DNA of 64,000 nucleotides, from the NCBI GenBank assembly GCA_900498135.1, contig LR026961.1, positions 3,773,101-3,837,100 of the forward strand. Reading direction: 5' to 3'. Under the pieces are notes generated by a model. That model ran no database searches. It was not told the origin of the DNA and worked only from the letters and a program-made list of their open reading frames with translations. A program made the translations under genes and the position numbers. Positions within the stretch are counted from its first letter, which is position 1. Every line of letters starts with the position of its first letter. Source of the DNA: an uncultured Desulfatiglans sp. Its GTDB lineage: Bacteria; Desulfobacterota; DSM-4660; Desulfatiglandales; Desulfatiglandaceae. Positions 1 through 64,000 of this stretch are shown here, in pieces.

Positions 1-111
1 TTAACAGCGAGAGGTAAAACACGCCACGTAGCCATTACGGCCATAGCGAGGGAGTTTGCGGGATTTATTTGGGCTGTCATGCAGTCCGAACCGGTAGCCA
101 AAGCCGCATAA
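1..111 (+). CDS. IS110-family transposase, C-terminal tail only (cut by window edge)
   Basis: Frame 1 is open from base 1 to a TAA at 109-111 and encodes 36 residues. They include RHVAITAIAREFAGFIWAV, which matches the conserved C-terminal end of IS110/IS1111-family transposases, where a phrase like 'ARELAGFIWAI' closes the protein. This family has an N-terminal DEDD nuclease domain and a C-terminal serine-containing Tnp_20 domain, and is guided by a bridge/seek RNA from a non-coding end of the element. Only the last residues are visible, so activity cannot be judged. It lies just downstream of the minus-strand tad genes, where the missing Tad motor genes would be expected. Confidence 0.75.
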   Translation, partial: LTARGKTRHVAITAIAREFAGFIWAVMQSEPVAKAA

Positions 112-390
112 AATTGATGCGGAATGAAAGTTGTTTGAGAACGAAAACAGCCAAATTCCACTGTTTCTGCAAGGGGCTGCCTGAGGTACGCCAGGAGATA
201 CTCGAGGAAACTATGTGACAAGCCCTGCTTGATTCACGTTCACTAGATCGAGTACCTCCGGACGGATACCGAATAGTGTTGGTACCCAACCCACGAATAG
301 CAGATTGATTCACCGTCGAAGAAACCTCAGGGCCTCTTGCAGAAACACAACTCCGATGGAGGAGTTATGACAGGATAAAGATGAAAAGGA

Positions 391-466
391 ACGCCGCTTT
401 ACAGGGCCTTGGCTCCGACGAGCTCCACGCAGGGCCCATTCTCGCCAAGGCCCTGTAAAGCGGCGT
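391..466. repeat. Perfect 23-bp inverted repeat (stem-loop) downstream of the IS110 tail
   Basis: Bases 391-413 and 444-466 are exact reverse complements (23 bp) separated by a 30-nt loop. No oligo-T tract follows either arm within a few bases, so it is not a typical Rho-independent terminator. IS1111-group elements keep their guide RNA downstream of the transposase and often insert into palindromic targets, so this could be part of the element's RNA or its target. That is inference; the element boundary cannot be placed from this sequence. Confidence 0.6.
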
Positions 467-523
467 CGATTTAACAGGAGCTTTTTTCAGAACTTTTCAT
501 TTGACAAGAGCCCGTTTCATAAC

Positions 524-753
524 AGTTTCCATCCGGAAATGGTCTTTTTGCCCAATCTCGGCGTCAATCTGCACGTTTGCTTGTGCGGCGACCTGCAGGT
601 CGCCTCCGCACAAACGCTTGATTTCCTTGATATTGGCCAAACCGGGACCCGCCCCGCAGGGGTGGGACTGAGCACGCGCAGCGTGTAAAGAAAAATCCTC
701 ATTTCCGGATTGGAAATTGAGTTCTACCGGAAAATCATTTCCGGATGGAGACT
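524..753. repeat. MITE-like element, about 230 bp, with inverted ends
   Basis: The ends 524-541 and 736-753 are inverted copies (CATTTCCGGATGGAGACT at the right end) matching at 17 of 18 positions. Near the middle is a nested palindrome with TTGTGCGG at 581-588 and CCGCACAA at 606-613 around GACCTGCAGGTC. No credible coding sequence lies inside. The right end belongs to a roughly 40-nt repeat found again at 4283-4322 and, inverted, at 21505-21546. A small non-autonomous element fits these features. The stretch 467-523 between this and the stem-loop shows nothing else. Confidence 0.5.
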
Positions 754-755
754 CC

Positions 756-1916
756 TTAACGCTTGAGAAATCTCAGAAACTGTCTACCCTTTGAGGCTTT
801 CTGCTTGTCCGGAGGGATAAGGCTATCCGTCAAGCGCTTCAAGGCGTTCGATATCTCTGCTTTAGGGGCGAGATCGATCAAAGGTTTCCCCAGGTTGATG
901 GCGGTCATCGTTGTGTAATAGTCATTTGGAAGAACGAAGAAAAAATCTTGGCCGATAGCCTCCTCCGCATCCTTCAAAGCGATGTCCGATTTCTTCAGGC
1001 ATCGGTTTGCGATAACGTTGATATGCTCCTTCGGATACCCGAGTTCCTTGTAAGATTGTAGCAATTTCCTTGTGTTGGCAAGGCACGGCAGGCTCAGAAT
1101 GCAAAGGAGCAGTAAATGGTCCGCCATCTCGAGGATAGCGAGAGAGGTCTCATCCGTGGAGTGACCGGTATCGACGACGATAAATCTGTAAATTTCCTTG
1201 AGCAGCATGAGGATATGTCGAGCGATCTCAGGTGTCGCCCTCTCATTACCGCTTAACGAATGGGGCGAAGCGAGAACATCGAGACCCGATGAATGCTTGG
1301 TCATGACGCTGGCAAGAAACGTATTGTCGAGCCGGTCTATATTCCGTGAGATTTTTCCCCAGTGATATTTTGGATGAATATCCAAAAAAACCGGTATCTC
1401 TCCGGAAACGAAGTTCATGTCGACCAGAACCACGCTCGGGCGTGATTTTCTTTTTGCCAGGTTGACGGCCAGGTTGACGGCTGCTGTCGTGGTCCCCACC
1501 CCGCCTTTGCTCCCGGTTACGTGAAGGATCTTGCAGCTTTGCTCATCGTCCACGCCGGAGGTCGAAGGCGTATGCCTCAGCCTGAACCCTTCGAGCGCGT
1601 GCTTTACCTCCTCGACTGGAATGGGTTGGGGGAAGAATTCCTTCACCCCGAGCCGCATGGCGCGTCTCAGCAGGCCGGGATCGACTTTGTCGGAAGTGAG
1701 AAAAATCTCCCCTACAGCCTTCTTCTCGAGGAGCGATTCGATCAATGCGAACTGCGCTTCGACCTTATCTCCCAGTTCCAGGATCAAGAGATCGGGCTGC
1801 CGTTTGTCCGTGGGATTCAGAATGTCGAATCCCTCTGTAAATCTGATTATCTCTTTGAAGGTTTCCGTGTTTGTGTTATCGGTTGACAAACTGACCAAGA
1901 TGGTGTCTTTGGGCAT
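756..1916 (-). CDS. tadZ: Tad pilus localisation ATPase TadZ/CpaE
   Basis: The 386-residue protein has the two-part layout of CpaE/TadZ: a degenerate receiver-like N-terminal domain (about 1-115) and a MinD/ParA-type ATPase domain. The ATPase carries a deviant Walker A, GSKGGVGTTT, at 135-144, followed by the beta strand VVLVDMNF. TadZ proteins mark the site where the Tad machine assembles and recruit its other parts. The ATG at 1916 is chosen because AGGAG lies 5 nt upstream; an in-frame TTG directly before it is less likely. It is the last tad gene on this strand. In complete loci tadA, tadB and tadC normally follow, but here the next sequence is the MITE-like element and IS110 remnant. Confidence 0.88.
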   Translation of the reverse strand: MPKDTILVSLSTDNTNTETFKEIIRFTEGFDILNPTDKRQPDLLILELGDKVEAQFALIESLLEKKAVGEIFLTSDKVDPGLLRRAMRLGVKEFFPQPIPVEEVKHALEGFRLRHTPSTSGVDDEQSCKILHVTGSKGGVGTTTAAVNLAVNLAKRKSRPSVVLVDMNFVSGEIPVFLDIHPKYHWGKISRNIDRLDNTFLASVMTKHSSGLDVLASPHSLSGNERATPEIARHILMLLKEIYRFIVVDTGHSTDETSLAILEMADHLLLLCILSLPCLANTRKLLQSYKELGYPKEHINVIANRCLKKSDIALKDAEEAIGQDFFFVLPNDYYTTMTAINLGKPLIDLAPKAEISNALKRLTDSLIPPDKQKASKGRQFLRFLKR

Positions 1917-1984
1917 CAAAGCTCCTATGCCTGCAATATATATAATCTGTGAAATCTGTTTGATCTATCAATAAAAGCAATCTG

Positions 1985-3307
1985 CTACTGCACCAGAACC
2001 GGATGTTTCGCCAGAATGCCGAAATTGTTCATGGATGAGTTTCCAATCGGCTTATGCGGGCTGCAATCAGGGATGAAGTATATGGTGTTCTTCATGAAAT
2101 CAGCCGGCGTATTGTTGCTGTAAACTGAATTCAGGCGAAAATGTTTGGCGAAGGAGATCCAACACGCCTCTCTTCCTTCGGCGGTGCCGAGATCGATCGA
2201 GTTCCCGTCTGCGTCCACGAGGCAATCCGCCGACTGGCTCCAGTCCGAAATACCCATTTCAGGGACGCCTTCCATCTCCACAGGGATATCGTTGTATTTG
2301 GATACGGAGGCGTTGTCTTTCGCCCAAACGATATAAAGCGTCAGCACCCCCGCCAAATCCAATCTCCCGCTTGGATTGCGGCTGTCTCCGCAGTCGATGA
2401 CGGGCAGCGTCACCTTCCAGGGGGTGGTTTTGTCCGTGATCTTTTCCCAGCAGTAAACCAGGTCGTCATACAATGGCTGCAAGGCCCCGCCGGTGGCTGA
2501 AAGCCCCAGGTTGAAGAAGATCGGATCCGTGTTTCCTCCTTCACAAACAGGGCGGTCGATAAAGGGGAGGATATCGTTCGTATTGGCCCCTCCGTCCTGA
2601 TCCAGGTTCGCCCATGCCGCGGTATTGAAGGTGTCCGCGTTGCTGCCGCTGTTGGTGGTGCGTCCGTAATCGCAGGTGTACTTTCCATGGACGCTTTGAT
2701 CCTGGGTGATGGCCTGTGCGCACAGGGTGAGGGGCAGATCCACGTCATAAGCCTCTATGGAGCCGGCGAACCCGATCCATGCAACCGCACTTGCCTCCAG
2801 CGCGAACCCTTCATAGCCGAAGATCCGCGCGAAAAAGGCTGTCACAGGGGTGCCTTGCCGCCTCACAGCCACTCGAACCGCATTGATGAAGTCCGTGTTT
2901 TCGGCCAACTGCTCATCGCTGACATCCCAGAGCTCGGTCGGCAAGGTGGAGGCGTTCTCTACAAAGGCGTGGCTGATCCAGTTCCAGTGTCCTCGCTGGA
3001 TGTCGCCGGTGTTGGAAGCATAATCCTCTCCGGTCTCGATTGCAAGTCCCTGGCTGAGATGGGCGATCGCCGTTTCATAGGCGGCCTCGTTGGCCTCGGG
3101 ATTGACGGCCGAGCCGTCCTCGAGGTAAAGGACCTGCGCGCCGGCCAGGGCTGCGGCATCGGCGGCATTCTGAAGCTCGTTCCTGGCAGCCAGCAGATTG
3201 GCGATGTCGATGGCCAGGGCGGCGAACCCGATGAGAATGACGATGGAGAAAGCGGTCAGGATGGCGACCGCGCCCTTCTGATCCCTTAGCATGGCGGGCA
3301 AAAACAT
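1985..3307 (-). CDS. tadG: TadG-like pilus assembly protein
   Basis: A 440-residue protein with the N-terminal TadG/TadE-type module: a short basic start, KGAVAIL at about 12-18, one membrane helix, then the typical run IDIANLLAARNELQNAADAAALAGA. The rest is a long periplasmic domain with several cysteines and no clear von Willebrand A fold. TadG-type proteins are minor pseudopilin-like or anchoring parts of the Flp pilus. A GAGGAG ribosome site precedes the ATG. It sits 28 nt downstream of tadE and 68 nt upstream of tadZ, in one operon. The C-terminal domain is not recognised. Confidence 0.8.
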   Translation of the reverse strand: MFLPAMLRDQKGAVAILTAFSIVILIGFAALAIDIANLLAARNELQNAADAAALAGAQVLYLEDGSAVNPEANEAAYETAIAHLSQGLAIETGEDYASNTGDIQRGHWNWISHAFVENASTLPTELWDVSDEQLAENTDFINAVRVAVRRQGTPVTAFFARIFGYEGFALEASAVAWIGFAGSIEAYDVDLPLTLCAQAITQDQSVHGKYTCDYGRTTNSGSNADTFNTAAWANLDQDGGANTNDILPFIDRPVCEGGNTDPIFFNLGLSATGGALQPLYDDLVYCWEKITDKTTPWKVTLPVIDCGDSRNPSGRLDLAGVLTLYIVWAKDNASVSKYNDIPVEMEGVPEMGISDWSQSADCLVDADGNSIDLGTAEGREACWISFAKHFRLNSVYSNNTPADFMKNTIYFIPDCSPHKPIGNSSMNNFGILAKHPVLVQ

Positions 3308-3335
3308 CTCATCGCTCCTCTGCTTCTTGGAGTCA

Positions 3336-3818
3336 TCAGCTCGAAACGCTGTCCTGGTTCTCTTTGCGCATGAGACTCGTGGCTCTGAGCGTGATCGACC
3401 CGTCCATGGTCCCGGAGAAAAAGGCTGCGAGGAAATCCGGCAAAATTAGAAAGGTGTAGGGGTATTGGACGGTGACCTGGATATGCTTGTGTCCGTTCAG
3501 GTCCACGGAGGGATCGACGTCTACGGTGGCGGTGCTGCCGGTGCAGCCAAGGGAGATGAGGTTGTTCGAGATGTAATGGTCCACGATTCCCTCTATGTAA
3601 TCCTGAGTCGGGTCTTCCTCCCGGTAGAGACTTCCCGCCCGGGCGCCTTCACGACTGGCGTTGGTGATCATCGCCTTGTCGTAGAGGAGGATGCTGAACT
3701 CGATGATTCCGATCAGGATGACGAGCAGGAGAGGCAGGATGATCGCGAATTCTATCGCGGCCACGCCACGCACATCCTTCACGCCTGCCGAAAAGCGAAT
3801 AGGGGATGATCGTTTCAT
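3336..3818 (-). CDS. tadE: TadE-like pseudopilin
   Basis: The 160-residue protein starts with a short basic leader and then RGVAAIEFAIILPLLLVIL, the TadE signature, with the prepilin-like conserved Glu in a single hydrophobic helix (about 20-45). It continues with NASREGARAG, also typical of TadE. TadE proteins are cleaved by the Tad prepilin peptidase and are needed for pilus biogenesis. The ATG at 3818 is preferred over an upstream in-frame TTG at 3863, since the leader then has normal length. It lies between the small exported protein and tadG. Confidence 0.85.
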   Translation of the reverse strand: MKRSSPIRFSAGVKDVRGVAAIEFAIILPLLLVILIGIIEFSILLYDKAMITNASREGARAGSLYREEDPTQDYIEGIVDHYISNNLISLGCTGSTATVDVDPSVDLNGHKHIQVTVQYPYTFLILPDFLAAFFSGTMDGSITLRATSLMRKENQDSVSS

Positions 3819-3886
3819 AATAGCCTGTTCCCCGTGCGCAGTCCTGTCCAAAATACGCTCCAATGCCCCGCATGCCCTATGCGGGT

Positions 3887-4192
3887 CTACATGCCGGAGG
3901 ACCCGAAACTGACGCTGTAAATCGGCCTGGGCGCCGCCTTCTCAAAACTCTTGTGATATTTGTTCATGATGCTGCCGGCCGTCTGGCCATCGATCGCTTC
4001 GACCGCTCGAGCACGCTCTTCCGATTCTACGGGATGGATGATCTGGCTGTCCCTGACGGTTTCAAAGGACTGTCCCCAACGGACATCGAGCGGCATTTCC
4101 TTTTTGACGAAGATCTCCTTGCAGGCGCAGCCCATCTGCAGGCTGAAAAGAAACGCCGCCAATTGCAGCCATATCACATGTCTGGTCACCAC
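3887..4192 (-). CDS. Small exported Tad-locus protein, possible lipoprotein
   Basis: The GTG at 4192 has a strong upstream GGGGGAG and gives a 101-residue protein. Its first 20 residues form a hydrophobic export signal ending at LQMGCAC, which resembles a weak lipobox. The mature part is hydrophilic and contains VEAIDGQTAGSIMNKYHKSFE, a kind of conserved tail I associate with small proteins of other Tad loci, though without a confident family name. Its position between the secretin and tadE suggests a CpaD-like outer-membrane helper; this rests on context. A longer frame from a TTG at 4234 is possible but has a worse ribosome site. Confidence 0.6.
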   Translation of the reverse strand: MVTRHVIWLQLAAFLFSLQMGCACKEIFVKKEMPLDVRWGQSFETVRDSQIIHPVESEERARAVEAIDGQTAGSIMNKYHKSFEKAAPRPIYSVSFGSSGM

Positions 4193-4282
4193 GTTGCTCC
4201 CCCTTGCGAGGTGGTTGGCGATGTTACGATCCAATTGAGCGTCTCACGGAAACCGCTTCTTGTTCGAGCTTCAATTCCGGGC

Positions 4283-4322
4283 GGAAACTGGGTTCTACCG
4301 CGAAATCATTTCCGGATGGAAA
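4283..4322 (+). repeat. Dispersed intergenic repeat, copy 2
   Basis: This stretch matches 712-753 at most positions, sharing GTTCTACCG, AAATCATTTCCGGATGGA and flanking bases. It abuts the stop codon of the secretin gene. A third, inverted copy is at 21505-21546. Confidence 0.6.
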
Positions 4323-5777
4323 CTACTTGGTTTCCGGTAAGCTGTAGCCAAATGGCCCCTCCACTTCGCCGTGAATCTTCGGCATGCGCTTGTCTCCGCG
4401 CCCCTCGATCAAGCCTTCCAGGAAGAATTCCTTGTAACTCGGCTCTGTGAAATGCTCCCCCGGCAAAACCACATCCTTCGGCTTGAGGGGCTTGACGAGG
4501 TGAGGCGTTGCGATGATCACGAGCTCCGTCTCGCTCTTCTGAAAAGAGCTGCTTCTGAACAGTGCACCGAGAATCGGGATGCTGCCCAGAAACGGGTACT
4601 TCTGAACGTCTTCCTTGATGGTTTCCTGCAGAAGCCCGGCAATGGCGAAGCTCTGGCCGTCGCCCAGTTCAATGACGGTGGCGGCCTTGCGAGTGCTCAG
4701 ACCCGGGATGACGTAGCCTTCCAGGCGCAGGGCGAAGCTGAAGTCGAGTTCGGAAACCTCCGGTTCGACCTGGATGCTGATCTTGTCCTCGTTCAAAACC
4801 GTGGGGGTGAAGACGAGTCTCACACCGAATTCCTTGAACTCGATGGTGGTTTCCCCGAACCCGCCTGAAATGGGGATGGGGTATTCCCCTCCAGCCAGAA
4901 AAGAGGCGGTCTGCCCGCTCTGGGTGATCAGGGTGGGCTTGGCGAGGATCTTTACCAGGCCATCCTGGTTGAGCGCGTCGATGAAGCCGGTCCAGGTGAC
5001 ATTGCCGGTCGTGAAGCGGAAGAGGGCGTCCACAGCGGAACTGTAGGCCAGCCCCAGTGGGCCCGCCCCGAGGACCGCATCAGACCCCTTGACTACCTGG
5101 CTAAGCCCTCCGAGCGTGGTGATCCCGAAATTGCCGCCCCTGGTGACCGCTGCGATGTTGATCCCCAGCCGGTTGGCGATCGTGCGCTTCATCTCGGCTA
5201 CCCGGACCTCCAGCATGACCTGGTGGATTCCGCCCACTTGCACCAGGTTGATGATCTTCCCCTTGGTGTCGTCACCGGTTCTCGGCGTGAAGGCCTCGGC
5301 GAGGGACAATGCGTGGGAGAGCTTCGCGGCGCTCGAAATCCTTCCCAAAAGGGTGATGGAATCGCTCGTGGCGATGACCTGGATATCTTTTTCTTCCGGA
5401 AAGACCTCGTACAGTTTCTCTTTCAGGCGCGACACGTCGTAGACGACTTCGATATCGCGCACCGTAAAGTGGTCATCGTCATGCCAAATGATCAGGTTCG
5501 TGATCCCGGCGGATTTTCCGGTCAGATAGATCTGACGCGGCGAAACGATCACGTATTGAAGGACGGCCGGGTCGGGCTCCGAAATCCGCGTAACAGGCCT
5601 GGGCGTCTCGAAGATCATTGAACGGCCGGAAACGAGGGTCAGTTTTTCAGCCTGGGAAAGAGAATCCTGCGCTCTCGCGTTTCCAACGATTGTCAGCAGA
5701 ACAGTCAGGAAGGGGAGCAGCACCCCTATAAGAACAAGAACAGCCAATCGTGGTCGAACGCGAAAACGAGCCGTCAT
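4323..5777 (-). CDS. cpaC: Tad secretin RcpA/CpaC
   Basis: A 484-residue secretin with an N-terminal export signal (basic start and hydrophobic stretch to about 35, ending NARAQ). It has an N-terminal pilus-secretin domain with PDPAVLQY and GKSAGITNLIIWH, a BON-like segment, and a C-terminal secretin domain ending in the family signature around PFLGSIPILGALFRS with ETELVIIATPHLV. CpaC/RcpA forms the outer-membrane channel through which the Flp pilus exits. The ATG at 5777 follows TGAGGAAAATCG, and the gene begins 9 nt after cpaB ends, so the two are probably co-translated. Confidence 0.93.
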   Translation of the reverse strand: MTARFRVRPRLAVLVLIGVLLPFLTVLLTIVGNARAQDSLSQAEKLTLVSGRSMIFETPRPVTRISEPDPAVLQYVIVSPRQIYLTGKSAGITNLIIWHDDDHFTVRDIEVVYDVSRLKEKLYEVFPEEKDIQVIATSDSITLLGRISSAAKLSHALSLAEAFTPRTGDDTKGKIINLVQVGGIHQVMLEVRVAEMKRTIANRLGINIAAVTRGGNFGITTLGGLSQVVKGSDAVLGAGPLGLAYSSAVDALFRFTTGNVTWTGFIDALNQDGLVKILAKPTLITQSGQTASFLAGGEYPIPISGGFGETTIEFKEFGVRLVFTPTVLNEDKISIQVEPEVSELDFSFALRLEGYVIPGLSTRKAATVIELGDGQSFAIAGLLQETIKEDVQKYPFLGSIPILGALFRSSSFQKSETELVIIATPHLVKPLKPKDVVLPGEHFTEPSYKEFFLEGLIEGRGDKRMPKIHGEVEGPFGYSLPETK

Positions 5778-5786
5778 CGATTTTCC

Positions 5787-6653
5787 TCAATTGCCAGTGT
5801 AGGGGATACTTAACGTGGACACCTGCCCGTTCCGTATGACCTCTATCGTGTGCTGCCGCGGCAACCGCTGGAAGGTGACGGCGGGTTTCCGCTCCATCTC
5901 GGTTTCGGCCTGAGGGGCCGTGTAGGAGGCAAGGGTTTCCGAGATGTCGGCGCCTTGGGTGAGGACAATATCCTGGTCCATCAGATTTTTCAAGGCGAAT
6001 TGGAGCACGCCCTGTGTGGCGGCGAGGCTCAATTTTTCACCCTCTTCCGGCGTTACCTCCAGGGTGTAAACGTCCACGGGGTTGGGTTTCCCTTCGGCGT
6101 CTTCGACCATTGTAGAACCCGTGGCAAGGACTGGAATGTTTTGAAGCACGACCTTGGTAACGTCCTTATCCCGGTCCCTTTCGGGGTCCTCTAACGTAGC
6201 GAGAACATCGACGCGGCTGCCCGGGATGATGAAGCCGGCCAGCCCCATGACCTTATCCCCGCGGACGGCGACGGCCCGTTTTCCGGGCGTTACAACCGCC
6301 GCTACTCCCCCGGTCTTGACATCGATGGGGGCGAGGCGCGATTCCGTCACAGGTTCCTGCTCCTTGAACGGGGTGATGGTCACCCGGCCTTCGAGGAGTT
6401 GAGGATCGGAAAAATGCCCTTTTGGCAGGCTTTCTTTCAGATATTTGACCGTCTTCAGCATCTCGGGCTTGAGTCTGGTCCCCCAGGGGATATCACCCAA
6501 GGCTGCCACAACCGGAACCGCCTCGGTCGGTTGGACCACAGTCACCTGTGTTGACGTCCCCTGAACGCGCAGCCAGCGATAAAGATAGAGACTCACCACC
6601 CCTGCAATGATCAGCGCCAGCAAAAAAGGGATGACCGCTTTCCACCTTCCCAT
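5787..6653 (-). CDS. cpaB: Flp pilus assembly protein CpaB/RcpC
   Basis: A 288-residue protein with an N-terminal membrane helix (about 8-28) followed by a SAF domain with PVVAALGDIPWGTRL and VTITPFKEQEPVTESRL, then the RcpC-type domain with RAVAVRGDKVMGLAGFIIPGSRVDV. CpaB/RcpC works with the CpaC secretin in the periplasm during Flp pilus assembly. Length and motif order are normal for the family. It lies 9 nt upstream of the secretin gene and 89 nt downstream of the prepilin peptidase gene on the same strand. Confidence 0.92.
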   Translation of the reverse strand: MGRWKAVIPFLLALIIAGVVSLYLYRWLRVQGTSTQVTVVQPTEAVPVVAALGDIPWGTRLKPEMLKTVKYLKESLPKGHFSDPQLLEGRVTITPFKEQEPVTESRLAPIDVKTGGVAAVVTPGKRAVAVRGDKVMGLAGFIIPGSRVDVLATLEDPERDRDKDVTKVVLQNIPVLATGSTMVEDAEGKPNPVDVYTLEVTPEEGEKLSLAATQGVLQFALKNLMDQDIVLTQGADISETLASYTAPQAETEMERKPAVTFQRLPRQHTIEVIRNGQVSTLSIPYTGN

Positions 6654-6742
6654 CTCGGACGACCTCTCAATGGACTGTTAGATATTTAAAGTCAGGGGAA
6701 GCAGGCTGTCCGTCCGGACGGCCAAAAAAAGACGGAGGATTT

Positions 6743-7303
6743 TCACCACGAGATAGGACGATAACCGGTAATTTCAAACAGCATAAAGATAAAAGTCCCC
6801 GCTGCGATTGCAATCCCGTAAAACAGCTTGGGTTTCGGTTCGCTGCTCGGGGATTGAGCTGAGCTGAACTGCCGGGTGTAAAAAAAGGTTTTGAGCGTCG
6901 TTGCATAGCTTGGGAGGGCTTTCCGGGCATAGTCTCGTTTCACCACCAGAAGAATAGCGGCATAAATCCCACCGCAAACAGCTGTAAACAGGGCTACCAG
7001 GACGACACTCTTTGCGCCGAGTACCGCTCCGATCGCACCCAGCAGTTTGGTGTCACCCGCTCCCATGACACCCAGTAGGTAGGGCAAGAGAAACAAACCA
7101 ATTCCGGCAGCCAATCCACCGACGCTGAAAAGTAAGCCGTCAATCCCGTTAAGGATGGAATGAAAAATCATTGCGGCAGCCATAGTGCCATACGTAATAA
7201 GATTGGGTATTTTTTGAACGCGGAAGTCCCTAAAGGCAACCAACAGTAAAATTGCAGCGAGATATAAATAAGATATGTTATAAATGTTATCAGGAAAAAG
7301 CAT
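6743..7303 (-). CDS. cpaA: Type IV prepilin peptidase of the Tad type (TadV/CpaA)
   Basis: A 186-residue polytopic membrane protein with the two aspartates of A24 peptidases: D26 in FRDFRVQKIPN and D84 in the GxGD motif (GAGD at 81-84). About six membrane helices are visible. It lacks the N-methyltransferase domain of classical PilD, as Tad-dedicated enzymes do. It should cleave the leader of Flp and the TadE pseudopilin at the inner membrane. It lies between flp and cpaB, and 208 AT-rich nucleotides separate it from flp. Confidence 0.92.
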   Translation of the reverse strand: MLFPDNIYNISYLYLAAILLLVAFRDFRVQKIPNLITYGTMAAAMIFHSILNGIDGLLFSVGGLAAGIGLFLLPYLLGVMGAGDTKLLGAIGAVLGAKSVVLVALFTAVCGGIYAAILLVVKRDYARKALPSYATTLKTFFYTRQFSSAQSPSSEPKPKLFYGIAIAAGTFIFMLFEITGYRPISW

Positions 7304-7430
7304 TTGGTGAATTACAATGCAAAAAGAAGTAACTGCGACAAGTTAATTTAAATTTAAAAGGTATATATTACTTTTTAGGCAACAATATATTAGCTAAGAT
7401 CATGCGAATATAAAGATTAAATACACATAA

Positions 7431-7479
7431 TTGCAACCGCCTTCGACTAATCTAAAAGAATTTCCGATGGCGGTTGCAA
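7431..7479 (-). terminator. Stem-loop after flp, probable partial terminator or mRNA stabiliser
   Basis: TTGCAACCGCC at 7431-7441 pairs perfectly (11 bp) with 7469-7479 around a 27-nt loop. On the minus strand it lies just after the flp stop and is followed by an AT-rich but not oligo-T stretch. Such a hairpin between a major pilin gene and downstream assembly genes would let pilin mRNA be more abundant than the rest of the operon. Confidence 0.55.
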
Positions 7480-7511
7480 ATTTTTAAGGGTTTGCACCTT
7501 TACGAAACACT

Positions 7512-7691
7512 CTAACCGGTTGGTGCTTCAGTCGTAAGCTTGCTAGAAACTTCCTCGAAAATATCAGTTAGACCTCCACCTAAAGTCGTTAAAGCACCAA
7601 TTATAACAACTGCCACCAACGCCGCGATCAAGCCGTACTCGATAGCCGTTACGCCCTCTTCATCCTTCAAGAAACTCCATAATCTCGACAT
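7512..7691 (-). CDS. flp: Flp-type major pilin
   Basis: A 59-residue prepilin. The leader ends at Gly13 and the mature chain begins VTAIEYG, with the conserved Glu at +5 followed by Tyr, the Flp motif. The single hydrophobic helix (about 17-40) is followed by a short polar tail. The ATG at 7691 follows a strong GAGAGGAGG site at ideal spacing, so the longer open frame starting 42 nt upstream is rejected. It is the first assigned gene of the tad operon and lies about 480 nt downstream of the riboswitch on the same strand. Confidence 0.93.
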   Translation of the reverse strand: MSRLWSFLKDEEGVTAIEYGLIAALVAVVIIGALTTLGGGLTDIFEEVSSKLTTEAPTG

Positions 7692-8169
7692 GTGCTGTCC
7701 TCCTCTCCCCTTGGAAGTCATGTGGTGCTCCAAAAATTAAACCCGAACCGAAAAAGCCTTCCTCCTTGGAAATGAAACCGATTTTCCGTGTCACTGCTTT
7801 TTAGGGTTATCCACCTCCTTCCAGTAATGAGTGACAAAAACTTTCGCGCAGAATCCGCCTCCTTGGCAGGTGTTCATCAAAGCGCTGCAGGATTGATTCC
7901 TTAAGCCAGCCATGCCCTTGGCCACTCCTGTAAGGTATGTCTCGAGCAAGGATACGAGCCAGCGCTTCAGAAAACCGAGGAGCACCCTGAGAAGGCATCT
8001 TGAGCTCATTCTCAGTGGAGGCTGAATGTTCCCGCGAATAGGGGAGGGAAGAGTAGAGGAGGAATCAGGTAAGCAATCACTCCTTTGCCCGGATGGCATG
8101 GGATACCATCGAAGACCAGCACAGCCCGGAGTTCAGGCCATACAAAGAAGCAACCCCATCACCTGTCTC
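7692..8169 (-). other. Long leader between riboswitch and flp; unassigned open frames
   Basis: These 478 nt lie between the riboswitch aptamer and flp. An open frame on the minus strand at 7791-8099 (102 codons) and a shorter one at 7807-7998 have no recognisable motif, no good ribosome site, and use codons unlike their neighbours. They could be a small unknown gene, a decayed gene or chance. A small hairpin (GATGG/CCATC) near 8088-8106 lies just downstream of the aptamer and might belong to its expression platform. Confidence 0.3.
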
Positions 8170-8265
8170 GACACTCACTAAAGGCAACCCGGCTGTCTCG
8201 GAGAGACCCTAGGCTTTCCGTCCCCACCTCGCGATGGCTTAGGCTTTTTCTATAGCTGAGTCGAT
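8170..8265 (-). promoter_or_regulatory. Cyclic di-GMP-I (GEMM-I) riboswitch, variant, upstream of flp
   Basis: On the minus strand the order matches GEMM-I: a P1b hairpin CCATC-GCGA-GGTGG with a GNRA tetraloop, then GGACGGAAAGCC (normally GACGCAAAGCC), a GTCTC/GAGAC hairpin, and AGCCGGGTTGCC closing the second helix. Flanking bases near 8250-8262 and 8172-8182 can form P1a. By alignment to the V. cholerae Vc2 aptamer (numbering recalled, not computed), the ligand-contacting G20 is kept at about 8244 and A47 at about 8217. The G21-C46 pair appears swapped to C21-G46 (8243 and 8218). Such co-variation supports a real fold. It sits between a promoter and the flp operon. Confidence 0.8.
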
Positions 8266-8289
8266 TTTTCTAGATAAGATGTTATGCAG

Positions 8290-8317
8290 AGTATAAAAGG
8301 ACAGCCCTTATTGTCAA
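8290..8317 (-). promoter_or_regulatory. Sigma70-type promoter of the flp/tad operon
   Basis: On the minus strand TTGACA (8312-8317) is followed after 16 nt by TATACT (8290-8295). Transcription would start near 8283, about 20 nt before the riboswitch aptamer. Both hexamers are close to consensus. Confidence 0.75.
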
Positions 8318-8344
8318 GTAAAAAAATGATTTAGGGGGGAATCC

Positions 8345-8372
8345 TGCAGGAAATCTGAGAAAAATTCCTGCA
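8345..8372. promoter_or_regulatory. 8-bp inverted repeat upstream of the flp promoter, candidate operator
   Basis: TGCAGGAA at 8345-8352 and TTCCTGCA at 8365-8372 form a perfect inverted repeat with a 12-nt spacer. It begins about 28 nt upstream of the -35 box on the minus strand, in the divergent region between flp and phoH. It may bind a dimeric regulator or may be a chance palindrome. From here to phoH at 8711 I see no gene; an AT-rich patch at 8585-8612 may hold the phoH promoter. Confidence 0.3.
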
Positions 8373-8710
8373 AAAGGAACAGTTGGAGGCGTGCAGGCTC
8401 CTGATTTCCAATCGCCGATCAGCCCGATTTTGTCCGTCCAAAGCAAGCGCTCCCTTGGATGCGGCCTGAAGGCGGCGCATAGCGAGACGTGGACATTGAC
8501 GCCGAGAATGGCAAAAAGAGGATTGGCGGCCCGATTTGAGGGCGGTGATGCCTTGTGTATAGTCCTTGCGTGGATTTTCGGGGTATGATAATTATAATAA
8601 ATTTATTTTGCAGACAAAGCGAGGGGTGCACGTGGCTTTCAGGAAGGACGAGTTTCGTTCGAGACAGGGTTCCCATCGGGTTCTCTTGCGGGGCATGGAG
8701 GCGTAAGAGG

Positions 8711-9735
<1,025 letters not shown>

Positions 9736-9739
<4 letters not shown>

Positions 9740-12318
9740 AGATTCTGAACTTGCGGACCGGAAAAGACGCGGCAGTGAAACAGCGCAGCAAACCCCCGGC
9801 CAGGAGGCGCGAGAAGCCCTCGGGGGCGAGGTGGCTGCCTCGGTTTTTCAAGGACCCCGAATCGCAGCGCTGGATGATCCTGATTGGACTCAGCTGCGTG
9901 GTGGCGCTCCTGATCTACCCGAGCGGCTTCAGCCGGACGGTGGAATACAAGGTCGGGGACGTGGCGGAGCGGGATGTCAAGGCCTCGCGGGACTTCCTGG
10001 TCGAAAACGAGCTCCTGACCGCAAAGAACCGTCAGGAGGCCGAGAAGGCGGTGTTGTCGGTCTACGATTTCGACCGGAGCGGCGGGAACCTGGTCCAGCG
10101 GGTGAATGAGGCGTTTCGGGCCGGGCGGGAATACGTGGCGGCGGTGAAGGCCGGGGCCGAGGCCCGGAAAAAGGCCGAAGAGGAAGCGGCTGCGGGGGAG
10201 GCGGAGAAGGCCCCGCCGGCAGAACCGGAGTCGGAAGCCCTGAACGAGGCCGCCTTGCGCGACGGGTTTTTCGAACTCCTCGAACTCCCTGTCGACGAGG
10301 CGGTTTTCAGGACCTTGACGGCGGCCGGGTTTCCTGAAGAGGCCGAGAAGTGGGTGGTGGAACTCATCCGCCCGGTGATCGAGAGGGGGGTCGTAAGCAA
10401 CAAGTCGATGCTCATGAGCCAGAGCGAGAAGGGGATCCTCCTGCACGACATCCAGACCGGGAAGGAGACCGAGGTCAACGACCTCACAACCTTTTACAGC
10501 CTCGAGAGCGCAAGGCAGACCATCCTGTCGCGGCGGGACGAACTGCGCAAGGCGATGCTGCCAAGCGCCCTGGTCAACCTGTGCCTCGATATGGCCGCCG
10601 CGGTCGTCAAACCGAATCTCACCTTCAACAAACGGGAGACGGAGCTGCGGGTCGACGAGGCGCGCAAGGCCGTCAAACCCTTCTACTATGTCGTGAAGAA
10701 GGGCGAGATGCTGGTGCGCGAAGGGGAGCGGGTGACGGAGGAGCACGTCCGCAAGCTGGCGGAGCAGAACAAGCGGCTGAGCCGGGAAGGCGGGCTGGGG
10801 AGGATCCCGGCGATCGCGCTGCTGTTCATGCTGCTTCTGTCGGGCATGTACATGACAGGGCTGATACGGCGGAGGATTCCGACGAGCGAGACGCGGGACC
10901 TGCTTTTCAACGCCCTGGTCATCCTGACGATGTTTCTCCTGCTGCTGGCCGCCGACATCGTATCGCAGGAGGTCGCGCGCGGGTTCCACTTCTTCAGCCC
11001 GCGGGCCCTGCTCTACGCCGCCCCGGTGGCGAGCGGCGCGATGCTGGTCTCCGTCTTCATGGGCATGCGGGTGGCGGCGAGTTTTTCCGTGGTGGCCGCC
11101 GTGCTGGCATCGATGGCGGTCGGGGGGCAGGCGGCGTTTTTCATTTATTTCTTCGTGAGCGCGCTCGTTGGGGCCTACGGCGTCACACACTGCCGGGAGC
11201 GCGGCGTCTTGATCCGGAGCGGTCTCAAGGTGAGCCTGGTCAATGTGCTCATGGCAGGGGCCATCGAGGCCATCGTCGGGAGCTTCTACTCGGTCGAGAC
11301 CCTTATTGCGGCTGCGGCGGCCTTCGTAGGCGGGGTTTTGGCCGGGGTCGTAACGACCGGGCTGCTGCCGCTGATCGAGATGTCCTTCGGGTACACGACC
11401 GACATCAAGCTCCTGGAGCTGTCGAACCTGGATCAGCCGCTCCTGAAGGAGCTGATGGTGCAGGCGCCCGGCACGTATCATCACAGCGTGATCGTGAGCA
11501 ACATGGTCGAGGCGGCGGCGCCGGCGGTCGGGGCGAACCCGCTCCTGGCGAAGGTCGCCGCTTATTACCACGACATCGGCAAGGCCCGCAAGCCGCTCTA
11601 TTTCATCGAGAACCAGATGGGCTGCGAGAACAGGCATGAACGGCTGGCGCCGTCCATGAGCGCCCTCATCCTCATCTCGCACGTCAAGGACGGGGTGGAC
11701 CTGGCGCGGCGCTACAAGCTCGGGAAAGAGATCACCGACATCATCATGCAGCACCACGGGACGAGCCTGATCCATTTCTTCTTCGAGAAGGCCAAGGAGC
11801 AGGCCGAGAAGAAGGGCCTGAAGGCGCAGCAGGTGAAGGAAGAGGACTTCCGCTATCCGGGCCCGAGGCCTCAGACGAAGGAGGCCGGGCTGGTGATGCT
11901 GGCGGACATCGTGGAGGCGGCGTCCAAGACGCTGGTGGATCCGACAGGTGCCCGGATCCAGGGCCTGGTCCAGAAGATGATCAACAAGGCCTTTTCCGAC
12001 GGGCAGCTCGACGAATGCGAGTTGACGCTGAAGGATCTGCACGAGATCGCGAAGAGCTTCAACAAGACCCTGAGCGGGATCTTCCACCATCGGATCGAGT
12101 ACCCGGATGCGGCGAAGGCCGCGCCGCAGCGGCTGCGGGAGAAGGCGGCCCAAAGCGCCGAGAGCTCCGAGCGGCGGACGGTGCCGATGGAGCGGGCGAC
12201 CGACGGAAAGTGGGCGGTGAATGGACATACAGATACAGTTCCGGAGGCGGATCAGAGATCTAGGCGTCCGGAAGATCAGAAGGAAACTGGAGAGAGCCTT
12301 AAGCGCCTTGGGCTGTGA
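9736..12318 (+). CDS. pgpH: 7TM-HD domain cyclic di-AMP phosphodiesterase PgpH
   Basis: The 860-residue protein has the PgpH layout: one membrane helix (about 48-64), a large 7TMR-HDED extracellular domain, about seven membrane helices (roughly 360-545), and a cytoplasmic HD domain with AAYYHDIGK near 612-618, a later QHHGT, and D in LADIVEAASK. PgpH hydrolyses c-di-AMP to pApA. The order phoH-pgpH-ybeY is common. The C-terminal 33 codons overlap the ybeY start by 98 nt, and this tail (after about 790) is polar and looks unconserved, perhaps a lost stop codon. An insertion rich in Ala and Glu at about 135-165 is also variable. Confidence 0.9.
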
Positions 12319-12661
12319 GGCGAAGGAACTGAGCGTGCTGTTCGTGGACGACGCCGAGATGGCGGAGTTGAATGAGCGCTATCGAAGCCGGAGCGGCCCG
12401 ACGAATGTGCTCTCCTTCCCCATGGGAGGCGGTCCCCTGGAGCCCGAGACCGAGATGCTCGGGGACGTGGTGATCTCGGTCGACACGGCGCGAAGGGAGG
12501 CCCGAGCCGCAGGTGAACACCTGGAGGAGACCGTGGACCGGCTGCTTGTCCACGGGCTGCTTCACCTCCTGGGGTATGACCACGAGCGGGGGGAGGCGGA
12601 GGCGTCGGCGATGGAGCGTGAAGAAGAAGGCGTGCTTGCACGCATGCGAGAGGAAGCGTAA
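12221..12661 (+). CDS. ybeY: Endoribonuclease YbeY
   Basis: A 146-residue YbeY with the zinc-binding signature [11 protein letters not shown] and the upstream TNVLSFPMG. YbeY is a metal-dependent RNase for 16S rRNA 3'-end maturation and ribosome quality control. The start lies inside the 3' end of pgpH in another frame. The family normally begins close to this methionine, so the overlap is real unless pgpH ends early. Its stop overlaps the pdxJ start (TAATG). Confidence 0.93.
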
Positions 12662-13380
12662 TGGCGAGACTGGCAGTGAATGTGGATCATGTGGCGACGG
12701 TGCGGCAGGCGCGCGGAGGGCGGGAGCCGGATCCAGTCGCGGCCGCCGTGATGGCGGAGCTCGCGGGGGCGGAGGGGATCATCTGCCACTTGAGAGAAGA
12801 CCGCCGGCATGTGCAGGACAGGGACCTGAGGGCCCTTCGCGAGGTGGTGCAGACCCGGCTCAACATGGAGATGGCGGCGACGGACGAGATGATCCGGATC
12901 GCTGGGGAGGTCAAGCCCGAGCTCGTGACCCTGGTCCCGGAGAAGCGCCAGGAACTGACGACGGAAGGCGGGCTCGACGTTTACGGGAGCAGGGAACGGT
13001 TCAAGGATGTGGTGGAGCGGATGCACGGGGCGGGGATCCAGGTGAGCTTTTTCGTCGACCCCGACACGCAGCAGATCGAAAGCGCCGCCGAATGCGGAGG
13101 GGACATCGTCGAGATCCACACCGGTGCCTACGCAGAGGCCCGCACGGAGGCGGCGGCGCGGGGGCAGCTGGCGACGATCGCCACGGCCGTCAACGTGAGT
13201 TCGCAGCTCGGTCTGCGCGTGAGCGCGGGACACGGCCTGAACTACATCAACGTCAAGCGCTTCCACCGCATCCCTTTGATCGAGGAGTACAGCATCGGGC
13301 ACACGATCGTCGCGCGGGCGGTGCTGGTCGGTTTCGAGCGGGCCGTGCGCGAGATGCTCGAACTCGTCCGGAATTTTTAG
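12661..13380 (+). CDS. pdxJ: Pyridoxine 5'-phosphate synthase PdxJ
   Basis: A 239-residue PdxJ of normal length, with the N-terminal [30 protein letters not shown] and [10 protein letters not shown] signatures. It condenses 1-deoxyxylulose 5-phosphate with 3-amino-2-oxopropyl phosphate to pyridoxine 5'-phosphate, the last step of the DXP-dependent vitamin B6 route, in the cytoplasm. It is translationally coupled to ybeY and lies 16 nt before acpS. Confidence 0.96.
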
Positions 13381-13396
13381 CGGGACCGGCGCAGGG

Positions 13397-13816
13397 ATGA
13401 TCTACGGGATCGGCGTCGACCTGGTCCACATCAGGCGGATCGAGAAGGCGCTCGAACGGTGGGGGGGGCGCTTCACGCATCGGGTCTTCACCGCGGGTGA
13501 ACGGATGCGCTGTTCGCGGCGCCCGCGGCCGGCGGCGGCCTTCGCCCTTTATTTCGCGGCGAAAGAGGCCTTCTCGAAGGCGATCGGCCTCGGGATGCGC
13601 CAGGGGGTGCGTTGGGCGGACATCGAGGTCGTCCATGACCGCCGGGGGAAGCCCGGGCTGCGTCTGGCGGGTGCGTCGGCGGCGCACTGCCGGCGGGAGG
13701 GGGTCGCTTCGGCCTATTTGAGCCTGTCGGATGACGGGGCCTACGGGATCGCGATGGTGGTGCTGGAAAAGACGGGCGGAGAGGCTTCCGGCGGGGGGAA
13801 TTTGGACCTCGAGTGA
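13397..13816 (+). CDS. acpS: Holo-[acyl-carrier-protein] synthase AcpS
   Basis: A 139-residue group I phosphopantetheinyl transferase with IGVDLVHIRRIE at the N-terminus and FAAKEAFSKAIGLGM, the two magnesium and CoA-binding signatures. It transfers 4'-phosphopantetheine from CoA to apo-ACP. The C-terminal 15 or so residues, rich in Gly and Glu, extend beyond the usual end. pdxJ-acpS adjacency is common in proteobacteria. Confidence 0.93.
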   Translation: MIYGIGVDLVHIRRIEKALERWGGRFTHRVFTAGERMRCSRRPRPAAAFALYFAAKEAFSKAIGLGMRQGVRWADIEVVHDRRGKPGLRLAGASAAHCRREGVASAYLSLSDDGAYGIAMVVLEKTGGEASGGGNLDLE

Positions 13817-13864
13817 GGGGGATTCGGCGGAGGACCCGCCGGGAGAAGAGAGGAGAGGGAACCC

Positions 13865-14314
13865 ATGTTGATCGCCAGCGATATCATGACCACCGATGTG
13901 GTGACGGTGAAAAAGGACACGCCGCTCAAGGAGTTGGCCGCGATCCTTTATCAGCGGCACATCAATGGTGTTCCGGTTGTAGACGACGATGGGAGGCTCA
14001 TCGGGATCATCTGCGAGAGCGACCTCATCCGCAAGGACCGGAAGCTCCACATTCCGACGGTTTTTACGCTTCTCGACGGGCTGATCTTCCTCGAGCGGCC
14101 GAAAAAGATGGAAGAAGAGATCAAACGGCTGGGGGCGAGCGTCGTCGAAGACCTTTACAGCCGGGATGTGATTACGGTCGAGGAGCGCGCGCCGATCGAC
14201 GAGATTGCGACCATCATGAGCGAGAAGAAGGCCTACACGATCCCCGTGATGGACGGGGGGCGGATCGTGGGCATCATCGGCAAGGCGGATCTCATCAGGA
14301 CGCTTGTAGGGTGA
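13865..14314 (+). CDS. CBS-domain pair protein
   Basis: A 149-residue protein made of two CBS domains, each with a typical core: DIMTTDVVTVKKDTPLKEL ... GVPVVDDDGRLIGIICESDLI, and SRDVITVEERAPIDEIATIM ... TIPVMDGGRIVGIIGKADLI. Such stand-alone pairs bind adenine nucleotides and act as sensors. A good GAGAGGGA ribosome site lies just upstream. Its stop overlaps the GTG start of tsaE (GTGA), so the two are coupled. In related genomes this spot near acpS and tsaE often holds an NAD(P)HX epimerase gene, which is absent here. Confidence 0.88.
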   Translation: MLIASDIMTTDVVTVKKDTPLKELAAILYQRHINGVPVVDDDGRLIGIICESDLIRKDRKLHIPTVFTLLDGLIFLERPKKMEEEIKRLGASVVEDLYSRDVITVEERAPIDEIATIMSEKKAYTIPVMDGGRIVGIIGKADLIRTLVG

Positions 14315-14793
14315 GCCCCGATCGTGTTATATACCGTGCGGCCTCGGAGCGCGATACGATCGCTTTCGGACGCCGGCTCGGGAGGCTGCTCGAACCGGGG
14401 GACGTGCTGGTGCTGAGCGGGGATCTCGGGGTGGGGAAGACCTGCTTCGCGAAGGGCCTGGCCCAGGGGCTGGATGTCCCGGCCGGGCAGGTCATCACGA
14501 GCCCCTCGTTCGCGCTCGTCAACGAGTACGAAGGCCGGTGCCCCTTCTTCCACATGGATGTCTACCGGCTCGAGCGTGTGGAAGAGATCGTCGCGGCCGG
14601 ACTGGAAGAGTATCTTTATCAGGGGGGAGTGACGGCGATCGAGTGGGGTGAACGGTGCCCCGAGATCCTTCCTGAGGGGCATCTGCTCGTGAGGCTCTGC
14701 ATCCTCGGGGATCTGTCCCGGGAGATCGTCATGGAAGGGTCCGCCGGGCGGGCCCTTACTCTATTGGAAAGAGTGAAACAATTGCTGGGTTGA
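14311..14793 (+). CDS. tsaE: tRNA threonylcarbamoyladenosine biosynthesis ATPase TsaE
   Basis: A 160-residue TsaE (YjeE) with Walker A GDLGVGKTCFAKGLA, SPSFALVNEY, and the HMDVYRLE motif. TsaE works with TsaB, TsaC and TsaD in forming t6A37 on ANN-decoding tRNAs. The GTG at 14311 overlaps the CBS gene stop and gives a normal length; the longer frame reaching back to 13813 is a shadow of the CBS gene. Another member of the pathway, tsaD, is encoded 2 kb downstream. Confidence 0.92.
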   Translation: MSPDRVIYRAASERDTIAFGRRLGRLLEPGDVLVLSGDLGVGKTCFAKGLAQGLDVPAGQVITSPSFALVNEYEGRCPFFHMDVYRLERVEEIVAAGLEEYLYQGGVTAIEWGERCPEILPEGHLLVRLCILGDLSREIVMEGSAGRALTLLERVKQLLG

Positions 14794-14802
14794 GGTTGAC
14801 GA

Positions 14803-16020
14803 ATGGCACTAGTGGTACAGAAGTTCGGAGGAACGTCGGTCGGCAGCATCGAGAAGATCCGGAACGTCGCGCGGCGGGTCATCGACACGTTCAAAGAGGG
14901 GAACCGGATGGTGGTCGTCCTGTCGGCCATGGCGGGGCAGACGGACGGGTTGATCAAGCTGGCGAAGGAGATGACGCCCGATCCCGATCCGCGGGAACTG
15001 GACGTCCTGATGGCGACGGGCGAGCAGGTGAGCGTGGCGCTCTTTTCGATGGCCGTGAAGGACATGGGCTACGATGCCTGTTCCCTGCTAGGATTCCAGG
15101 TGGCCATCCATACGAGTGACCTTTACGGGAAGGCGCGGATCCACGAGATCGATCACGAGCGTATCATGCGTGAGCTTTCGGCCAACCGGATCGTGACCGT
15201 GGCGGGTTTTCAGGGGTTGGACGAAGCAGGGAACATCACCACGCTCGGCCGCGGCGGGTCCGACACGACGGCGGTGGCGTTGGCGGCGGCGCTCGATGCC
15301 GATGTCTGCGAGATCTTCACCGATGTGGAAGGGGTGTACACCACCGATCCCCATGTCTGCCCCCAGGCTCGGAAGATGGACTCGATCTCTTACGAGGAGA
15401 TGCTCGAGATGGCGAGCCTCGGGGCCAAGGTGCTGGAGATCCGTTCGGTGGAGTTTGCCAAGAAATTCAACGTGCCCATCCATGTGAGGTCCACGTTCAG
15501 CAACGAAAGGGGTACGATGGTGATCGGTGAAACGAAGGACATGGAGAAGGTGGCGGTTTCGAGCGTCGCCTACAACAAGAACGAGGCCCGTGTGACGATC
15601 CGGCGCGTGCCGGACCACCCAGGGATCGCGTCGCAGATCTTCGACACCGTTTTTCAGGCGGGGATCGTGGTCGATATGATCGTCCAGAACACGAGCGAGG
15701 ACGGCTACACGGATCTGACCTTCACGGTGCCGAAGCCGGACTTCATGAAGACCATGAAGCTCGTGAGCCAGGTGGCGGAGAAGATCGGCGCCGAGAAGGT
15801 CCTCGGAGACGAAAACATCGCCAAGGTGTCCATCATCGGCGTCGGGATGCGGAGTCACGCGGGCGTCGCCAAGAAGATGTTCGAGACCCTGGCGGCGGAA
15901 AACATCAACATCATCATGATCAGCACCTCCGAGATCAAGGTCTCGTGCGTGATCGAGGAGAAGTACACGGAGCTGGCGGTGCGTGTCCTGCATGAGGCGT
16001 TTGGCCTCGAGAAGGCCTAG
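14803..16020 (+). CDS. lysC: Aspartate kinase
   Basis: A 405-residue monofunctional aspartokinase with KFGGTSVG at 7-14, the active-site [16 protein letters not shown], and two C-terminal ACT domains with [14 protein letters not shown] and [15 protein letters not shown]. It phosphorylates aspartate, the first step to lysine, threonine and methionine. The paired ACT domains indicate allosteric feedback by lysine or threonine. It follows tsaE by 9 nt. Confidence 0.97.
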
Positions 16021-16597
16021 AGACGACCGCAGCCTGGTGCGTGGCGGTCTGCTGCTGCTCCTGCTGCTTTTGATCCCCCAGGCCCTGGCGGCGTTGCTGG
16101 ATTCCGCTTCACCCCCCATTTCCAGGGGTGAGGCGGTTTTTGTTGAGGTCGTGCAGGCGGGGCGCGAAACGTCGGTCTTCGCCTTCGAGCGGGAGCCGCG
16201 GCTCTCGGAGTTGACGGCGAGGCTCGAAGCGGAGGGAAGAGCGGGGTCTGCCCGGGCCGGTGGAAGGAGGCTCCTACGCTCCGGAGATCGGGTGGAGTTC
16301 TGGGAAGGGGGCTCAGCGGCTGTGGTCATGCCTCAGGGGATGTCCGCGTTTTTCAAATGGACCCTCCGGATCCCCATCGAAGTGAACCGGGTGGACCTGG
16401 AAGGGTTGACGGTCCTGCCGGGAATCGGCCCCAGGCTGGCCGGGCGGATTGTGGCGGAAAGGGAACGGCGCGGCGGGTTCAAGTCGCTCGAGGAGCTGAT
16501 GCTGGTCGAAGGGATCGGGCCGGTGACATGGTCGAGAATCCGGCCCTATCTGACCCTGGAGGATTCCCGTTCTTCGGTTCGGGGCCCAATACACTGA
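15992..16597 (+). CDS. Helix-hairpin-helix protein of the ComEA type
   Basis: About 201 residues: an N-terminal signal or anchor helix (a long Leu run at about 20-32), a poorly conserved middle, and a C-terminal ComEA-type domain with [33 protein letters not shown] and LMLVEGIGP. This is a tandem helix-hairpin-helix fold that binds DNA in the periplasm. ComEA proteins receive DNA during transformation. The start overlaps the end of lysC; ATG 15992 or GTG 15983 are both possible. No other competence gene is visible nearby, so a role in uptake is inferred. Confidence 0.78.
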
Positions 16598-16761
16598 TCG
16601 AGCCGAGCTTGTCTCCTCTGTTCAAAAGGTTCATTCAACCGATCGATTCTGCCGCGTCGACAGGCCCTGCCGGAAATGCCGCGCTCGGAGCGGTTCAGAG
16701 GAAGAGGCGTTCAGCCCGCCTGAGTTCGATCAGAGGCGGGCGAAATGCGGAAGAGGACGTT

Positions 16762-17811
16762 TTGCTGATCCTGGGCATCGATACATCGTGTGATGACACC
16801 TCCGCCGGCCTGCTGCGGGACGGGCGCGAGGTGCTCGCCAACGTGGTGCACTCGCAGATCGCGCTGCATCACCGGCACGGCGGGGTGGTCCCTGAGCTGG
16901 CCTCGCGGGAGCACCTGAGGAACCTGATCCCCGTGGTCGAAGAGGCCTTGAAGACCGGAGGGGCCGACTTCGGGGATCTCGATGCGATCGCCGTGACGCA
17001 GGGGCCGGGGCTTGTCGGAAGCCTCCTGGTCGGGCTCTACTATGCCAAGGCGCTCGCTTTTTCGCTCGAGATCCCCCTCATCGCGGTCAACCACCTCGAG
17101 GCGCATCTGCTTTCGATCTTCCTGGAGCCCGAGACACCGCCCTTTCCCTATGCGGCGCTGACGGTCTCGGGCGGGCACACGCAGCTCTACCACGTGCGGG
17201 GCTACGGGGATTATACGCTCCTCGGGCAGACGGTGGACGACGCGGCCGGGGAGGCCTTCGACAAGGTGGCCAAGATCTTCGGCCTCGGGTACCCCGGCGG
17301 GAGGGTGATCGAGGCCCTCGCCCGGAGCGGGGATGCGGGGGCGATCCGATTTCCGAGGGCCTGGATGGGGAAAGAGTCGCTGGATTTCAGCTTCAGCGGC
17401 CTCAAGACGGCCGTCCTGCTTCAGCACCGGAGCTGGGTCGAGGCGCCGGAAGAAGAGCGGACCTGCTCCCTGGCGGATATGGCCGCCGCCTTCCAGGAGG
17501 CGGTGGTGGATGTGCTCGTCCAGAAGACTTTGGCGGCCGTCGAAAGAACGGGGGTTTCGGCTGCGGCGGTTGCGGGGGGCGTCGCCTGCAACGGCCATCT
17601 GCGGAGGCGTATGAGCGCTGCCGCACAGGAGAGGGGAATCTGGGTCACTTATCCCCGTCCGGCCTATTGTACGGACAATGGGGCGATGATCGCCCTGACC
17701 GGTTACCACCGTTTCCTCCAGGGTGAAACGGCGGGCCTCGACGTGGATGCGCGCTCCAAGTTTCCGATGGATGACCTCCCGGGGGTGCGCCGTGGTGCAC
17801 TGCAGGGCTAA
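16762..17811 (+). CDS. tsaD: tRNA N6-adenosine threonylcarbamoyltransferase TsaD
   Basis: A 349-residue Kae1/TsaD with ILGIDTSCDDTS at the N-terminus, HHRHGGVVPELASREH, the metal-binding NHLEAH (H111, H115), SGGHTQL, DDAAGEAFDKVAK and the C-terminal TDNGAMIA. TsaD transfers the threonylcarbamoyl group from TC-AMP to A37 of tRNA. The TTG at 16762 is chosen since GGAAGAGG lies 5 nt upstream and the protein then starts like its homologues. The open frame to 16357 lies over comEA and is a shadow there. Confidence 0.95.
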   Translation: MLILGIDTSCDDTSAGLLRDGREVLANVVHSQIALHHRHGGVVPELASREHLRNLIPVVEEALKTGGADFGDLDAIAVTQGPGLVGSLLVGLYYAKALAFSLEIPLIAVNHLEAHLLSIFLEPETPPFPYAALTVSGGHTQLYHVRGYGDYTLLGQTVDDAAGEAFDKVAKIFGLGYPGGRVIEALARSGDAGAIRFPRAWMGKESLDFSFSGLKTAVLLQHRSWVEAPEEERTCSLADMAAAFQEAVVDVLVQKTLAAVERTGVSAAAVAGGVACNGHLRRRMSAAAQERGIWVTYPRPAYCTDNGAMIALTGYHRFLQGETAGLDVDARSKFPMDDLPGVRRGALQG

Positions 17812-17826
17812 GGAGTAGGGTGTGAG

Positions 17827-18345
17827 GTGAAGCTCAGCCGGCGAATCCGCTACTGGTATTGGCGCGTTACCCGCCTGCGCGGAACTCCGCACGAACTGGC
17901 GCTCGGCCTGACCGTCGGCGTCTTTGCCGGCTGCATGCCGATTCTGCCTTTTCAGACGGCACTGGCGATTGCGCTGGCCATCCCGCTGCGCGCGAGCAAG
18001 ATCACCGCGCTTCTCGGGACGTGGGTGAGCAACCCCCTGAATTGGTGGCTTCTCTACCTGTACAGCCACAAGTTGGGGGCCTTTGTGCTCGGCATTCCGA
18101 ACGGTAACGGGGTGTTTCGCTCCATCCTGGGGATGATCCAGAGGGGCGAGGAGCCGATGGACATCGCCGTGCAGATCCTCGGCGCCGGCGGGGAAACGGT
18201 GGCGGCCTTTCTCCTTGGGGGGATCATGATCGGGACGGTGTTCGCCTTGCCCTCCTACGTGATTTCCGTGCGGCTCTTCGGCTTTTTCCAGGAGGTGCGG
18301 CGGCGCCGGCGTGAGAAGCGGGCCGCTCGCAGAAGGAGTGCATGA
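17827..18345 (+). CDS. DUF2062 membrane protein
   Basis: The 172-residue protein matches DUF2062: a basic N-terminus, then TPHELALGLTVGVFAGCMPILPFQTALAIALA and NPLNWWLLYLYSHKLGA, with three or four membrane helices and a basic C-terminal tail. The biochemical role of this family is unknown; members often sit near lipid or glycan genes. The GTG at 17827 is used. The stop overlaps the rsmA start by 4 nt, so expression is coupled. Confidence 0.85.
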   Translation: MKLSRRIRYWYWRVTRLRGTPHELALGLTVGVFAGCMPILPFQTALAIALAIPLRASKITALLGTWVSNPLNWWLLYLYSHKLGAFVLGIPNGNGVFRSILGMIQRGEEPMDIAVQILGAGGETVAAFLLGGIMIGTVFALPSYVISVRLFGFFQEVRRRRREKRAARRRSA

Positions 18346-19187
18346 GGGCTGAAGGGGATTTCAGGGCACGCAAGAGCCTCGGACAAAACTTCCTGATCCA
18401 CGAAGGGGTCGTGAACCGGATCGTCGCGGCGGCGGCGCTTCAGCCCGGTGAACCCGTCCTCGAGATCGGACCGGGGCGGGGGGCGCTGACACGGCTGCTG
18501 GCGCGCTCGGCCGAGCGCGTGGTGGCGGTCGAGAAGGACCCATGGCTGGTGGACTACCTCGGGGGGAAACTCGGCGCCTGGGGGCTGGGACATGTGAGGC
18601 TCGTGCAGGCGGACATCCTCCGGTGGGATTTCGGGGAACTCGACGCCGGGCGGGGCCCCCGCTTCGTGGTGTTGGGCAATATCCCGTACAACATCTCTTC
18701 GCCGTTGATCGAGACGCTGCTCCGGCACCGGGGCCTTTTCAGCCGGGCTATCCTGATGCTGCAGCAGGAAATGGCCGCCAGGCTGACGGCCGCCCCAGGC
18801 GGAAAGGCCTATGGCGCCATGACGATTCTCGTCCGGTACGCGACCAGCGTCACGCACGTCATGGAGGTGTCGCGGGAGGCGTTCCGGCCGCGGCCGAAGG
18901 TCGATTCGACGGTGGTCCGGTTCGATTTCGAGGCCGCTTATCCAAGGCGGGCCCATGACGAGGCCGTCTTCCGGCGGGTGGTGAAAGGGGCTTTCGGCCA
19001 CCGCCGCAAGACCCTGATGAACGCCCTTCTCCGCATGCCCGACCCGTGGCCCGGAGAGCAGCTCGAGGCGGCCTTCGAGCGGTGCGGCATCGACGCCCGC
19101 AGGCGGGCCGAAACCCTCGGCATGGAGGAGTTTTTGTGCCTGGGCGATGCCCTGTCGTTGACAAACAGCAACACGGGTGATACGTAG
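18342..19187 (+). CDS. rsmA: 16S rRNA dimethyladenosine transferase RsmA (KsgA)
   Basis: A 281-residue RsmA with KSLGQNFLIHEGVV, the SAM-binding VLEIGPGRGALTRLL, and catalytic motif IV NIPYNISSPL. It dimethylates the two adjacent adenosines in the 3'-terminal hairpin of 16S rRNA (A1518 and A1519). Length and all motifs are intact. It is translationally coupled to the DUF2062 gene. Confidence 0.96.
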   Translation: MRAEGDFRARKSLGQNFLIHEGVVNRIVAAAALQPGEPVLEIGPGRGALTRLLARSAERVVAVEKDPWLVDYLGGKLGAWGLGHVRLVQADILRWDFGELDAGRGPRFVVLGNIPYNISSPLIETLLRHRGLFSRAILMLQQEMAARLTAAPGGKAYGAMTILVRYATSVTHVMEVSREAFRPRPKVDSTVVRFDFEAAYPRRAHDEAVFRRVVKGAFGHRRKTLMNALLRMPDPWPGEQLEAAFERCGIDARRRAETLGMEEFLCLGDALSLTNSNTGDT

Positions 19188-19267
19188 GTGATTTTCGTCC
19201 GATGACCTGTTGAAAACTTCCATCCCGGAGGGCTTCAGCGCCGGGAGGCGGTGAAAGGGGTCCCTTT

Positions 19268-20119
19268 ATGGAGATCATCGAATCGGTCCAGGAGATGCAG
19301 GAGAAGGCCGAGGCCTTGCGGATGGCAGGGTACACCATCGGCCTCGTGCCCACGATGGGGTTCCTGCACGAGGGGCACCTCGAACTGATGCGCGTTGCCA
19401 AAAAACTCGCGACCCATGCGGTTGTCAGCATTTTCGTGAACCCCTCGCAGTTCGGGCCGAACGAGGATTTCGAGCGCTATCCGCGCGACCGGGAAGGCGA
19501 CCTCGCGAAGGCCGAGTCGGTCGGGGTGGATGTCGTCTTCCTGCCGACGGCGCAGGAGATGTATCCCGCCGGCTTTCAGACGCGGGTGCAGGTCCTGGAA
19601 GTGACCCAGCACCTGTGCGGGCTGTCGAGGCCGACCCACTTCGACGGTGTGGCGACGGTGGTCTCGAAGCTCTTCCATATCACCCGGCCGCACATCGCCG
19701 TCTTCGGCCAGAAGGATTTTCAGCAGTTGACGGTGATCAGCCGGATGGCGGCGGACCTCGATATGGGCATCGAGATCGTGGGCGTGCCCATCGTCCGCGA
19801 GGCGGACGGGCTCGCCATGAGTTCGCGAAACAAATACCTCAGCGCCGAGGAGCGGATTGTCGCCCGCTGCCTCAAAAAGGGGCTCGAGCTGGCGCAGGAC
19901 CTGGTGCGCGCGGGTGAGCGGGATGCCGCCGCCATCCGGCGGACGGTCGAGGCGCTGATCTCGGGCCAGCCGTTTACCCGGATCGACTACATCAGCCTGG
20001 CGGACTCCGAGACCCTGGAAGAGGTGGCCGTGCTCCAGCGGGACGCCTTGATGGCGCTCGCGGTATTCGTAGGCAGCACCCGGCTGATCGACAATGCCGT
20101 GTTGGAGGTCCGGGCCTGA
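19268..20119 (+). CDS. panC: Pantothenate synthetase
   Basis: A 283-residue PanC with VPTMGFLHEGHLELMR (the HIGH-like motif), FVNPSQFGPNEDFERYPR, FGQKDFQQL and the KMSKS-like AMSSRNKYLS. It joins pantoate and beta-alanine in an ATP-dependent reaction on the way to CoA. panB and panD are not in the window. It lies 80 nt after rsmA. Confidence 0.97.
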   Translation: MEIIESVQEMQEKAEALRMAGYTIGLVPTMGFLHEGHLELMRVAKKLATHAVVSIFVNPSQFGPNEDFERYPRDREGDLAKAESVGVDVVFLPTAQEMYPAGFQTRVQVLEVTQHLCGLSRPTHFDGVATVVSKLFHITRPHIAVFGQKDFQQLTVISRMAADLDMGIEIVGVPIVREADGLAMSSRNKYLSAEERIVARCLKKGLELAQDLVRAGERDAAAIRRTVEALISGQPFTRIDYISLADSETLEEVAVLQRDALMALAVFVGSTRLIDNAVLEVRA

Positions 20120-20171
20120 GCCCGGATGCGGCGATAGGGCCGCCAACCCAATGACAATGAAGGAGTGAGCG

Positions 20172-21335
20172 ATGAAAGCAACGAATTTTCTCTTCACCTC
20201 GGAGTCGGTCACCGAGGGCCATCCCGACAAGATCGCCGATCAGATCTCCGATCACATATTGGATGAGTTCATGATGCTCGACCCGAAATCCCGGGTCGCC
20301 TGCGAAACCCTGGTCACCACCGGCATGGCCATGATTGCCGGGGAGATCACGAGCTCCGCCTACGTGGATTTTCCCGAGGTGGTGCGCTCCACCATCAAGG
20401 ACATCGGCTACAACAACTCCTCCATGGGGTTTGACTGGGAGACCTGCGCCGTGCTCTCGAGCATCGACAAGCAGTCCCCCGACATCGCGATGGGTGTGAA
20501 CGGGACCGGTTTGTTCAAGGAGCAGGGCGCCGGGGACCAGGGGCTCATGTTCGGTTATGCCTGCACCGACACAGACGTCCTGATGCCGATGCCCATCTAC
20601 CTGGCGCACCGCCTCACGCGGCGCCTCGCCCATGTGCGCAAATCGGGCCAGCTCCCATGGCTGCGCCCCGACGGGAAGAGCCAGGTGACAGTGCACTACG
20701 TGGACGGGAAGCCTCACCGGGTGCACACCGTCGTCATCGCGGCCCAGCACGAGCCCGACGTGGATTATGACACCCTGAGAGAGGCCATCATCGAAAAGGT
20801 GATCGAAGAGGTGATCCCGGCCGAACTCCTCGACAGCGAGACGCAGTACTTCATCAACACCACCGGGCGCTTCGTCGTGGGCGGCCCGCTGGGCGACTGC
20901 GGGCTCACCGGGCGGAAGATCATCATGGACACCTACGGCGGCTTCGGCTACCACGGCGGCGGCGCCTTCTCCGGGAAGGACCCCTCGAAGGTCGACCGCA
21001 GCGCCTCCTACATGTGCCGTTACGTGGCCAAGAACATCGTCGCCGCCGGTCTGGCGACGACCTGCGAGATGCAGGTCGCCTACACCATCGGCCGCGCCGA
21101 GCCCGTTTCGGTGATGCTGGGGGCTTACAGCACCGGCGTTCTGCCGAGCGCGGAGCTGACCGAGATCGTCAGGAAGACCGTGGACCTTCGTCCGGCGGCG
21201 ATCATCGAACGGCTGGACCTGCTGCGGCCCATCTACCGCAAGACCTCCAATTACGGGCACTTCGGCCGGGAGCTGCCGGAGTTTTCCTGGGAGAAGACGG
21301 ACCTCGTGGAGGATCTGAAGCGCGCGGTGAAGTGA
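20172..21335 (+). CDS. metK: S-adenosylmethionine synthetase
   Basis: A 387-residue MetK with the N-terminal [31 protein letters not shown], and [19 protein letters not shown] motifs. It makes SAM from methionine and ATP. A GGAG site precedes the ATG. No SAM riboswitch is visible in the 52-nt gap upstream. It is followed by ahcY, so the methyl cycle genes are grouped. Confidence 0.97.
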
Positions 21336-21504
21336 GGCCTTCGCGGCGAATGCCGTGATGCAGCCCTTTCTTTGCCGGTTTTCCGGTACGAAGGCATGCG
21401 CTCGCGCAGCCGGATCAGGGAGGCGAACGGCGTTGCGGGAGGAGGCCGATGCCGCTTTCGAGCGGTGCGAAGCGTCGGGTTCTGTTCGGGGCGGAGCGCT
21501 AGAT

Positions 21505-21546
21505 GGCATCCATCCGCAAATGATTTCGCGGTAGGACATCATTTCC
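21505..21546 (-). repeat. Dispersed intergenic repeat, copy 3 (inverted)
   Basis: The reverse complement reads CCTACCGCGAAATCATTT followed by GCGGATGGA, matching the repeat at 712-753 and 4283-4322. It lies in the 275-nt gap between metK and ahcY. I looked for an SAH riboswitch in that gap and did not find a convincing one. Confidence 0.55.
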
Positions 21547-21604
21547 CGGCGAAGCAGGGCAGCGTCCCTGCGGCTTGACGCACAACAAGAGACAGGAAGG
21601 ATAA

Positions 21605-22936
<1,332 letters not shown>

Positions 22937-22950
22937 GATCAGTCCGGCAT

Positions 22951-25080
22951 ATGACGGTCAAACGGCTACTGCTCTGGGTGCCGCTGGCACTCATGCTCTT
23001 TCTGGTGCAGGCCTATTTCTGGGTGCCGAGCTATGAGGAGCAGACCCGGGGGAACCCGGAGCGGCTGGAGTCGTTCATCACGGGCTCCATCGGGGATGCC
23101 AGCATCCTCAACCCAATTCTCTCTGCGGATTCCGCGAGCAGTGAGATCAATGCGCTCGTCTTCGAGGGGCTGCTCGACCGCGATGAGGAGCTGCGGCTGC
23201 GGGGCCGTCTGGCCGAGTCCTGGGAGATCCGGGAGGAGGCGTGGTTCTACCTGAATCCGGCCGCCTCGGAGACGGGGGGAGCGGACGGCGCCGAGGTGGT
23301 CGCGCGCCTCATCAAGGCCCGCGGGGGATTGCTGGACCTGCCGCCTGAAGTGGCGGAATCCCTCGCCCATATCCAGGGCGTGGAGGTCTTGCCGGCCCGG
23401 ACCTTTACCGAAACCCGCAAGGTGCGCCAGGGGTCCGGTGAGGGCGAGGAGACCGGGATCGAACTGACCGTCCATGCGCCGGAAAGGATCCGGTTGAGCC
23501 TCGACCGCGTCGATCCGGAGATTTTCGACCGGCTTCGGACGGTGCTGGGAGAAGAGGTTTTCGCCCCGTTCCAGAGCGCGGGTCTCGTGCAGGCCTCCGC
23601 GCCGATCGAGGAGGCGCTCCTTGTCCGGCTCGCGGAGGAGCTGCTGCCGCAGACCGAGCACAACCCCATCGTCACCTTCCGCCTCCGCCCCGGGGTGCGC
23701 TTCCACGACGGCCACCCCGTCACCGCCAGGGATGTCCGCTTCACCTACGATGCCATCATGGACCCCCGGAACCTCTCGCCGCGCGTCTCCGACTACGAAC
23801 CGGTGAAGTCGGTCGAGGTCCCGGACCCGCTGACGGTCCGGATCGTTTACAAACGCCTGTATTCTCCGGCCCTGGCGAGCTGGGGCATGGGCATTCTCCC
23901 CGAACACCTCTTGAATGCAGAGGCGCTGAAGCGCGAAGCCGCCGAACGGGGGATGGATCCCGAGGCGTTTTCCATGCGCCAGAGCCGCTTCAACCGTCGG
24001 CCCGTTGGATGCGGACCGTTCGTCTTCAAGGAGTGGCGCTCCGACCAGCACATCGAGCTGACGCGCTTCGAAGATTACTGGGAGGGAGCGCCCAACTACC
24101 GTCGCTACGTCTACCGCGTGATCCCGGACCTCTTGACCCAGGAGATGGAGTTCTATGCCGGGACGGTGGACAACTACGCGGTGCAGCCGCACCAGGTCGA
24201 AAGGTTGTCCCGGGATCCCCGCTTCCAGAGCTTTTCCGGGGTGAGCTTCGGGTACACCTATATCGCCTACAACCTGCGCCGCGAGCCGTTCAATGACGCG
24301 CGCGTCCGCCGGGCGCTCGGGATGGCGATCGATGTCGAGAAGATCATCCGCTTTGTGCTTTACGGGCAGGGCGAGCGCATCACCGGCCCTTTCGTGAAGC
24401 AGACCGACTTTTACGACCACTCGATCGAGCCGCTTCCTTACGACCCGGAAGCGGCGCTCGCTCTGCTAGCGGAGGCCGGATGGCGCCGGGGTCCGGAGGG
24501 CTGGCTCGAGAAGGGCGGCCGCCGGCTGCAGTTCACGCTCATCACGAACGGCGGCAACGACACGCGGAAGGCCATCCTGGCCATTGCGCAGGACGCCTGG
24601 AAGCAGATCGGGATCGACGTCCGGACGGACATCTTGGAGTGGTCGGTTTTTATCGAGGAGCGGGTCAACAAACAGGATTTCGACGCCCTGGTCCTCGGCT
24701 GGAGCATGGGCGTCGACCCGGACCTGTTCCAGATCTGGCACTCGAGCCAGACGAAGCCCTTCCACCTGAACTTTGCGGGTTTTGCGAATGAGGCCGCCGA
24801 CGACCTCATCCTGCGGATCCGTGAGACCTACGACCACGACCGGCAGGTCCGGTACTGCAACGACCTGCATGCGATCATCGCGGAAGAGCAGCCCTACACC
24901 TTTCTGTATGTCGGGAAGTGGACCGCCATTCTCGACCAGCGCATCGTCATCCAGCGGACCGATGCGTCTGGCGACCGTGTCTATGAGCGGATAAAGCCCA
25001 CGAAAACAGGTAGTTACACCTTTCATTTCAACCGCTGGATCAAACTGCCGCATGTGCCCGACTTCGCGGCGGAGGGCTGA
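22951..25080 (+). CDS. Peptide ABC transporter substrate-binding protein with large insertion
   Basis: A family 5 extracellular solute-binding protein of 709 residues, longer than the usual 500-600. The N-terminus has one hydrophobic helix (5-25) without a clear lipobox. The family core is plain: DASILNPILSADSASSEINALVFEGLLD, then FRLRPGVRFHDGHPVTARDV, and YIAYNLRREPFNDARVRRALGMAID. Between about residues 96 and 238 an extra domain splits the first core motif from the second. It delivers peptides, or another family-5 ligand, to the permease encoded by the next four genes. It starts 14 nt after ahcY. Confidence 0.9.
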   Translation: MTVKRLLLWVPLALMLFLVQAYFWVPSYEEQTRGNPERLESFITGSIGDASILNPILSADSASSEINALVFEGLLDRDEELRLRGRLAESWEIREEAWFYLNPAASETGGADGAEVVARLIKARGGLLDLPPEVAESLAHIQGVEVLPARTFTETRKVRQGSGEGEETGIELTVHAPERIRLSLDRVDPEIFDRLRTVLGEEVFAPFQSAGLVQASAPIEEALLVRLAEELLPQTEHNPIVTFRLRPGVRFHDGHPVTARDVRFTYDAIMDPRNLSPRVSDYEPVKSVEVPDPLTVRIVYKRLYSPALASWGMGILPEHLLNAEALKREAAERGMDPEAFSMRQSRFNRRPVGCGPFVFKEWRSDQHIELTRFEDYWEGAPNYRRYVYRVIPDLLTQEMEFYAGTVDNYAVQPHQVERLSRDPRFQSFSGVSFGYTYIAYNLRREPFNDARVRRALGMAIDVEKIIRFVLYGQGERITGPFVKQTDFYDHSIEPLPYDPEAALALLAEAGWRRGPEGWLEKGGRRLQFTLITNGGNDTRKAILAIAQDAWKQIGIDVRTDILEWSVFIEERVNKQDFDALVLGWSMGVDPDLFQIWHSSQTKPFHLNFAGFANEAADDLILRIRETYDHDRQVRYCNDLHAIIAEEQPYTFLYVGKWTAILDQRIVIQRTDASGDRVYERIKPTKTGSYTFHFNRWIKLPHVPDFAAEG

Positions 25081-25083
25081 TCG

Positions 25084-26043
25084 ATGCTGCCGTTTCTGGG
25101 CCGGAGCCTGATTCAGAAGATCGTCACCCTGTTTTTCGTATCGGTGGTGTCCTTTCTCATCATCCATCTCGCCCCGGGGAGCCCGAGCCAGGTGGACCCG
25201 ATGAATCCGAAGTTCACGCCCGAGATGGTGGAGCGCTTCCGGGAGGCCTTTCACCTGGATGAGCCGCTCCACGTCCAGTACCTCCGCTTCTACGCGGATC
25301 TTCTGACCGGACGGAGCGTCTCCTGGAAGGACAACCAACCGGTGCTCCTCAAGATCTGGGAGCGCTTCCTGAACAGCCTGCCGCTTTTCATCGTCGGGAC
25401 GCTCATCACCTGGACCCTCTCGTTTCCGGTGGGCATCCGCTCCGCGATCCACCGCGGAGGGTTCTACGACCGGAGCACCACCTTCATCGCCTACTTCCTC
25501 ATCTCGATTCCCGGGTTTTTCTTCGCCTACGTCCTGATCATCCTCGTCGTCAACAGCCTGGAAGTGCCGGTGATCGGGATGAAGACCTTCGGGGTGGGGG
25601 ATGCCTCCTGGATACATGGGGTCATGGACCGTGTCTGGCACCTGCTCTTGCCTTCCGTCCTGGGGGCCACCGGAGGGATCGCTGTCCTTTCCCGCTATGT
25701 CCGCAGCCAGATGCTCGAGGTGGAGAGCCAGGACTACGTTCGCACGGCCCGCGCCAAAGGGCTCACGTTCGACCAGGTGCATTACAAGCACGCCCTCAGG
25801 AACGCCCTCCTGCCTTTCGTCACCATGTTCGGGCTGATCCTGCCCGGCCTGATCGGGGGGTCGGTGATCATCGAATCCATCTTTTCCTGGCCGGGCATGG
25901 GCCGCATGGCCTACGAGGCGATCCTTGCGCGGGACTATCCGGTCATTCTGACCGTGAATTTCATCTCAGCCGTCCTGGTTCTGGCCGGGACGCTCGTTTC
26001 GGACATCCTGTACGTGGTGGTGGACCCGAGGATTCGGCTGTGA
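25084..26043 (+). CDS. Dipeptide/oligopeptide ABC transporter permease, DppB type
   Basis: A 319-residue permease with six predicted helices and the DppB features SFLIIHLAPGSP at the N-terminus, the EAA loop YVRTARAKGLTFDQVHYKHALRNALLP, and GSVIIESIFSWPGMGRMAYEAI. It forms half of the inner-membrane pore. It begins 3 nt after the binding-protein gene and overlaps the next permease gene by 4 nt. Confidence 0.93.
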   Translation: MLPFLGRSLIQKIVTLFFVSVVSFLIIHLAPGSPSQVDPMNPKFTPEMVERFREAFHLDEPLHVQYLRFYADLLTGRSVSWKDNQPVLLKIWERFLNSLPLFIVGTLITWTLSFPVGIRSAIHRGGFYDRSTTFIAYFLISIPGFFFAYVLIILVVNSLEVPVIGMKTFGVGDASWIHGVMDRVWHLLLPSVLGATGGIAVLSRYVRSQMLEVESQDYVRTARAKGLTFDQVHYKHALRNALLPFVTMFGLILPGLIGGSVIIESIFSWPGMGRMAYEAILARDYPVILTVNFISAVLVLAGTLVSDILYVVVDPRIRL

Positions 26044-27182
26044 GCGAGGCGCAAAACACCTGTCAGGCGGACCCCGCGGCTGCGGTGCCAGCAGGAGAGG
26101 GGCGGATCGAGGCCTTCCGGCGGATGCTCCAGGAAAACCGGATGGCGTTCGCGGGGCTGGTGGTGTTCCTCGCCTTCTTCCTGACCGCGTTTGCGGGGCT
26201 GTTCCTGACCTCGGGGTCCGACCCGGTTTTCGACCCGGCGCAGGTGCGGCTCGAGAACAAACTCCGTCCGCCGTTGAGCGCCCCCTTCACCGGGACCCTG
26301 GAGGAGGACGCGCGGCCGCCTTTCGGGGTCTTCCTGCTTGGAACCGACGATCTGGGAAGGGACGTCTTCGCACGCATGCTGCAGGGGGCGTGGGTCTCCC
26401 TGACCGTCGGCTTCGTGGCGGTGGGGATCGCCGTGGCGGTGGGGATCCTGCTGGGCGGGATCGCGGGGTATTTCGGGTCGAACCGGGTGCAGGTCGGGGA
26501 GGTGCTCTGGGCGTGCGCCTGGGCGGGGGCGCTGCTTGCTTTTGCGCAGGGTGCCGGGCGTTTGGCGCTCGGCCTTTTCTTTGCCGGTCCCGTCATCCTT
26601 CTCCTTCGGCGGTTGAGGTACCTGCGCGGACTCCTCCGCTTCCTGGAACGGGGAACCTTTTCGGTCGACACCCTCGTCATGCGGCTGGTCGACATCATGC
26701 TCTGCTTCCCGAGCTTCTTCCTCATCCTGACCGTGGTGGCGCTTCTCCCCGCAAGCATGTACAACATCATGATCGTCATCGGGCTGACCAGTTGGATGGG
26801 GACGGCGCGCTTCGTGCGGGCGGAGTTCCTCTCGCTCCGGGAGCAGGATTTCGTGACGGCGGCCAGGGCCCTGGGGATCGGGACCTGGCGGATCATCTTC
26901 CGGCACATGATGCCGAACGCCATCGCCCCCGTGCTGGTCTCGGCCACGATCGGCATCGCGACGGCCATCCTGACCGAGGCCGGCCTCAGCTTCCTGGGCT
27001 TCGGCGTCCCCCCGCCGCACGCCACATGGGGGAACATCCTCTCCGACGGCAAGAACTTCATCTTCGACGCCCCGTGGCTCACCTTCGTGCCCGGGGTGGC
27101 GATCCTCATCGTCGTGTTGTGTTTCAACCTGTTTGGCGAAGGGCTGCGGGAGGCCTTGAATCCAAAACTGCGGGAGAGGTGA
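26040..27182 (+). CDS. Dipeptide/oligopeptide ABC transporter permease, DppC type, with extra helices
   Basis: A 380-residue DppC-type permease (usual length near 300). The core is clear: LLGTDDLGRDVFARMLQGAWVSL, GIAGYFGS, MRLVDIMLCFPSFFLIL, the EAA loop FVTAARALGIGTWRIIFRHMMPN, and EAGLSFLGFGVPPPHATWG. About 60 residues (148-208) are inserted between GYFGS and the D-x-x-x-MRLVD segment, and look like two additional membrane helices. The insertion falls in a normally short loop. The gene overlaps both neighbours by a few bases. Confidence 0.9.
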   Translation: MSEAQNTCQADPAAAVPAGEGRIEAFRRMLQENRMAFAGLVVFLAFFLTAFAGLFLTSGSDPVFDPAQVRLENKLRPPLSAPFTGTLEEDARPPFGVFLLGTDDLGRDVFARMLQGAWVSLTVGFVAVGIAVAVGILLGGIAGYFGSNRVQVGEVLWACAWAGALLAFAQGAGRLALGLFFAGPVILLLRRLRYLRGLLRFLERGTFSVDTLVMRLVDIMLCFPSFFLILTVVALLPASMYNIMIVIGLTSWMGTARFVRAEFLSLREQDFVTAARALGIGTWRIIFRHMMPNAIAPVLVSATIGIATAILTEAGLSFLGFGVPPPHATWGNILSDGKNFIFDAPWLTFVPGVAILIVVLCFNLFGEGLREALNPKLRER

Positions 27183-28222
27183 TGGAGCTGAAAACCGAAA
27201 CCCTGCTGAGTGTGGCGGACCTCCACATCACGTTCAGGACCCTGGCGGGCCCTGCGAAGGCGGTGGAAGGGGTGTCCCTCGGCGTTCGCCGGGGGGAGAC
27301 CGTTGCGCTGGTGGGGGAGTCCGGCTGCGGAAAGAGCGTCACGGCGCTTTCGTTCCTCGGCCTGCTGCCGCGGGCGGCCGTGGTCGAACAGGGGAGTGCG
27401 AGGCTCGGGGGGGTCGAGCTGCTCGGGCTGGATGAAGAGGAACTGCGGAAGATTCGGGGAAGGCGGATCTCGATGGTCTTTCAGGAACCGTTGACTTCAT
27501 TGAACCCTGTATTCAAGGTCGGGGATCAGATCGGGGAAGCCATCCGGGTGCACGAGGCAGTCGATGAAGATGAAATCAGAAGGCGCGTGGTCACTCTCTT
27601 GAGGGACGTCGGCATTCCGAACCCGGAGGAGCGCCTGGACGACTATCCGCATCAGCTGAGCGGAGGACAGCGCCAGCGGGTCATGATCGCGATGGCGCTG
27701 TCGTGCAACCCGGAGCTGATGATCGCGGACGAGCCGACGACGGCCCTCGACGTGACCGTGCAGGCCCAGATCCTGGCGCTGATGCGCTCGCTTCAGGAGG
27801 AGCGGCGGATGTCGATCCTGTACATCACGCATGACCTGGGGGTCGTATCCGAGGTGGCGGAGCGGGTCTATGTCATGTATGCAGGGATGATCGTCGAGGA
27901 GGGGCGGACGCCGACGCTTTTCGAGGACCCGAGGCACCCTTATACGCAGGGGCTGCTGGCCTCGCTCCCCAGCCGCGGGAAGAGGGGGCGAAGATTGAGC
28001 AGCATCCCAGGACACGTGCCCGATCCGGCCTGCAGACCCGCGGGCTGCCCCTTTCACCCCCGCTGCCCGAGGGCGATGGAATCGTGCCGGGGATCGGTCC
28101 CGACGATGATCGATTTGGGCGACGGACACCAGGCGCGCTGCCTGAGAGCTCACGAGAGCGCGCCGAATCCGGCAGAACCGGGGCAAAGGCCGGCTGACGG
28201 GGATCGGCGGGTGAAGGGATGA
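27182..28222 (+). CDS. ABC transporter ATP-binding protein, DppD type
   Basis: A 346-residue ATPase with Walker [10 protein letters not shown]-loop [14 protein letters not shown], signature [16 protein letters not shown], Walker [14 protein letters not shown] and the C-terminal OppD-type cluster [14 protein letters not shown], which in this family often holds an Fe-S cluster or is structural. The ATG at 27182 overlaps the permease stop (TGATG). The open frame extending far upstream is the shadow of the permease gene. Confidence 0.93.
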
Positions 28223-29205
28223 TCCGGACTCCGGCCACCGAGACAGCGCCGATCCTGAAAATCAATGATCTGAGGGTGTATTTCCCCGTCCGGCGCGGTT
28301 TTCTGCAGCGGATTCGCGGTTGGATCAAGGCCGTTGACGGCGTCGACCTCGAGGTTCGCCGGGGAAGGACCCTGGGGCTGGTCGGCGAATCGGGCTGCGG
28401 CAAGTCCACCTTGGCCCGCGCCGTTCTCGGGCTCCTGTCTGCGAGCGGCGGGAGGGTGGCCTATCGGGGACGGGACATTACCGGGCTCTCGGAAAGGGAA
28501 ATGCGCCCCTACCGCCGGGAACTCCAAATGATCTTTCAGGATCCCTATGGCTCTTTGAACCCCCGCATGACGATCGGGCAATCCATCGAAGAGGGTATCC
28601 GGACGATCGGGATGGAGCGGCGTGAGCGCAAGGCGCGGGTGGGGGAACTGCTCGAACAGGTGGGGCTCGCAGCAGCCAACGAAGACCGCTACCCTCACGA
28701 GTTCAGCGGGGGGCAGCGGCAGCGCGTCGGGATCGCCCGCGCCCTGAGTGTAGGACCGTCTCTGGTCATCTGCGACGAACCGATATCGGCCCTGGACGTC
28801 TCGATCCAGGCTCAGATCATCAACCTGCTGAACGATCTCCAGGAAAGCCTGGGGCTGGCCTACCTCTTCATTTCGCACGACCTGAACGTGGTGGGCTATC
28901 TGAGCCACGATGTGGCGGTGATGTACCTTGGGCAGATCGTGGAATATGCCCCGGCCGAGGCCCTCTATGCCGCTCCGCGGCACCCCTATTCGAAGGCGCT
29001 CCTGGCGGCTGTCCCGACGATCGAAAAGGGGCGGGAAGGCTTTGTGCGTCCCTTGGGCGGCGATGTCCCCAGCCCTATGGATCCTCCGCCGGGCTGCCGG
29101 TTCCAAGGGCGCTGTCCGCTTGTGGAAGACCGCTGCCGCGAGGCGCCCGTCACACTCGAAGCGGTCGCACCCGATCACCTGGTGCGTTGCTGGAAAGCAC
29201 TGTGA
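28219..29205 (+). CDS. ABC transporter ATP-binding protein, DppF type
   Basis: A 328-residue ATPase with Walker [48 protein letters not shown], Walker B LVICDEPISALDVSIQAQ, and the C-terminal CRFQGRCPLVEDRC cysteines. Near the N-terminus RRGFLQRIRGWIKAVDGVDL is typical of the DppF member of the pair. It closes the five-gene transporter operon with a 4-nt overlap. No terminator is obvious before the tRNA promoter. Confidence 0.93.
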   Translation: MIRTPATETAPILKINDLRVYFPVRRGFLQRIRGWIKAVDGVDLEVRRGRTLGLVGESGCGKSTLARAVLGLLSASGGRVAYRGRDITGLSEREMRPYRRELQMIFQDPYGSLNPRMTIGQSIEEGIRTIGMERRERKARVGELLEQVGLAAANEDRYPHEFSGGQRQRVGIARALSVGPSLVICDEPISALDVSIQAQIINLLNDLQESLGLAYLFISHDLNVVGYLSHDVAVMYLGQIVEYAPAEALYAAPRHPYSKALLAAVPTIEKGREGFVRPLGGDVPSPMDPPPGCRFQGRCPLVEDRCREAPVTLEAVAPDHLVRCWKAL

Positions 29206-29231
29206 ATTGAGTTTGACATGCCGGTTTTTGC

Positions 29232-29260
29232 TTGACATGGTGACTTCGTTCGGGCAAACT
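29232..29260 (+). promoter_or_regulatory. Promoter of the tRNA-Gln / tRNA-Glu unit
   Basis: TTGACA at 29232-29237, 17-nt spacer, CAAACT at 29255-29260. Transcription would begin near 29267, a few bases before tRNA-Gln. Another TTGACA lies about 18 nt upstream. The -10 is weak but the spacing is ideal. Confidence 0.55.
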
Positions 29261-29272
29261 GCAACTTTCGAC

Positions 29273-29346
29273 TGGGGGATCGTCCAGCGGCAGGACGACG
29301 GGTTCTGGCCCCGTTAACCGAGGTTCGAATCCTCGTCCCCCAGCCA
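29273..29346 (+). tRNA. tRNA-Gln (anticodon CTG)
   Basis: Full cloverleaf with encoded CCA: acceptor TGGGGGA pairs with TCCCCCA, D stem GTCC/GGAC, anticodon stem ACGGG/CCCGT with loop TTCTGGC (anticodon CTG), T stem CGAGG/CCTCG with loop TTCGAAT, discriminator G, then CCA at 29344-29346; 74 nt in all. A GlnRS gene lies 15 kb downstream, so this tRNA may be charged directly. Confidence 0.95.
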
Positions 29347-29411
29347 CTTTTTTTCGGGCTTGTGGTTTAAGAAGAGGCGTTGCAGCACACTGCGCGCGTT
29401 TGTATGTTGAA

Positions 29412-29663
29412 GGTCCCATCGTCTAGCGGTTGAGGATAGTATCCTAAACCGCTAGACGATGGGCATTGAAATTAAGTTCCGTTTTTTCAATTTCAGGTCC
29501 CATCGTCTAGCGGTTGAGGATAGTATCCTAAACCGCTAGACGATGGGCATTGAAATTAAGTTCCGTTTTTTCAATTTCAGGTCCCATCGTCTAGCGGTTG
29601 AGGATAGTATCCTAAACCGCTAGACGATGGGCATTGAAATTAAGTTCCGTTTTTTCAATTTCA
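29412..29663 (+). repeat. Three identical 84-nt tandem units made of a folded-back tRNA-Glu 5' half
   Basis: Units start at 29412, 29496 and 29580 and are identical; the fourth period boundary (29664) is exactly the first base of tRNA-Glu. Each unit opens with GGTCCCATCGTCTAGCGGT, the same as the tRNA's first 19 nt, and matches on to position 27 except two D-loop bases. It then turns back: CCCATCGTCTAGCGGTT pairs perfectly over 17 bp with AACCGCTAGACGATGGG. Inside are AGGAT/ATCCT and a 3-nt loop (first unit 29415-29463). The remaining 32 nt have a T6 run and short AT inverted repeats, with alternative pairings 29465-29471/29485-29491 or 29467-29473/29489-29495. Function unknown. Confidence 0.9.
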
Positions 29664-29739
29664 GGTCCCATCGTCTAGCGGTCCAGGATATCGGCCTCTC
29701 ACGCCGGGGACACGGGTTCGAGTCCCGTTGGGACCACCA
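29664..29739 (+). tRNA. tRNA-Glu (anticodon CTC)
   Basis: Complete 76-nt cloverleaf with CCA: acceptor GGTCCCA/TGGGACC, anticodon stem TCGGC/GCCGG (outer T-G wobble) with loop CTCTCAC (anticodon CTC), T arm ACGGG-TTCGAGT-CCCGT, discriminator A, CCA at 29737-29739. Its 5' end is the last member of the 84-nt periodic array. Confidence 0.95.
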
Positions 29740-29750
29740 AGGAAAAACAA

Positions 29751-29781
29751 GGGGTTGCGCCAAAAGCGTAGCCCCTTTTTT
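29751..29781 (+). terminator. Rho-independent terminator after tRNA-Glu
   Basis: GGGGTTGCGC (29751-29760) pairs with GCGTAGCCCC (29766-29775), using two G-U pairs, around CAAAA, and is followed by TTTTTT. It ends the tRNA unit. Confidence 0.85.
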
Positions 29782-29875
29782 GGTTGGAAAAAATTCCGAT
29801 CCCGTTTCCAATCCCGAGGGAAATTCCAACCCCTGTTCCGGGAGGGCCTGACCGGATCGAGACAGAGGGTGACAG

Positions 29876-31162
29876 ATGGCGCTTAATCATTCCATCGAGC
29901 GCGGATCCCCGGACGAAGGCTCCACATCCGATCGCGAGACGCAGTTGATCGGGCGCGTCGCCCTTTATGCCTTTCTGGTGAACGTGGGTCTCGCGGGCAT
30001 GAAAGCGGCCCTGGCTTTTTTCTCGAACAGCCTGGCGGTGACAGCCGGGGCGATCGATTCGGGAACCGATGCCGTCGCCTCACTCGTCCTTTTTGCGGGC
30101 GTGAAACTTTCGACCCGGAAGTCCGCATCCTTTCCTCTAGGACTCTACAAGATCGAGAACCTCCTCTCGGTCTTCGTCGCCATTTCGATATTTTTTGCGG
30201 GGTACGAAATCGCGAGAAGGATTCTGCAGGAATCCCTCGTGCCGCCCGAGATCTCGCTTGACGTATTGCTCCTGCTCCTCGCAGGCACGGTGGTGACCTA
30301 CCTCTTCGGACTCTATGCGCTGCGGGTCGGACGTCGGACAGGTTCACCGACGCTGATCGCCGAGGGGAAGCACCGGCAGGTGGATGTTCTATCGTCTATT
30401 GTCGTTCTGGCAGCGGTGTTGCCTCCTTTTCTAGGATTGGATATCGAGGTCCGGGGTGTTTCGATCGATCAGGTCGCCGCGGGCGTCGTCCTGCTGTTTA
30501 TCGCGAGGGCGGGATGGGAATTGCTCTCAGACGGAATGCGCGTGCTGTTGGACGCGTCGGCTGATTTCGAAACCCTGACCGAGGTGCGCGAGATTCTGCT
30601 GGGCCACCCGCTCGTGACGGAGGTCCGTTCCCTGACAGGTCGCAACGCCGGACGATTCCGCTTTTTGCAGGCTAGCGTGGCCGTGAGGACAGGCAACCTC
30701 GAGGCGGCCCACCGGATCAGTGGGGAGCTTGAAGCAGCGATCCGGGACAAGATCCCCCACGTCGAGCGGGCGATGATCTACTGCGAGCCGGAGCCGCGGG
30801 AAAACGTACGGATAGCGGTCCCTCTGGCGGACCGGGAGGGGACGGTCAGCCGGCACTTTGGGGAGGCACCGTATTTCGGCATTTTGACAGTGAGGACCTC
30901 CGACGGGGAGATTCAGGCGCAGGACCTGGTCGAAAATCCCCATTCGCAGGTGGGTACGGGCAAAGGGCTGCGCGTGGCCGAGTGGCTGGTGGAGCGTAAG
31001 GTGGACAAGGTCTATGTGACGGAGGATATCTCCCACAAGGGGCCGGGGTATGTCTTCGGAAACGCGGGAGTGGAGGTCGGAATGACTGCCTCTGAACGGT
31101 TGGACGAGATCATCGATGAGGTTGCATCGAGAGGAAGAAGGAAAAAGGCCGACCGGATTTAA
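29876..31162 (+). CDS. Cation diffusion facilitator fused to a NifX-like (FeMo-co binding) domain
   Basis: The first about 300 residues are a CDF metal transporter with six membrane helices and both metal-site motifs, DSGTD (residues 61-65) in helix 2 and HRQVD in helix 5, plus a cytoplasmic domain. Residues from about 305 (VRIAVPLADREGTVSRHFGEAPYFGIL) to the end form a dinitrogenase iron-molybdenum cofactor-binding (NifX/NifB-C) domain with the SRHFG motif. CDF proteins export divalent metals by proton antiport. The extra domain might sense or bind a metal or cluster. It follows the tRNA terminator and has no nif neighbours. Confidence 0.88.
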   Translation: MALNHSIERGSPDEGSTSDRETQLIGRVALYAFLVNVGLAGMKAALAFFSNSLAVTAGAIDSGTDAVASLVLFAGVKLSTRKSASFPLGLYKIENLLSVFVAISIFFAGYEIARRILQESLVPPEISLDVLLLLLAGTVVTYLFGLYALRVGRRTGSPTLIAEGKHRQVDVLSSIVVLAAVLPPFLGLDIEVRGVSIDQVAAGVVLLFIARAGWELLSDGMRVLLDASADFETLTEVREILLGHPLVTEVRSLTGRNAGRFRFLQASVAVRTGNLEAAHRISGELEAAIRDKIPHVERAMIYCEPEPRENVRIAVPLADREGTVSRHFGEAPYFGILTVRTSDGEIQAQDLVENPHSQVGTGKGLRVAEWLVERKVDKVYVTEDISHKGPGYVFGNAGVEVGMTASERLDEIIDEVASRGRRKKADRI

Positions 31163-31178
31163 ACCCCTCCTTTTTCTC

Positions 31179-32303
31179 TCATGATTCCGAACGGACTTCC
31201 ATCGGAAGGAGGCCCTTCTGGCGTTTCGGCTTCGGCAGCACAACGCTGAAGGTCGACCCTTGCCCCCAGAGGCTTCGGACCTCGATGCGGCCGCCATGCG
31301 CTTTGACAATGCGCTTTGCCCCGGCAAGCCCCAGACCGAAGCCCTCCTTCGTGGCAGAGGTGCGTCCACGTCCGAAGGCGTCGAAGATGAACGGCAGGTC
31401 TTCGGACCGGATGCCCGTTCCCTGGTCCTGCACGCTCACACGGATCTCGTCCGCAGTCTCGGAGAGGGTCACCGTGATCTTCGTGCTTGGCTTCGAGAAT
31501 TTCAGGGCATTGTCGAGCAGATTCCTGAAGACCCTTCGCAGGTGCTGACTGTCGGCTTCTACCGGGGAAAGCGGCTCTTCCGAGACGAGTTCGAGATCGA
31601 TTCCGGAGGCGGCCGCCTGGACTTGATAGCTTTCCAGGAGGTCCAGGATCTCGCGGTCGATCGAGATCAAGGCCAAGTCGAGCTTCAGCCTGCCGGACAT
31701 CAGGCGGGAGAAGTCCAGGAAACTCGAGATGAGCGAGTCGACCTGGGAGACCTCCTTGCGGATGATGTTCAGATACTCTTCCTGCTTCTCATCGGAGAGG
31801 TTTTTGCGATGCTTGAGCAGCCGCAGCACAAACCCGCCGATGATGCTGATGCTGGATTTGAGGTCGTGGGCGAACATGGAGACGATGTTGTTCCGTTCGC
31901 GCTCGAGCGTCTTGATACGGGAGATGTCCTGGAAGGATTCGACGCCGCCGATCAGCGCCCCCTGGTCATCGAGCAGCGCGGCTGCGCTCATCCTGACGGG
32001 AATGATCTCTCCGTGCCGGTTCGTGATGGTGCTCTCGACCAGCGAAACGGGCTTCATGCCGTTGATGGCCGCCTGCAGGGGGCAGCGTCCGCGGCACATG
32101 GAGCTTCTCATGATATCCCCGCAGAACCGGCCTTTCACCTCTTCCAAGGTGTAGCCCAGCATCCGTTCGGCCCAGGGATTGAGAGCCGTTATGCGCATGT
32201 CGGAATCCACCGTCACCACGGCGGTGGGCAGGCTGTTGATGACGAATCGGTGGAATTTCAGGCGTTCGTCATCCGTTTCTGAGGATGGAATCCGGGTTTC
32301 CAT
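31179..32303 (-). CDS. PAS-domain sensor histidine kinase (cytoplasmic)
   Basis: A 374-residue kinase without membrane helices: a PAS domain (about 20-125), HisKA with H146 in MFAHDLKSSISIIGGF, and HATPase with NLLDNALKFS, DQGTGI and GFGLGLAGAKRIV. The PAS domain carries an unusual Cys cluster, C61, C70 and C74, within GRFCGDIMRSSMCRGRCP, seen in some PAS kinases and able to bind a metal or cluster; this is inference. It is an orphan: the nearest genes encode a transporter (convergent, 16 nt away) and a lipoprotein. Confidence 0.9.
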   Translation of the reverse strand: METRIPSSETDDERLKFHRFVINSLPTAVVTVDSDMRITALNPWAERMLGYTLEEVKGRFCGDIMRSSMCRGRCPLQAAINGMKPVSLVESTITNRHGEIIPVRMSAAALLDDQGALIGGVESFQDISRIKTLERERNNIVSMFAHDLKSSISIIGGFVLRLLKHRKNLSDEKQEEYLNIIRKEVSQVDSLISSFLDFSRLMSGRLKLDLALISIDREILDLLESYQVQAAASGIDLELVSEEPLSPVEADSQHLRRVFRNLLDNALKFSKPSTKITVTLSETADEIRVSVQDQGTGIRSEDLPFIFDAFGRGRTSATKEGFGLGLAGAKRIVKAHGGRIEVRSLWGQGSTFSVVLPKPKRQKGLLPMEVRSES

Positions 32304-32377
32304 GGTGAATTCTCCACAGGACTTCGCAGGACAAAAATGCGCTTCAATCGCCGCGGTTTGACACCCGGCAAAGCGTC

Positions 32378-32833
32378 CTAACGCTTTTCCGGGTGTTTAT
32401 CCCTGCCCTTTCCTCTGCCCTGGTTGTCCTCCAGCCCCGGCGGATATCGTTTGACCACGTCCGAGTGGTAGACATAGGGCCGGTCTGTATCCATTTCGAT
32501 GACAGTGTACCGGTCCAGGTGGATATGCATGGAAGAGGGCAGAGCGACCGACGCGCTCCAGCCGCCGCCCGCATCATAGAAGTAGAGGCGCCGGGACCCG
32601 TCATAGTAGACATAATCGTCAGGATAATAGCGGTAGCGGTACTTGGCGCGGTATCCATGCGCTGGGGCCCAGGGCGGCGGGCCCTGGCCTTCGGGTTCAG
32701 CGCGGTATACACCGCCGCCTTCTTCGGCGGAGACGACCACGCCTGCACAGCCGAGGCTCACCAGGCCGAGGCCCACCCATGCGAGCATCAAAAGGACGAG
32801 TGGTCTTCTCACGGTCGAGGGTTTTCCATACAT
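32378..32833 (-). CDS. Small lipoprotein of unknown function
   Basis: 151 residues. The basic start and hydrophobic stretch end in LVSLGCAG, a good lipobox, so the mature chain would be lipid-anchored at Cys29. The mature protein is rich in Tyr and Arg (RAKYRYRYYPDDYVYYDGSRRLYFYD) and ends in a charged KGRDKHPEKR tail. Tyr-rich segments of this sort occur in small envelope proteins, but no family is assigned. It lies upstream of the PAS kinase on the same strand. Confidence 0.7.
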   Translation of the reverse strand: MYGKPSTVRRPLVLLMLAWVGLGLVSLGCAGVVVSAEEGGGVYRAEPEGQGPPPWAPAHGYRAKYRYRYYPDDYVYYDGSRRLYFYDAGGGWSASVALPSSMHIHLDRYTVIEMDTDRPYVYHSDVVKRYPPGLEDNQGRGKGRDKHPEKR

Positions 32834-33167
32834 CGTTCTGCCTCCGAGCTGGAATGAATCGGGACAGGTTCAAGCTTCCTGGGCTGGAGATCCGGCGCAT
32901 CCGAACCGTTCAGTTTCTTGAGATGCGCGCCCCGCCTCCGCTTTCTGCTTTGCCAGGGACTATTGAAGCGCGATTGAAGACGGCTGTCAAGGAAGACCTT
33001 TTTTTAAACGGCCGTAAGCCGTGCTGCTCAGCCTTGAAGGAGAGCGAGGCAGCGATGTGGCGCCCTTCGCGCTCCGAACCTATTTTCTCCTTTATTCCGC
33101 AGCGCTTCCCGTTGATAATGTCAACCTGAATGGAACATCGTGGTCAACGGCTCTCGAGGGATGTCCT
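32834..33167. other. Divergent intergenic region
   Basis: These 334 nt separate the lipoprotein gene from the exchanger gene. On the minus strand TTGACA at 32983-32988 with a poor -10 could drive the lipoprotein gene. On the plus strand GAGGG at 33156-33160 is the exchanger's ribosome site. The open frame from 33021 that runs into the exchanger has no recognisable content before 33168. Confidence 0.4.
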
Positions 33168-34247
33168 ATGCTGCTGCAGTTGTTGCTTCTGACGATAGGG
33201 TTCGGCTGCCTCGTTCTGGGGGCGGAGATTCTGGTGCGTGGATCCTCCAGGCTCGCTTCGGCCTGGGGCGTTTCGCCTTTGGTCATCGGCCTGACGGTCG
33301 TCGCTTTCGGCACGAGTTCGCCCGAGGCGGCTGTGAGCGTCTGGGCCTCCATCGGGGGCCAATCCGGGATCGCCATGGGCAACGTCATCGGTAGCAATAT
33401 CTTCAACATCCTGGTGGTGCTGGGCATGTCGGCCGTCGTATGCCCCCTGGTAGTCGCCCAGCAGGTGGTCAGGCTCGATGTGCCGCTGATGATCGGAGCC
33501 TCGCTCCTCCTTTATATCCTGCTCCTCGATGGGGCGCTCGGGAGGTGGGACGGTGCGCTGCTGTTCACGATTCTGGTTCTGTACACCGTTTGGGCGATCC
33601 GCAAAAGCCGCAGGGAAACGAAGGAGGTAGAGGCGGCCTATCGAAAAGAGTTCGAACCGCCACCGAGTGCAGAGGGGCCCAGCCGCCCGGTGGTCAACGG
33701 CCTCCTTGTGGCCGGCGGGCTCGGCCTTCTCCTCGCGGGATCCCATCTGCTTGTCCAGAGCGCTGTATTTATCACCAGGGTCTTGGGGGTGAGCGAACTG
33801 GTGATCGGGTTGACAATCGTGGCGGCGGGCACCTCCCTGCCTGAACTGGCCACCTCGGTGATCGCCGCATTCCGAAAAGAACGCGATATCGCGGTAGGAA
33901 ACGTTGTCGGGAGCAATCTGTTCAATATCCTCGGTGTGCTCGGGATGAGCGCACTTGCCGCTTCGACGCCTCTGAGCGTCGCCGAGGCCTCTCTGAAGCT
34001 CGATCTGCCGGTGATGATCCTGGCGGCGGTGGCCTGTCTGCCTGTTTTTTTCACCGGCCATCGGATCAATCGGTGGGAGGGTTTCTTTTTCCTGATCTAT
34101 TATGGAGTGTATATCCTCTATCTCATCCTTGTCATCAGGGACAGGGGCGGCCTTCTCACCCTGGAGTGGGTCGTGGGTGTCTTCGTCTTGCCGGTCACGG
34201 CCGTCACCCTGGCGGTCTCGGTTTATCGCCAGGTGAGAGGACGCTAA
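33168..34247 (+). CDS. Sodium/calcium exchanger family protein (YrbG type)
   Basis: 359 residues with about ten helices and the two alpha-repeats of the CaCA superfamily: GLTVVAFGTSSPEAAVS with GNVIGSNIFNILVVLG in the first half, and GLTIVAAGTSLPELATS with GNVVGSNLFNILGVLG in the second. The conserved Glu of each repeat is kept. It should exchange Ca2+ for Na+ (or K+/H+) across the inner membrane. The ATG at 33168 has GAGGG 7 nt upstream and begins directly in the first helix. Confidence 0.92.
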   Translation: MLLQLLLLTIGFGCLVLGAEILVRGSSRLASAWGVSPLVIGLTVVAFGTSSPEAAVSVWASIGGQSGIAMGNVIGSNIFNILVVLGMSAVVCPLVVAQQVVRLDVPLMIGASLLLYILLLDGALGRWDGALLFTILVLYTVWAIRKSRRETKEVEAAYRKEFEPPPSAEGPSRPVVNGLLVAGGLGLLLAGSHLLVQSAVFITRVLGVSELVIGLTIVAAGTSLPELATSVIAAFRKERDIAVGNVVGSNLFNILGVLGMSALAASTPLSVAEASLKLDLPVMILAAVACLPVFFTGHRINRWEGFFFLIYYGVYILYLILVIRDRGGLLTLEWVVGVFVLPVTAVTLAVSVYRQVRGR

Positions 34248-34261
34248 CGCGGAAGGATCCT

Positions 34262-35476
34262 TCAGCGAGAGGGGGCTTGAGGTTGTCTGAATCGAGGCAT
34301 TCCAGCCAGTTTTTCGATCTCCTGCAGGACCAACGCCCCCGCCTCCGGCTGGGCGAAAGCTTCGAGCCCGGTTGAAACCCGGTTGAGATCCTCGGCGTTT
34401 GCTACGGCAGCGAGAATCGTCTCGCTGAGGCACGAAGCGGAGGTCTCTTCCCTGACGAGGATGCATGCGCCGGCGGCGGCATATTTTCGGGCGTTGGCGA
34501 TCTGATGCCCTTCGGTGGCCCTGGAGGAGGGAACGACGATAGCCGGTTTTCTCCACAGGGCGAGCTCCGCCATGGTGATCGCACCTGCGGCGCTTACCAC
34601 CAGATCGGCGGCGGCATAGGCCGGGCCGATGGAGGAAATGAAAGGGAATATCCTGCAGCGTTCGAGGTATTCAGGAGGAATGCCGGCCAGAATAGGTTTA
34701 AAATGCTGGTCACCAGTCTGCCAGATCACTTGGAGGCCGCTCGCGATCAGGCGGTGCACTTCGAGAGACAGCGCCTGGTTGAGGCTGTCAAGCCCCAGGC
34801 TGCCTCCCACGATCAGGACGGTTTTCAACCCCGGGTTCAGATTGAAGCGGATACACGCCTCTTCACGGGTGATGCTCGAGGGGAGGGCAGCCTGGCGCAA
34901 CGGTGTGCCGGTCAAAACGATCTTGCGGCGCGGGAAGAATCCTGCTGTGTCCTTGAAAGCGATGCAGATCCGGTCCGCCGCTGCGGCGAGAAAGCGGTTG
35001 GCCAGGCCGGGGTGGAGATTCGGCTCTACAAGAAGGGTGGGAATGTGTCTCAGTCGCGCCGCCAGAACGAGAGGGCCTGTGGGGTAACCCCCGAGGCCCA
35101 CGACGACATGGGGGCGGCGCTGCGCCAGGATGCGCAGGGACTGGCGGAGACTGCGAAGGAAATCGAATGGGAGCCGAACGTTTTTTCCAGGATTTCCCCT
35201 GTCGTATGGTCCGATATCAAGGAAGAGGATGTCGTACCCGAAATCGCGCATACGTTCGGATGGAAATCTGCCGGCCGCGCCGACAAGCACGATCTCGGCC
35301 GCAGGGAAGCGGGCCTCAGCTTCCTCTGCGATGGCGACCCCCATGTGGATGTGACCTGCTGTGTCTCCGGCACCGATCATGATCCTGATCGGCCGGCCGG
35401 CGGGGAGGGGTCGGCTCCGGGAGGTGTCTGCCGGCAGGGAAAGAGAGGTGGAGACGGTTTTCACGAACTCGGCCAT
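34262..35476 (-). CDS. MurG-like glycosyltransferase (GT28) of the glycosylation locus
   Basis: A 404-residue GT-B enzyme related to MurG: IMIGAGDTAGHIHMGVAIAEE (compare GGTGGHxxPA), GLGGYPTGP, EPNLHPGLANRFLA (EQNxxPGxxNR in MurG), and ATEGHQIANA near the C-terminus. It differs enough from true MurG that a peptidoglycan role is unlikely, and no other mur genes are present. It overlaps the oligosaccharyltransferase gene by 16 nt. Eukaryotic Alg13/Alg14, which add the second GlcNAc to dolichol-PP-GlcNAc, are the split counterpart of this fold, so a second-sugar role on a lipid carrier is a reasonable inference. Confidence 0.75.
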   Translation of the reverse strand: MAEFVKTVSTSLSLPADTSRSRPLPAGRPIRIMIGAGDTAGHIHMGVAIAEEAEARFPAAEIVLVGAAGRFPSERMRDFGYDILFLDIGPYDRGNPGKNVRLPFDFLRSLRQSLRILAQRRPHVVVGLGGYPTGPLVLAARLRHIPTLLVEPNLHPGLANRFLAAAADRICIAFKDTAGFFPRRKIVLTGTPLRQAALPSSITREEACIRFNLNPGLKTVLIVGGSLGLDSLNQALSLEVHRLIASGLQVIWQTGDQHFKPILAGIPPEYLERCRIFPFISSIGPAYAAADLVVSAAGAITMAELALWRKPAIVVPSSRATEGHQIANARKYAAAGACILVREETSASCLSETILAAVANAEDLNRVSTGLEAFAQPEAGALVLQEIEKLAGMPRFRQPQAPSR

Positions 35477-37587
35477 GGGTTCAATCTGTAGATCCTTACG
35501 GACGGAGAGCGGTCCAGAACCAGATCGAAATAAGGGGCGAAGCTTTCCGGCTTGCCGATCAGCATCTGGACCATCATCGAGTGGTAAATACCGTCATCCA
35601 TCAGTGTTATGGTTTGAGTGTTCAAGTCGCTGAAGACGTGCCAGCCGCCCCTGTTCCAGGGATACTCGTAATGCCGGTTGTTTTCCTTCGAGAGCACGTC
35701 GAGCGTCCGGGTTTTAAATCGCTTGCCGGATGCGTCGATGGTGCCCTCGGAGGTACGAAGGGCGATTCGGCCCGTAGGCACCATCAGGTTGGGGTTTTCC
35801 GTTTGGCCTGAAACGATGTCCCATGTTCCGAATCTTCTGATCGCGAGGGAGATCCTGATGTTCTCCCAGGCAAGAACCAGGTACTGCTCCGGGATGGAAG
35901 CCTTGCCCGAAAAAGCCAGGTCTTGGATGCCATCGAAAAAGATCTTTGCTTCTCCAGGGCGCATCTTGTCCAGAATCTCGGCTGTGGGGTTCGGGTAGAC
36001 GGGCCGATCGGCGCATGGATGGCGGGGATTCCCCATCAGCGACTGCTCCTGAGCAATGAAGCGGATCAGCGCACCGGCCTCCTCAGGGGAATGAGTGGCA
36101 TGCACGCGGGCAAGCGGCAGGACATACTCGCCGCTGTTGCGGGAGCCGTCTGCGAAGGTGCTTACGCGGCTGTAGAATTGGCAGGCGTATCCAAAGTCCC
36201 ACCAGACCCAGAACTGGGCGTCTGACGACACTCGGGATCGCATTTCCACCAAGGCCTCGCCAAAGGCCTTCGAAATGAAGAAGAACGGCTTTTGATTGTG
36301 GATCAAATGAGCGGGATGCCACAGAGCCGCTGCGAGGAGCAGGAACTGTAGAGGGAGATTGAGGCGCGTGGCCCAGCGCCTCGAGGAAGAGAGGAGCGTG
36401 AGGCCGAAACCCAGTCCGAGCCCGATGGCCACGCTGCCGTACATGGAAAACCTGGCCCCCAGTTTTGTGGCGGCCACGGCCAGGAAAAGCATCGGTGCAA
36501 AAACGAGCGCGGCGGGACGTCGCACGCAGAGATAGGCATAGGCGATGATGCCGAGGAAGAACAGCACGCCGTTTCCTGCCAGAGCGCGCTGCAACGAGTG
36601 CCATTCGATGGTCCGGGCTTCTATCACGGTCGATAGGGTGGCCGGGTAGTTGATGGAAGCGCCTGTGGCCGATCTGTCGCCGTAGCGCACGAGATGCCAG
36701 ATAGCCGTGCCTATCCTTTCGCTTAAGCCGGAAAAGAGGAGCAGGGCGGTCAGAAGGATCAGGAAAGGCAAGATCGCGCGTTTGCCTTGCTGGTAAATGC
36801 CCGGGTGAAGGAAAGCCAGGAGGGTTGCCCCTCCTGCCAGAACAAAGCTTATCCAGCCCGCGTTCCCGGCAAGAAAGGCAATGAGAAGCCCTGTCAGAAT
36901 CAAAACGCGCAGGCCGGTCATGCCGAATATGCATCCGACGAAAGCGGCGACTGCGAAAATGGTCAAGCTGATGGGTTCACCGCTGGGATACGTGAAAAAA
37001 TAAAGTCTGCCCCAGATTCCGATCAGGAAGGCGAATCCGAAGAATCTCCGGGGCGAAGGTGCTGCATCGCTTTTGCGGGGCAGGCGGAGAACGGGCTCCA
37101 GCCAGCAGACGAGAGCGGCCCCCAGACCGACCGCGAAAAAGAGGGCCAAAGGGTCGGTGTCGTAAAATCCGAGCCGGCTTCGGATCAGATAGCCGCTGGA
37201 GACGGTGCAGAGTGTGCCCGCAAGGACCGTTCCGACGGGGAGTCTCCACCAGAGGCCGAGAAGGACGATTGGGAGGGCCGCCATGGGAGCCATGAAAACC
37301 GGGAGCCAGAAGGCAAGGTTGGCGACGCCCAAACCCGTGGCGGCGTGAAGGAATCGCAGCAGGATGGCCATAGGATGGCAGCTGTATTGGTTGACCCTTT
37401 CGGCCCCCGCCAGCCACGCGTAGGCATCGTGCGTGGCCATGACCCTTTGTCCGTCGATGAATAGGTCCGGGCTGTCCCAGTGGATGAGGTCGATGAGCCT
37501 GATGCCGGTGCACAGCAGAAAAACCAGGATAAGCGGCAGGATCCAATCGCGGTGTCGACAAATGAAGGGGTTTGCTTCCGGCTTCAT
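35461..37587 (-). CDS. Oligosaccharyltransferase, STT3/PglB/AglB family
   Basis: A 708-residue membrane protein with about 12 helices and a soluble C-terminal domain. Catalytic features in order: D54 in THDAYAWLAGA (first loop), the diacidic D143/D145 in SRLGFYDTDPLA, TVIEA near 320 (the SVSE/TIxE-like motif of loop 5), and WWDFGY at 462-467 (the WWDxG motif that recognises Ser/Thr of the sequon). It should move a lipid-linked glycan onto Asn of exported proteins in the periplasm. The ATG at 37587 starts just before the first helix; the upstream frame to 37737 is not conserved-looking. Confidence 0.9.
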   Translation of the reverse strand: MKPEANPFICRHRDWILPLILVFLLCTGIRLIDLIHWDSPDLFIDGQRVMATHDAYAWLAGAERVNQYSCHPMAILLRFLHAATGLGVANLAFWLPVFMAPMAALPIVLLGLWWRLPVGTVLAGTLCTVSSGYLIRSRLGFYDTDPLALFFAVGLGAALVCWLEPVLRLPRKSDAAPSPRRFFGFAFLIGIWGRLYFFTYPSGEPISLTIFAVAAFVGCIFGMTGLRVLILTGLLIAFLAGNAGWISFVLAGGATLLAFLHPGIYQQGKRAILPFLILLTALLLFSGLSERIGTAIWHLVRYGDRSATGASINYPATLSTVIEARTIEWHSLQRALAGNGVLFFLGIIAYAYLCVRRPAALVFAPMLFLAVAATKLGARFSMYGSVAIGLGLGFGLTLLSSSRRWATRLNLPLQFLLLAAALWHPAHLIHNQKPFFFISKAFGEALVEMRSRVSSDAQFWVWWDFGYACQFYSRVSTFADGSRNSGEYVLPLARVHATHSPEEAGALIRFIAQEQSLMGNPRHPCADRPVYPNPTAEILDKMRPGEAKIFFDGIQDLAFSGKASIPEQYLVLAWENIRISLAIRRFGTWDIVSGQTENPNLMVPTGRIALRTSEGTIDASGKRFKTRTLDVLSKENNRHYEYPWNRGGWHVFSDLNTQTITLMDDGIYHSMMVQMLIGKPESFAPYFDLVLDRSPSVRIYRLNPWPSS

Positions 37588-37610
37588 GGTGTACCGAACC
37601 CTTTTTCGAT

Positions 37611-38537
37611 TTACTGGATCAAGAACGCAGCGAGGCCCATCAGGCCGGACAATAGGCAAAGGACGAAGGTTGTGCCGCGGACACCCAGACCGGAATCGGA
37701 GAGGATGTGGTGAAGATGATCGCGGCCGCCGATCCATGGTTTACGGCCTCTCATGAGGCGCAGAACGATCACGCGCCCCATGTCGAGCAGTGGAATGGCC
37801 ATGACCATCAATGTGACCACCCATTTTCCGGTTGACAGGATGGCGGTCACCGCCAGGACGAAGCCGACCAGCATGGCCCCGGCCTCTCCGTAGTAGATCC
37901 GGGCCGGATGCCAGTTCCAGGGGAGGTAGCCGAGGAGCACCCCTCCGAGCAGAAAGGCAAGGGAAGCGGTCCGCTCGTCGCCGGGAACCAAGAGGGCGAC
38001 GGCCCCGATGGTTGCGGATGCGATGACCCCGATCCCAGCCGACAATCCATCGATGCCGTCCAGAATTTTAACGGATAGGACCATGGCCACGATCCAGCAG
38101 ACGGTCAAGAGGTGGGCGAACCAAAGGGCGGATTCCAGATTGAAATATCCGTTGAAAGGGTTCGTCACGGCGCGGATGTGAGAACCTGTCAAAGAGACGA
38201 CGAGCGCAGCGGTGAGCGGGGCCAAGAGCTGAAGGGCCGGGGACAGATCGAGTCGATCGTCGAGGGTCCCCGAAATCGCGAGGATGCAGACACCGATCAA
38301 GACAGCCCCGTAAGGTCCGTCCAAAGGAAAGAAGAGGCAAAGCGGCACGATGAAGCCGATGCTGACCACGAGCCCTCCGCCTCTTGCGACCGGGGCGTCG
38401 TGCATGCGCCGATGGGCGTCACGCTCAGAAGGGTCGTCCGTGAAGCCGATGCTGGCTGCAAGGCGGATCATGACAGGCATCAGGACCAGGCTGATGAGAA
38501 AAGCGATGAAACCCGGGAGAAAAAGGCGTAGATTCAT
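37611..38537 (-). CDS. Polyprenyl-phosphate sugar-1-phosphate transferase (WecA/MraY family)
   Basis: A 308-residue polytopic protein with about nine to ten helices and the PNPT motifs: ARGGGLVVSIGF, the DD in SGTLDDRLDLSPALQLLA, KILDGIDGLSAG, and GGRDHLHHIL (the HxxH-type loop). These enzymes transfer HexNAc-1-P from a UDP-sugar to undecaprenyl phosphate and start lipid-linked glycan assembly. The Asn that usually precedes the DG(I/L)DGL motif is Lys here, which is worth checking. It lies 23 nt upstream of the STT3 gene on the same strand. Confidence 0.82.
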   Translation of the reverse strand: MNLRLFLPGFIAFLISLVLMPVMIRLAASIGFTDDPSERDAHRRMHDAPVARGGGLVVSIGFIVPLCLFFPLDGPYGAVLIGVCILAISGTLDDRLDLSPALQLLAPLTAALVVSLTGSHIRAVTNPFNGYFNLESALWFAHLLTVCWIVAMVLSVKILDGIDGLSAGIGVIASATIGAVALLVPGDERTASLAFLLGGVLLGYLPWNWHPARIYYGEAGAMLVGFVLAVTAILSTGKWVVTLMVMAIPLLDMGRVIVLRLMRGRKPWIGGRDHLHHILSDSGLGVRGTTFVLCLLSGLMGLAAFLIQ

Positions 38538-38739
38538 GGGAATCGGTCCGGGTCGAAATGAGGTGCACAGAAAAAGGTTTTCCTCGGACGGGCACAGTGC
38601 CGAACGGGAGCTATGGGGCTTGGCATCGGCAAGCTACTACAGTTGCGGCGGAATGGCAATGATAGAGTTTAGGACTTGCACCTGTCCAGGCAGACTGGCC
38701 GACGCCGCTTCCGGGCGGGTTTAAAGCATTGGGGGGTGT

Positions 38740-40032
38740 ATGGAGCGCAGCTCGCATGGCGTGGGGGCGGAGGACGGCACGGGCAAGGGTGGATCAGCCC
38801 CGAGAAGGCTCAAGATCGCTATCTTGCACCCGGAACTGGGCATCGGCGGCGCTGAGCGGTTGATGGTCGATGCGGCTGTGGAACTGAGCGCCCTGGGGCA
38901 TGATGTTCGCATTTTCACCGCTCGACACGATCCAGGTCGATCTTTTCCCGAGACGTTTACCGGCCGTTTTTCCATCGCGGTCCGAGGCCGTTCAGTGCCC
39001 GGCGCCGTCCTCAATCGTTTCCGCGCCGTCTTTTCAATCCTCCGCATGCTGCTTTTGTCCCTTGCCACACGGGTGGGCCAGTTCAAACCGGATGTCTTCC
39101 TTTGCGATCTCGTCCCCCACGTGCTACCGTTGCTTCAATGGATCACCGCCAAACCGGTAGTCTTTTACTGCCACTACCCCGATCTCCTGCTTACTCCTGT
39201 CAGGCAGGGTGCCTATACGTGGTACAGGGTATTCTTCGACCGGCTGGAGAAACGGGCCATGATGCTTCATGCGGATCAAATCCTCGTCAACAGCGAATTT
39301 ACAGCGAAAATCTTTCGTGACACCTTTCAAGGTTCCAAATTCCCGGAGCCATCGGTGGTGTATCCCGGCGTTCCCGTCGAACGATTCGCATCCGGCAGTC
39401 CCTCCGGCCTGGAGGCTTCGATCCAACTCGAACCGGATGACCTGTTCATCTTGTCGCTCAATCGTTTCGACCCGCGGAAGAATCTCGGCCTCGCCATCGA
39501 GAGTCTCAACTGCTTGAGGCTGCAAATAAGCCCTGAATCCTTTTCCCATGTGCGGCTCGTTATGGCAGGCGGGTATGAGGAAAGCCTGCCCGAAAACCGC
39601 GATGTTTTAGCAGACCTTCGCAGCCTCGCTCAAAGACTCGGGTTGCCGGATCGCGTGGTCTTTTTGAAATCGGTGACCGATGAACAGCGTGCCGGCCTGC
39701 TCGAAGGATGCCGCTGCCTTGTTTACACGAGTCCGGACGAACACTTCGGGATCGGCATCGTCGAGGGGATGGCGGCAGGGCGGCCGGTGGTGGCGGTGAA
39801 TCGGGGCGGCCCTCTGGAAACGATCGTCGATGGGGAGACAGGCTTTCTGAGGGAAAACGAACCCGAGGCCTTCGCTCGAGCGCTCGCCTTGCTCGTCACT
39901 GAGCCAGGCTTGGCCGATAGAATGGGGGCGGCCGGCCGCCTGCGTGCCCAGCAATTGTTTTCCCGGGAAGTCTTCGGCCGACGCCTCGACGTGATCCTCA
40001 GGTCCGTGGTGAACAGGTATACCCGTGATTGA
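38740..40032 (+). CDS. GT4 glycosyltransferase resembling Alg2 mannosyltransferase
   Basis: 430 residues with a GT-B fold. The resemblance to eukaryotic Alg2 is unusually detailed: HPELGIGGAERLMVDAAVEL near the start, VVFYCHYPDLLL, LVNSEFTAKIFRDTF, VVYPGVPVERF, SLNRFDPRKNLGLAIESL, RVVFLKSVTDEQRAGLL and YTSPDEHFGIGIVEGMAAGRPVVAVNRGGPLETI with the EX7E motif. Alg2 adds the alpha-1,3 and alpha-1,6 mannoses to the lipid-linked core. Its place next to a flippase and an oligosaccharyltransferase supports a role in glycan assembly. The donor sugar cannot be read from sequence. Confidence 0.82.
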   Translation: MERSSHGVGAEDGTGKGGSAPRRLKIAILHPELGIGGAERLMVDAAVELSALGHDVRIFTARHDPGRSFPETFTGRFSIAVRGRSVPGAVLNRFRAVFSILRMLLLSLATRVGQFKPDVFLCDLVPHVLPLLQWITAKPVVFYCHYPDLLLTPVRQGAYTWYRVFFDRLEKRAMMLHADQILVNSEFTAKIFRDTFQGSKFPEPSVVYPGVPVERFASGSPSGLEASIQLEPDDLFILSLNRFDPRKNLGLAIESLNCLRLQISPESFSHVRLVMAGGYEESLPENRDVLADLRSLAQRLGLPDRVVFLKSVTDEQRAGLLEGCRCLVYTSPDEHFGIGIVEGMAAGRPVVAVNRGGPLETIVDGETGFLRENEPEAFARALALLVTEPGLADRMGAAGRLRAQQLFSREVFGRRLDVILRSVVNRYTRD

Positions 40033-41827
40033 CGGCATCAAAAAGGCCTATCTTCTGCTCGATCGGCGAAGCCGCCGACAATGGTTCTGGCTCGTGCCGC
40101 TCGCATTCCTGGAAGGCATCGTTGAAAGTGTCGGGGCTGCCGGTGTCTTCACGCTGATCCGGGTGATCGAACAGCCTCTCATGATCCTCGACCTCCCTGT
40201 CCTGGGGTCTGCCTATCGCTATCTGGGGTGGGGAAGCGGCAAGGTTATCATTCTTTCGTTCACTTTTTTGGTTGCCGCCTATTACATCGGGAAGAATGTC
40301 TTTTTAATCGCTTCCATTTATATTCGTTCGTCCATGACATCCTCTGCGGTTGAAAAAATAAGCGTCAGGCTGATGAAAAAGTATTTGTCTGCACCTTATA
40401 CCCTCTATCTCGAGCGAAACCATGCCGAGCTTGTCGATAGAATTTCTCAAAGTGTTGATCTCGCAGTGCGTATGACACTCGAGTCTGCTGTCGCATTGGT
40501 TTCAGAGATACTGATTCTAATTGGCATAGCCGTTGTTCTCATAATGGTTTCGCCTGTGATGACATTGCTTTCGATAGGAATGCTTGCCGCTATTTTGGGC
40601 GTGATGCTCGCCCTGACGCATAAGATATTTTTTAGAATCGGTTCACGGCATCAAAAGCTTCGTCAGGAATCTCTTTCAATCATCGATCAGAGTCTAGGCG
40701 GGATCAAAGAAATCAAAGTCATGGGAAGAGAATTCTACTGGGAAGGACAATTCGCAGACAAACAGAGGGGGATAGCCCGAATCAGACGCTGGCACAACAC
40801 ACTCAACCACATGCCGCGCGCCATCGTCGAGACCGTTTTTATCTGCATTCCGTTGGTGATGGTGCTGCTTTCCGCCGATCGGCTGGACAAGATCGGCGGT
40901 GGCATTCTGCCGCTTCTGGGGCTCTTTGCCTATGCCGGGTTCCGTGCGATTCCGTCCTTCAACCGTCTTTCCCTCAACATGACCAACATGCGCTATTCAG
41001 GAGCTGAAGTGGATCTCTTATATCGGGATCTCCGGATGCTCGACGAACCCCCTGTCCACCCCGAGAAAGGCCCGTCGAACGTCCCTGCCCTTCGGTTTGA
41101 GCGTGAACTCAGGCTCGAAGGCGTTTCATTCTTTTACAAAACGCATGAGCAGCCGGTCCTCGAGGACATCGATTTGTCGGTGCGAAAGGGTGAGGCGATC
41201 GGGATCGCCGGTGTGACCGGCTCGGGGAAGAGCACCTTCCTCGATCTCATCCTTGGTCTGCTCGAACCCTCCAGCGGGCGAATTACGATCGACGGCAGGG
41301 ATGTCCGGGGCTGCCTCCCGGAATGGCATCGTCTGCTCGGCTATGTCCCGCAGCAAATTTACCTCATGGATAATACCCTGCGACGGAATATCGCCTTCGG
41401 CGTGCCCGATGATGCCATCGACGCGGGGCGCGTAGCGGACTGTCTTGACGCTGCTCAGCTGGACGGGTTCGTAAAAAGGCTGCCTCAGGGACTTGACACG
41501 CGTCTGGGGGAACGGGGGGTCACGATCTCCGGAGGCGAGAAGCAGAGGGTGGCCATTGCCCGTGCCCTCTATCGTGATCCGGAAGTGCTGGTCTTCGATG
41601 AGGCTACATCGGCGCTGGACGGGTTCACCGAAAAGGTCGTCACCGACGCGCTGCATGAGTTTCACGGGCGGATGACGATGCTTGTGGTCGCGCATCGCCT
41701 GAGTGCGCTGCAGCACTGCGACCGGGTCCTTTTCATTCAACGCGGGAGGATCGAAGCGGTGGGCCCGCTCGAGACGCTTCTGAAGGAAAACGCCGCGTTC
41801 AGAAGGACGATCGCCGCCGAAGAGTGA
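40025..41827 (+). CDS. ABC transporter, PglK/MsbA-type lipid-linked oligosaccharide flippase
   Basis: A 600-residue half-transporter: six helices (about 20-320) followed by an ATPase with Walker A GVTGSGKST, Q-loop YVPQQIYLMD, signature ISGGEKQRVAIARALY, Walker B VLVFDEATSALD and H-loop VVAHRLS. Overall form and the context between glycosyltransferase genes and an STT3 gene match PglK, which flips the lipid-linked heptasaccharide in Campylobacter. The GTG at 40025 overlaps the preceding gene by 8 nt, so the two are coupled. Confidence 0.87.
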   Translation: MIDGIKKAYLLLDRRSRRQWFWLVPLAFLEGIVESVGAAGVFTLIRVIEQPLMILDLPVLGSAYRYLGWGSGKVIILSFTFLVAAYYIGKNVFLIASIYIRSSMTSSAVEKISVRLMKKYLSAPYTLYLERNHAELVDRISQSVDLAVRMTLESAVALVSEILILIGIAVVLIMVSPVMTLLSIGMLAAILGVMLALTHKIFFRIGSRHQKLRQESLSIIDQSLGGIKEIKVMGREFYWEGQFADKQRGIARIRRWHNTLNHMPRAIVETVFICIPLVMVLLSADRLDKIGGGILPLLGLFAYAGFRAIPSFNRLSLNMTNMRYSGAEVDLLYRDLRMLDEPPVHPEKGPSNVPALRFERELRLEGVSFFYKTHEQPVLEDIDLSVRKGEAIGIAGVTGSGKSTFLDLILGLLEPSSGRITIDGRDVRGCLPEWHRLLGYVPQQIYLMDNTLRRNIAFGVPDDAIDAGRVADCLDAAQLDGFVKRLPQGLDTRLGERGVTISGGEKQRVAIARALYRDPEVLVFDEATSALDGFTEKVVTDALHEFHGRMTMLVVAHRLSALQHCDRVLFIQRGRIEAVGPLETLLKENAAFRRTIAAEE

Positions 41828-41853
41828 GATCCCGTGATGCAGAGGCCTCTGTT

Positions 41854-43017
41854 CTATCGAGATGGACAGGCGATCATGTGCTCGACGATCTCTCTGAATT
41901 CAGAGATAAATCGGTCCCTTGAGCAACGGGCCCGCAGGGAGGCGAGATGCGCTCGGAGGCGGTCTTGTTCTTGCATCGATTTCAGTACGCGGACAATCTT
42001 TTTGGCCGCCTCCGCTTCGGTCTGGTAAAGGAGCGGTTCATGCCGGCCGACGATCTCCACCTGGCCGCCTCCGTTCGGCACGAAGACAATGCAGCCCGCC
42101 TGCACCATCTCGGCAACTGCCATCCCGTAATGTTCTTCGGACATGCCGTGGATTCCATAACGGTGAGCGGCAATGAGCCTGGAAAGTTCGGCACGGGGCA
42201 GGGTGCCGGTCAACTCCACCCAGGCGGCGTGCTTCTGAGCGATGGTGCGGATCAGGGAAGCATATTCCAGATTGTCCTCCGGTCCTACGATGTGAAGGTG
42301 GAGCGGACGGCCTTTGTTCCGCACTAGATTGAGGATGCGAATGACCTTCTCGATCTCCTTTTCGGGGGAAATGCGCCCGAGGCAGATGAATCCCTCTTCA
42401 CGTCGTTCCCACGGAATGGAAGGGAAATCACCGAGCACGGGCGGATAGAGCGTTCGGGTTTCGATGCCGGGATAAAGGTCTTTCACCAGCTTTCCGGTCC
42501 AGTCGGAATTGACCAGGGTGAGGTTCTGTTTCACGCGATCCCTGGAATAGTCGAGGAACCCGGGAAGCAGGCGGTAATACAAGGCACTCGTTACGCGGTT
42601 GGCATACCAGCGCTGGTCTGCCGAAGGCCGCGGGAAGTAGTTCCAAGGGTAGTGAATGTATTGGATGCCGGGCCGCCCTAAATCCGCCTCGTTGTGGGCC
42701 GAGATCAGGAGATTGAAGCAGGGCTGAATGGTTCGTGACCATTTGAGCAGCATAAAGGTCTTCAAAAGGCTCCACGCACCTGGGAGCCTGTCCGTGAACC
42801 TGCGCAGGAGAGGCGGATAAAGAAGGCATCGGAGATCTGAGGGCCGGAGGGTCGTGCCAAAGTGTTCATTGATGGGAGCGAGTTCCACGGGCCGCCAGGA
42901 AAGGACGCCCAGGGCGTAATCATCCCGCAGCGCCTGGAGCATCCAGCAGCAGACGCCGTTCCCTCCGCCTGGCGGCTGAAGGCTCGGCTGGATCATGAGG
43001 ATGCGTTTTCTCGTCAT
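41854..43017 (-). CDS. GT4 glycosyltransferase resembling Alg11
   Basis: A 387-residue GT-B enzyme. YIHYPWNYFPRP, TLVNSDWTGKLVKDLYP, TLYPPVLGDF, CLGRISPEKEIEKVIRIL and SEEHYGMAVAEMVQAGCIVFVPNGGGQVEIV follow the same order as in Alg11 (which has IHYP, NSxWT, YPP, RPEK and the FGIxxVEYMAAG...GGP block). Alg11 adds the two alpha-1,2 mannoses on the cytoplasmic side. It is convergent with the flippase gene, 26 nt apart. Assignment to the Alg11 branch is by pattern only. Confidence 0.75.
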   Translation of the reverse strand: MTRKRILMIQPSLQPPGGGNGVCCWMLQALRDDYALGVLSWRPVELAPINEHFGTTLRPSDLRCLLYPPLLRRFTDRLPGAWSLLKTFMLLKWSRTIQPCFNLLISAHNEADLGRPGIQYIHYPWNYFPRPSADQRWYANRVTSALYYRLLPGFLDYSRDRVKQNLTLVNSDWTGKLVKDLYPGIETRTLYPPVLGDFPSIPWERREEGFICLGRISPEKEIEKVIRILNLVRNKGRPLHLHIVGPEDNLEYASLIRTIAQKHAAWVELTGTLPRAELSRLIAAHRYGIHGMSEEHYGMAVAEMVQAGCIVFVPNGGGQVEIVGRHEPLLYQTEAEAAKKIVRVLKSMQEQDRLRAHLASLRARCSRDRFISEFREIVEHMIACPSR

Positions 43018-43100
43018 GTGAAGAGGTCTCCGCTTTGGCCCCCCGGATGCGGATTCGATGAGGGAGCGGTTTCGATTTGGAAAGAGGTCCCTAGGACGTT

Positions 43101-44366
43101 ATGCAGGACATCCTTACTAGCACGGCAGGCGTGAAGGAGACAAGCCCGGATTTTCGGGGAGAAGGGAAGGCGCGACGCGAAAGGCTCCGGATCCTTTTCT
43201 TGTCCCACCGGCTGCCTTACCCGCCCTTGAGCGGCGGGGCGATCAAACGCTGGAAGGTAGCCGTGTATCTTGCCGGTAACTACGATCTTTCCGTCGCGGT
43301 GCTCAGTGCACCGGAGGATCTGCCGCACAGAGAGGCTTTTCTGCGCCTCGTCAACCCTGTTCATTTTTCCGCTACGCTCATCCACCGCCCGAGGAACGCG
43401 CTGAACCTCTTCCGCAGTTGGCTGAGGGGACTGCCGCTTGCCGTTTACCGCAACGACTCTCCCGTTTTCAGGGCCGAGGTCGAGAAGGCTTCGCGCTCTG
43501 CCGACGTCCTATACCTGGATTCGCTTCTTGTTCTGCCAGCCCTGCCGGAGGCGTTCCGGGGGAAAATCGTTCTGCATGCCCACAATGCCGAATATGTCAT
43601 CTGGAAACGCTATGCCGCGAGGGAGAAAAACCCGCTCCGCAGGGCGGCGGTGCTGCTCGAAGCGGGCCGCATGCGGCGCTACGAGGCCCTCGCCTGCCGG
43701 AGGGCCGATCGGATCCTGGCCGCCCCGAACGACCAGGTTTTCCTACGCCGACTCGGGGTGAATCCGGCGAAATGGGTGGATACATCCCACCTGGGGGATG
43801 AAACGCTGTTGGACTTGCCCGACATCGCTTTCCGGGGGACGGAACCAGCCCTCCTGCACGTGGGTTCCCTCGATTGGGAACCCAATCTCGACGGCCTGGT
43901 GTGGTTTTTGAGAGAGGTCTGGGACGGGCTGAAGGAGAGGCATCCCCAACTGCGCTTCTACATCCTGGGGCGAGGCGGAGGCAGACGCCTGCGTGAAGCG
44001 GCCCGCGGCCGGCCGGGGGTCCTGATGCCCGGATTCGTGCCGGACCTGGAGCCGTACCATCGGCGTTGCAGGCTCTTCGTCGCTCCCGTTCGCTTCGGTG
44101 GCGGTATGAAGGTCAAGATCATCAATGCGATGTACCGCGGCATTCCAGTGCTGACGACCCCGGTGGGTGCCGAGGGCCTCGAGGTGATGGATAGACGGCA
44201 TCTCTCGATTTCGAGCGATGCGGCGAAGATGCTCAGGGATGCCGACCACCTCCTGAAGGACGCCGGTGCTTGGGAGCGCATGCGGGATGCATCGCGCCGG
44301 CATGCGCGCGAGCGTTTCGACTGGGGCGGGGTTTATGGATCGCTTCGCTCCGCGATCGAGCGGTGA
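43101..44366 (+). CDS. GT4 family glycosyltransferase
   Basis: 421 residues with a GT-B fold: [21 protein letters not shown] near the N-terminus, [34 protein letters not shown], and the C-terminal [34 protein letters not shown]. This pattern is common in glycosyltransferases of exopolysaccharide and surface glycan loci. The first about 28 residues look non-conserved, so the true start may be a little downstream. It is divergent from the Alg11-like gene by 83 nt. Confidence 0.85.
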
Positions 44367-44461
44367 TGCGTCGCCGAGAGGAAAAGTCTATTGACAGCCG
44401 GCCTCCAAACGGCGAAATTACAAGATTTGAATCCGATGGAAAGAGGAGGAGTCTTCAAACC

Positions 44462-46150
44462 ATGACCACGGAGCCGACTGCTCAGGGGCAGGATTTCATT
44501 CGCCGCGCGATCAACGAGCACAACAGGAACGGCAGGTTCGAGGGCCGCGTCCATACGCGCTTTCCGCCCGAGCCGAACGGGTATTTGCACATCGGACACG
44601 CCAAGTCCATCTGCCTCAACTTCGGGATTGCCGCCGAATACGGCGGCCTGTGCAACCTGCGCTTCGATGACACCAACCCGACCAAGGAAGAGACCGAATA
44701 CGTGGCATCGATCCAGGAGGATGTGCGGTGGCTGGGCTTCGAATGGGGCGGCCGGAAGTTCTATGCCTCGGACTATTTCGAGGCCCTGTTCGACTACGCG
44801 GTGGCGCTCATCCGCAAAGGAAAGGCTTACGTGGACAGCCGGAGCGCGGAGGAGATCCGCCACACCCGCGGAACCCTGACCGAGCCGGGTACGGACAGCC
44901 CTTACCGGGAGCGGACGGTCGACGAGAATCTGGACCTGTTCACGCGCATGCGTGCGGGGGACTTCCCGGATGGAAGCCATGTGCTCCGGGCCAAGATCGA
45001 CATGGCATCACCCAACATCAACCTGCGCGACCCGGTCATTTACCGCATCCTCCATGCGCCTCACCATCGGACCGGGGAGAGCTGGTGCATCTATCCCATG
45101 TACGATTTCGCCCACTGCCTCTCCGACTCGATCGAGCGGATCACGCACTCGATCTGCACGCTGGAGTTCGAGGATCACCGCCCGCTCTACGACTGGTTCC
45201 TGGAGGCATTGGAGGCTTACCATCCGCAGCAGATCGAGTTTGCCCGGCTGAATCTGACCTATACGCTGATGAGCAAGCGGAAGCTTCTCAAACTGGTGCA
45301 GGAAGGGGTGGTCGACGGTTGGAGCGATCCCCGCATGCCTACGATTTCGGGGCTGCGCCGCCGCGGTTACACGCCGGAGTCCATCCGCACCTTCTGCGAG
45401 CGGATCGGGGTTGCCAAGCGCGACAGCACGGTGGATATCGCCCTGCTCGAGCATTGCCTCCGGGAGGATCTCAACCTCAGGGCATCCCGCGTCATGGGGG
45501 TTCTGGACCCGCTCAAGGTGGTGATCGAAAACTATCCGGAGGATGGGGTCGAGGAGCTCGAGGCCGTCAACAATCCGGAGGACCCGGCAGCGGGGACTCG
45601 GCTGGTGCCCTTTTCGCGTGAACTGTACATCGAGCGGGACGACTTCCGGGAGGAGGCTCCGCGCAAGTACTTTCGGCTCGCTCCCGGGCGGGAGGTGCGC
45701 CTGCGCTATGGCTATTTCATTACCTGCACGGACTACGTGAAGGATGAAAAGGGCGAGGTCCGGGAAATCCGCTGCACCTATGACCCCAAAACCAGGGGGG
45801 GCGCGGCACCTGACGGGCGAAAGGTGAAAGGCACCATCCATTGGGTTTCGGCCCGCCACGCCGTACCGGCGGAGGTGCGGCTCTACGAGCACCTTTTTAC
45901 CGCTCCGGACCCGGAGGAGACGAAGGAGGAAGGCGGGTTCATGAGCCGTCTGAACCCGCGTTCTCTTACGGTGCTTCCGTCGTGCCTGGTGGAACCGAGC
46001 CTCGCCGCGGCCGCAAAAGAAGCGCGTTACCAGTTCGAGCGGCAAGGGTATTTCTGCCTCGACGCGCAGGATTCCAGGCCCGACAGGCTGGTGTTCAACC
46101 GGACGGCTACCCTGCGCGACAGCTGGGCCAAGATGGAAAAGAAGGCGTGA
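44462..46150 (+). CDS. glnS: Glutaminyl-tRNA synthetase
   Basis: A 562-residue class I synthetase with [18 protein letters not shown] (HIGH at 43-46), [10 protein letters not shown], and the KMSKS equivalent [11 protein letters not shown] near 270. The C-terminal beta-barrel anticodon domain is complete. GlnRS charges tRNA-Gln directly, bypassing the GatCAB route. The ATG at 44462 has GAGGAGG upstream; the frame reaching back to 44270 covers the end of the preceding gene. A tRNA-Gln(CTG) is at 29273. Confidence 0.96.
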
Positions 46151-46163
46151 TGCCCGAATCCCC

Positions 46164-46192
46164 TTGACATCGTTGATTCGGCCGTCTATGAA
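46164..46192 (+). promoter_or_regulatory. Possible promoter for the nucleotide-sugar genes
   Basis: TTGACA at 46164-46169, 17-nt spacer, TATGAA at 46187-46192, about 150 nt before the dehydrogenase start. The hexamers are fair matches to sigma70 consensus. Confidence 0.4.
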
Positions 46193-46339
46193 TCAGGCTG
46201 TTGGCCTCAGATGTACGAAAACTGAACAGTGCCTTTCCAATTGGCCCGCTATCGGTGTACGTGTCTTTCAACACCTTTTTGAGAGCGACGACCGGCTGTT
46301 ATGATAGGCATCTAAGCCGGTCCCGGACTGGAGAGAAAC

Positions 46340-48004
46340 GTGACGAAACCCGTGGAAGAAATCGCTTTTTCTGTATGTCCGGCAGGAGAGAGGTTCCCGC
46401 TGCCCGGCCCGGAGGACTATGAGCGAGAGGCCTCGCGCCTGCGGGAGTGCGCCGCCCTTGAACGTGAGAAAGGCCGGCAGATCGTTGTGGTGATGGGGGT
46501 TGGCTTCGTCGGGGCGGTGATGGCCGGCGTGGTGGCGGACTCGGTGGATCCCGAGACCGGGGAGCCTTATTTTTTCGTGATCGGAATGCAGCGTCCATCC
46601 CCCAGGAGCTACTGGAAGATCCCGTACCTCAACCGGGGGGTAGCGCCGGTCGAGGCCGAAGACCCGGAGGTCGCTCCCCTGATCGAGCGATGCGTCAAAG
46701 AAAAGAAGACACTGACCGCGACCTTCAGCTATGAGGCGCTGAGCCTTGCCGACATCGTGGTGGTCGATGTGCAGTGCGATTACCGCAAGGAGGCCCTGGG
46801 CGAGGTGCGTCAGGGGTATGCGGAGATCGCCGCCCTGGAGGACAGCCTGAGGGTGATCGGGCAGCAGATCGCGCCCGGGTGCCTGGTTCTGATCGAGACG
46901 ACCGTGCCGCCGGGGACCACGGAATATATCGCCTACCCCATCATCAAGAAGGCCTTCGAGAGGCGCGGCTTGAGGGATCGGGAACCGCTCCTCGCCCATT
47001 CCTTCGAGCGGGTCATGCCCGGAAGGGAATACGTCGCTTCGATCCGGGATTTCTGGCGGGTGTGCAGCGGCATCAACGAAGCGGCCCGACAAGGGGTCGA
47101 ACAGTTCCTCCAGCGCGTCATCAACGTCGATCGTTTCCCGTTGACGGTCCTCGATCGCCCGATCGAGAGCGAGACCTGCAAGATCGTCGAGAACGCCTAT
47201 CGAGCCACTATTCTCGCCTTCCTGAACGAGTGGAGCCTCTTTGCCGAGCGCAACGGCGTCGACCTGACCAAGGTGATCCAGGCGATCAAGGTGCGTCCGA
47301 CTCATTCCAACATCATCTTTCCCGGCCCCGGGATCGGCGGGTACTGTCTGCCGAAGGACGGCGGTCTCGGCGTGTGGGCTTACCACACCCTGATGGGGTT
47401 CGAGGACGACATCTTCAAGCTCACTCCGCTTGCGATAGACATCAATGACACCCGTGCACTCCATGTGGCCCGAATCACCCGCGACGCGCTGAGGAACATG
47501 GGGCGCATCGTAGCCGCCTCCAAGATCGCGCTGCTCGGCGCATCCTATCGGGAGGACGTGGGCGACACCCGTTACAGCGGCTCCGAGATGGTCGTGCGCA
47601 AGTTGACCGAGATGGGCGCCGAGTTGAGCGTGCACGACCCCTATGTCAAGCACTGGTGGGAGTTGGAGAAGCAGGAGACCTACCCCGCGCCGGGGCAGTC
47701 CTGGTCGCGCTTTTTCCGCAACCAGGAGCGTTTGAGCGAGACCCGTGTGCACGAGGATCTGCAGGGGGTGCTGGACGGGGCCGACGCCGTCGTTTTCGCC
47801 GTCCGCCACAAGGCCTATCTTCACCTGGACCCCGATCGTGTGGTCGAGATGATCGGCCGCCCTGCGGCGGTTATCGACTGCTTCGGCATCCTGGACGACG
47901 TCGCGATCCGCCGCTACTTCGAACTTGGATGCGAGGTGAAGGGGCTTGGGAGGGGGCACGTCAAACGGATCAAGGATGCGGTCAGGAACAGGCCCGCCTC
48001 CTGA
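46340..48004 (+). CDS. Nucleotide-sugar dehydrogenase, UDP-glucose/GDP-mannose dehydrogenase family, long form
   Basis: 554 residues, about 120 longer than typical UDP-glucose dehydrogenases. The NAD-binding GVGFVG is at 53-58 after a roughly 48-residue N-terminal extension. [12 protein letters not shown] and the catalytic Cys336 in [14 protein letters not shown] follow, and the C-terminal UDP-binding domain begins near [16 protein letters not shown]. It oxidises a UDP- or GDP-sugar at C6 to the uronic acid. With the UDP-glucuronate epimerase-like gene downstream, UDP-glucose to UDP-glucuronate is a plausible route. The substrate is inferred from context. Confidence 0.82.
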
Positions 48005-48059
48005 GTCCCTCTCACTGGACAGGCGTTGCCCGAATGCGGACGCAGAAAGGAAATCCATC

Positions 48060-49097
48060 ATGCAGATTCTGGTGACGGGCGCGGCCGGCTTCATCGGTTT
48101 CCACTTGAGCAAACGGCTGCTGGAGATGGGCCATGATGTCATGGGGCTGGATAACCTGAACGTCTATTACGATCCGAAACTGAAGGAAGAGCGGGTGAAG
48201 CTCCTGAAATCCTGGGAGGGATTCAGCTTCAAGAAGCTAGACCTGGCCGACCGCAAGGGAATGGAGCGCCTTTTCAAGACCCAGTCCTTCGAGCGGGTGA
48301 TCAACCTGGCCGCCCAGGCGGGCGTTCGCTACAGCCTCGAAAACCCGCACGCTTACGTCGAAAGCAATATTCTGGGATTCCTGAACGTCCTCGAAGGGTG
48401 CCGCCAAAGCGCTGTGCCGCAGTTGCTCTTTGCATCGAGCAGCTCCGTCTACGGGCTCAACACCCGCATGCCGTTCTCGGTCCATGACAACGTGGACCAT
48501 CCCATCAGCCTCTACGCCGCAAGCAAGAAGGCAAACGAGCTGATGGCGCACACCTACAGCTACCTCTACAACCTCCCCGCCATCGGCCTTCGATTTTTCA
48601 CGGTGTACGGTCCTTGGGGGCGCCCCGACATGGCGCTCTTCCTCTTTACCCGCGCCATCCTCGAAGGAAAGCCGATCCAAGTCTTCAACCATGGACATAT
48701 GAAGCGGGATTTCACCTACATCGACGACATCGTAGAAGGCGTGGTGCGGCTGATCGATACGATCCCAGCTGCGGATCCGCTCTGGTCGGGGACCGCTCCG
48801 GACCCGGGTTCGAGCCCCGCACCCTATCGGCTTTACAACATCGGCAACAACCAACCGGTTGCGCTGATGGATTTCATCGCGGCGATCGAGGCCAAGCTCG
48901 GCAAGAAGGCCGAGAAAACCTTTCTTCCGCTTCAGCCCGGAGACGTGCCGGCTACCTATGCGGACATCGACGACCTCTTCAGAACCGTGGGCTTCAAACC
49001 GCAGACCTCGATCGAGGAAGGCGTCTCCCGCTTCATCGACTGGTACAGGGAATACTACGGCGTCGGCCAACCCAAGGCCCCAAAATCGGAAGGATGA
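48060..49097 (+). CDS. NAD-dependent epimerase, UDP-glucuronate 4-epimerase type
   Basis: 345 residues of the extended SDR family with [17 protein letters not shown] at the N-terminus, [31 protein letters not shown], the SSSVYG motif, catalytic YAASK, and [20 protein letters not shown], wording typical of UDP-glucuronate 4-epimerases. It would interconvert UDP-glucuronate and UDP-galacturonate. The ATG at 48060 follows AGAAAGGA. It is 55 nt downstream of the dehydrogenase that could supply its substrate. Confidence 0.88.
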
Positions 49098-49188
49098 GAG
49101 GGGTACGGGACTTGCGAACCGAGGTGTTCCCAGAGCGCTGAACGGCTACGGGGCATCGTCCCCGAGGGGCTGTGGCGAGGATCGAAAG

Positions 49189-50244
49189 ATGATGAGATCG
49201 GCACGTATCTTTGTGGCAGGGCATCGAGGGATGGTCGGATCGGCGATCCTGCGCAGGCTCCGCTCCGAAGACTACACGAATATCGTCACCCGGACCCATG
49301 CAGATCTGGATTTGCTTGACCAGCAGGCGGTGCGGGCCTTTTTCACCTCCGAACGGATCGATCAGGTGGTGCTGGCAGCAGCGCGCGTCGGCGGGATCTG
49401 GGCCAACAACGCCTATCCGGCCGAGTTTATCTACCAGAACCTGATGATCGAGACCAACGTCATCCACGAGGCTTGGCGCGCCGGCGTCGAAAGGCTGCTC
49501 TTCCTCGGCAGTTCCTGCATCTACCCGAAGTTCGCCTCTCAGCCCATGCAGGAGTCCTGTCTGCTGACGGGGCCCCTCGAACCGACGAATGAACCGTATG
49601 CCATCGCGAAGATCGCGGGCATCAAACTATGCGAGTCCTACAACCGGCAATACGGCACGAGGTTCCGCTCGGTCATGCCCACCAATCTGTACGGACCCCA
49701 CGACAATTATGACCTGCGAACCTCGCATGTGCTTCCTGCACTCATCCGGAAGTGCCATCTCGCGAAGTGCGCCTCGAACGAAGACTGGGAGGGAATCCGG
49801 AGGGACGAAGCCCTGCACGGCCCGATTCCTGAAGACGTCCGTGAGAGTCTCGGCCTGGGAGAGGCCGGCGGCCGCAACCCGCGCCTCCTCCTTTGGGGAA
49901 CCGGCGGCGCCTACCGGGAGTTCCTGCATGTAGACGATATGGCTTCGGCCTCCGCCTTCGTCATGTCGCTCGATGACGATCTTTACAATCGCTTCACCGA
50001 ACCGATGCTTTCGCACATCAACGTGGGGTCCGGAGAAGATCTGACGATCGCTGAACTGGCGAACATGACAGCCGATGTGGTTGGCTACCGGGGAGAGATC
50101 GTATGGGACGCGTCGAAACCCGACGGGACCCCGCGAAAACTGCTCGATGTGTCGCGTCTTCGATCTATGGGTTGGCGGCCCCGCATCGGCCTGAGAGAAG
50201 GCATCGAAGCGACCTACCGCGGTTATTGCGAGGCGGCGTCCTGA
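49189..50244 (+). CDS. fcl: GDP-L-fucose synthase
   Basis: 351 residues of the SDR family with [48 protein letters not shown], catalytic YAIAKIAG, and [14 protein letters not shown], all characteristic of Fcl/WcaG. The region at about 180-225 is longer than in E. coli. It converts GDP-4-keto-6-deoxymannose to GDP-L-fucose. The partner GDP-mannose 4,6-dehydratase (gmd) is not in the window. Two adjacent ATGs are available, at 49189 and 49192. Confidence 0.93.
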
Positions 50245-50343
50245 CCTCTCGACCTGAGGTCTGATGGTTCGGGAGCCGGAGAACGGGCGGGATAAAAGGC
50301 GCGAACCATTCGAACCTACTGGGGTCTCCCGTGCGACAAGTCG

Positions 50344-51645
50344 CTAGGAATCGGCACCGGTCGACCATCGTTGCGCTTTCGAAAACTCGGGATAGAGCTT
50401 TTTCTCGCAATCCGGACAGATGCTGTGGCTGAACTGGACCCCGTCATGATGTTCGTGCACGTAATCCTCGACGTTTTTCCAATACCCTTGGTCGTCCCTG
50501 ATCTTTTTGCAGTTCGCGCAAATGGGTAGGAGCCCACTCAGGGTCTTGACCTTCTCGAGGGCCTCCTGCAGCTCGCGGATGAGCTGGTTGCGCTCTTCCT
50601 CCATCCGCTTGCGCAGGGTGATGTCCCGCAATATCAGAATATGACCGTCGCTTTTGTTCCGCGCCGATAAAAGGGGCTTCCAGACGGCGTCGAACCACCG
50701 GGTATCGCCGTCGATCCGATAGGGGATCTCGACAAGCGGTTTTCGGGGGCCGATCTGAGCTTGGACAATCGCCTGCCACAGAGGGATACCCTGAGCCGCG
50801 TCTCGGCCGATCAGATCGGAGGGACTTCGAGCGAAGAAACCGGCCGCCGTTTGGTTGATGTCGACGACCCGGTCTTGAGCGTCGAACACGATGATTCCAT
50901 CCGGAAGGCTTTCGACGATCTGGCTGCGGGCTCTTGGAAGGAGGTCGAAGGCCTTCAGACGGAATACCGCTCCCGCCAGGATCAGGCCGGATGCGAGAAA
51001 CGCCAAAGGGGTCCAGTCGAGCCCCGGGATCGGGTTGAGGTTGAATACGTACATGGCGTTGCCGATCACCGGGAAGAGCGCCCCGAGGAGCAACAGAAAC
51101 GTTTGCGGCCGGTAGTGCGCGGGATATCTGACGGCATCTGCCAGGAGGAGCACAAACCCTGCCAAAAGCAGGCTGTAGGCATAAGCGATGTATACCCAGA
51201 ACATTCCGCCGTGGACGTAGATGGCGAAGGGGCTGTGCGATTGAAGGACGATGTCTTTCCAGATCAACCCATGAAGGGGGTTCGTCGCCGCCAACACGGT
51301 CGTGGCGAAGGGTGGAAGGGCCAGGACGGCGATGTTGCGCCCGGTGAGGTATCTTTGCTGACGGGAGTAGGCAAGCGCGAACAGGAAAAAGAAAAGAGGC
51401 GCCATGGTGGTTCCCGGGTAGGCTGCAATAGACCAGAACAGTTTAAGGCTGCGTGTTTCGGCCGCGGCTTCGAAAGCGATGGGAAGCGCCCATGCGGCCA
51501 CTGAGAGTTCGAACCATGCGAGGTGGAGTGCGGGCGCTCCATCTCGCCGCCGAAGGACGCGAAACAGCAGAACGGCAATGACAGCCGTCGCAAGCAGTAC
51601 CCAACTGTAAAGCGTGAAAGAATACCGGCCTAAATCCAGCGCCAT
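50344..51645 (-). CDS. 7TM-PAS sensor protein with C-terminal four-cysteine motif
   Basis: 433 residues: an N-terminal seven-helix module of the histidine-kinase 7TM type (about 1-225), a PAS domain (about 235-355, IVFDAQDRVVDINQTAAGFF), a short coiled coil, and a C-terminal segment LPICANCKKIRDDQGYWKNVEDY ... HSICPDCEKKLYP. The last part, with CxxC and CxxC, is widespread at the ends of PAS-containing signalling proteins and may bind zinc. There is no kinase, GGDEF or other output domain, so how it signals is unknown. It is convergent with fcl. Confidence 0.82.
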   Translation of the reverse strand: MALDLGRYSFTLYSWVLLATAVIAVLLFRVLRRRDGAPALHLAWFELSVAAWALPIAFEAAAETRSLKLFWSIAAYPGTTMAPLFFFLFALAYSRQQRYLTGRNIAVLALPPFATTVLAATNPLHGLIWKDIVLQSHSPFAIYVHGGMFWVYIAYAYSLLLAGFVLLLADAVRYPAHYRPQTFLLLLGALFPVIGNAMYVFNLNPIPGLDWTPLAFLASGLILAGAVFRLKAFDLLPRARSQIVESLPDGIIVFDAQDRVVDINQTAAGFFARSPSDLIGRDAAQGIPLWQAIVQAQIGPRKPLVEIPYRIDGDTRWFDAVWKPLLSARNKSDGHILILRDITLRKRMEEERNQLIRELQEALEKVKTLSGLLPICANCKKIRDDQGYWKNVEDYVHEHHDGVQFSHSICPDCEKKLYPEFSKAQRWSTGADS

Positions 51646-52159
51646 GACAAAATGGCCTCAATGCCGCTGAAATTCGGCACGACTGCCGCGTGGTATGGGT
51701 GCAGGCATATCGAGATTTCCCATATTACTTGGTTTGATGGACCAAAATCACACGTCGATGATCCATCGCTTTCGGGGAAGAAACGGGGCCGCCAGGTGGA
51801 TTTTAAAAAAAAATTATCATAGTGGACGTCAGGGTGTATGTCCACACAAATATCGATCCAGGCACCGGCCGATGAAAGCTCGTAGCATATCCTATCAGGT
51901 TCCGAGAATGCTTGCGTAATTCGGCCGGTTCCAGTATGATCGCCCCATGTTTATGGGCGTTGACCCATCGGATACAGGCGCAGGAACAGCCTCCGGGGAT
52001 GCAGTGATACGCTGCGCTTTGTCGGGATAACATGAATGAATCCATTGTTTTCCGGCAAGAGACGGCATGCTTGGCTCACAGGCGCACTCACGGGTGAAAG
52101 AGGGTGGAGTGCCTGTGCAATTTGAATGTTGACTTTTTGACTGACGAAGGTGTGATGAG
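51646..52159. other. 514-nt intergenic region without a recognised gene
   Basis: It separates the divergent 7TM-PAS and Tim44-domain genes. Several short open frames exist on the minus strand (for example 51803-52045) but none shows a family motif, a good ribosome site or typical codon use. There is an A-rich run at 51804-51813. TTGACT at 52129-52134 lies too close to the Tim44 gene start to be judged as a promoter element. Confidence 0.4.
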
Positions 52160-53035
52160 ATGAGAAAAAGGACGATACTGTGCCTGCTGTGGATCGTTTT
52201 TATCGGAATGTACTGGTGCCTGGCCGAGACGGCTGAGGCCCGCAGGATGGGGGGCGGAAAATCGTTCGGGAGCCGGCCCCAGTACAACAGGGCGGCCCCA
52301 AGCCAGCCGAGCCCGCAGCGAAGCGTCGACCAGCCTTCTCAGGGGCAGAAGAGCGCCGTCGATCAAAGCGGCCGCCGCCACGGGCTTTTCGGCGGTTTCG
52401 GCGGAATGCTCGGCGGAATGCTGATGGGCGGCATGATCGGCTCCCTGCTCTTTGGAGGAGGGCATGGAGGTGGCATCGGTATCCTGGATATTCTGATCAT
52501 CGGCGGAGGGCTTTTTCTCCTGTTTCGTTTTTTGGGTGCGCGCAGGGCTGCAAATGCAACTGCGGGCGCGTCGGGGGCGGGGTCCGGGTCGGCCGCCGCC
52601 TACGAGGCGTCTCAGCCCAGGCGGGTCTACAGCGAGAGGCAGGCGGCTGCAATCCCCGTTCCTGCCGGCTTCGACGAGGAAGAATTCCTGAAAGGCGCCC
52701 GGGCGGCCTTCATGAGGCTGCAGTCTTCCTGGGACAAGCGCGATATGGAAGACATCCGCCAGTTCACGTCGGCGGAGGTCTGGGAGGAGATCAACCGCCA
52801 AGCGCAGGAAGATCCTGAACCGAGCACCACGGAGATCGTGAGCCTGAAGGCTGAAGTCACGAAGATGGAGGAGAAAGAGGGAATGAGCGTCGTGAGCGTC
52901 CTTTTCAATGTGCTCCTGAGGGAGGATTCGAAGCGGGATGCGGCCGAGGACGTACGCGAAATCTGGCATTTCAGCCGCGAGGAAGCAAAACCCGGCTCCT
53001 TTTGGAAGCTCGAGGGTATCCAACAGGTGGAATAA
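52160..53035 (+). CDS. Tim44-like domain protein
   Basis: 291 residues: a signal sequence or anchor (to about 27), a Pro/Gln/Ser-rich linker, a Gly/Met-rich hydrophobic stretch (GGFGGMLGGMLMGGMIGSLLFGG) with a following helix, and a C-terminal Tim44-like domain (about 170-290) with FDEEEFLKGARAAFMRLQSSWDKRDMEDIRQFTSAEVWEEI. Bacterial Tim44-domain proteins are membrane-tethered and of uncertain function; the domain in mitochondria serves protein import. It appears to be monocistronic. Confidence 0.85.
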   Translation: MRKRTILCLLWIVFIGMYWCLAETAEARRMGGGKSFGSRPQYNRAAPSQPSPQRSVDQPSQGQKSAVDQSGRRHGLFGGFGGMLGGMLMGGMIGSLLFGGGHGGGIGILDILIIGGGLFLLFRFLGARRAANATAGASGAGSGSAAAYEASQPRRVYSERQAAAIPVPAGFDEEEFLKGARAAFMRLQSSWDKRDMEDIRQFTSAEVWEEINRQAQEDPEPSTTEIVSLKAEVTKMEEKEGMSVVSVLFNVLLREDSKRDAAEDVREIWHFSREEAKPGSFWKLEGIQQVE

Positions 53036-53371
53036 GACTTCGCAGATCTGCTCGTGCGGCGACCGGCACCGATCTTTTCCGCACGAGCGGATGATTTTCC
53101 TGAAAGCGGGCGGATCGGGCCCGGCCCCGCAAGCGTGGGAGCGGGCAGGGGAAGCGTCTGGAAAAAGGAAAGGAAAGGAAAGGAATGGTTCATTTCCGGC
53201 CTGGAAACCGGGCTGTACTGGACAGGCCTTTCCAGACGGACACGAATCAAGGTGCATCACATGCATTTTGAAAAGGGAAGGAGGTGATCAGAGGCAGACC
53301 TTTGTGGATGAGTTGCAGACTGTACACCGGTAACACTGTTTCTTAACCGTCAGAGGAGAGGAGAAGGTCAA
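53036..53371 (+). other. Leader region before the TRAP operon
   Basis: A 9-bp hairpin, CTCGTGCGG (53051-53059) with 53089-53097, just follows the Tim44 gene and may end its transcript, though no T-run follows. At 53165-53184 GGAAA-type repeats occur in a row. At 53279-53289 AAGGAGGTGAT matches the full anti-Shine-Dalgarno of 16S rRNA but is followed by no convincing gene; a 20-codon frame (GTG 53284 to TAA 53344-53346) is possible. The dctP gene has its own GAGGAGAGGAG site. Confidence 0.4.
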
Positions 53372-54397
53372 ATGAGCAAAAAAGGGTTCGTCGTCTCCGC
53401 CTTTTTGGGCGTGATGCTGATTATGATGTCCTTTTCAGCTGTCCCGGGTGCCTCCGCAGCCACAACACTCACCTATAGCTGTTTCTTCCCCCCCACCCAC
53501 ATCCAATCCATCCTGGCTGAACAGTGGAGTCAAGAAGTCGAAAAACGGACCAACGGCGAGGTCAAGGTGCAGTATTATCCGGGCCAGAGCCTGACCAAGG
53601 CCGATCAGTGCTATGACGGTGTGGTGCAGCACATCTCCGACATCGGGTTTTCTGTGCTCGCATACACCCGTGGACGTTTCCCGGTCATGTCCGCCGTGGA
53701 TCTCCCTCTGGGCTACATGAGCGGACGGGCAGCCACCGCCGTCATCAATGCGGTCTATGAGAAATTCAACCCGGTCGAACTGCAGGATACGAAGGTCATG
53801 TACCTGCATGCCCACGGCCCCGGCCTGATCCACACCAAGGGCAAGGCGGTGCGGAAACTCGAGGATATGAAGGGATTGAAGTTCAGAGGCCATGGCACCA
53901 GCGCGGATGTCGTCAAGGCCCTCGGTGGAACTCCCGTCCCGAAGCCCATGCCCGAAACCTATGAAATGCTCCAGAAAGGCGTGGTGGACGGCGGCGTCTA
54001 TCCGCTGGAATCCAACAAAGGCTGGAAGCTCGGCGAGGTGGTGGACTACTGTACGGCCGACTTCACCTCCGCTTACACGACCTCCTTTTTCGTCGTGATG
54101 AACAAGGACAAGTGGGCCGAGATCTCCCCTGAAAACCAGAAGATCATCGAAGAGATCAATGCCGAATGGGTGGTCAAGCACGCCGAGGCATGGGATACGA
54201 GCGACATGGAGGGTCTTCGTTACCTTTTGAACCAGGGCGGCGAGATGATCGGTCTCGACGCGAAAGAAGCGGCCAGGTGGAAGGCCGCCGTGCAGCCCAT
54301 CATCGACGGCTATGTGACGGAATTGGACAAGAAGGGCTTGAACGGCAAGGAAATCGTGGAGTTTATCGCGAAGACGCTGGAAAAAGAACAGCAATGA
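53372..54397 (+). CDS. TRAP transporter solute-binding protein, DctP family
   Basis: 341 residues with a cleavable signal peptide (ending PGASA-A near 27-30) and the DctP fold: WSQEVEKRTNGEVKVQYYPGQSL, DIGFSVLAYTRGRFPVMSAVDLPL, a conserved Arg in LKFRGHGTSADVVKALGGTPVPKPMPETYEMLQKGVVDGGVYPLES. It binds an organic acid (or similar) in the periplasm for the DctQ-DctM permease encoded next. The ligand cannot be told from sequence alone. Confidence 0.93.
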   Translation: MSKKGFVVSAFLGVMLIMMSFSAVPGASAATTLTYSCFFPPTHIQSILAEQWSQEVEKRTNGEVKVQYYPGQSLTKADQCYDGVVQHISDIGFSVLAYTRGRFPVMSAVDLPLGYMSGRAATAVINAVYEKFNPVELQDTKVMYLHAHGPGLIHTKGKAVRKLEDMKGLKFRGHGTSADVVKALGGTPVPKPMPETYEMLQKGVVDGGVYPLESNKGWKLGEVVDYCTADFTSAYTTSFFVVMNKDKWAEISPENQKIIEEINAEWVVKHAEAWDTSDMEGLRYLLNQGGEMIGLDAKEAARWKAAVQPIIDGYVTELDKKGLNGKEIVEFIAKTLEKEQQ

Positions 54398-54498
54398 TGC
54401 GGTATGGTCGTGAACCTCTCGTATGACCGATTGCAGAGCGCTTCCTGGCGCAGGGGGAGGTGCCCTCAAAGGGGCCTTCCCCGTAAGGGGATTGTTCT

Positions 54499-54987
54499 AT
54501 GTCTTTTCTGAGCCGCATTCTCGAATGGCTGGTCGATAAGCTCAACGCGTTGGGAGCGATCACGCTGACCGGGATGATGCTGATGACCTGCGTGGATGTC
54601 GTGGGGCGTTTTTTTGGACATCCGGTCCTCGGGTCGGTCGAGATCGTCGGTTTTCTGGCGACGCTTACGGTGGCTTTGGCCCTTCCTTACACGCATCGCA
54701 TGGACGGTCACATCGGTGTCGAGCTCTTTATCCGGAGCGTTTCACCGCGGATTCAGGCGGTGGTCCGGCTGTGCACGACCCTCCTGGCTCTCGGGCTTTT
54801 TGCCATCGTCACCTGGAGAATGGCCGACTATGCGCAGGTCATGAAGGCAAGCGGCCAAGTCTCCATGAATCTCCGCTTCCCTGAATACACTATCATCTAC
54901 CTTGTCGCCTTAGCGTTCCTGATCCTGACACTCGTTCTGATCCAGGATATCGTCCGATGCGTCAACGAACTGAGGGGGGAGTCATGA
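54499..54987 (+). CDS. TRAP transporter small permease, DctQ family
   Basis: 162 residues with four helices and the DctQ pattern: MLMTCVDVVGRFFGHPVLGSVEIVGFLATLTVALALPYTHRMDGHIGVELF. It pairs with the large permease at the inner membrane. It starts 101 nt after dctP and its stop overlaps the dctM start (ATGA). Confidence 0.92.
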   Translation: MSFLSRILEWLVDKLNALGAITLTGMMLMTCVDVVGRFFGHPVLGSVEIVGFLATLTVALALPYTHRMDGHIGVELFIRSVSPRIQAVVRLCTTLLALGLFAIVTWRMADYAQVMKASGQVSMNLRFPEYTIIYLVALAFLILTLVLIQDIVRCVNELRGES

Positions 54988-56297
54988 GCCCAGCGCTGAT
55001 TGGAACGATCGGCATCCTGATCATGCTGTTTCTCTTCATGACCCGCATGCCTGTGGCCTACGTCATGGCCCTGGTGGGTTTTGCAGGGTTCTCTTACATG
55101 GTCTCGGGGATCGGGGGGCTCAACCTGCTTTCACGCACGATCTACGAGTCCTTCGCCTCCTATGGTCTGACGACCATTCCGCTTTTCATCCTGATGGGGC
55201 AGTTCGCCTTCAACAGCGGGATCGGACGGCGCATGTACGACACGGCCAACAAGTTTCTCGGCAGCACGCGCGGCGGCCTCGCCATGGCGACCGTGGTGGC
55301 CTGCACCGCTTTCGGGGCCGTGTGCGGTTCGAGCCCTGCGACCGCAGCGACCCTCGCCACGGTGGGGCTGCCCGAGATGCGGCGCTACCTTTACGGTGAC
55401 GAGCTTGCAACCGGCTCGGTCGCCTCCGGTGGAGGGCTCGGCATGATCATGCCGCCAAGCGTGGTGCTGATCGTTTATGGAATCCTGACGGAGCAGTCCA
55501 TCGGAGCCCTTTTTGTCGCCGGCATCATTCCCTCCATCGTGGTGACGCTTCTTTTTATCCTCTGCATCTACATCTACTGCCTCATCAAGCCCAAGCAAGG
55601 GCCTCGCGGCGAGAAGTTCAGCTGGAGCCAGAAATTACGATCGCTCACCAACATGGGCGACACGCTCCTCATTTTTATCATCGTGATGGGCGGCCTTTTC
55701 CTGGGGATCTTCACGCCGACGGAGGCTGCGGCGGTCGGGGCCTTTGCGGTGCTTGCGGTCTCGGTGATCCGCCGTAATCTGAACTGGGCGGGCTTCGTCA
55801 AATCGCTCTACGAGACCCTGCGAACAAGCTGCATGGTCATGTTCCTGGTAACGGGGGCGGTGGTCTTCGGGAAGTTCCTTGCAGTCACTCGGATCCCTTA
55901 CAACATCGCGAGCTGGGTGGGCGGCTTCGACCTGCCGCCGTTTCTCATCCTGGCAGCCATCGTGGCGGTCTACTTCGTTGGAGGATGCATCATGGACGCA
56001 CTGGCGCTCGTGATGCTGACCATTCCGATCTTCTATCCTGTGCTGATCGATCTCGGCTATGATCCGATCTGGTTCGGGATCATCATCGTGCTCGTGACAC
56101 AGATCGGCGTGATCACGCCGCCTGTCGGCATCAATGTCTACGTGGTTTACGGGGTGGCGCAGAGCGTCGTCGGGAAGATCAAACTGGAGTCGATCTTCAA
56201 GGGGACGATCCCGTTTCTCTTCGCTATTATTGCGGCCATCATCATCATGACCATTTTTCCGCAGATCATCATGATCCTGCCACAGCTGATGTACTGA
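54984..56297 (+). CDS. TRAP transporter large permease, DctM family
   Basis: 437 residues with about 12 helices and the DctM signatures: FILMGQFAFNSGIGRRMYDTANKFLG, GSSPATAATLATVGLPEMRRYLY, GMIMPPSVVLIVYGILTEQSIGALFVAGIIPS, and ITPPVGINVYVVYGVA. It forms the sodium-driven transport channel of the TRAP system. The ATG at 54984 overlaps dctQ by 4 nt. A small GC-rich hairpin follows the gene (near 56309-56335). Confidence 0.94.
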   Translation: MSPALIGTIGILIMLFLFMTRMPVAYVMALVGFAGFSYMVSGIGGLNLLSRTIYESFASYGLTTIPLFILMGQFAFNSGIGRRMYDTANKFLGSTRGGLAMATVVACTAFGAVCGSSPATAATLATVGLPEMRRYLYGDELATGSVASGGGLGMIMPPSVVLIVYGILTEQSIGALFVAGIIPSIVVTLLFILCIYIYCLIKPKQGPRGEKFSWSQKLRSLTNMGDTLLIFIIVMGGLFLGIFTPTEAAAVGAFAVLAVSVIRRNLNWAGFVKSLYETLRTSCMVMFLVTGAVVFGKFLAVTRIPYNIASWVGGFDLPPFLILAAIVAVYFVGGCIMDALALVMLTIPIFYPVLIDLGYDPIWFGIIIVLVTQIGVITPPVGINVYVVYGVAQSVVGKIKLESIFKGTIPFLFAIIAAIIIMTIFPQIIMILPQLMY

Positions 56298-56606
56298 GAG
56301 GCGATTCGGCCGGCGCCGGCGGATTCCGCCGCCTTCACTGGAGGAGGGTAGTTCGAACGGCTTTTTGTGCAGCGGGTGCGAAGCTGCATGGGCCGCAAGC
56401 GAAGATGCTCCACTGGACCAAGGTCAAGCGGACTTTTTGCGCACAGGCTGATCGAGCGTTTTGATTCTTTGCCGGCCATTCACACAGGGGCGGGCATCCG
56501 GCTCGAGATTGGGGGCGCGGGATGCGGACTTGGTTGGAATGGGTTTCAAACACGCCTGTTTTGAAGAGAGGTGCCGTCCATCACGGCAACGGGGAAGGGG
56601 TTGGTC
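56298..56606. other. Intergenic region after the TRAP operon
   Basis: 309 nt. GGCGGAttCCGCC near 56322-56334 can form a hairpin and may help end the TRAP transcript. GGGGAAGGGG at 56591-56600 is the ribosome site of the next gene. I see no gene. Confidence 0.4.
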
Positions 56607-57095
56607 ATGAGCGGAAATTCTAGGCTGGAGGGGAAAAGGATCCTCCTCGTGGATGATGAACCGGACGTGCTGGAGAGCCTGGCCGACCTCCTGCCGATGT
56701 GCGAATTGAGCAAGGCGACCAGTTTCGAGGAGGCGCGGGATCTGCTCGAGTCGCAGCCGTTTGACATTGCGGTCCTGGACATCATGGGGGTCGCCGGATA
56801 CGATCTCCTCGAACTCGCCAACAAGCGCGGCGTCACGGCGGTCATGCTGACGGCCCGGGCGATCAGCCCCGGCGACATCAAGAAGTCCTTCAAGGGCGGG
56901 GCGGCCTCTTACGTACCCAAGGACAAGATGCTCCATATCACGGAGTTTCTGGAAGACATCCTCGAGGCGAAGGAAAAGGGCAGGCATCCCTGGTCGCGCT
57001 GGTTCGAAAAGATGGGCGATTTCTGCGAAAAACGGTTCGGCAAGGACTGGCAGAAAGGCGACAAGGAATTCTGGGACAAGATGCCCTTTTATTGA
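56607..57095 (+). CDS. Single-domain response regulator with C-terminal extension
   Basis: 162 residues. The receiver domain (about 9-125) has D16/D17 (VDDEPD), the phospho-acceptor D58 (VLDIMG), T82 (VMLTARA) and K105 (VPKDK). There is no DNA-binding or enzymatic output; instead a 35-residue basic and aromatic tail (RWFEKMGDFCEKRFGKDWQKG) closes the protein. No kinase is adjacent. It could act by protein contact, like a CheY-type regulator. Confidence 0.87.
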   Translation: MSGNSRLEGKRILLVDDEPDVLESLADLLPMCELSKATSFEEARDLLESQPFDIAVLDIMGVAGYDLLELANKRGVTAVMLTARAISPGDIKKSFKGGAASYVPKDKMLHITEFLEDILEAKEKGRHPWSRWFEKMGDFCEKRFGKDWQKGDKEFWDKMPFY

Positions 57096-57225
57096 TGATC
57101 AACGACCCGGCTATTTTTTTTGACACCGGTCCCCCTCGATCCTATCGCTTGAAACGTCTCCACGAGAGCCGGGGCCGCCCGCAAGGGTGTGTTTTCGGAC
57201 GCTCAACGGACTTCTCGATCTTGTC

Positions 57226-57400
57226 TCAGGCGCCGGGCGTGCGGAACCGGCCCTTTTCGATTCCGGACTTCCGCATGCGATTCCAGACCGTCACCCGGCT
57301 GATGTTCAAGAGCCGGGCCGCGGCCGATTAATTGCCCCGGGAGGCCCGCAGAGCCTCGACGAGGGCCTCTTTCTCCGCCTGATCGGGTGAAAAGACAGAC
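57226..57400 (-). pseudogene. Remnant of a Fis-type HTH (NtrC-family) regulator with an in-frame stop
   Basis: On the minus strand one frame reads DQAEKEALVEALRASRGN, then TAA (57328-57330), then SAAARLLNISRVTVWNRM and a short tail to TGA (57226-57228). Fis-type C-terminal domains of sigma54 activators have a Lys or Arg exactly where the stop is (GNKSAAARLL). The recognition helix sequence is intact. No AAA+ domain is found upstream in any frame, so this is a decayed 3' fragment. Confidence 0.7.
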
Positions 57401-57584
57401 GGCACGATGCCTGAACCTTTGGTCCATCCGTCAAACATCTGGTGGAACGCTGCCCACCGCTGCACAGCGGAAAGCAGCGCCCGGTACAAGCCAGATTGGG
57501 AGAGGCATGCCGCCCTTAGAACACGAGAGATCCGCAATCCTTTGGCGAGCGGCCGCGCCGGTCTGGTGCATGCCGCCTGTGATC

Positions 57585-58145
57585 TCACGCCGGCGCAGGG
57601 CAGGCCCGCATCGTCTCTTTGATTTTGCGGTAAACGTCGGAAAAGCGTATCAAGCCCACGATCTCATTGCCGTCTTTGACGAAGAGCGAGTCGTGCCGGC
57701 CGACGACGAAGAGGTGAAACGCCGTGTCCATCGGGTCGTCGGCCTTCACCATGTGGTCGGGGGTTGGAAGTTTGATGAAGTTTTCAATCTGCACCTCGTA
57801 GGCCTTCTTGCACAACTCCGACAAGGGTTTCACCCACAGGCGGAGTTCCTGCTTCATGCCTTCCAGCATGGTTTCGGTCAAGCCGAAGCGGGGCATGTCC
57901 TTCAATCGATCGATCCTCTCGTAATTCGGCTCCAATCCCTGTACCACATCCATGGGGGACATCTTTCCGATGATCTTCCCCGTTTTGTCATAGATCAGCA
58001 GAATCCTTTGAGGGGCCTTCCCGGCCTTGAACTCCTCATCCGCCTTCTCGAGTGCGTCGACCGCTTCCATGAGCGTGGTCTGGCTCGAGATGCGCGGAAA
58101 ATCCTGGATGGGTCGCATCAGATCCTTCACTTTCGTGTTTTCCAT
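57585..58145 (-). CDS. CBS-domain protein
   Basis: 186 residues with two CBS motifs separated by a helical insertion: VKDLMRPIQDFPRISSQTTLMEAVDAL ... RILLIYDKTGKIIGKMSPMDVV, and later HMVKADDPMDTAFHLFVVGRHDSLFVKDGNEIVGLIRFSDVY. The roughly 55-residue insertion between the halves is longer than usual. Such proteins bind adenosine nucleotides and may act in signalling. No partner gene is adjacent; the gene runs into the regulator remnant. Confidence 0.85.
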   Translation of the reverse strand: MENTKVKDLMRPIQDFPRISSQTTLMEAVDALEKADEEFKAGKAPQRILLIYDKTGKIIGKMSPMDVVQGLEPNYERIDRLKDMPRFGLTETMLEGMKQELRLWVKPLSELCKKAYEVQIENFIKLPTPDHMVKADDPMDTAFHLFVVGRHDSLFVKDGNEIVGLIRFSDVYRKIKETMRACPAPA

Positions 58146-58760
58146 GGGTGCACCCCTTTCTTGCTGTTGCCAGCGGGTCGGTTATCAGACAATCTTTATT
58201 TTTTGACTTTACCCGCGGTTCTTCTCCCGGTCAACACGTCTTTGCCCGCGCGCCGTGAAAGCCTGTTTCGCATCGGCGGAAGATCAGGCTGTAAAAACGA
58301 TCGACATCTTCTTCGGAGAATAGGCCACACCTCTGGGGATCTGCACCCCAGTAGGAGGAAAGATCAGCACACTCAGGGGGGCCGGGTGGATGTTCAGCCT
58401 GAGCGGCTTGGCAAAAGAGCGGCATACTCGCGAAGCGAAGCCGCTCGGGCATCATCGCGATGGAAGCATGTTCCGGCGCCCGATCGCGATCGAAGTGCGG
58501 AGGATCGACAGGCTTTCGGGAACGGAGGCCCCGTTCGCTCCGCGGTTGACTCTTCTCTCCGGTTATGCGAAGGTCTTGCGGAACAGCCTTCTGCCCGGGA
58601 AAATCGATGCGGTGATCCTTGGGCCATTGGAGCAGATGGCGGACTGCCCGGTTGCGCACCCTCCGACTGGCGCTTGCCCCGGAAGCGACGAACCGAAAGG
58701 GCGCCGCCGATCGGTGGCGCCCCTGACCATTGAATGAACCCTCATCCCAAAAGGTGACGC
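58146..58760. other. 615-nt intergenic region
   Basis: Open frames here (58390-58737 plus, 58231-58836 minus) lack any family motif, so I do not call a gene. At 58702-58725 GGGCGCC and GGCGCCC flank CCGATCGG, giving an almost perfect 24-nt palindrome just before the UPF0182 gene; it could be a regulator site or hairpin. At 58327-58352 CTCTGGGGATCTGCACCCCAG is another small hairpin. Confidence 0.35.
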
Positions 58761-61526
58761 ATGAAGAATTTTTTCGGACCCGAGAACCCCGGAGGGGAAA
58801 TGCCCCAGATCCGGATCGAGGACCTGGATTTCGCAAAATTCAGGCGTACACTCCGCTGGATCCTGCTGCTGCTCGGGGCTATTTTCCTTGTGCGGGCGCT
58901 TGCCTGGGGGCTTTCCTTCTACACCGATCTTCTGTGGTTCGAGGATCTCGGTTATCGGGCGGTGCTGATGAAGGTCCTCTCTTCGCGAGTCTTCCTTTTT
59001 GCGGCGGGCTCGATGATCTTCGCCGCCTTCGCCGCCGTGAATCTTTTCCTGGCCTATCGCCTCATGGGGGGTCTGTCGGCCCTCCCCGGCGCCAATCTCC
59101 CGCCGGCGGTCCAGGGCTCCGCACGCAAACTCTTGATGCTGAGCACGATCGTGATCGTCATCCTGGGCGCTCTGCTTCTAGGTGCCCGGCCTGCTTCGAG
59201 ATGGGAGACGATGCTGCTTTTCATGAACGGGCAGCCGTTCAATGAAATCGACCCCATCTTTCAAAAGGATCTGTCGTTCTTTATTTTTACGCTTCCGGCC
59301 CTCGCCTTCGTCCGCTCATGGTGCGTGACCCTCGTCGCAGCGACGCTCCTGGTGTGCGCGGCCTTTTACTACGTGGCGGCCCCGCTGCGGGGTGAGCGCT
59401 TCGTACTCCAAGGGCGGGTCAAACGGCATCTGGCCGTCCTGGGGGCGCTGCTTTTCCTGCTCATCGCGGCGGGGCACTGGCTGGGGCGCTACGAACTGCT
59501 TTATTCACAAACGGGCGCCGTTTACGGAGTGGGCTACACCGACAGTCATGTGACCCTTCCGGCGCTAGGCTTTCTCGCGGTGGTTGCGATCCTCTGTGCG
59601 GCCGCCCTGCTTGCGGCCTCTTTCTTATTCAGGCGCAACATGGTCTTCCTGTATATCATCGGTGCGTGGGTGGCCCTGAACCTCGTGGCAGGCAGCCTGA
59701 TCCCCATGCTTGTCCAGCGCCTGCAGGTCGAGCCGAGCGAACTGGCCCGCGAAAGGCCTTTCCTCGCACACAATATCGCCCACACGCGGAAGGCCTACGG
59801 GCTGTCCGAGATCGAGACACGGAGCCACCCGGCCCGAGGGGAAATCGACGCAGCCACCGTCGCTGCGAACCAGGGTACGATCAGCAATGTCCGCTTGTGG
59901 GACGAGGGGCCTCTGCTCCAGAGCTACAACCAGATCCAGTTCTTCCGGCTCTATTACGATTTCCTGGCGGTGCACACGGACCGTTACATCGTAGAGGACA
60001 CCCTGCGCCAGGTTATGCTGGCCACCCGGGAGCTTTCGGCGGAAAAGCTTCCGGAGGAGGCGCAGCGGTGGGTGAACCGACATCTCCAGTTCACCCACGG
60101 CTACGGGGTGGCTGTCAGCCCGGTGACGGAGGTGGCAGCCGGCGGCCGGCCGAGTTTTCTGATCAAGAACGTACCGCCTGCCGGTGAGATTCAGCTCAAC
60201 CGGCCCGAAATCTACTTCGGCTTGAAAAGCCTGGATTTTCTGATCGTGCGCAGCAAGATGCAGGAGTTCAACTATCCCGGCCCGGACGGCCCGGTCTACA
60301 CCCGTTACGGCGGCGAGGGCGGCGTTGCGCTCAACTCCTTTTTTCGGCGCCTGGTTTACGCCCTGAAGTTCGCCGATCTGAACATCCTGATATCGGGTGA
60401 GATCCAGCCCGAGAGCCTGATACAATACCGGCGGACCGTCCAGGAGCGGTTCACGAGTGTGACGCCGTTTCTCCTGCGTGACCGGGAGGCATACAGCGTC
60501 GTGGCCGACGGCCGTCTCTTCTGGATCCAGGATGCCTACACCTACACGCAGCGCTACCCTTACGCGACACCCTGGGAAAGGCGTTTCAACTACCTGCGGA
60601 ACAGCGTCAAGGCCGTCGTGGACGCCTACCACGGCTCGATCGATTATTATGTCTGCGATCCGGCCGACCCCCTGATTCGCGCGTATCAAGCGATTTTTCC
60701 GAATTTCTTCAAGCCGATCACAGAGATGCCGGACTTCCTGCGGGCCCACACACGCTACCCGCTCGACCTGTTTACCGTCCAAACGGAGATGCTCCTCCAA
60801 TATCACATGGAGGACGCCATTGTCTTTTACAACAAGGAGGATCAATGGTCCATCCCCGTCCAATCCTCTTTCGGCGAAGCACAGGCCCTCAAGCCGTACT
60901 ACATCGTCGGCCGCCTGCCGGGGGAGGCGCAGGAAGAGTTTTTGCTGATCCAGCCCTTTACCCCGTCCAACCGGCACAACCTGGTCGGATGGATCGCGGC
61001 CCGGAGCGACGGGGATCGATACGGGGAGATGCTTTTATTCCGCTTTCCGACGGGCAGGCATGTGGACGGTCCGAATCAGGTCGAGGCGCGTATCGACAAC
61101 GACGCCGTGATCTCGGAGCAATTCACGCTATGGGGCCAGGTGGGCTCCGAGATCTTCCGCGGCATCCTGCTGGTGATCCCGGTCGGAGACGCCGTCCTCT
61201 ACGCCGAGCCGGTCTTCCTGAAACCGGAAACACTCGATTTTCCGGAACTTCGCCGGATCATCCTCGCGGATAGCCGGCAGGTGGTGATGCACAAGACGAT
61301 GGAAGCCTCCATCCAGGCCCTGGTGGGCGAGGGGCCGGCCATAGCCCCCATGCTCGAGGAGGACCAGGCGCTGATCGATGCGGGTGCGCCATCGGGGCCG
61401 GGCTTCGAAGGGCTCGAACGAATCCAGGAAGGGCTGCAGGAGGTCGTCGGCAGGCTTCAGGAGCTTCTCCAGGAATTGAAGCGCATGAGCCCCGGAAGCA
61501 ACGAGCGGAAGAGCGCGGCAGATTGA
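58761..61526 (+). CDS. UPF0182 family membrane protein (COG1615)
   Basis: 921 residues. The N-terminal third has about seven helices, including WGLSFYTDLLWFEDLGYRAVLMKVLSSR, a marker of the family, and FQKDLSFFIFTLPALAFVRSW. The large C-terminal region holds NQGTISNVRLWDEGPLLQSYNQIQFFRLYYDF and PYATPWERRFNYLRNSVKAVVDAYHG, also conserved. Length is normal for the family. Its function is unknown; it is common in Actinobacteria, Cyanobacteria and deltaproteobacteria. The gene stands alone, followed by a MITE-like repeat. Confidence 0.93.
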   Translation: MKNFFGPENPGGEMPQIRIEDLDFAKFRRTLRWILLLLGAIFLVRALAWGLSFYTDLLWFEDLGYRAVLMKVLSSRVFLFAAGSMIFAAFAAVNLFLAYRLMGGLSALPGANLPPAVQGSARKLLMLSTIVIVILGALLLGARPASRWETMLLFMNGQPFNEIDPIFQKDLSFFIFTLPALAFVRSWCVTLVAATLLVCAAFYYVAAPLRGERFVLQGRVKRHLAVLGALLFLLIAAGHWLGRYELLYSQTGAVYGVGYTDSHVTLPALGFLAVVAILCAAALLAASFLFRRNMVFLYIIGAWVALNLVAGSLIPMLVQRLQVEPSELARERPFLAHNIAHTRKAYGLSEIETRSHPARGEIDAATVAANQGTISNVRLWDEGPLLQSYNQIQFFRLYYDFLAVHTDRYIVEDTLRQVMLATRELSAEKLPEEAQRWVNRHLQFTHGYGVAVSPVTEVAAGGRPSFLIKNVPPAGEIQLNRPEIYFGLKSLDFLIVRSKMQEFNYPGPDGPVYTRYGGEGGVALNSFFRRLVYALKFADLNILISGEIQPESLIQYRRTVQERFTSVTPFLLRDREAYSVVADGRLFWIQDAYTYTQRYPYATPWERRFNYLRNSVKAVVDAYHGSIDYYVCDPADPLIRAYQAIFPNFFKPITEMPDFLRAHTRYPLDLFTVQTEMLLQYHMEDAIVFYNKEDQWSIPVQSSFGEAQALKPYYIVGRLPGEAQEEFLLIQPFTPSNRHNLVGWIAARSDGDRYGEMLLFRFPTGRHVDGPNQVEARIDNDAVISEQFTLWGQVGSEIFRGILLVIPVGDAVLYAEPVFLKPETLDFPELRRIILADSRQVVMHKTMEASIQALVGEGPAIAPMLEEDQALIDAGAPSGPGFEGLERIQEGLQEVVGRLQELLQELKRMSPGSNERKSAAD

Positions 61527-61532
61527 CCTCGG

Positions 61533-61656
61533 CAGGCTGTTGAAAAAGGCCGGATGCAAGGCTTGCAAAATCCCGTGGAATGCGTTGCCCGTAGGAGTAC
61601 GTCGCAGAAACACTGGATGGATGTAACGCAGCAGAGGGGGCTTTTTCAACAGCCTG
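61533..61656. repeat. MITE-like element, 124 bp, with inverted ends
   Basis: CAGGCTGTTGAAAAAG at 61533-61548 is mirrored by CTTTTTCAACAGCCTG at 61641-61656. The 92-nt interior is non-coding. Elements with this end sequence are common in deltaproteobacterial genomes as far as I recall, but I cannot search. It lies between the UPF0182 gene and the sensor kinase gene and may act as a bidirectional terminator when folded. Confidence 0.7.
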
Positions 61657-61719
61657 AGTACAGTGGATTTTTAAAACCTTAGGGGGTAAGAAGGGCTGTT
61701 CAGGAAGATCCAGAGTAAA

Positions 61720-63561
61720 TTGATGATCCTCTTTTCGCTGTTCGCGCTCGTACCGCTTTGCGCGGTGGGGCTTTTTTCGATGCGGACGGCGGAGGAGGTC
61801 ATCCTCAAGATGGCCGGCAACCAGGTCGAACAGCTCGCGCGGGACAAGGAGGCGCTCCTCGAGCGCTGGATCTCGGAGAGAAAGGCGGATATCGCCGTCG
61901 TGGCGGGCTCCTCGATCCTTTCTTCTGAAGATCTGGAAGCGATGGGGGCCTATCTCCGGCTGGTGAAGGAGAACTACCGGGTCTACAGCGGGATTGCGGT
62001 CGTCGGGGGAGACGGCGGGCTCATTTATGCCACGCCGGGTGGGCCGCCCCTCCCGGAGTTGGGGGCCTGGTTCGAAGAAGCGCGACGGGGCCGTCTGTAC
62101 ATGTCCGATATCCGGTTCGACCCGGAGGTGCCCCAATCCTTCTTCCACATTGCCGCGCCGCTGGGAAACGACCCTGACAAGGTGGAGCGCATCGTCTGCG
62201 CCACGGTCGGAACCGGCGCCATCCTTTCCGCGGTCCTGTCCATCTCCCTTGGTGAGACAGGGGAGTGCTACCTGGTCAACCGCGAGGGGATGTTTCTCGC
62301 CCACAAAGAGCCGCGAAGGATCCTCACGGAAAACATCGCCCAGTCCGAGAGCTTCAGAAACATCTTCAGCGAGCGAAGAAAACGGATCACCTACGTGGAC
62401 TACCGCGGGATCGAGGTCATCGGGGCCTCGGCCAAGGTCGAAGGCACCGACTGGGCGCTGGTCGTCGAGCAGGATCGGGACGAGGCCTTTCGCAGCGCTG
62501 ATGTCATGGGGCGCTACATCCTGCTGGTGACCGCTTTTTCAACCCTGGCGGCGCTCCTTTCCGCCTGGCTTCTGTCCCGCACCGTCGCGACGCCGATCCG
62601 CAAACTGAGCGGCGCCGCCCGGAGCCTCGCCGCCGGCAACTATCAGCGCAGCGACATCCGAAGCGAGCGGAAGGACGAGATCGGCCTGTTGTATGCTGCT
62701 TTTGCCGAGATGGCCGAACAGTTGAGGGACCGCCAGCAGAACCTCGAGGCGCAGGTCGTGCTGCGAGAGGCCGAGTTGAAGGAAACCGGCGTCGAGCTGA
62801 AACGGACGCAGGAGGCGGCCGCCCGCTCGCAGCAATTGGCGGCGCTCGGCCGGCTGGCTGCAGGCGTCGCCCACGAGATCCGCACGCCGCTGACGTCCCT
62901 CAAGTTATACCTGGAATCCATTGAAGAGGACATCGAGATCTCCCCGGAGGTCGAGGAAGACTACCAGGTGGCCATGACGCAGATCCGCCGGATGGAGGCC
63001 ACAATCAACCGCTTCCTCGATTTCGCCCGACCACAGGCCCCGATCCTGGCCGACATCGACCCGGCTGAACTGATCGAAGACGCGCTGCTGGTGGCGGGCC
63101 CCCGCGCAAGACAGCAGGAGACATTGGTCGCGTCTGAGATTCCGGACGATCTTCCGCGCTTGCGGGGGGACCGGAAGCAGCTCGAGGAGGTGTTCGTCAA
63201 TCTGATGATCAACGCCCTCGAGGCAGTGAACGCCGGGGGGGAACTCCGGATCCGGGCCGGAACCGAAACCGGAAAGGACGGGCCGGCTGAAGCCGGCCCA
63301 GGCTTTGTCCGCATCGATGTCGAAGACACCGGGCCCGGTATCGATGCCGAGAATCTCCCGCGGCTCTTCGATCCCTTTTTCACCACCAAGGCCACAGGAA
63401 CCGGTTTGGGCCTCTCCATCGCATTCACAACGCTTCAGCGGCACGGCGGCATGATCAAGGTGCGATCACGGGAGGGGATCGGGACCGTTTTTTCCGTCTT
63501 CATTCCCATTCCACTGACTGGCAAGAAGGAGAGCGATGGAAAAGGTGCTGATCGTCGATGA
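61720..63561 (+). CDS. Membrane sensor histidine kinase (Cache-like sensor, HAMP, HisKA, HATPase)
   Basis: 613 residues: a membrane helix (about 1-22), a periplasmic Cache-like sensor (about 30-260), a second helix (270-290), HAMP (about 290-345), a coiled coil, HisKA with H385 in AGVAHEIRTPLTSLKL, and HATPase with NLMINALEAV, DTGPGI and GTGLGLSIAF. The ORF begins TTG-ATG at 61720 right at the helix, but the same frame continues upstream to a CTG at 61696 encoding LFRKIQSKL, which looks like a normal cytoplasmic lead-in; the true start may be there. It overlaps the regulator gene by 26 nt. Confidence 0.9.
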   Translation: MMILFSLFALVPLCAVGLFSMRTAEEVILKMAGNQVEQLARDKEALLERWISERKADIAVVAGSSILSSEDLEAMGAYLRLVKENYRVYSGIAVVGGDGGLIYATPGGPPLPELGAWFEEARRGRLYMSDIRFDPEVPQSFFHIAAPLGNDPDKVERIVCATVGTGAILSAVLSISLGETGECYLVNREGMFLAHKEPRRILTENIAQSESFRNIFSERRKRITYVDYRGIEVIGASAKVEGTDWALVVEQDRDEAFRSADVMGRYILLVTAFSTLAALLSAWLLSRTVATPIRKLSGAARSLAAGNYQRSDIRSERKDEIGLLYAAFAEMAEQLRDRQQNLEAQVVLREAELKETGVELKRTQEAAARSQQLAALGRLAAGVAHEIRTPLTSLKLYLESIEEDIEISPEVEEDYQVAMTQIRRMEATINRFLDFARPQAPILADIDPAELIEDALLVAGPRARQQETLVASEIPDDLPRLRGDRKQLEEVFVNLMINALEAVNAGGELRIRAGTETGKDGPAEAGPGFVRIDVEDTGPGIDAENLPRLFDPFFTTKATGTGLGLSIAFTTLQRHGGMIKVRSREGIGTVFSVFIPIPLTGKKESDGKGADRR

Positions 63562-64000
63562 CGATGAAGGCCTGGTGCATTTCCTGCGCCGGTTCCTTTC
63601 GAGGGAGGGTTATACGGTGGAATCCTGCACCCGCGGGGAGCAGGCCCTCGAGGTCGCGGGGAGGGAAAGCTTCGATCTGATCCTGCTCGACTACAAGATG
63701 TCCGGAATGAACGGCCTCGACACCCTGCGCGAGCTGCGCCGGCTGCAGGTCAAAACCCCGGTGATCATCATGACGGCCTACGGCACCACGGACACGGCCA
63801 TCGAGGCCATGAAGCGCGGCGCCTACGATTACCTCCCGAAGCCTTTCGAGCGGGAAGAACTCAAGCGGCTGGTGGCGGACGCCCTGACGGTGAATCACCT
63901 CATGAAGGAGGTGGTCAGCTACCCGGATGCAGGACTGAAGCCGGCGGAGCAGGGGCGGGGGGCGGCTCGAATCATCGGCAGCCACAAGCGGATGCAAGCC
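63536..64000 (+). CDS. Sigma54-dependent response regulator, NtrC family (3' end outside window)
   Basis: The frame runs from ATG 63536 to the window edge (155 residues seen). The receiver domain has D8-D10, phospho-acceptor D52 (LLDYKMSG), T80 (IIMTAYGTTD) and K102 (YLPKPF). After a linker the protein enters IIGSHKRMQ, the usual beginning of the AAA+ sigma54-interaction domain. It is the cognate partner of the overlapping sensor kinase. A GAGAG ribosome site precedes the ATG. Confidence 0.92.
   Translation, partial: MEKVLIVDDDEGLVHFLRRFLSREGYTVESCTRGEQALEVAGRESFDLILLDYKMSGMNGLDTLRELRRLQVKTPVIIMTAYGTTDTAIEAMKRGAYDYLPKPFEREELKRLVADALTVNHLMKEVVSYPDAGLKPAEQGRGAARIIGSHKRMQA

Follow-up and report, generated by a model that had tools for sequence, protein, structure and literature searches.

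Three palindromic repeats of tRNA-Glu 5′ sequence with an apparently foreign leader at the start of a tRNA-Glu gene in an uncultured Desulfatiglans sp.

The window, a 64,000-nucleotide stretch from the genome of an uncultured Desulfatiglans sp. (a single 4.80-Mb contig, here G000), carries an array of three identical 84-bp units between a tRNA-Gln gene and an intact tRNA-Glu gene, ahead of a terminator-like hairpin (Table 1). Shuffled sequences yield 1.3 such terminator-like sites, and the support for this hairpin is mainly its conservation in G001, a relative from the same genus. The identity of the three units, their phasing with the start of tRNA-Glu at 29664 and their placement between the two tRNA genes and before the terminator had all been put forward in the original prediction and are borne out here. 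Each unit is composed of a forward tRNA-Glu 5′ part of 27-28 nt, an inverted 5′ part of 25-26 nt and a spacer of 31 nt; the insert amounts to 252 bp (3 x 84) and contains no genes, and the array lies far above chance expectation. Within the array region, no Rfam families besides tRNA were matched. A 20-bp sequence is common to the native tRNA-Glu gene, all units of the array and the tRNA-Glu of G004, a genome from another genus of the same family. The forward arm had been predicted to be followed by its own reverse complement; in fact one D-loop base differs between the two arms, and the inverted arm is exactly complementary to a tRNA-Glu of the G004 type. The order tRNA-Gln then tRNA-Glu is the ancestral arrangement in the family, and relatives from both the family and the order usually show it, with intervening spacers that are unrelated and mostly short. 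Elsewhere in the window, a c-di-GMP-I riboswitch aptamer (8180-8254, minus strand) exceeds the Rfam gathering score.

Table 1. Features of the array and its surroundings (positions are those of the window)
Feature	Position	Strand	Description
tRNA-Gln(CTG)	29273..29346	+	ARAGORN, Rfam; same tRNA pair in most relatives
84-bp unit 1	29411..29494	+	forward tRNA-Glu 5′ part, inverted tRNA-Glu 5′ part, apparently foreign leader
84-bp unit 2	29495..29578	+	identical to unit 1
84-bp unit 3	29579..29662	+	identical to unit 1
20-bp sequence AGGTCCCATCGTCTAGCGGT	29411..29430, again 29663-29682	+	both insertion ends lie inside, judged from the empty site of G001
Inverted arm, unit 1	29438..29463	-	26/26 reverse complement of G004 tRNA-Glu CCCATCGTCTAGCGGTTTAGGATACT
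Inverted arm, units 2 and 3	29522-29547, 29606-29631	-	identical to the arm of unit 1
G004-like stretch, 62 bp	29461..29522	+	95% identical to G004 leader and tRNA-Glu start
Apparently foreign tRNA-Glu leader CATTGAAATTAAGTTCCGTTTTTTCAATTTC	29464..29494, 29548-29578, 29632-29662	+	26/26 core match at G004 tRNA-Glu
Native tRNA-Glu(CTC), intact	29664..29739	+	ARAGORN, Rfam; identical to G001
Terminator-like hairpin	29749..29777	+	3′ of tRNA-Glu; conserved in G001

The corresponding locus of G001, located on a 231-kb contig, reads GTATGTTGA-AGGTCCCATCGTCTAGCGGTCCAGGATATCGG and lacks the array. Its flanks are nearly identical to those of the window as far as the terminator, the alignment of the two genomes is continuous across the insertion junction, and removal of the 252 bp from the window restores the G001 arrangement, with both ends of the insert falling within the shared 20 bp. 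The empty site and the identical tRNA-Glu gene of G001 show the array to be a clean insertion (3 x 84 bp) at the native gene's 5′ end. G001 also possesses about 7.2 kb of its own between tRNA-Glu and a cation-transporter-like gene (L079 about 578-7782; G001 C5:68877-76081), with genes for a DUF4168 protein, a histidine kinase, a sigma-54 response regulator and an NMT1-type binding protein. A reading of this difference as the trace of an attachment site was dropped, the recognised genes being the kinase, the regulator and the binding protein.

The likely source of the inserted material is indicated by G004, whose sole tRNA-Glu(CTC) gene stands alone, preceded by a GGDEF-type gene and a putative promoter, TTGCAA-17-TATTTA (both read from sequence), and by the leader GGGCATGCAAATTAAGTTCCGTTTTTTCAATTTCA. 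The spacer of the window matches the core of this leader at 26/26 positions, with two changes near the spacer start, and the 62-bp match, which begins with GGGCAT just past the G004 -10 box, runs on into the tRNA. Among 395 genomes of the phylum searched with up to 3 mismatches, the spacer core was found in G000, in G004 and in one unrelated genome, where a single match with 3 mismatches is chance-like. A divergent form of the leader occupies the same place, after the same gene, in G025, a member of G004's genus, and the leader is therefore native to this genus. Protein-coding sequence flanking the locus shows only 65-72% identity when G000 is compared with G004 or G025; with a near-identical non-coding leader set against this value, and none in the sister genome, vertical descent is not an easy explanation, and the pattern is that expected of the horizontal transfer of a short segment. 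The inverted arm, AGTATCCTAAACCGCTAGACGATGGG, tells the same story, as its exact complementarity to tRNA-Glu of the G004 genus includes GGATACT, a variant absent from most other relatives; those inspected have GGATACC, GGATATC or GGATAAC at this position. On these comparisons, the spacer and inverted arm appear to derive from the tRNA-Glu leader and gene of another genus. No donor with the exact forward-arm variant GGTTGAGG was found in 85 genomes, and three bases separate the unit from its G004 counterpart, so that the genomes compared do not include the actual donor.

As RNA, a single unit is predicted to fold into a hairpin of 8+17+5 bp (-45.1 kcal/mol, z = -9.9), and the full array reaches z = -14.9. 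The hairpin of 17+5 bp foreseen for each unit is therefore present, but its stem is longer than supposed because the leader (AATTTCA / TTGAAATT) pairs too. Two of the three differences between the unit and G004 lengthen the stem and the third weakens it. Selection for stem-improving leader changes was dropped as an explanation in view of this third change; the two lengthening differences are nevertheless a possible hint of selection.

How such a unit could have been assembled is suggested by parsing the locus through dynamic programming, with both strands of G001 and G004 as templates and a switch penalty of 6. The cost was 68 with both templates, compared with 174 with the native locus alone, each unit being resolved into one inverted G004 segment (0 mismatches) and one direct G004 segment (3 mismatches), with native sequence outside the units. 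Junction overlaps amount to about 1 nt from forward to inverted and 3 nt (GGG) from inverted to forward. The locus displays features characteristic of template switching, namely a neighbouring template copied as its reverse complement and switch points that are abrupt, as seen in the two-segment parse and the 26/26 arm, and an ancestral state in relatives, represented by the empty site of G001 and the single leader of G004. To judge from the sequence, the junctions look like the product of a template switch by fold-back and a subsequent return switch upstream. A relic of template switching was among the origins originally considered, and the two-segment parse, the short overlaps and the empty site in the sister genome support it. 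There is documented precedent for hairpins arising in RNA genes by this mechanism (PMC8794818).

The array is accordingly best read, with a probability of roughly two in three, as a one-off mutational scar in which a short foreign pre-tRNA-Glu fragment underwent fold-back template switching and tandem amplification. This would have involved the entry of a short DNA fragment from a G004-like bacterium and its annealing to the shared 20 bp; a switch from the forward strand at GGATA to the opposite strand, and back at GGG, would have generated the palindrome, in either the donor or the recipient; and slippage during replication, or unequal recombination of the direct repeats, would have given rise to the three copies. 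That all three are identical implies a recent amplification and also means that the order of transfer and fold-back cannot be read from them. The genome encodes homologues of ComEC and DprA, which count in favour of DNA entry, although both proteins are widespread and are no proof of competence. Counting against a scar are the absence of the actual donor from the genomes compared, the length of the shared sequence, 20 bp being short for ordinary homologous recombination, and the two stem-lengthening differences noted above. The array had been thought to belong to no described family; no other member was found, but the mechanism required is of a known kind. The feature is real and its cause of an ordinary class, whilst the product is unusual and well resolved. 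An RNA-mediated origin, site-specific insertion, a small-RNA function and an artefact are less likely rivals.

In the RNA-mediated scenario, a 5′ fragment of pre-tRNA-Glu would have been copied, with fold-back, by a reverse transcriptase and inserted as DNA. The foreign segment does start near the predicted transcription start of G004 and end within the tRNA, and the genome contains three reverse-transcriptase loci adjoining group II intron RNA (L115, L116 and L117). However, the segment includes one base, the C in GGGCAT, that belongs to the discriminator and precedes the expected start, the source of the RNA would need to be another genus and no integration machinery was seen at the locus, leaving this origin improbable. 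Site-specific integration, with the 20-bp tRNA-Glu start as the attachment site and either small circles inserted in tandem or the residue of an excised element, would account for the location of both insert ends within the same 20 bp and for a length that is an exact multiple of the unit. This too is unlikely, as no integrase or other element gene accompanies the tRNA, the insert lacking genes and the adjacent 7.2 kb specific to G001 having no recognised mobile-element gene, and the unit is absent from viral, phage and plasmid sequences; integration at the 5′ end of a tRNA is, moreover, unusual. Fold-back chimeras are a known library artefact, and an error of sequencing or assembly, either of this type or through a chimera in a mixed culture, has to be considered; it is unlikely, given that one 4.8-Mb contig includes all three exact copies, with native sequence attached on either side, and that the foreign segment departs in ways of its own from the only relative known. 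As a separate observation, the group II intron reverse transcriptase of L117 has a TAG inside its matched frame.

With regard to function, the array is probably transcribed within the tRNA-Gln/tRNA-Glu precursor, since most relatives have the two flanking tRNA genes side by side, and RNase P and RNase III would then trim it away. A second tRNA-Glu gene in the genome, with a TTC anticodon (read from sequence), could in principle cover both codons, so any mild damage would be tolerated. There is no sign of a specific role and none is proposed. The hairpin RNAs might be imagined to act on tRNA-Glu metabolism, either as decoys for RNase P, GluRS or modification enzymes or as antisense RNAs that lower tRNA-Glu(CTC). 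In favour of this, the array lies inside a tRNA transcription unit, base pairing is predicted between the inverted arm and 23 bases in the 5′ part of tRNA-Glu (-40.9 kcal/mol) and the global minimum-energy fold traps the tRNA, 9.3 kcal/mol below the best fold containing a cloverleaf. Against it, each hairpin can close before the tRNA is synthesised, making the trap kinetically unlikely, the array occurs in one genome only and its copies are identical, so that evidence from compensatory pairs is impossible. Such a role thus has little probability, and the decoy, small-RNA and hot-spot readings entertained originally find no support in a feature with a single genome, no conservation and no second locus. 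Still less probable is a hairpin unit that moves between bacteria, inserts in tandem at tRNA-Glu starts and acts through its transcripts on tRNA-Glu processing.

Among known systems, the rtT RNA of the Escherichia coli tyrT locus (Rfam RtT) also involves tandem repeats that include a portion of a tRNA gene and lie within a tRNA transcription unit; its repeats contain the tRNA 3′ end, lie downstream and form no fold-backs, whereas the array contains the 5′ part. No match to the RtT model above the gathering score was obtained at the array. REP and CGTC-tagged palindromic repeats (PMC3733652) are likewise short intergenic palindromes, and the array arm contains CGTC, but REPs exist as many scattered copies, whilst the array was found at one locus in the genome and its arm is tRNA sequence. 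Template-switch or quasipalindrome mutations (PMC8794818) resemble it in the reverse-complement copying of nearby sequence, in switch points with little or no homology and in the sudden appearance, within an RNA gene, of a long hairpin that is nearly perfect; they differ in that the array has a foreign tRNA-Glu leader as its template and a product repeated three times. Illegitimate recombination, including the homology-facilitated form, shares the small heterologous insert, the short identity at the ends and the lack of a mobile element (e.g. PMC3240628 and work cited in PMC5312590), although the present insertion is clean, palindromic and has both ends in the same 20 bp. The array provides a well-resolved example of a long RNA hairpin arising suddenly, for which the empty site, the source and the product can all be named, and it points to conserved tRNA starts as places where very short pieces of foreign DNA can gain entry and fold back. 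If such arrays were common or expressed, they would offer a route to new tRNA-derived small RNAs; so far, this is a single case.

The search of the unit across related genomes called for by the original prediction returned no copy, fold-back or array in 45 other genomes of the family. There is no second copy elsewhere in the genome, and when 44 tRNA genes were checked singly for a displaced self-copy within 500 bp, only the tRNA-Glu of the array was found, besides single 13-mers common to neighbouring tRNA genes. The unit was also missing from viral, phage and plasmid collections, and no fold-backs of the TAGCTCAG-type tRNA were detected in viral contigs or in 85 genomes of the class. A scan of the genomes of about 85,000 species, confined to exact matches to a conserved tRNA-Glu motif and perhaps leaving out the window's own genome, produced no tRNA-derived fold-back; ten places in Actinobacteria, Chloroflexi and others were rejected as short hairpins with only TCGTCTAG..GG and no tRNA-Glu gene near. 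No relevant literature on arrays of tRNA 5′ halves in bacteria was found. Direct repeats of the tRNA-Glu start at 23 places in viral contigs proved to be tandem phage tRNA genes, coding repeats or degenerate tRNAs, with no half-gene arrays among them. Two viral contigs, L109 (near 813, minus strand) and L113 (near 6054, plus strand), contain tandem tRNA-Glu-like sequences that are uncalled by ARAGORN and seemingly have no normal anticodon arm. Hairpins of the form TCGTCTAG..GG / CC..CTAGACGA outside any tRNA context occur at L032, L033 and L037, all from Corynebacterium mucifaciens, and at L028-L030 and L034. In C. mucifaciens, one such hairpin is present on each of three contigs, each near a similar 'ttccccaggtg', and these may represent a repeat family of their own.
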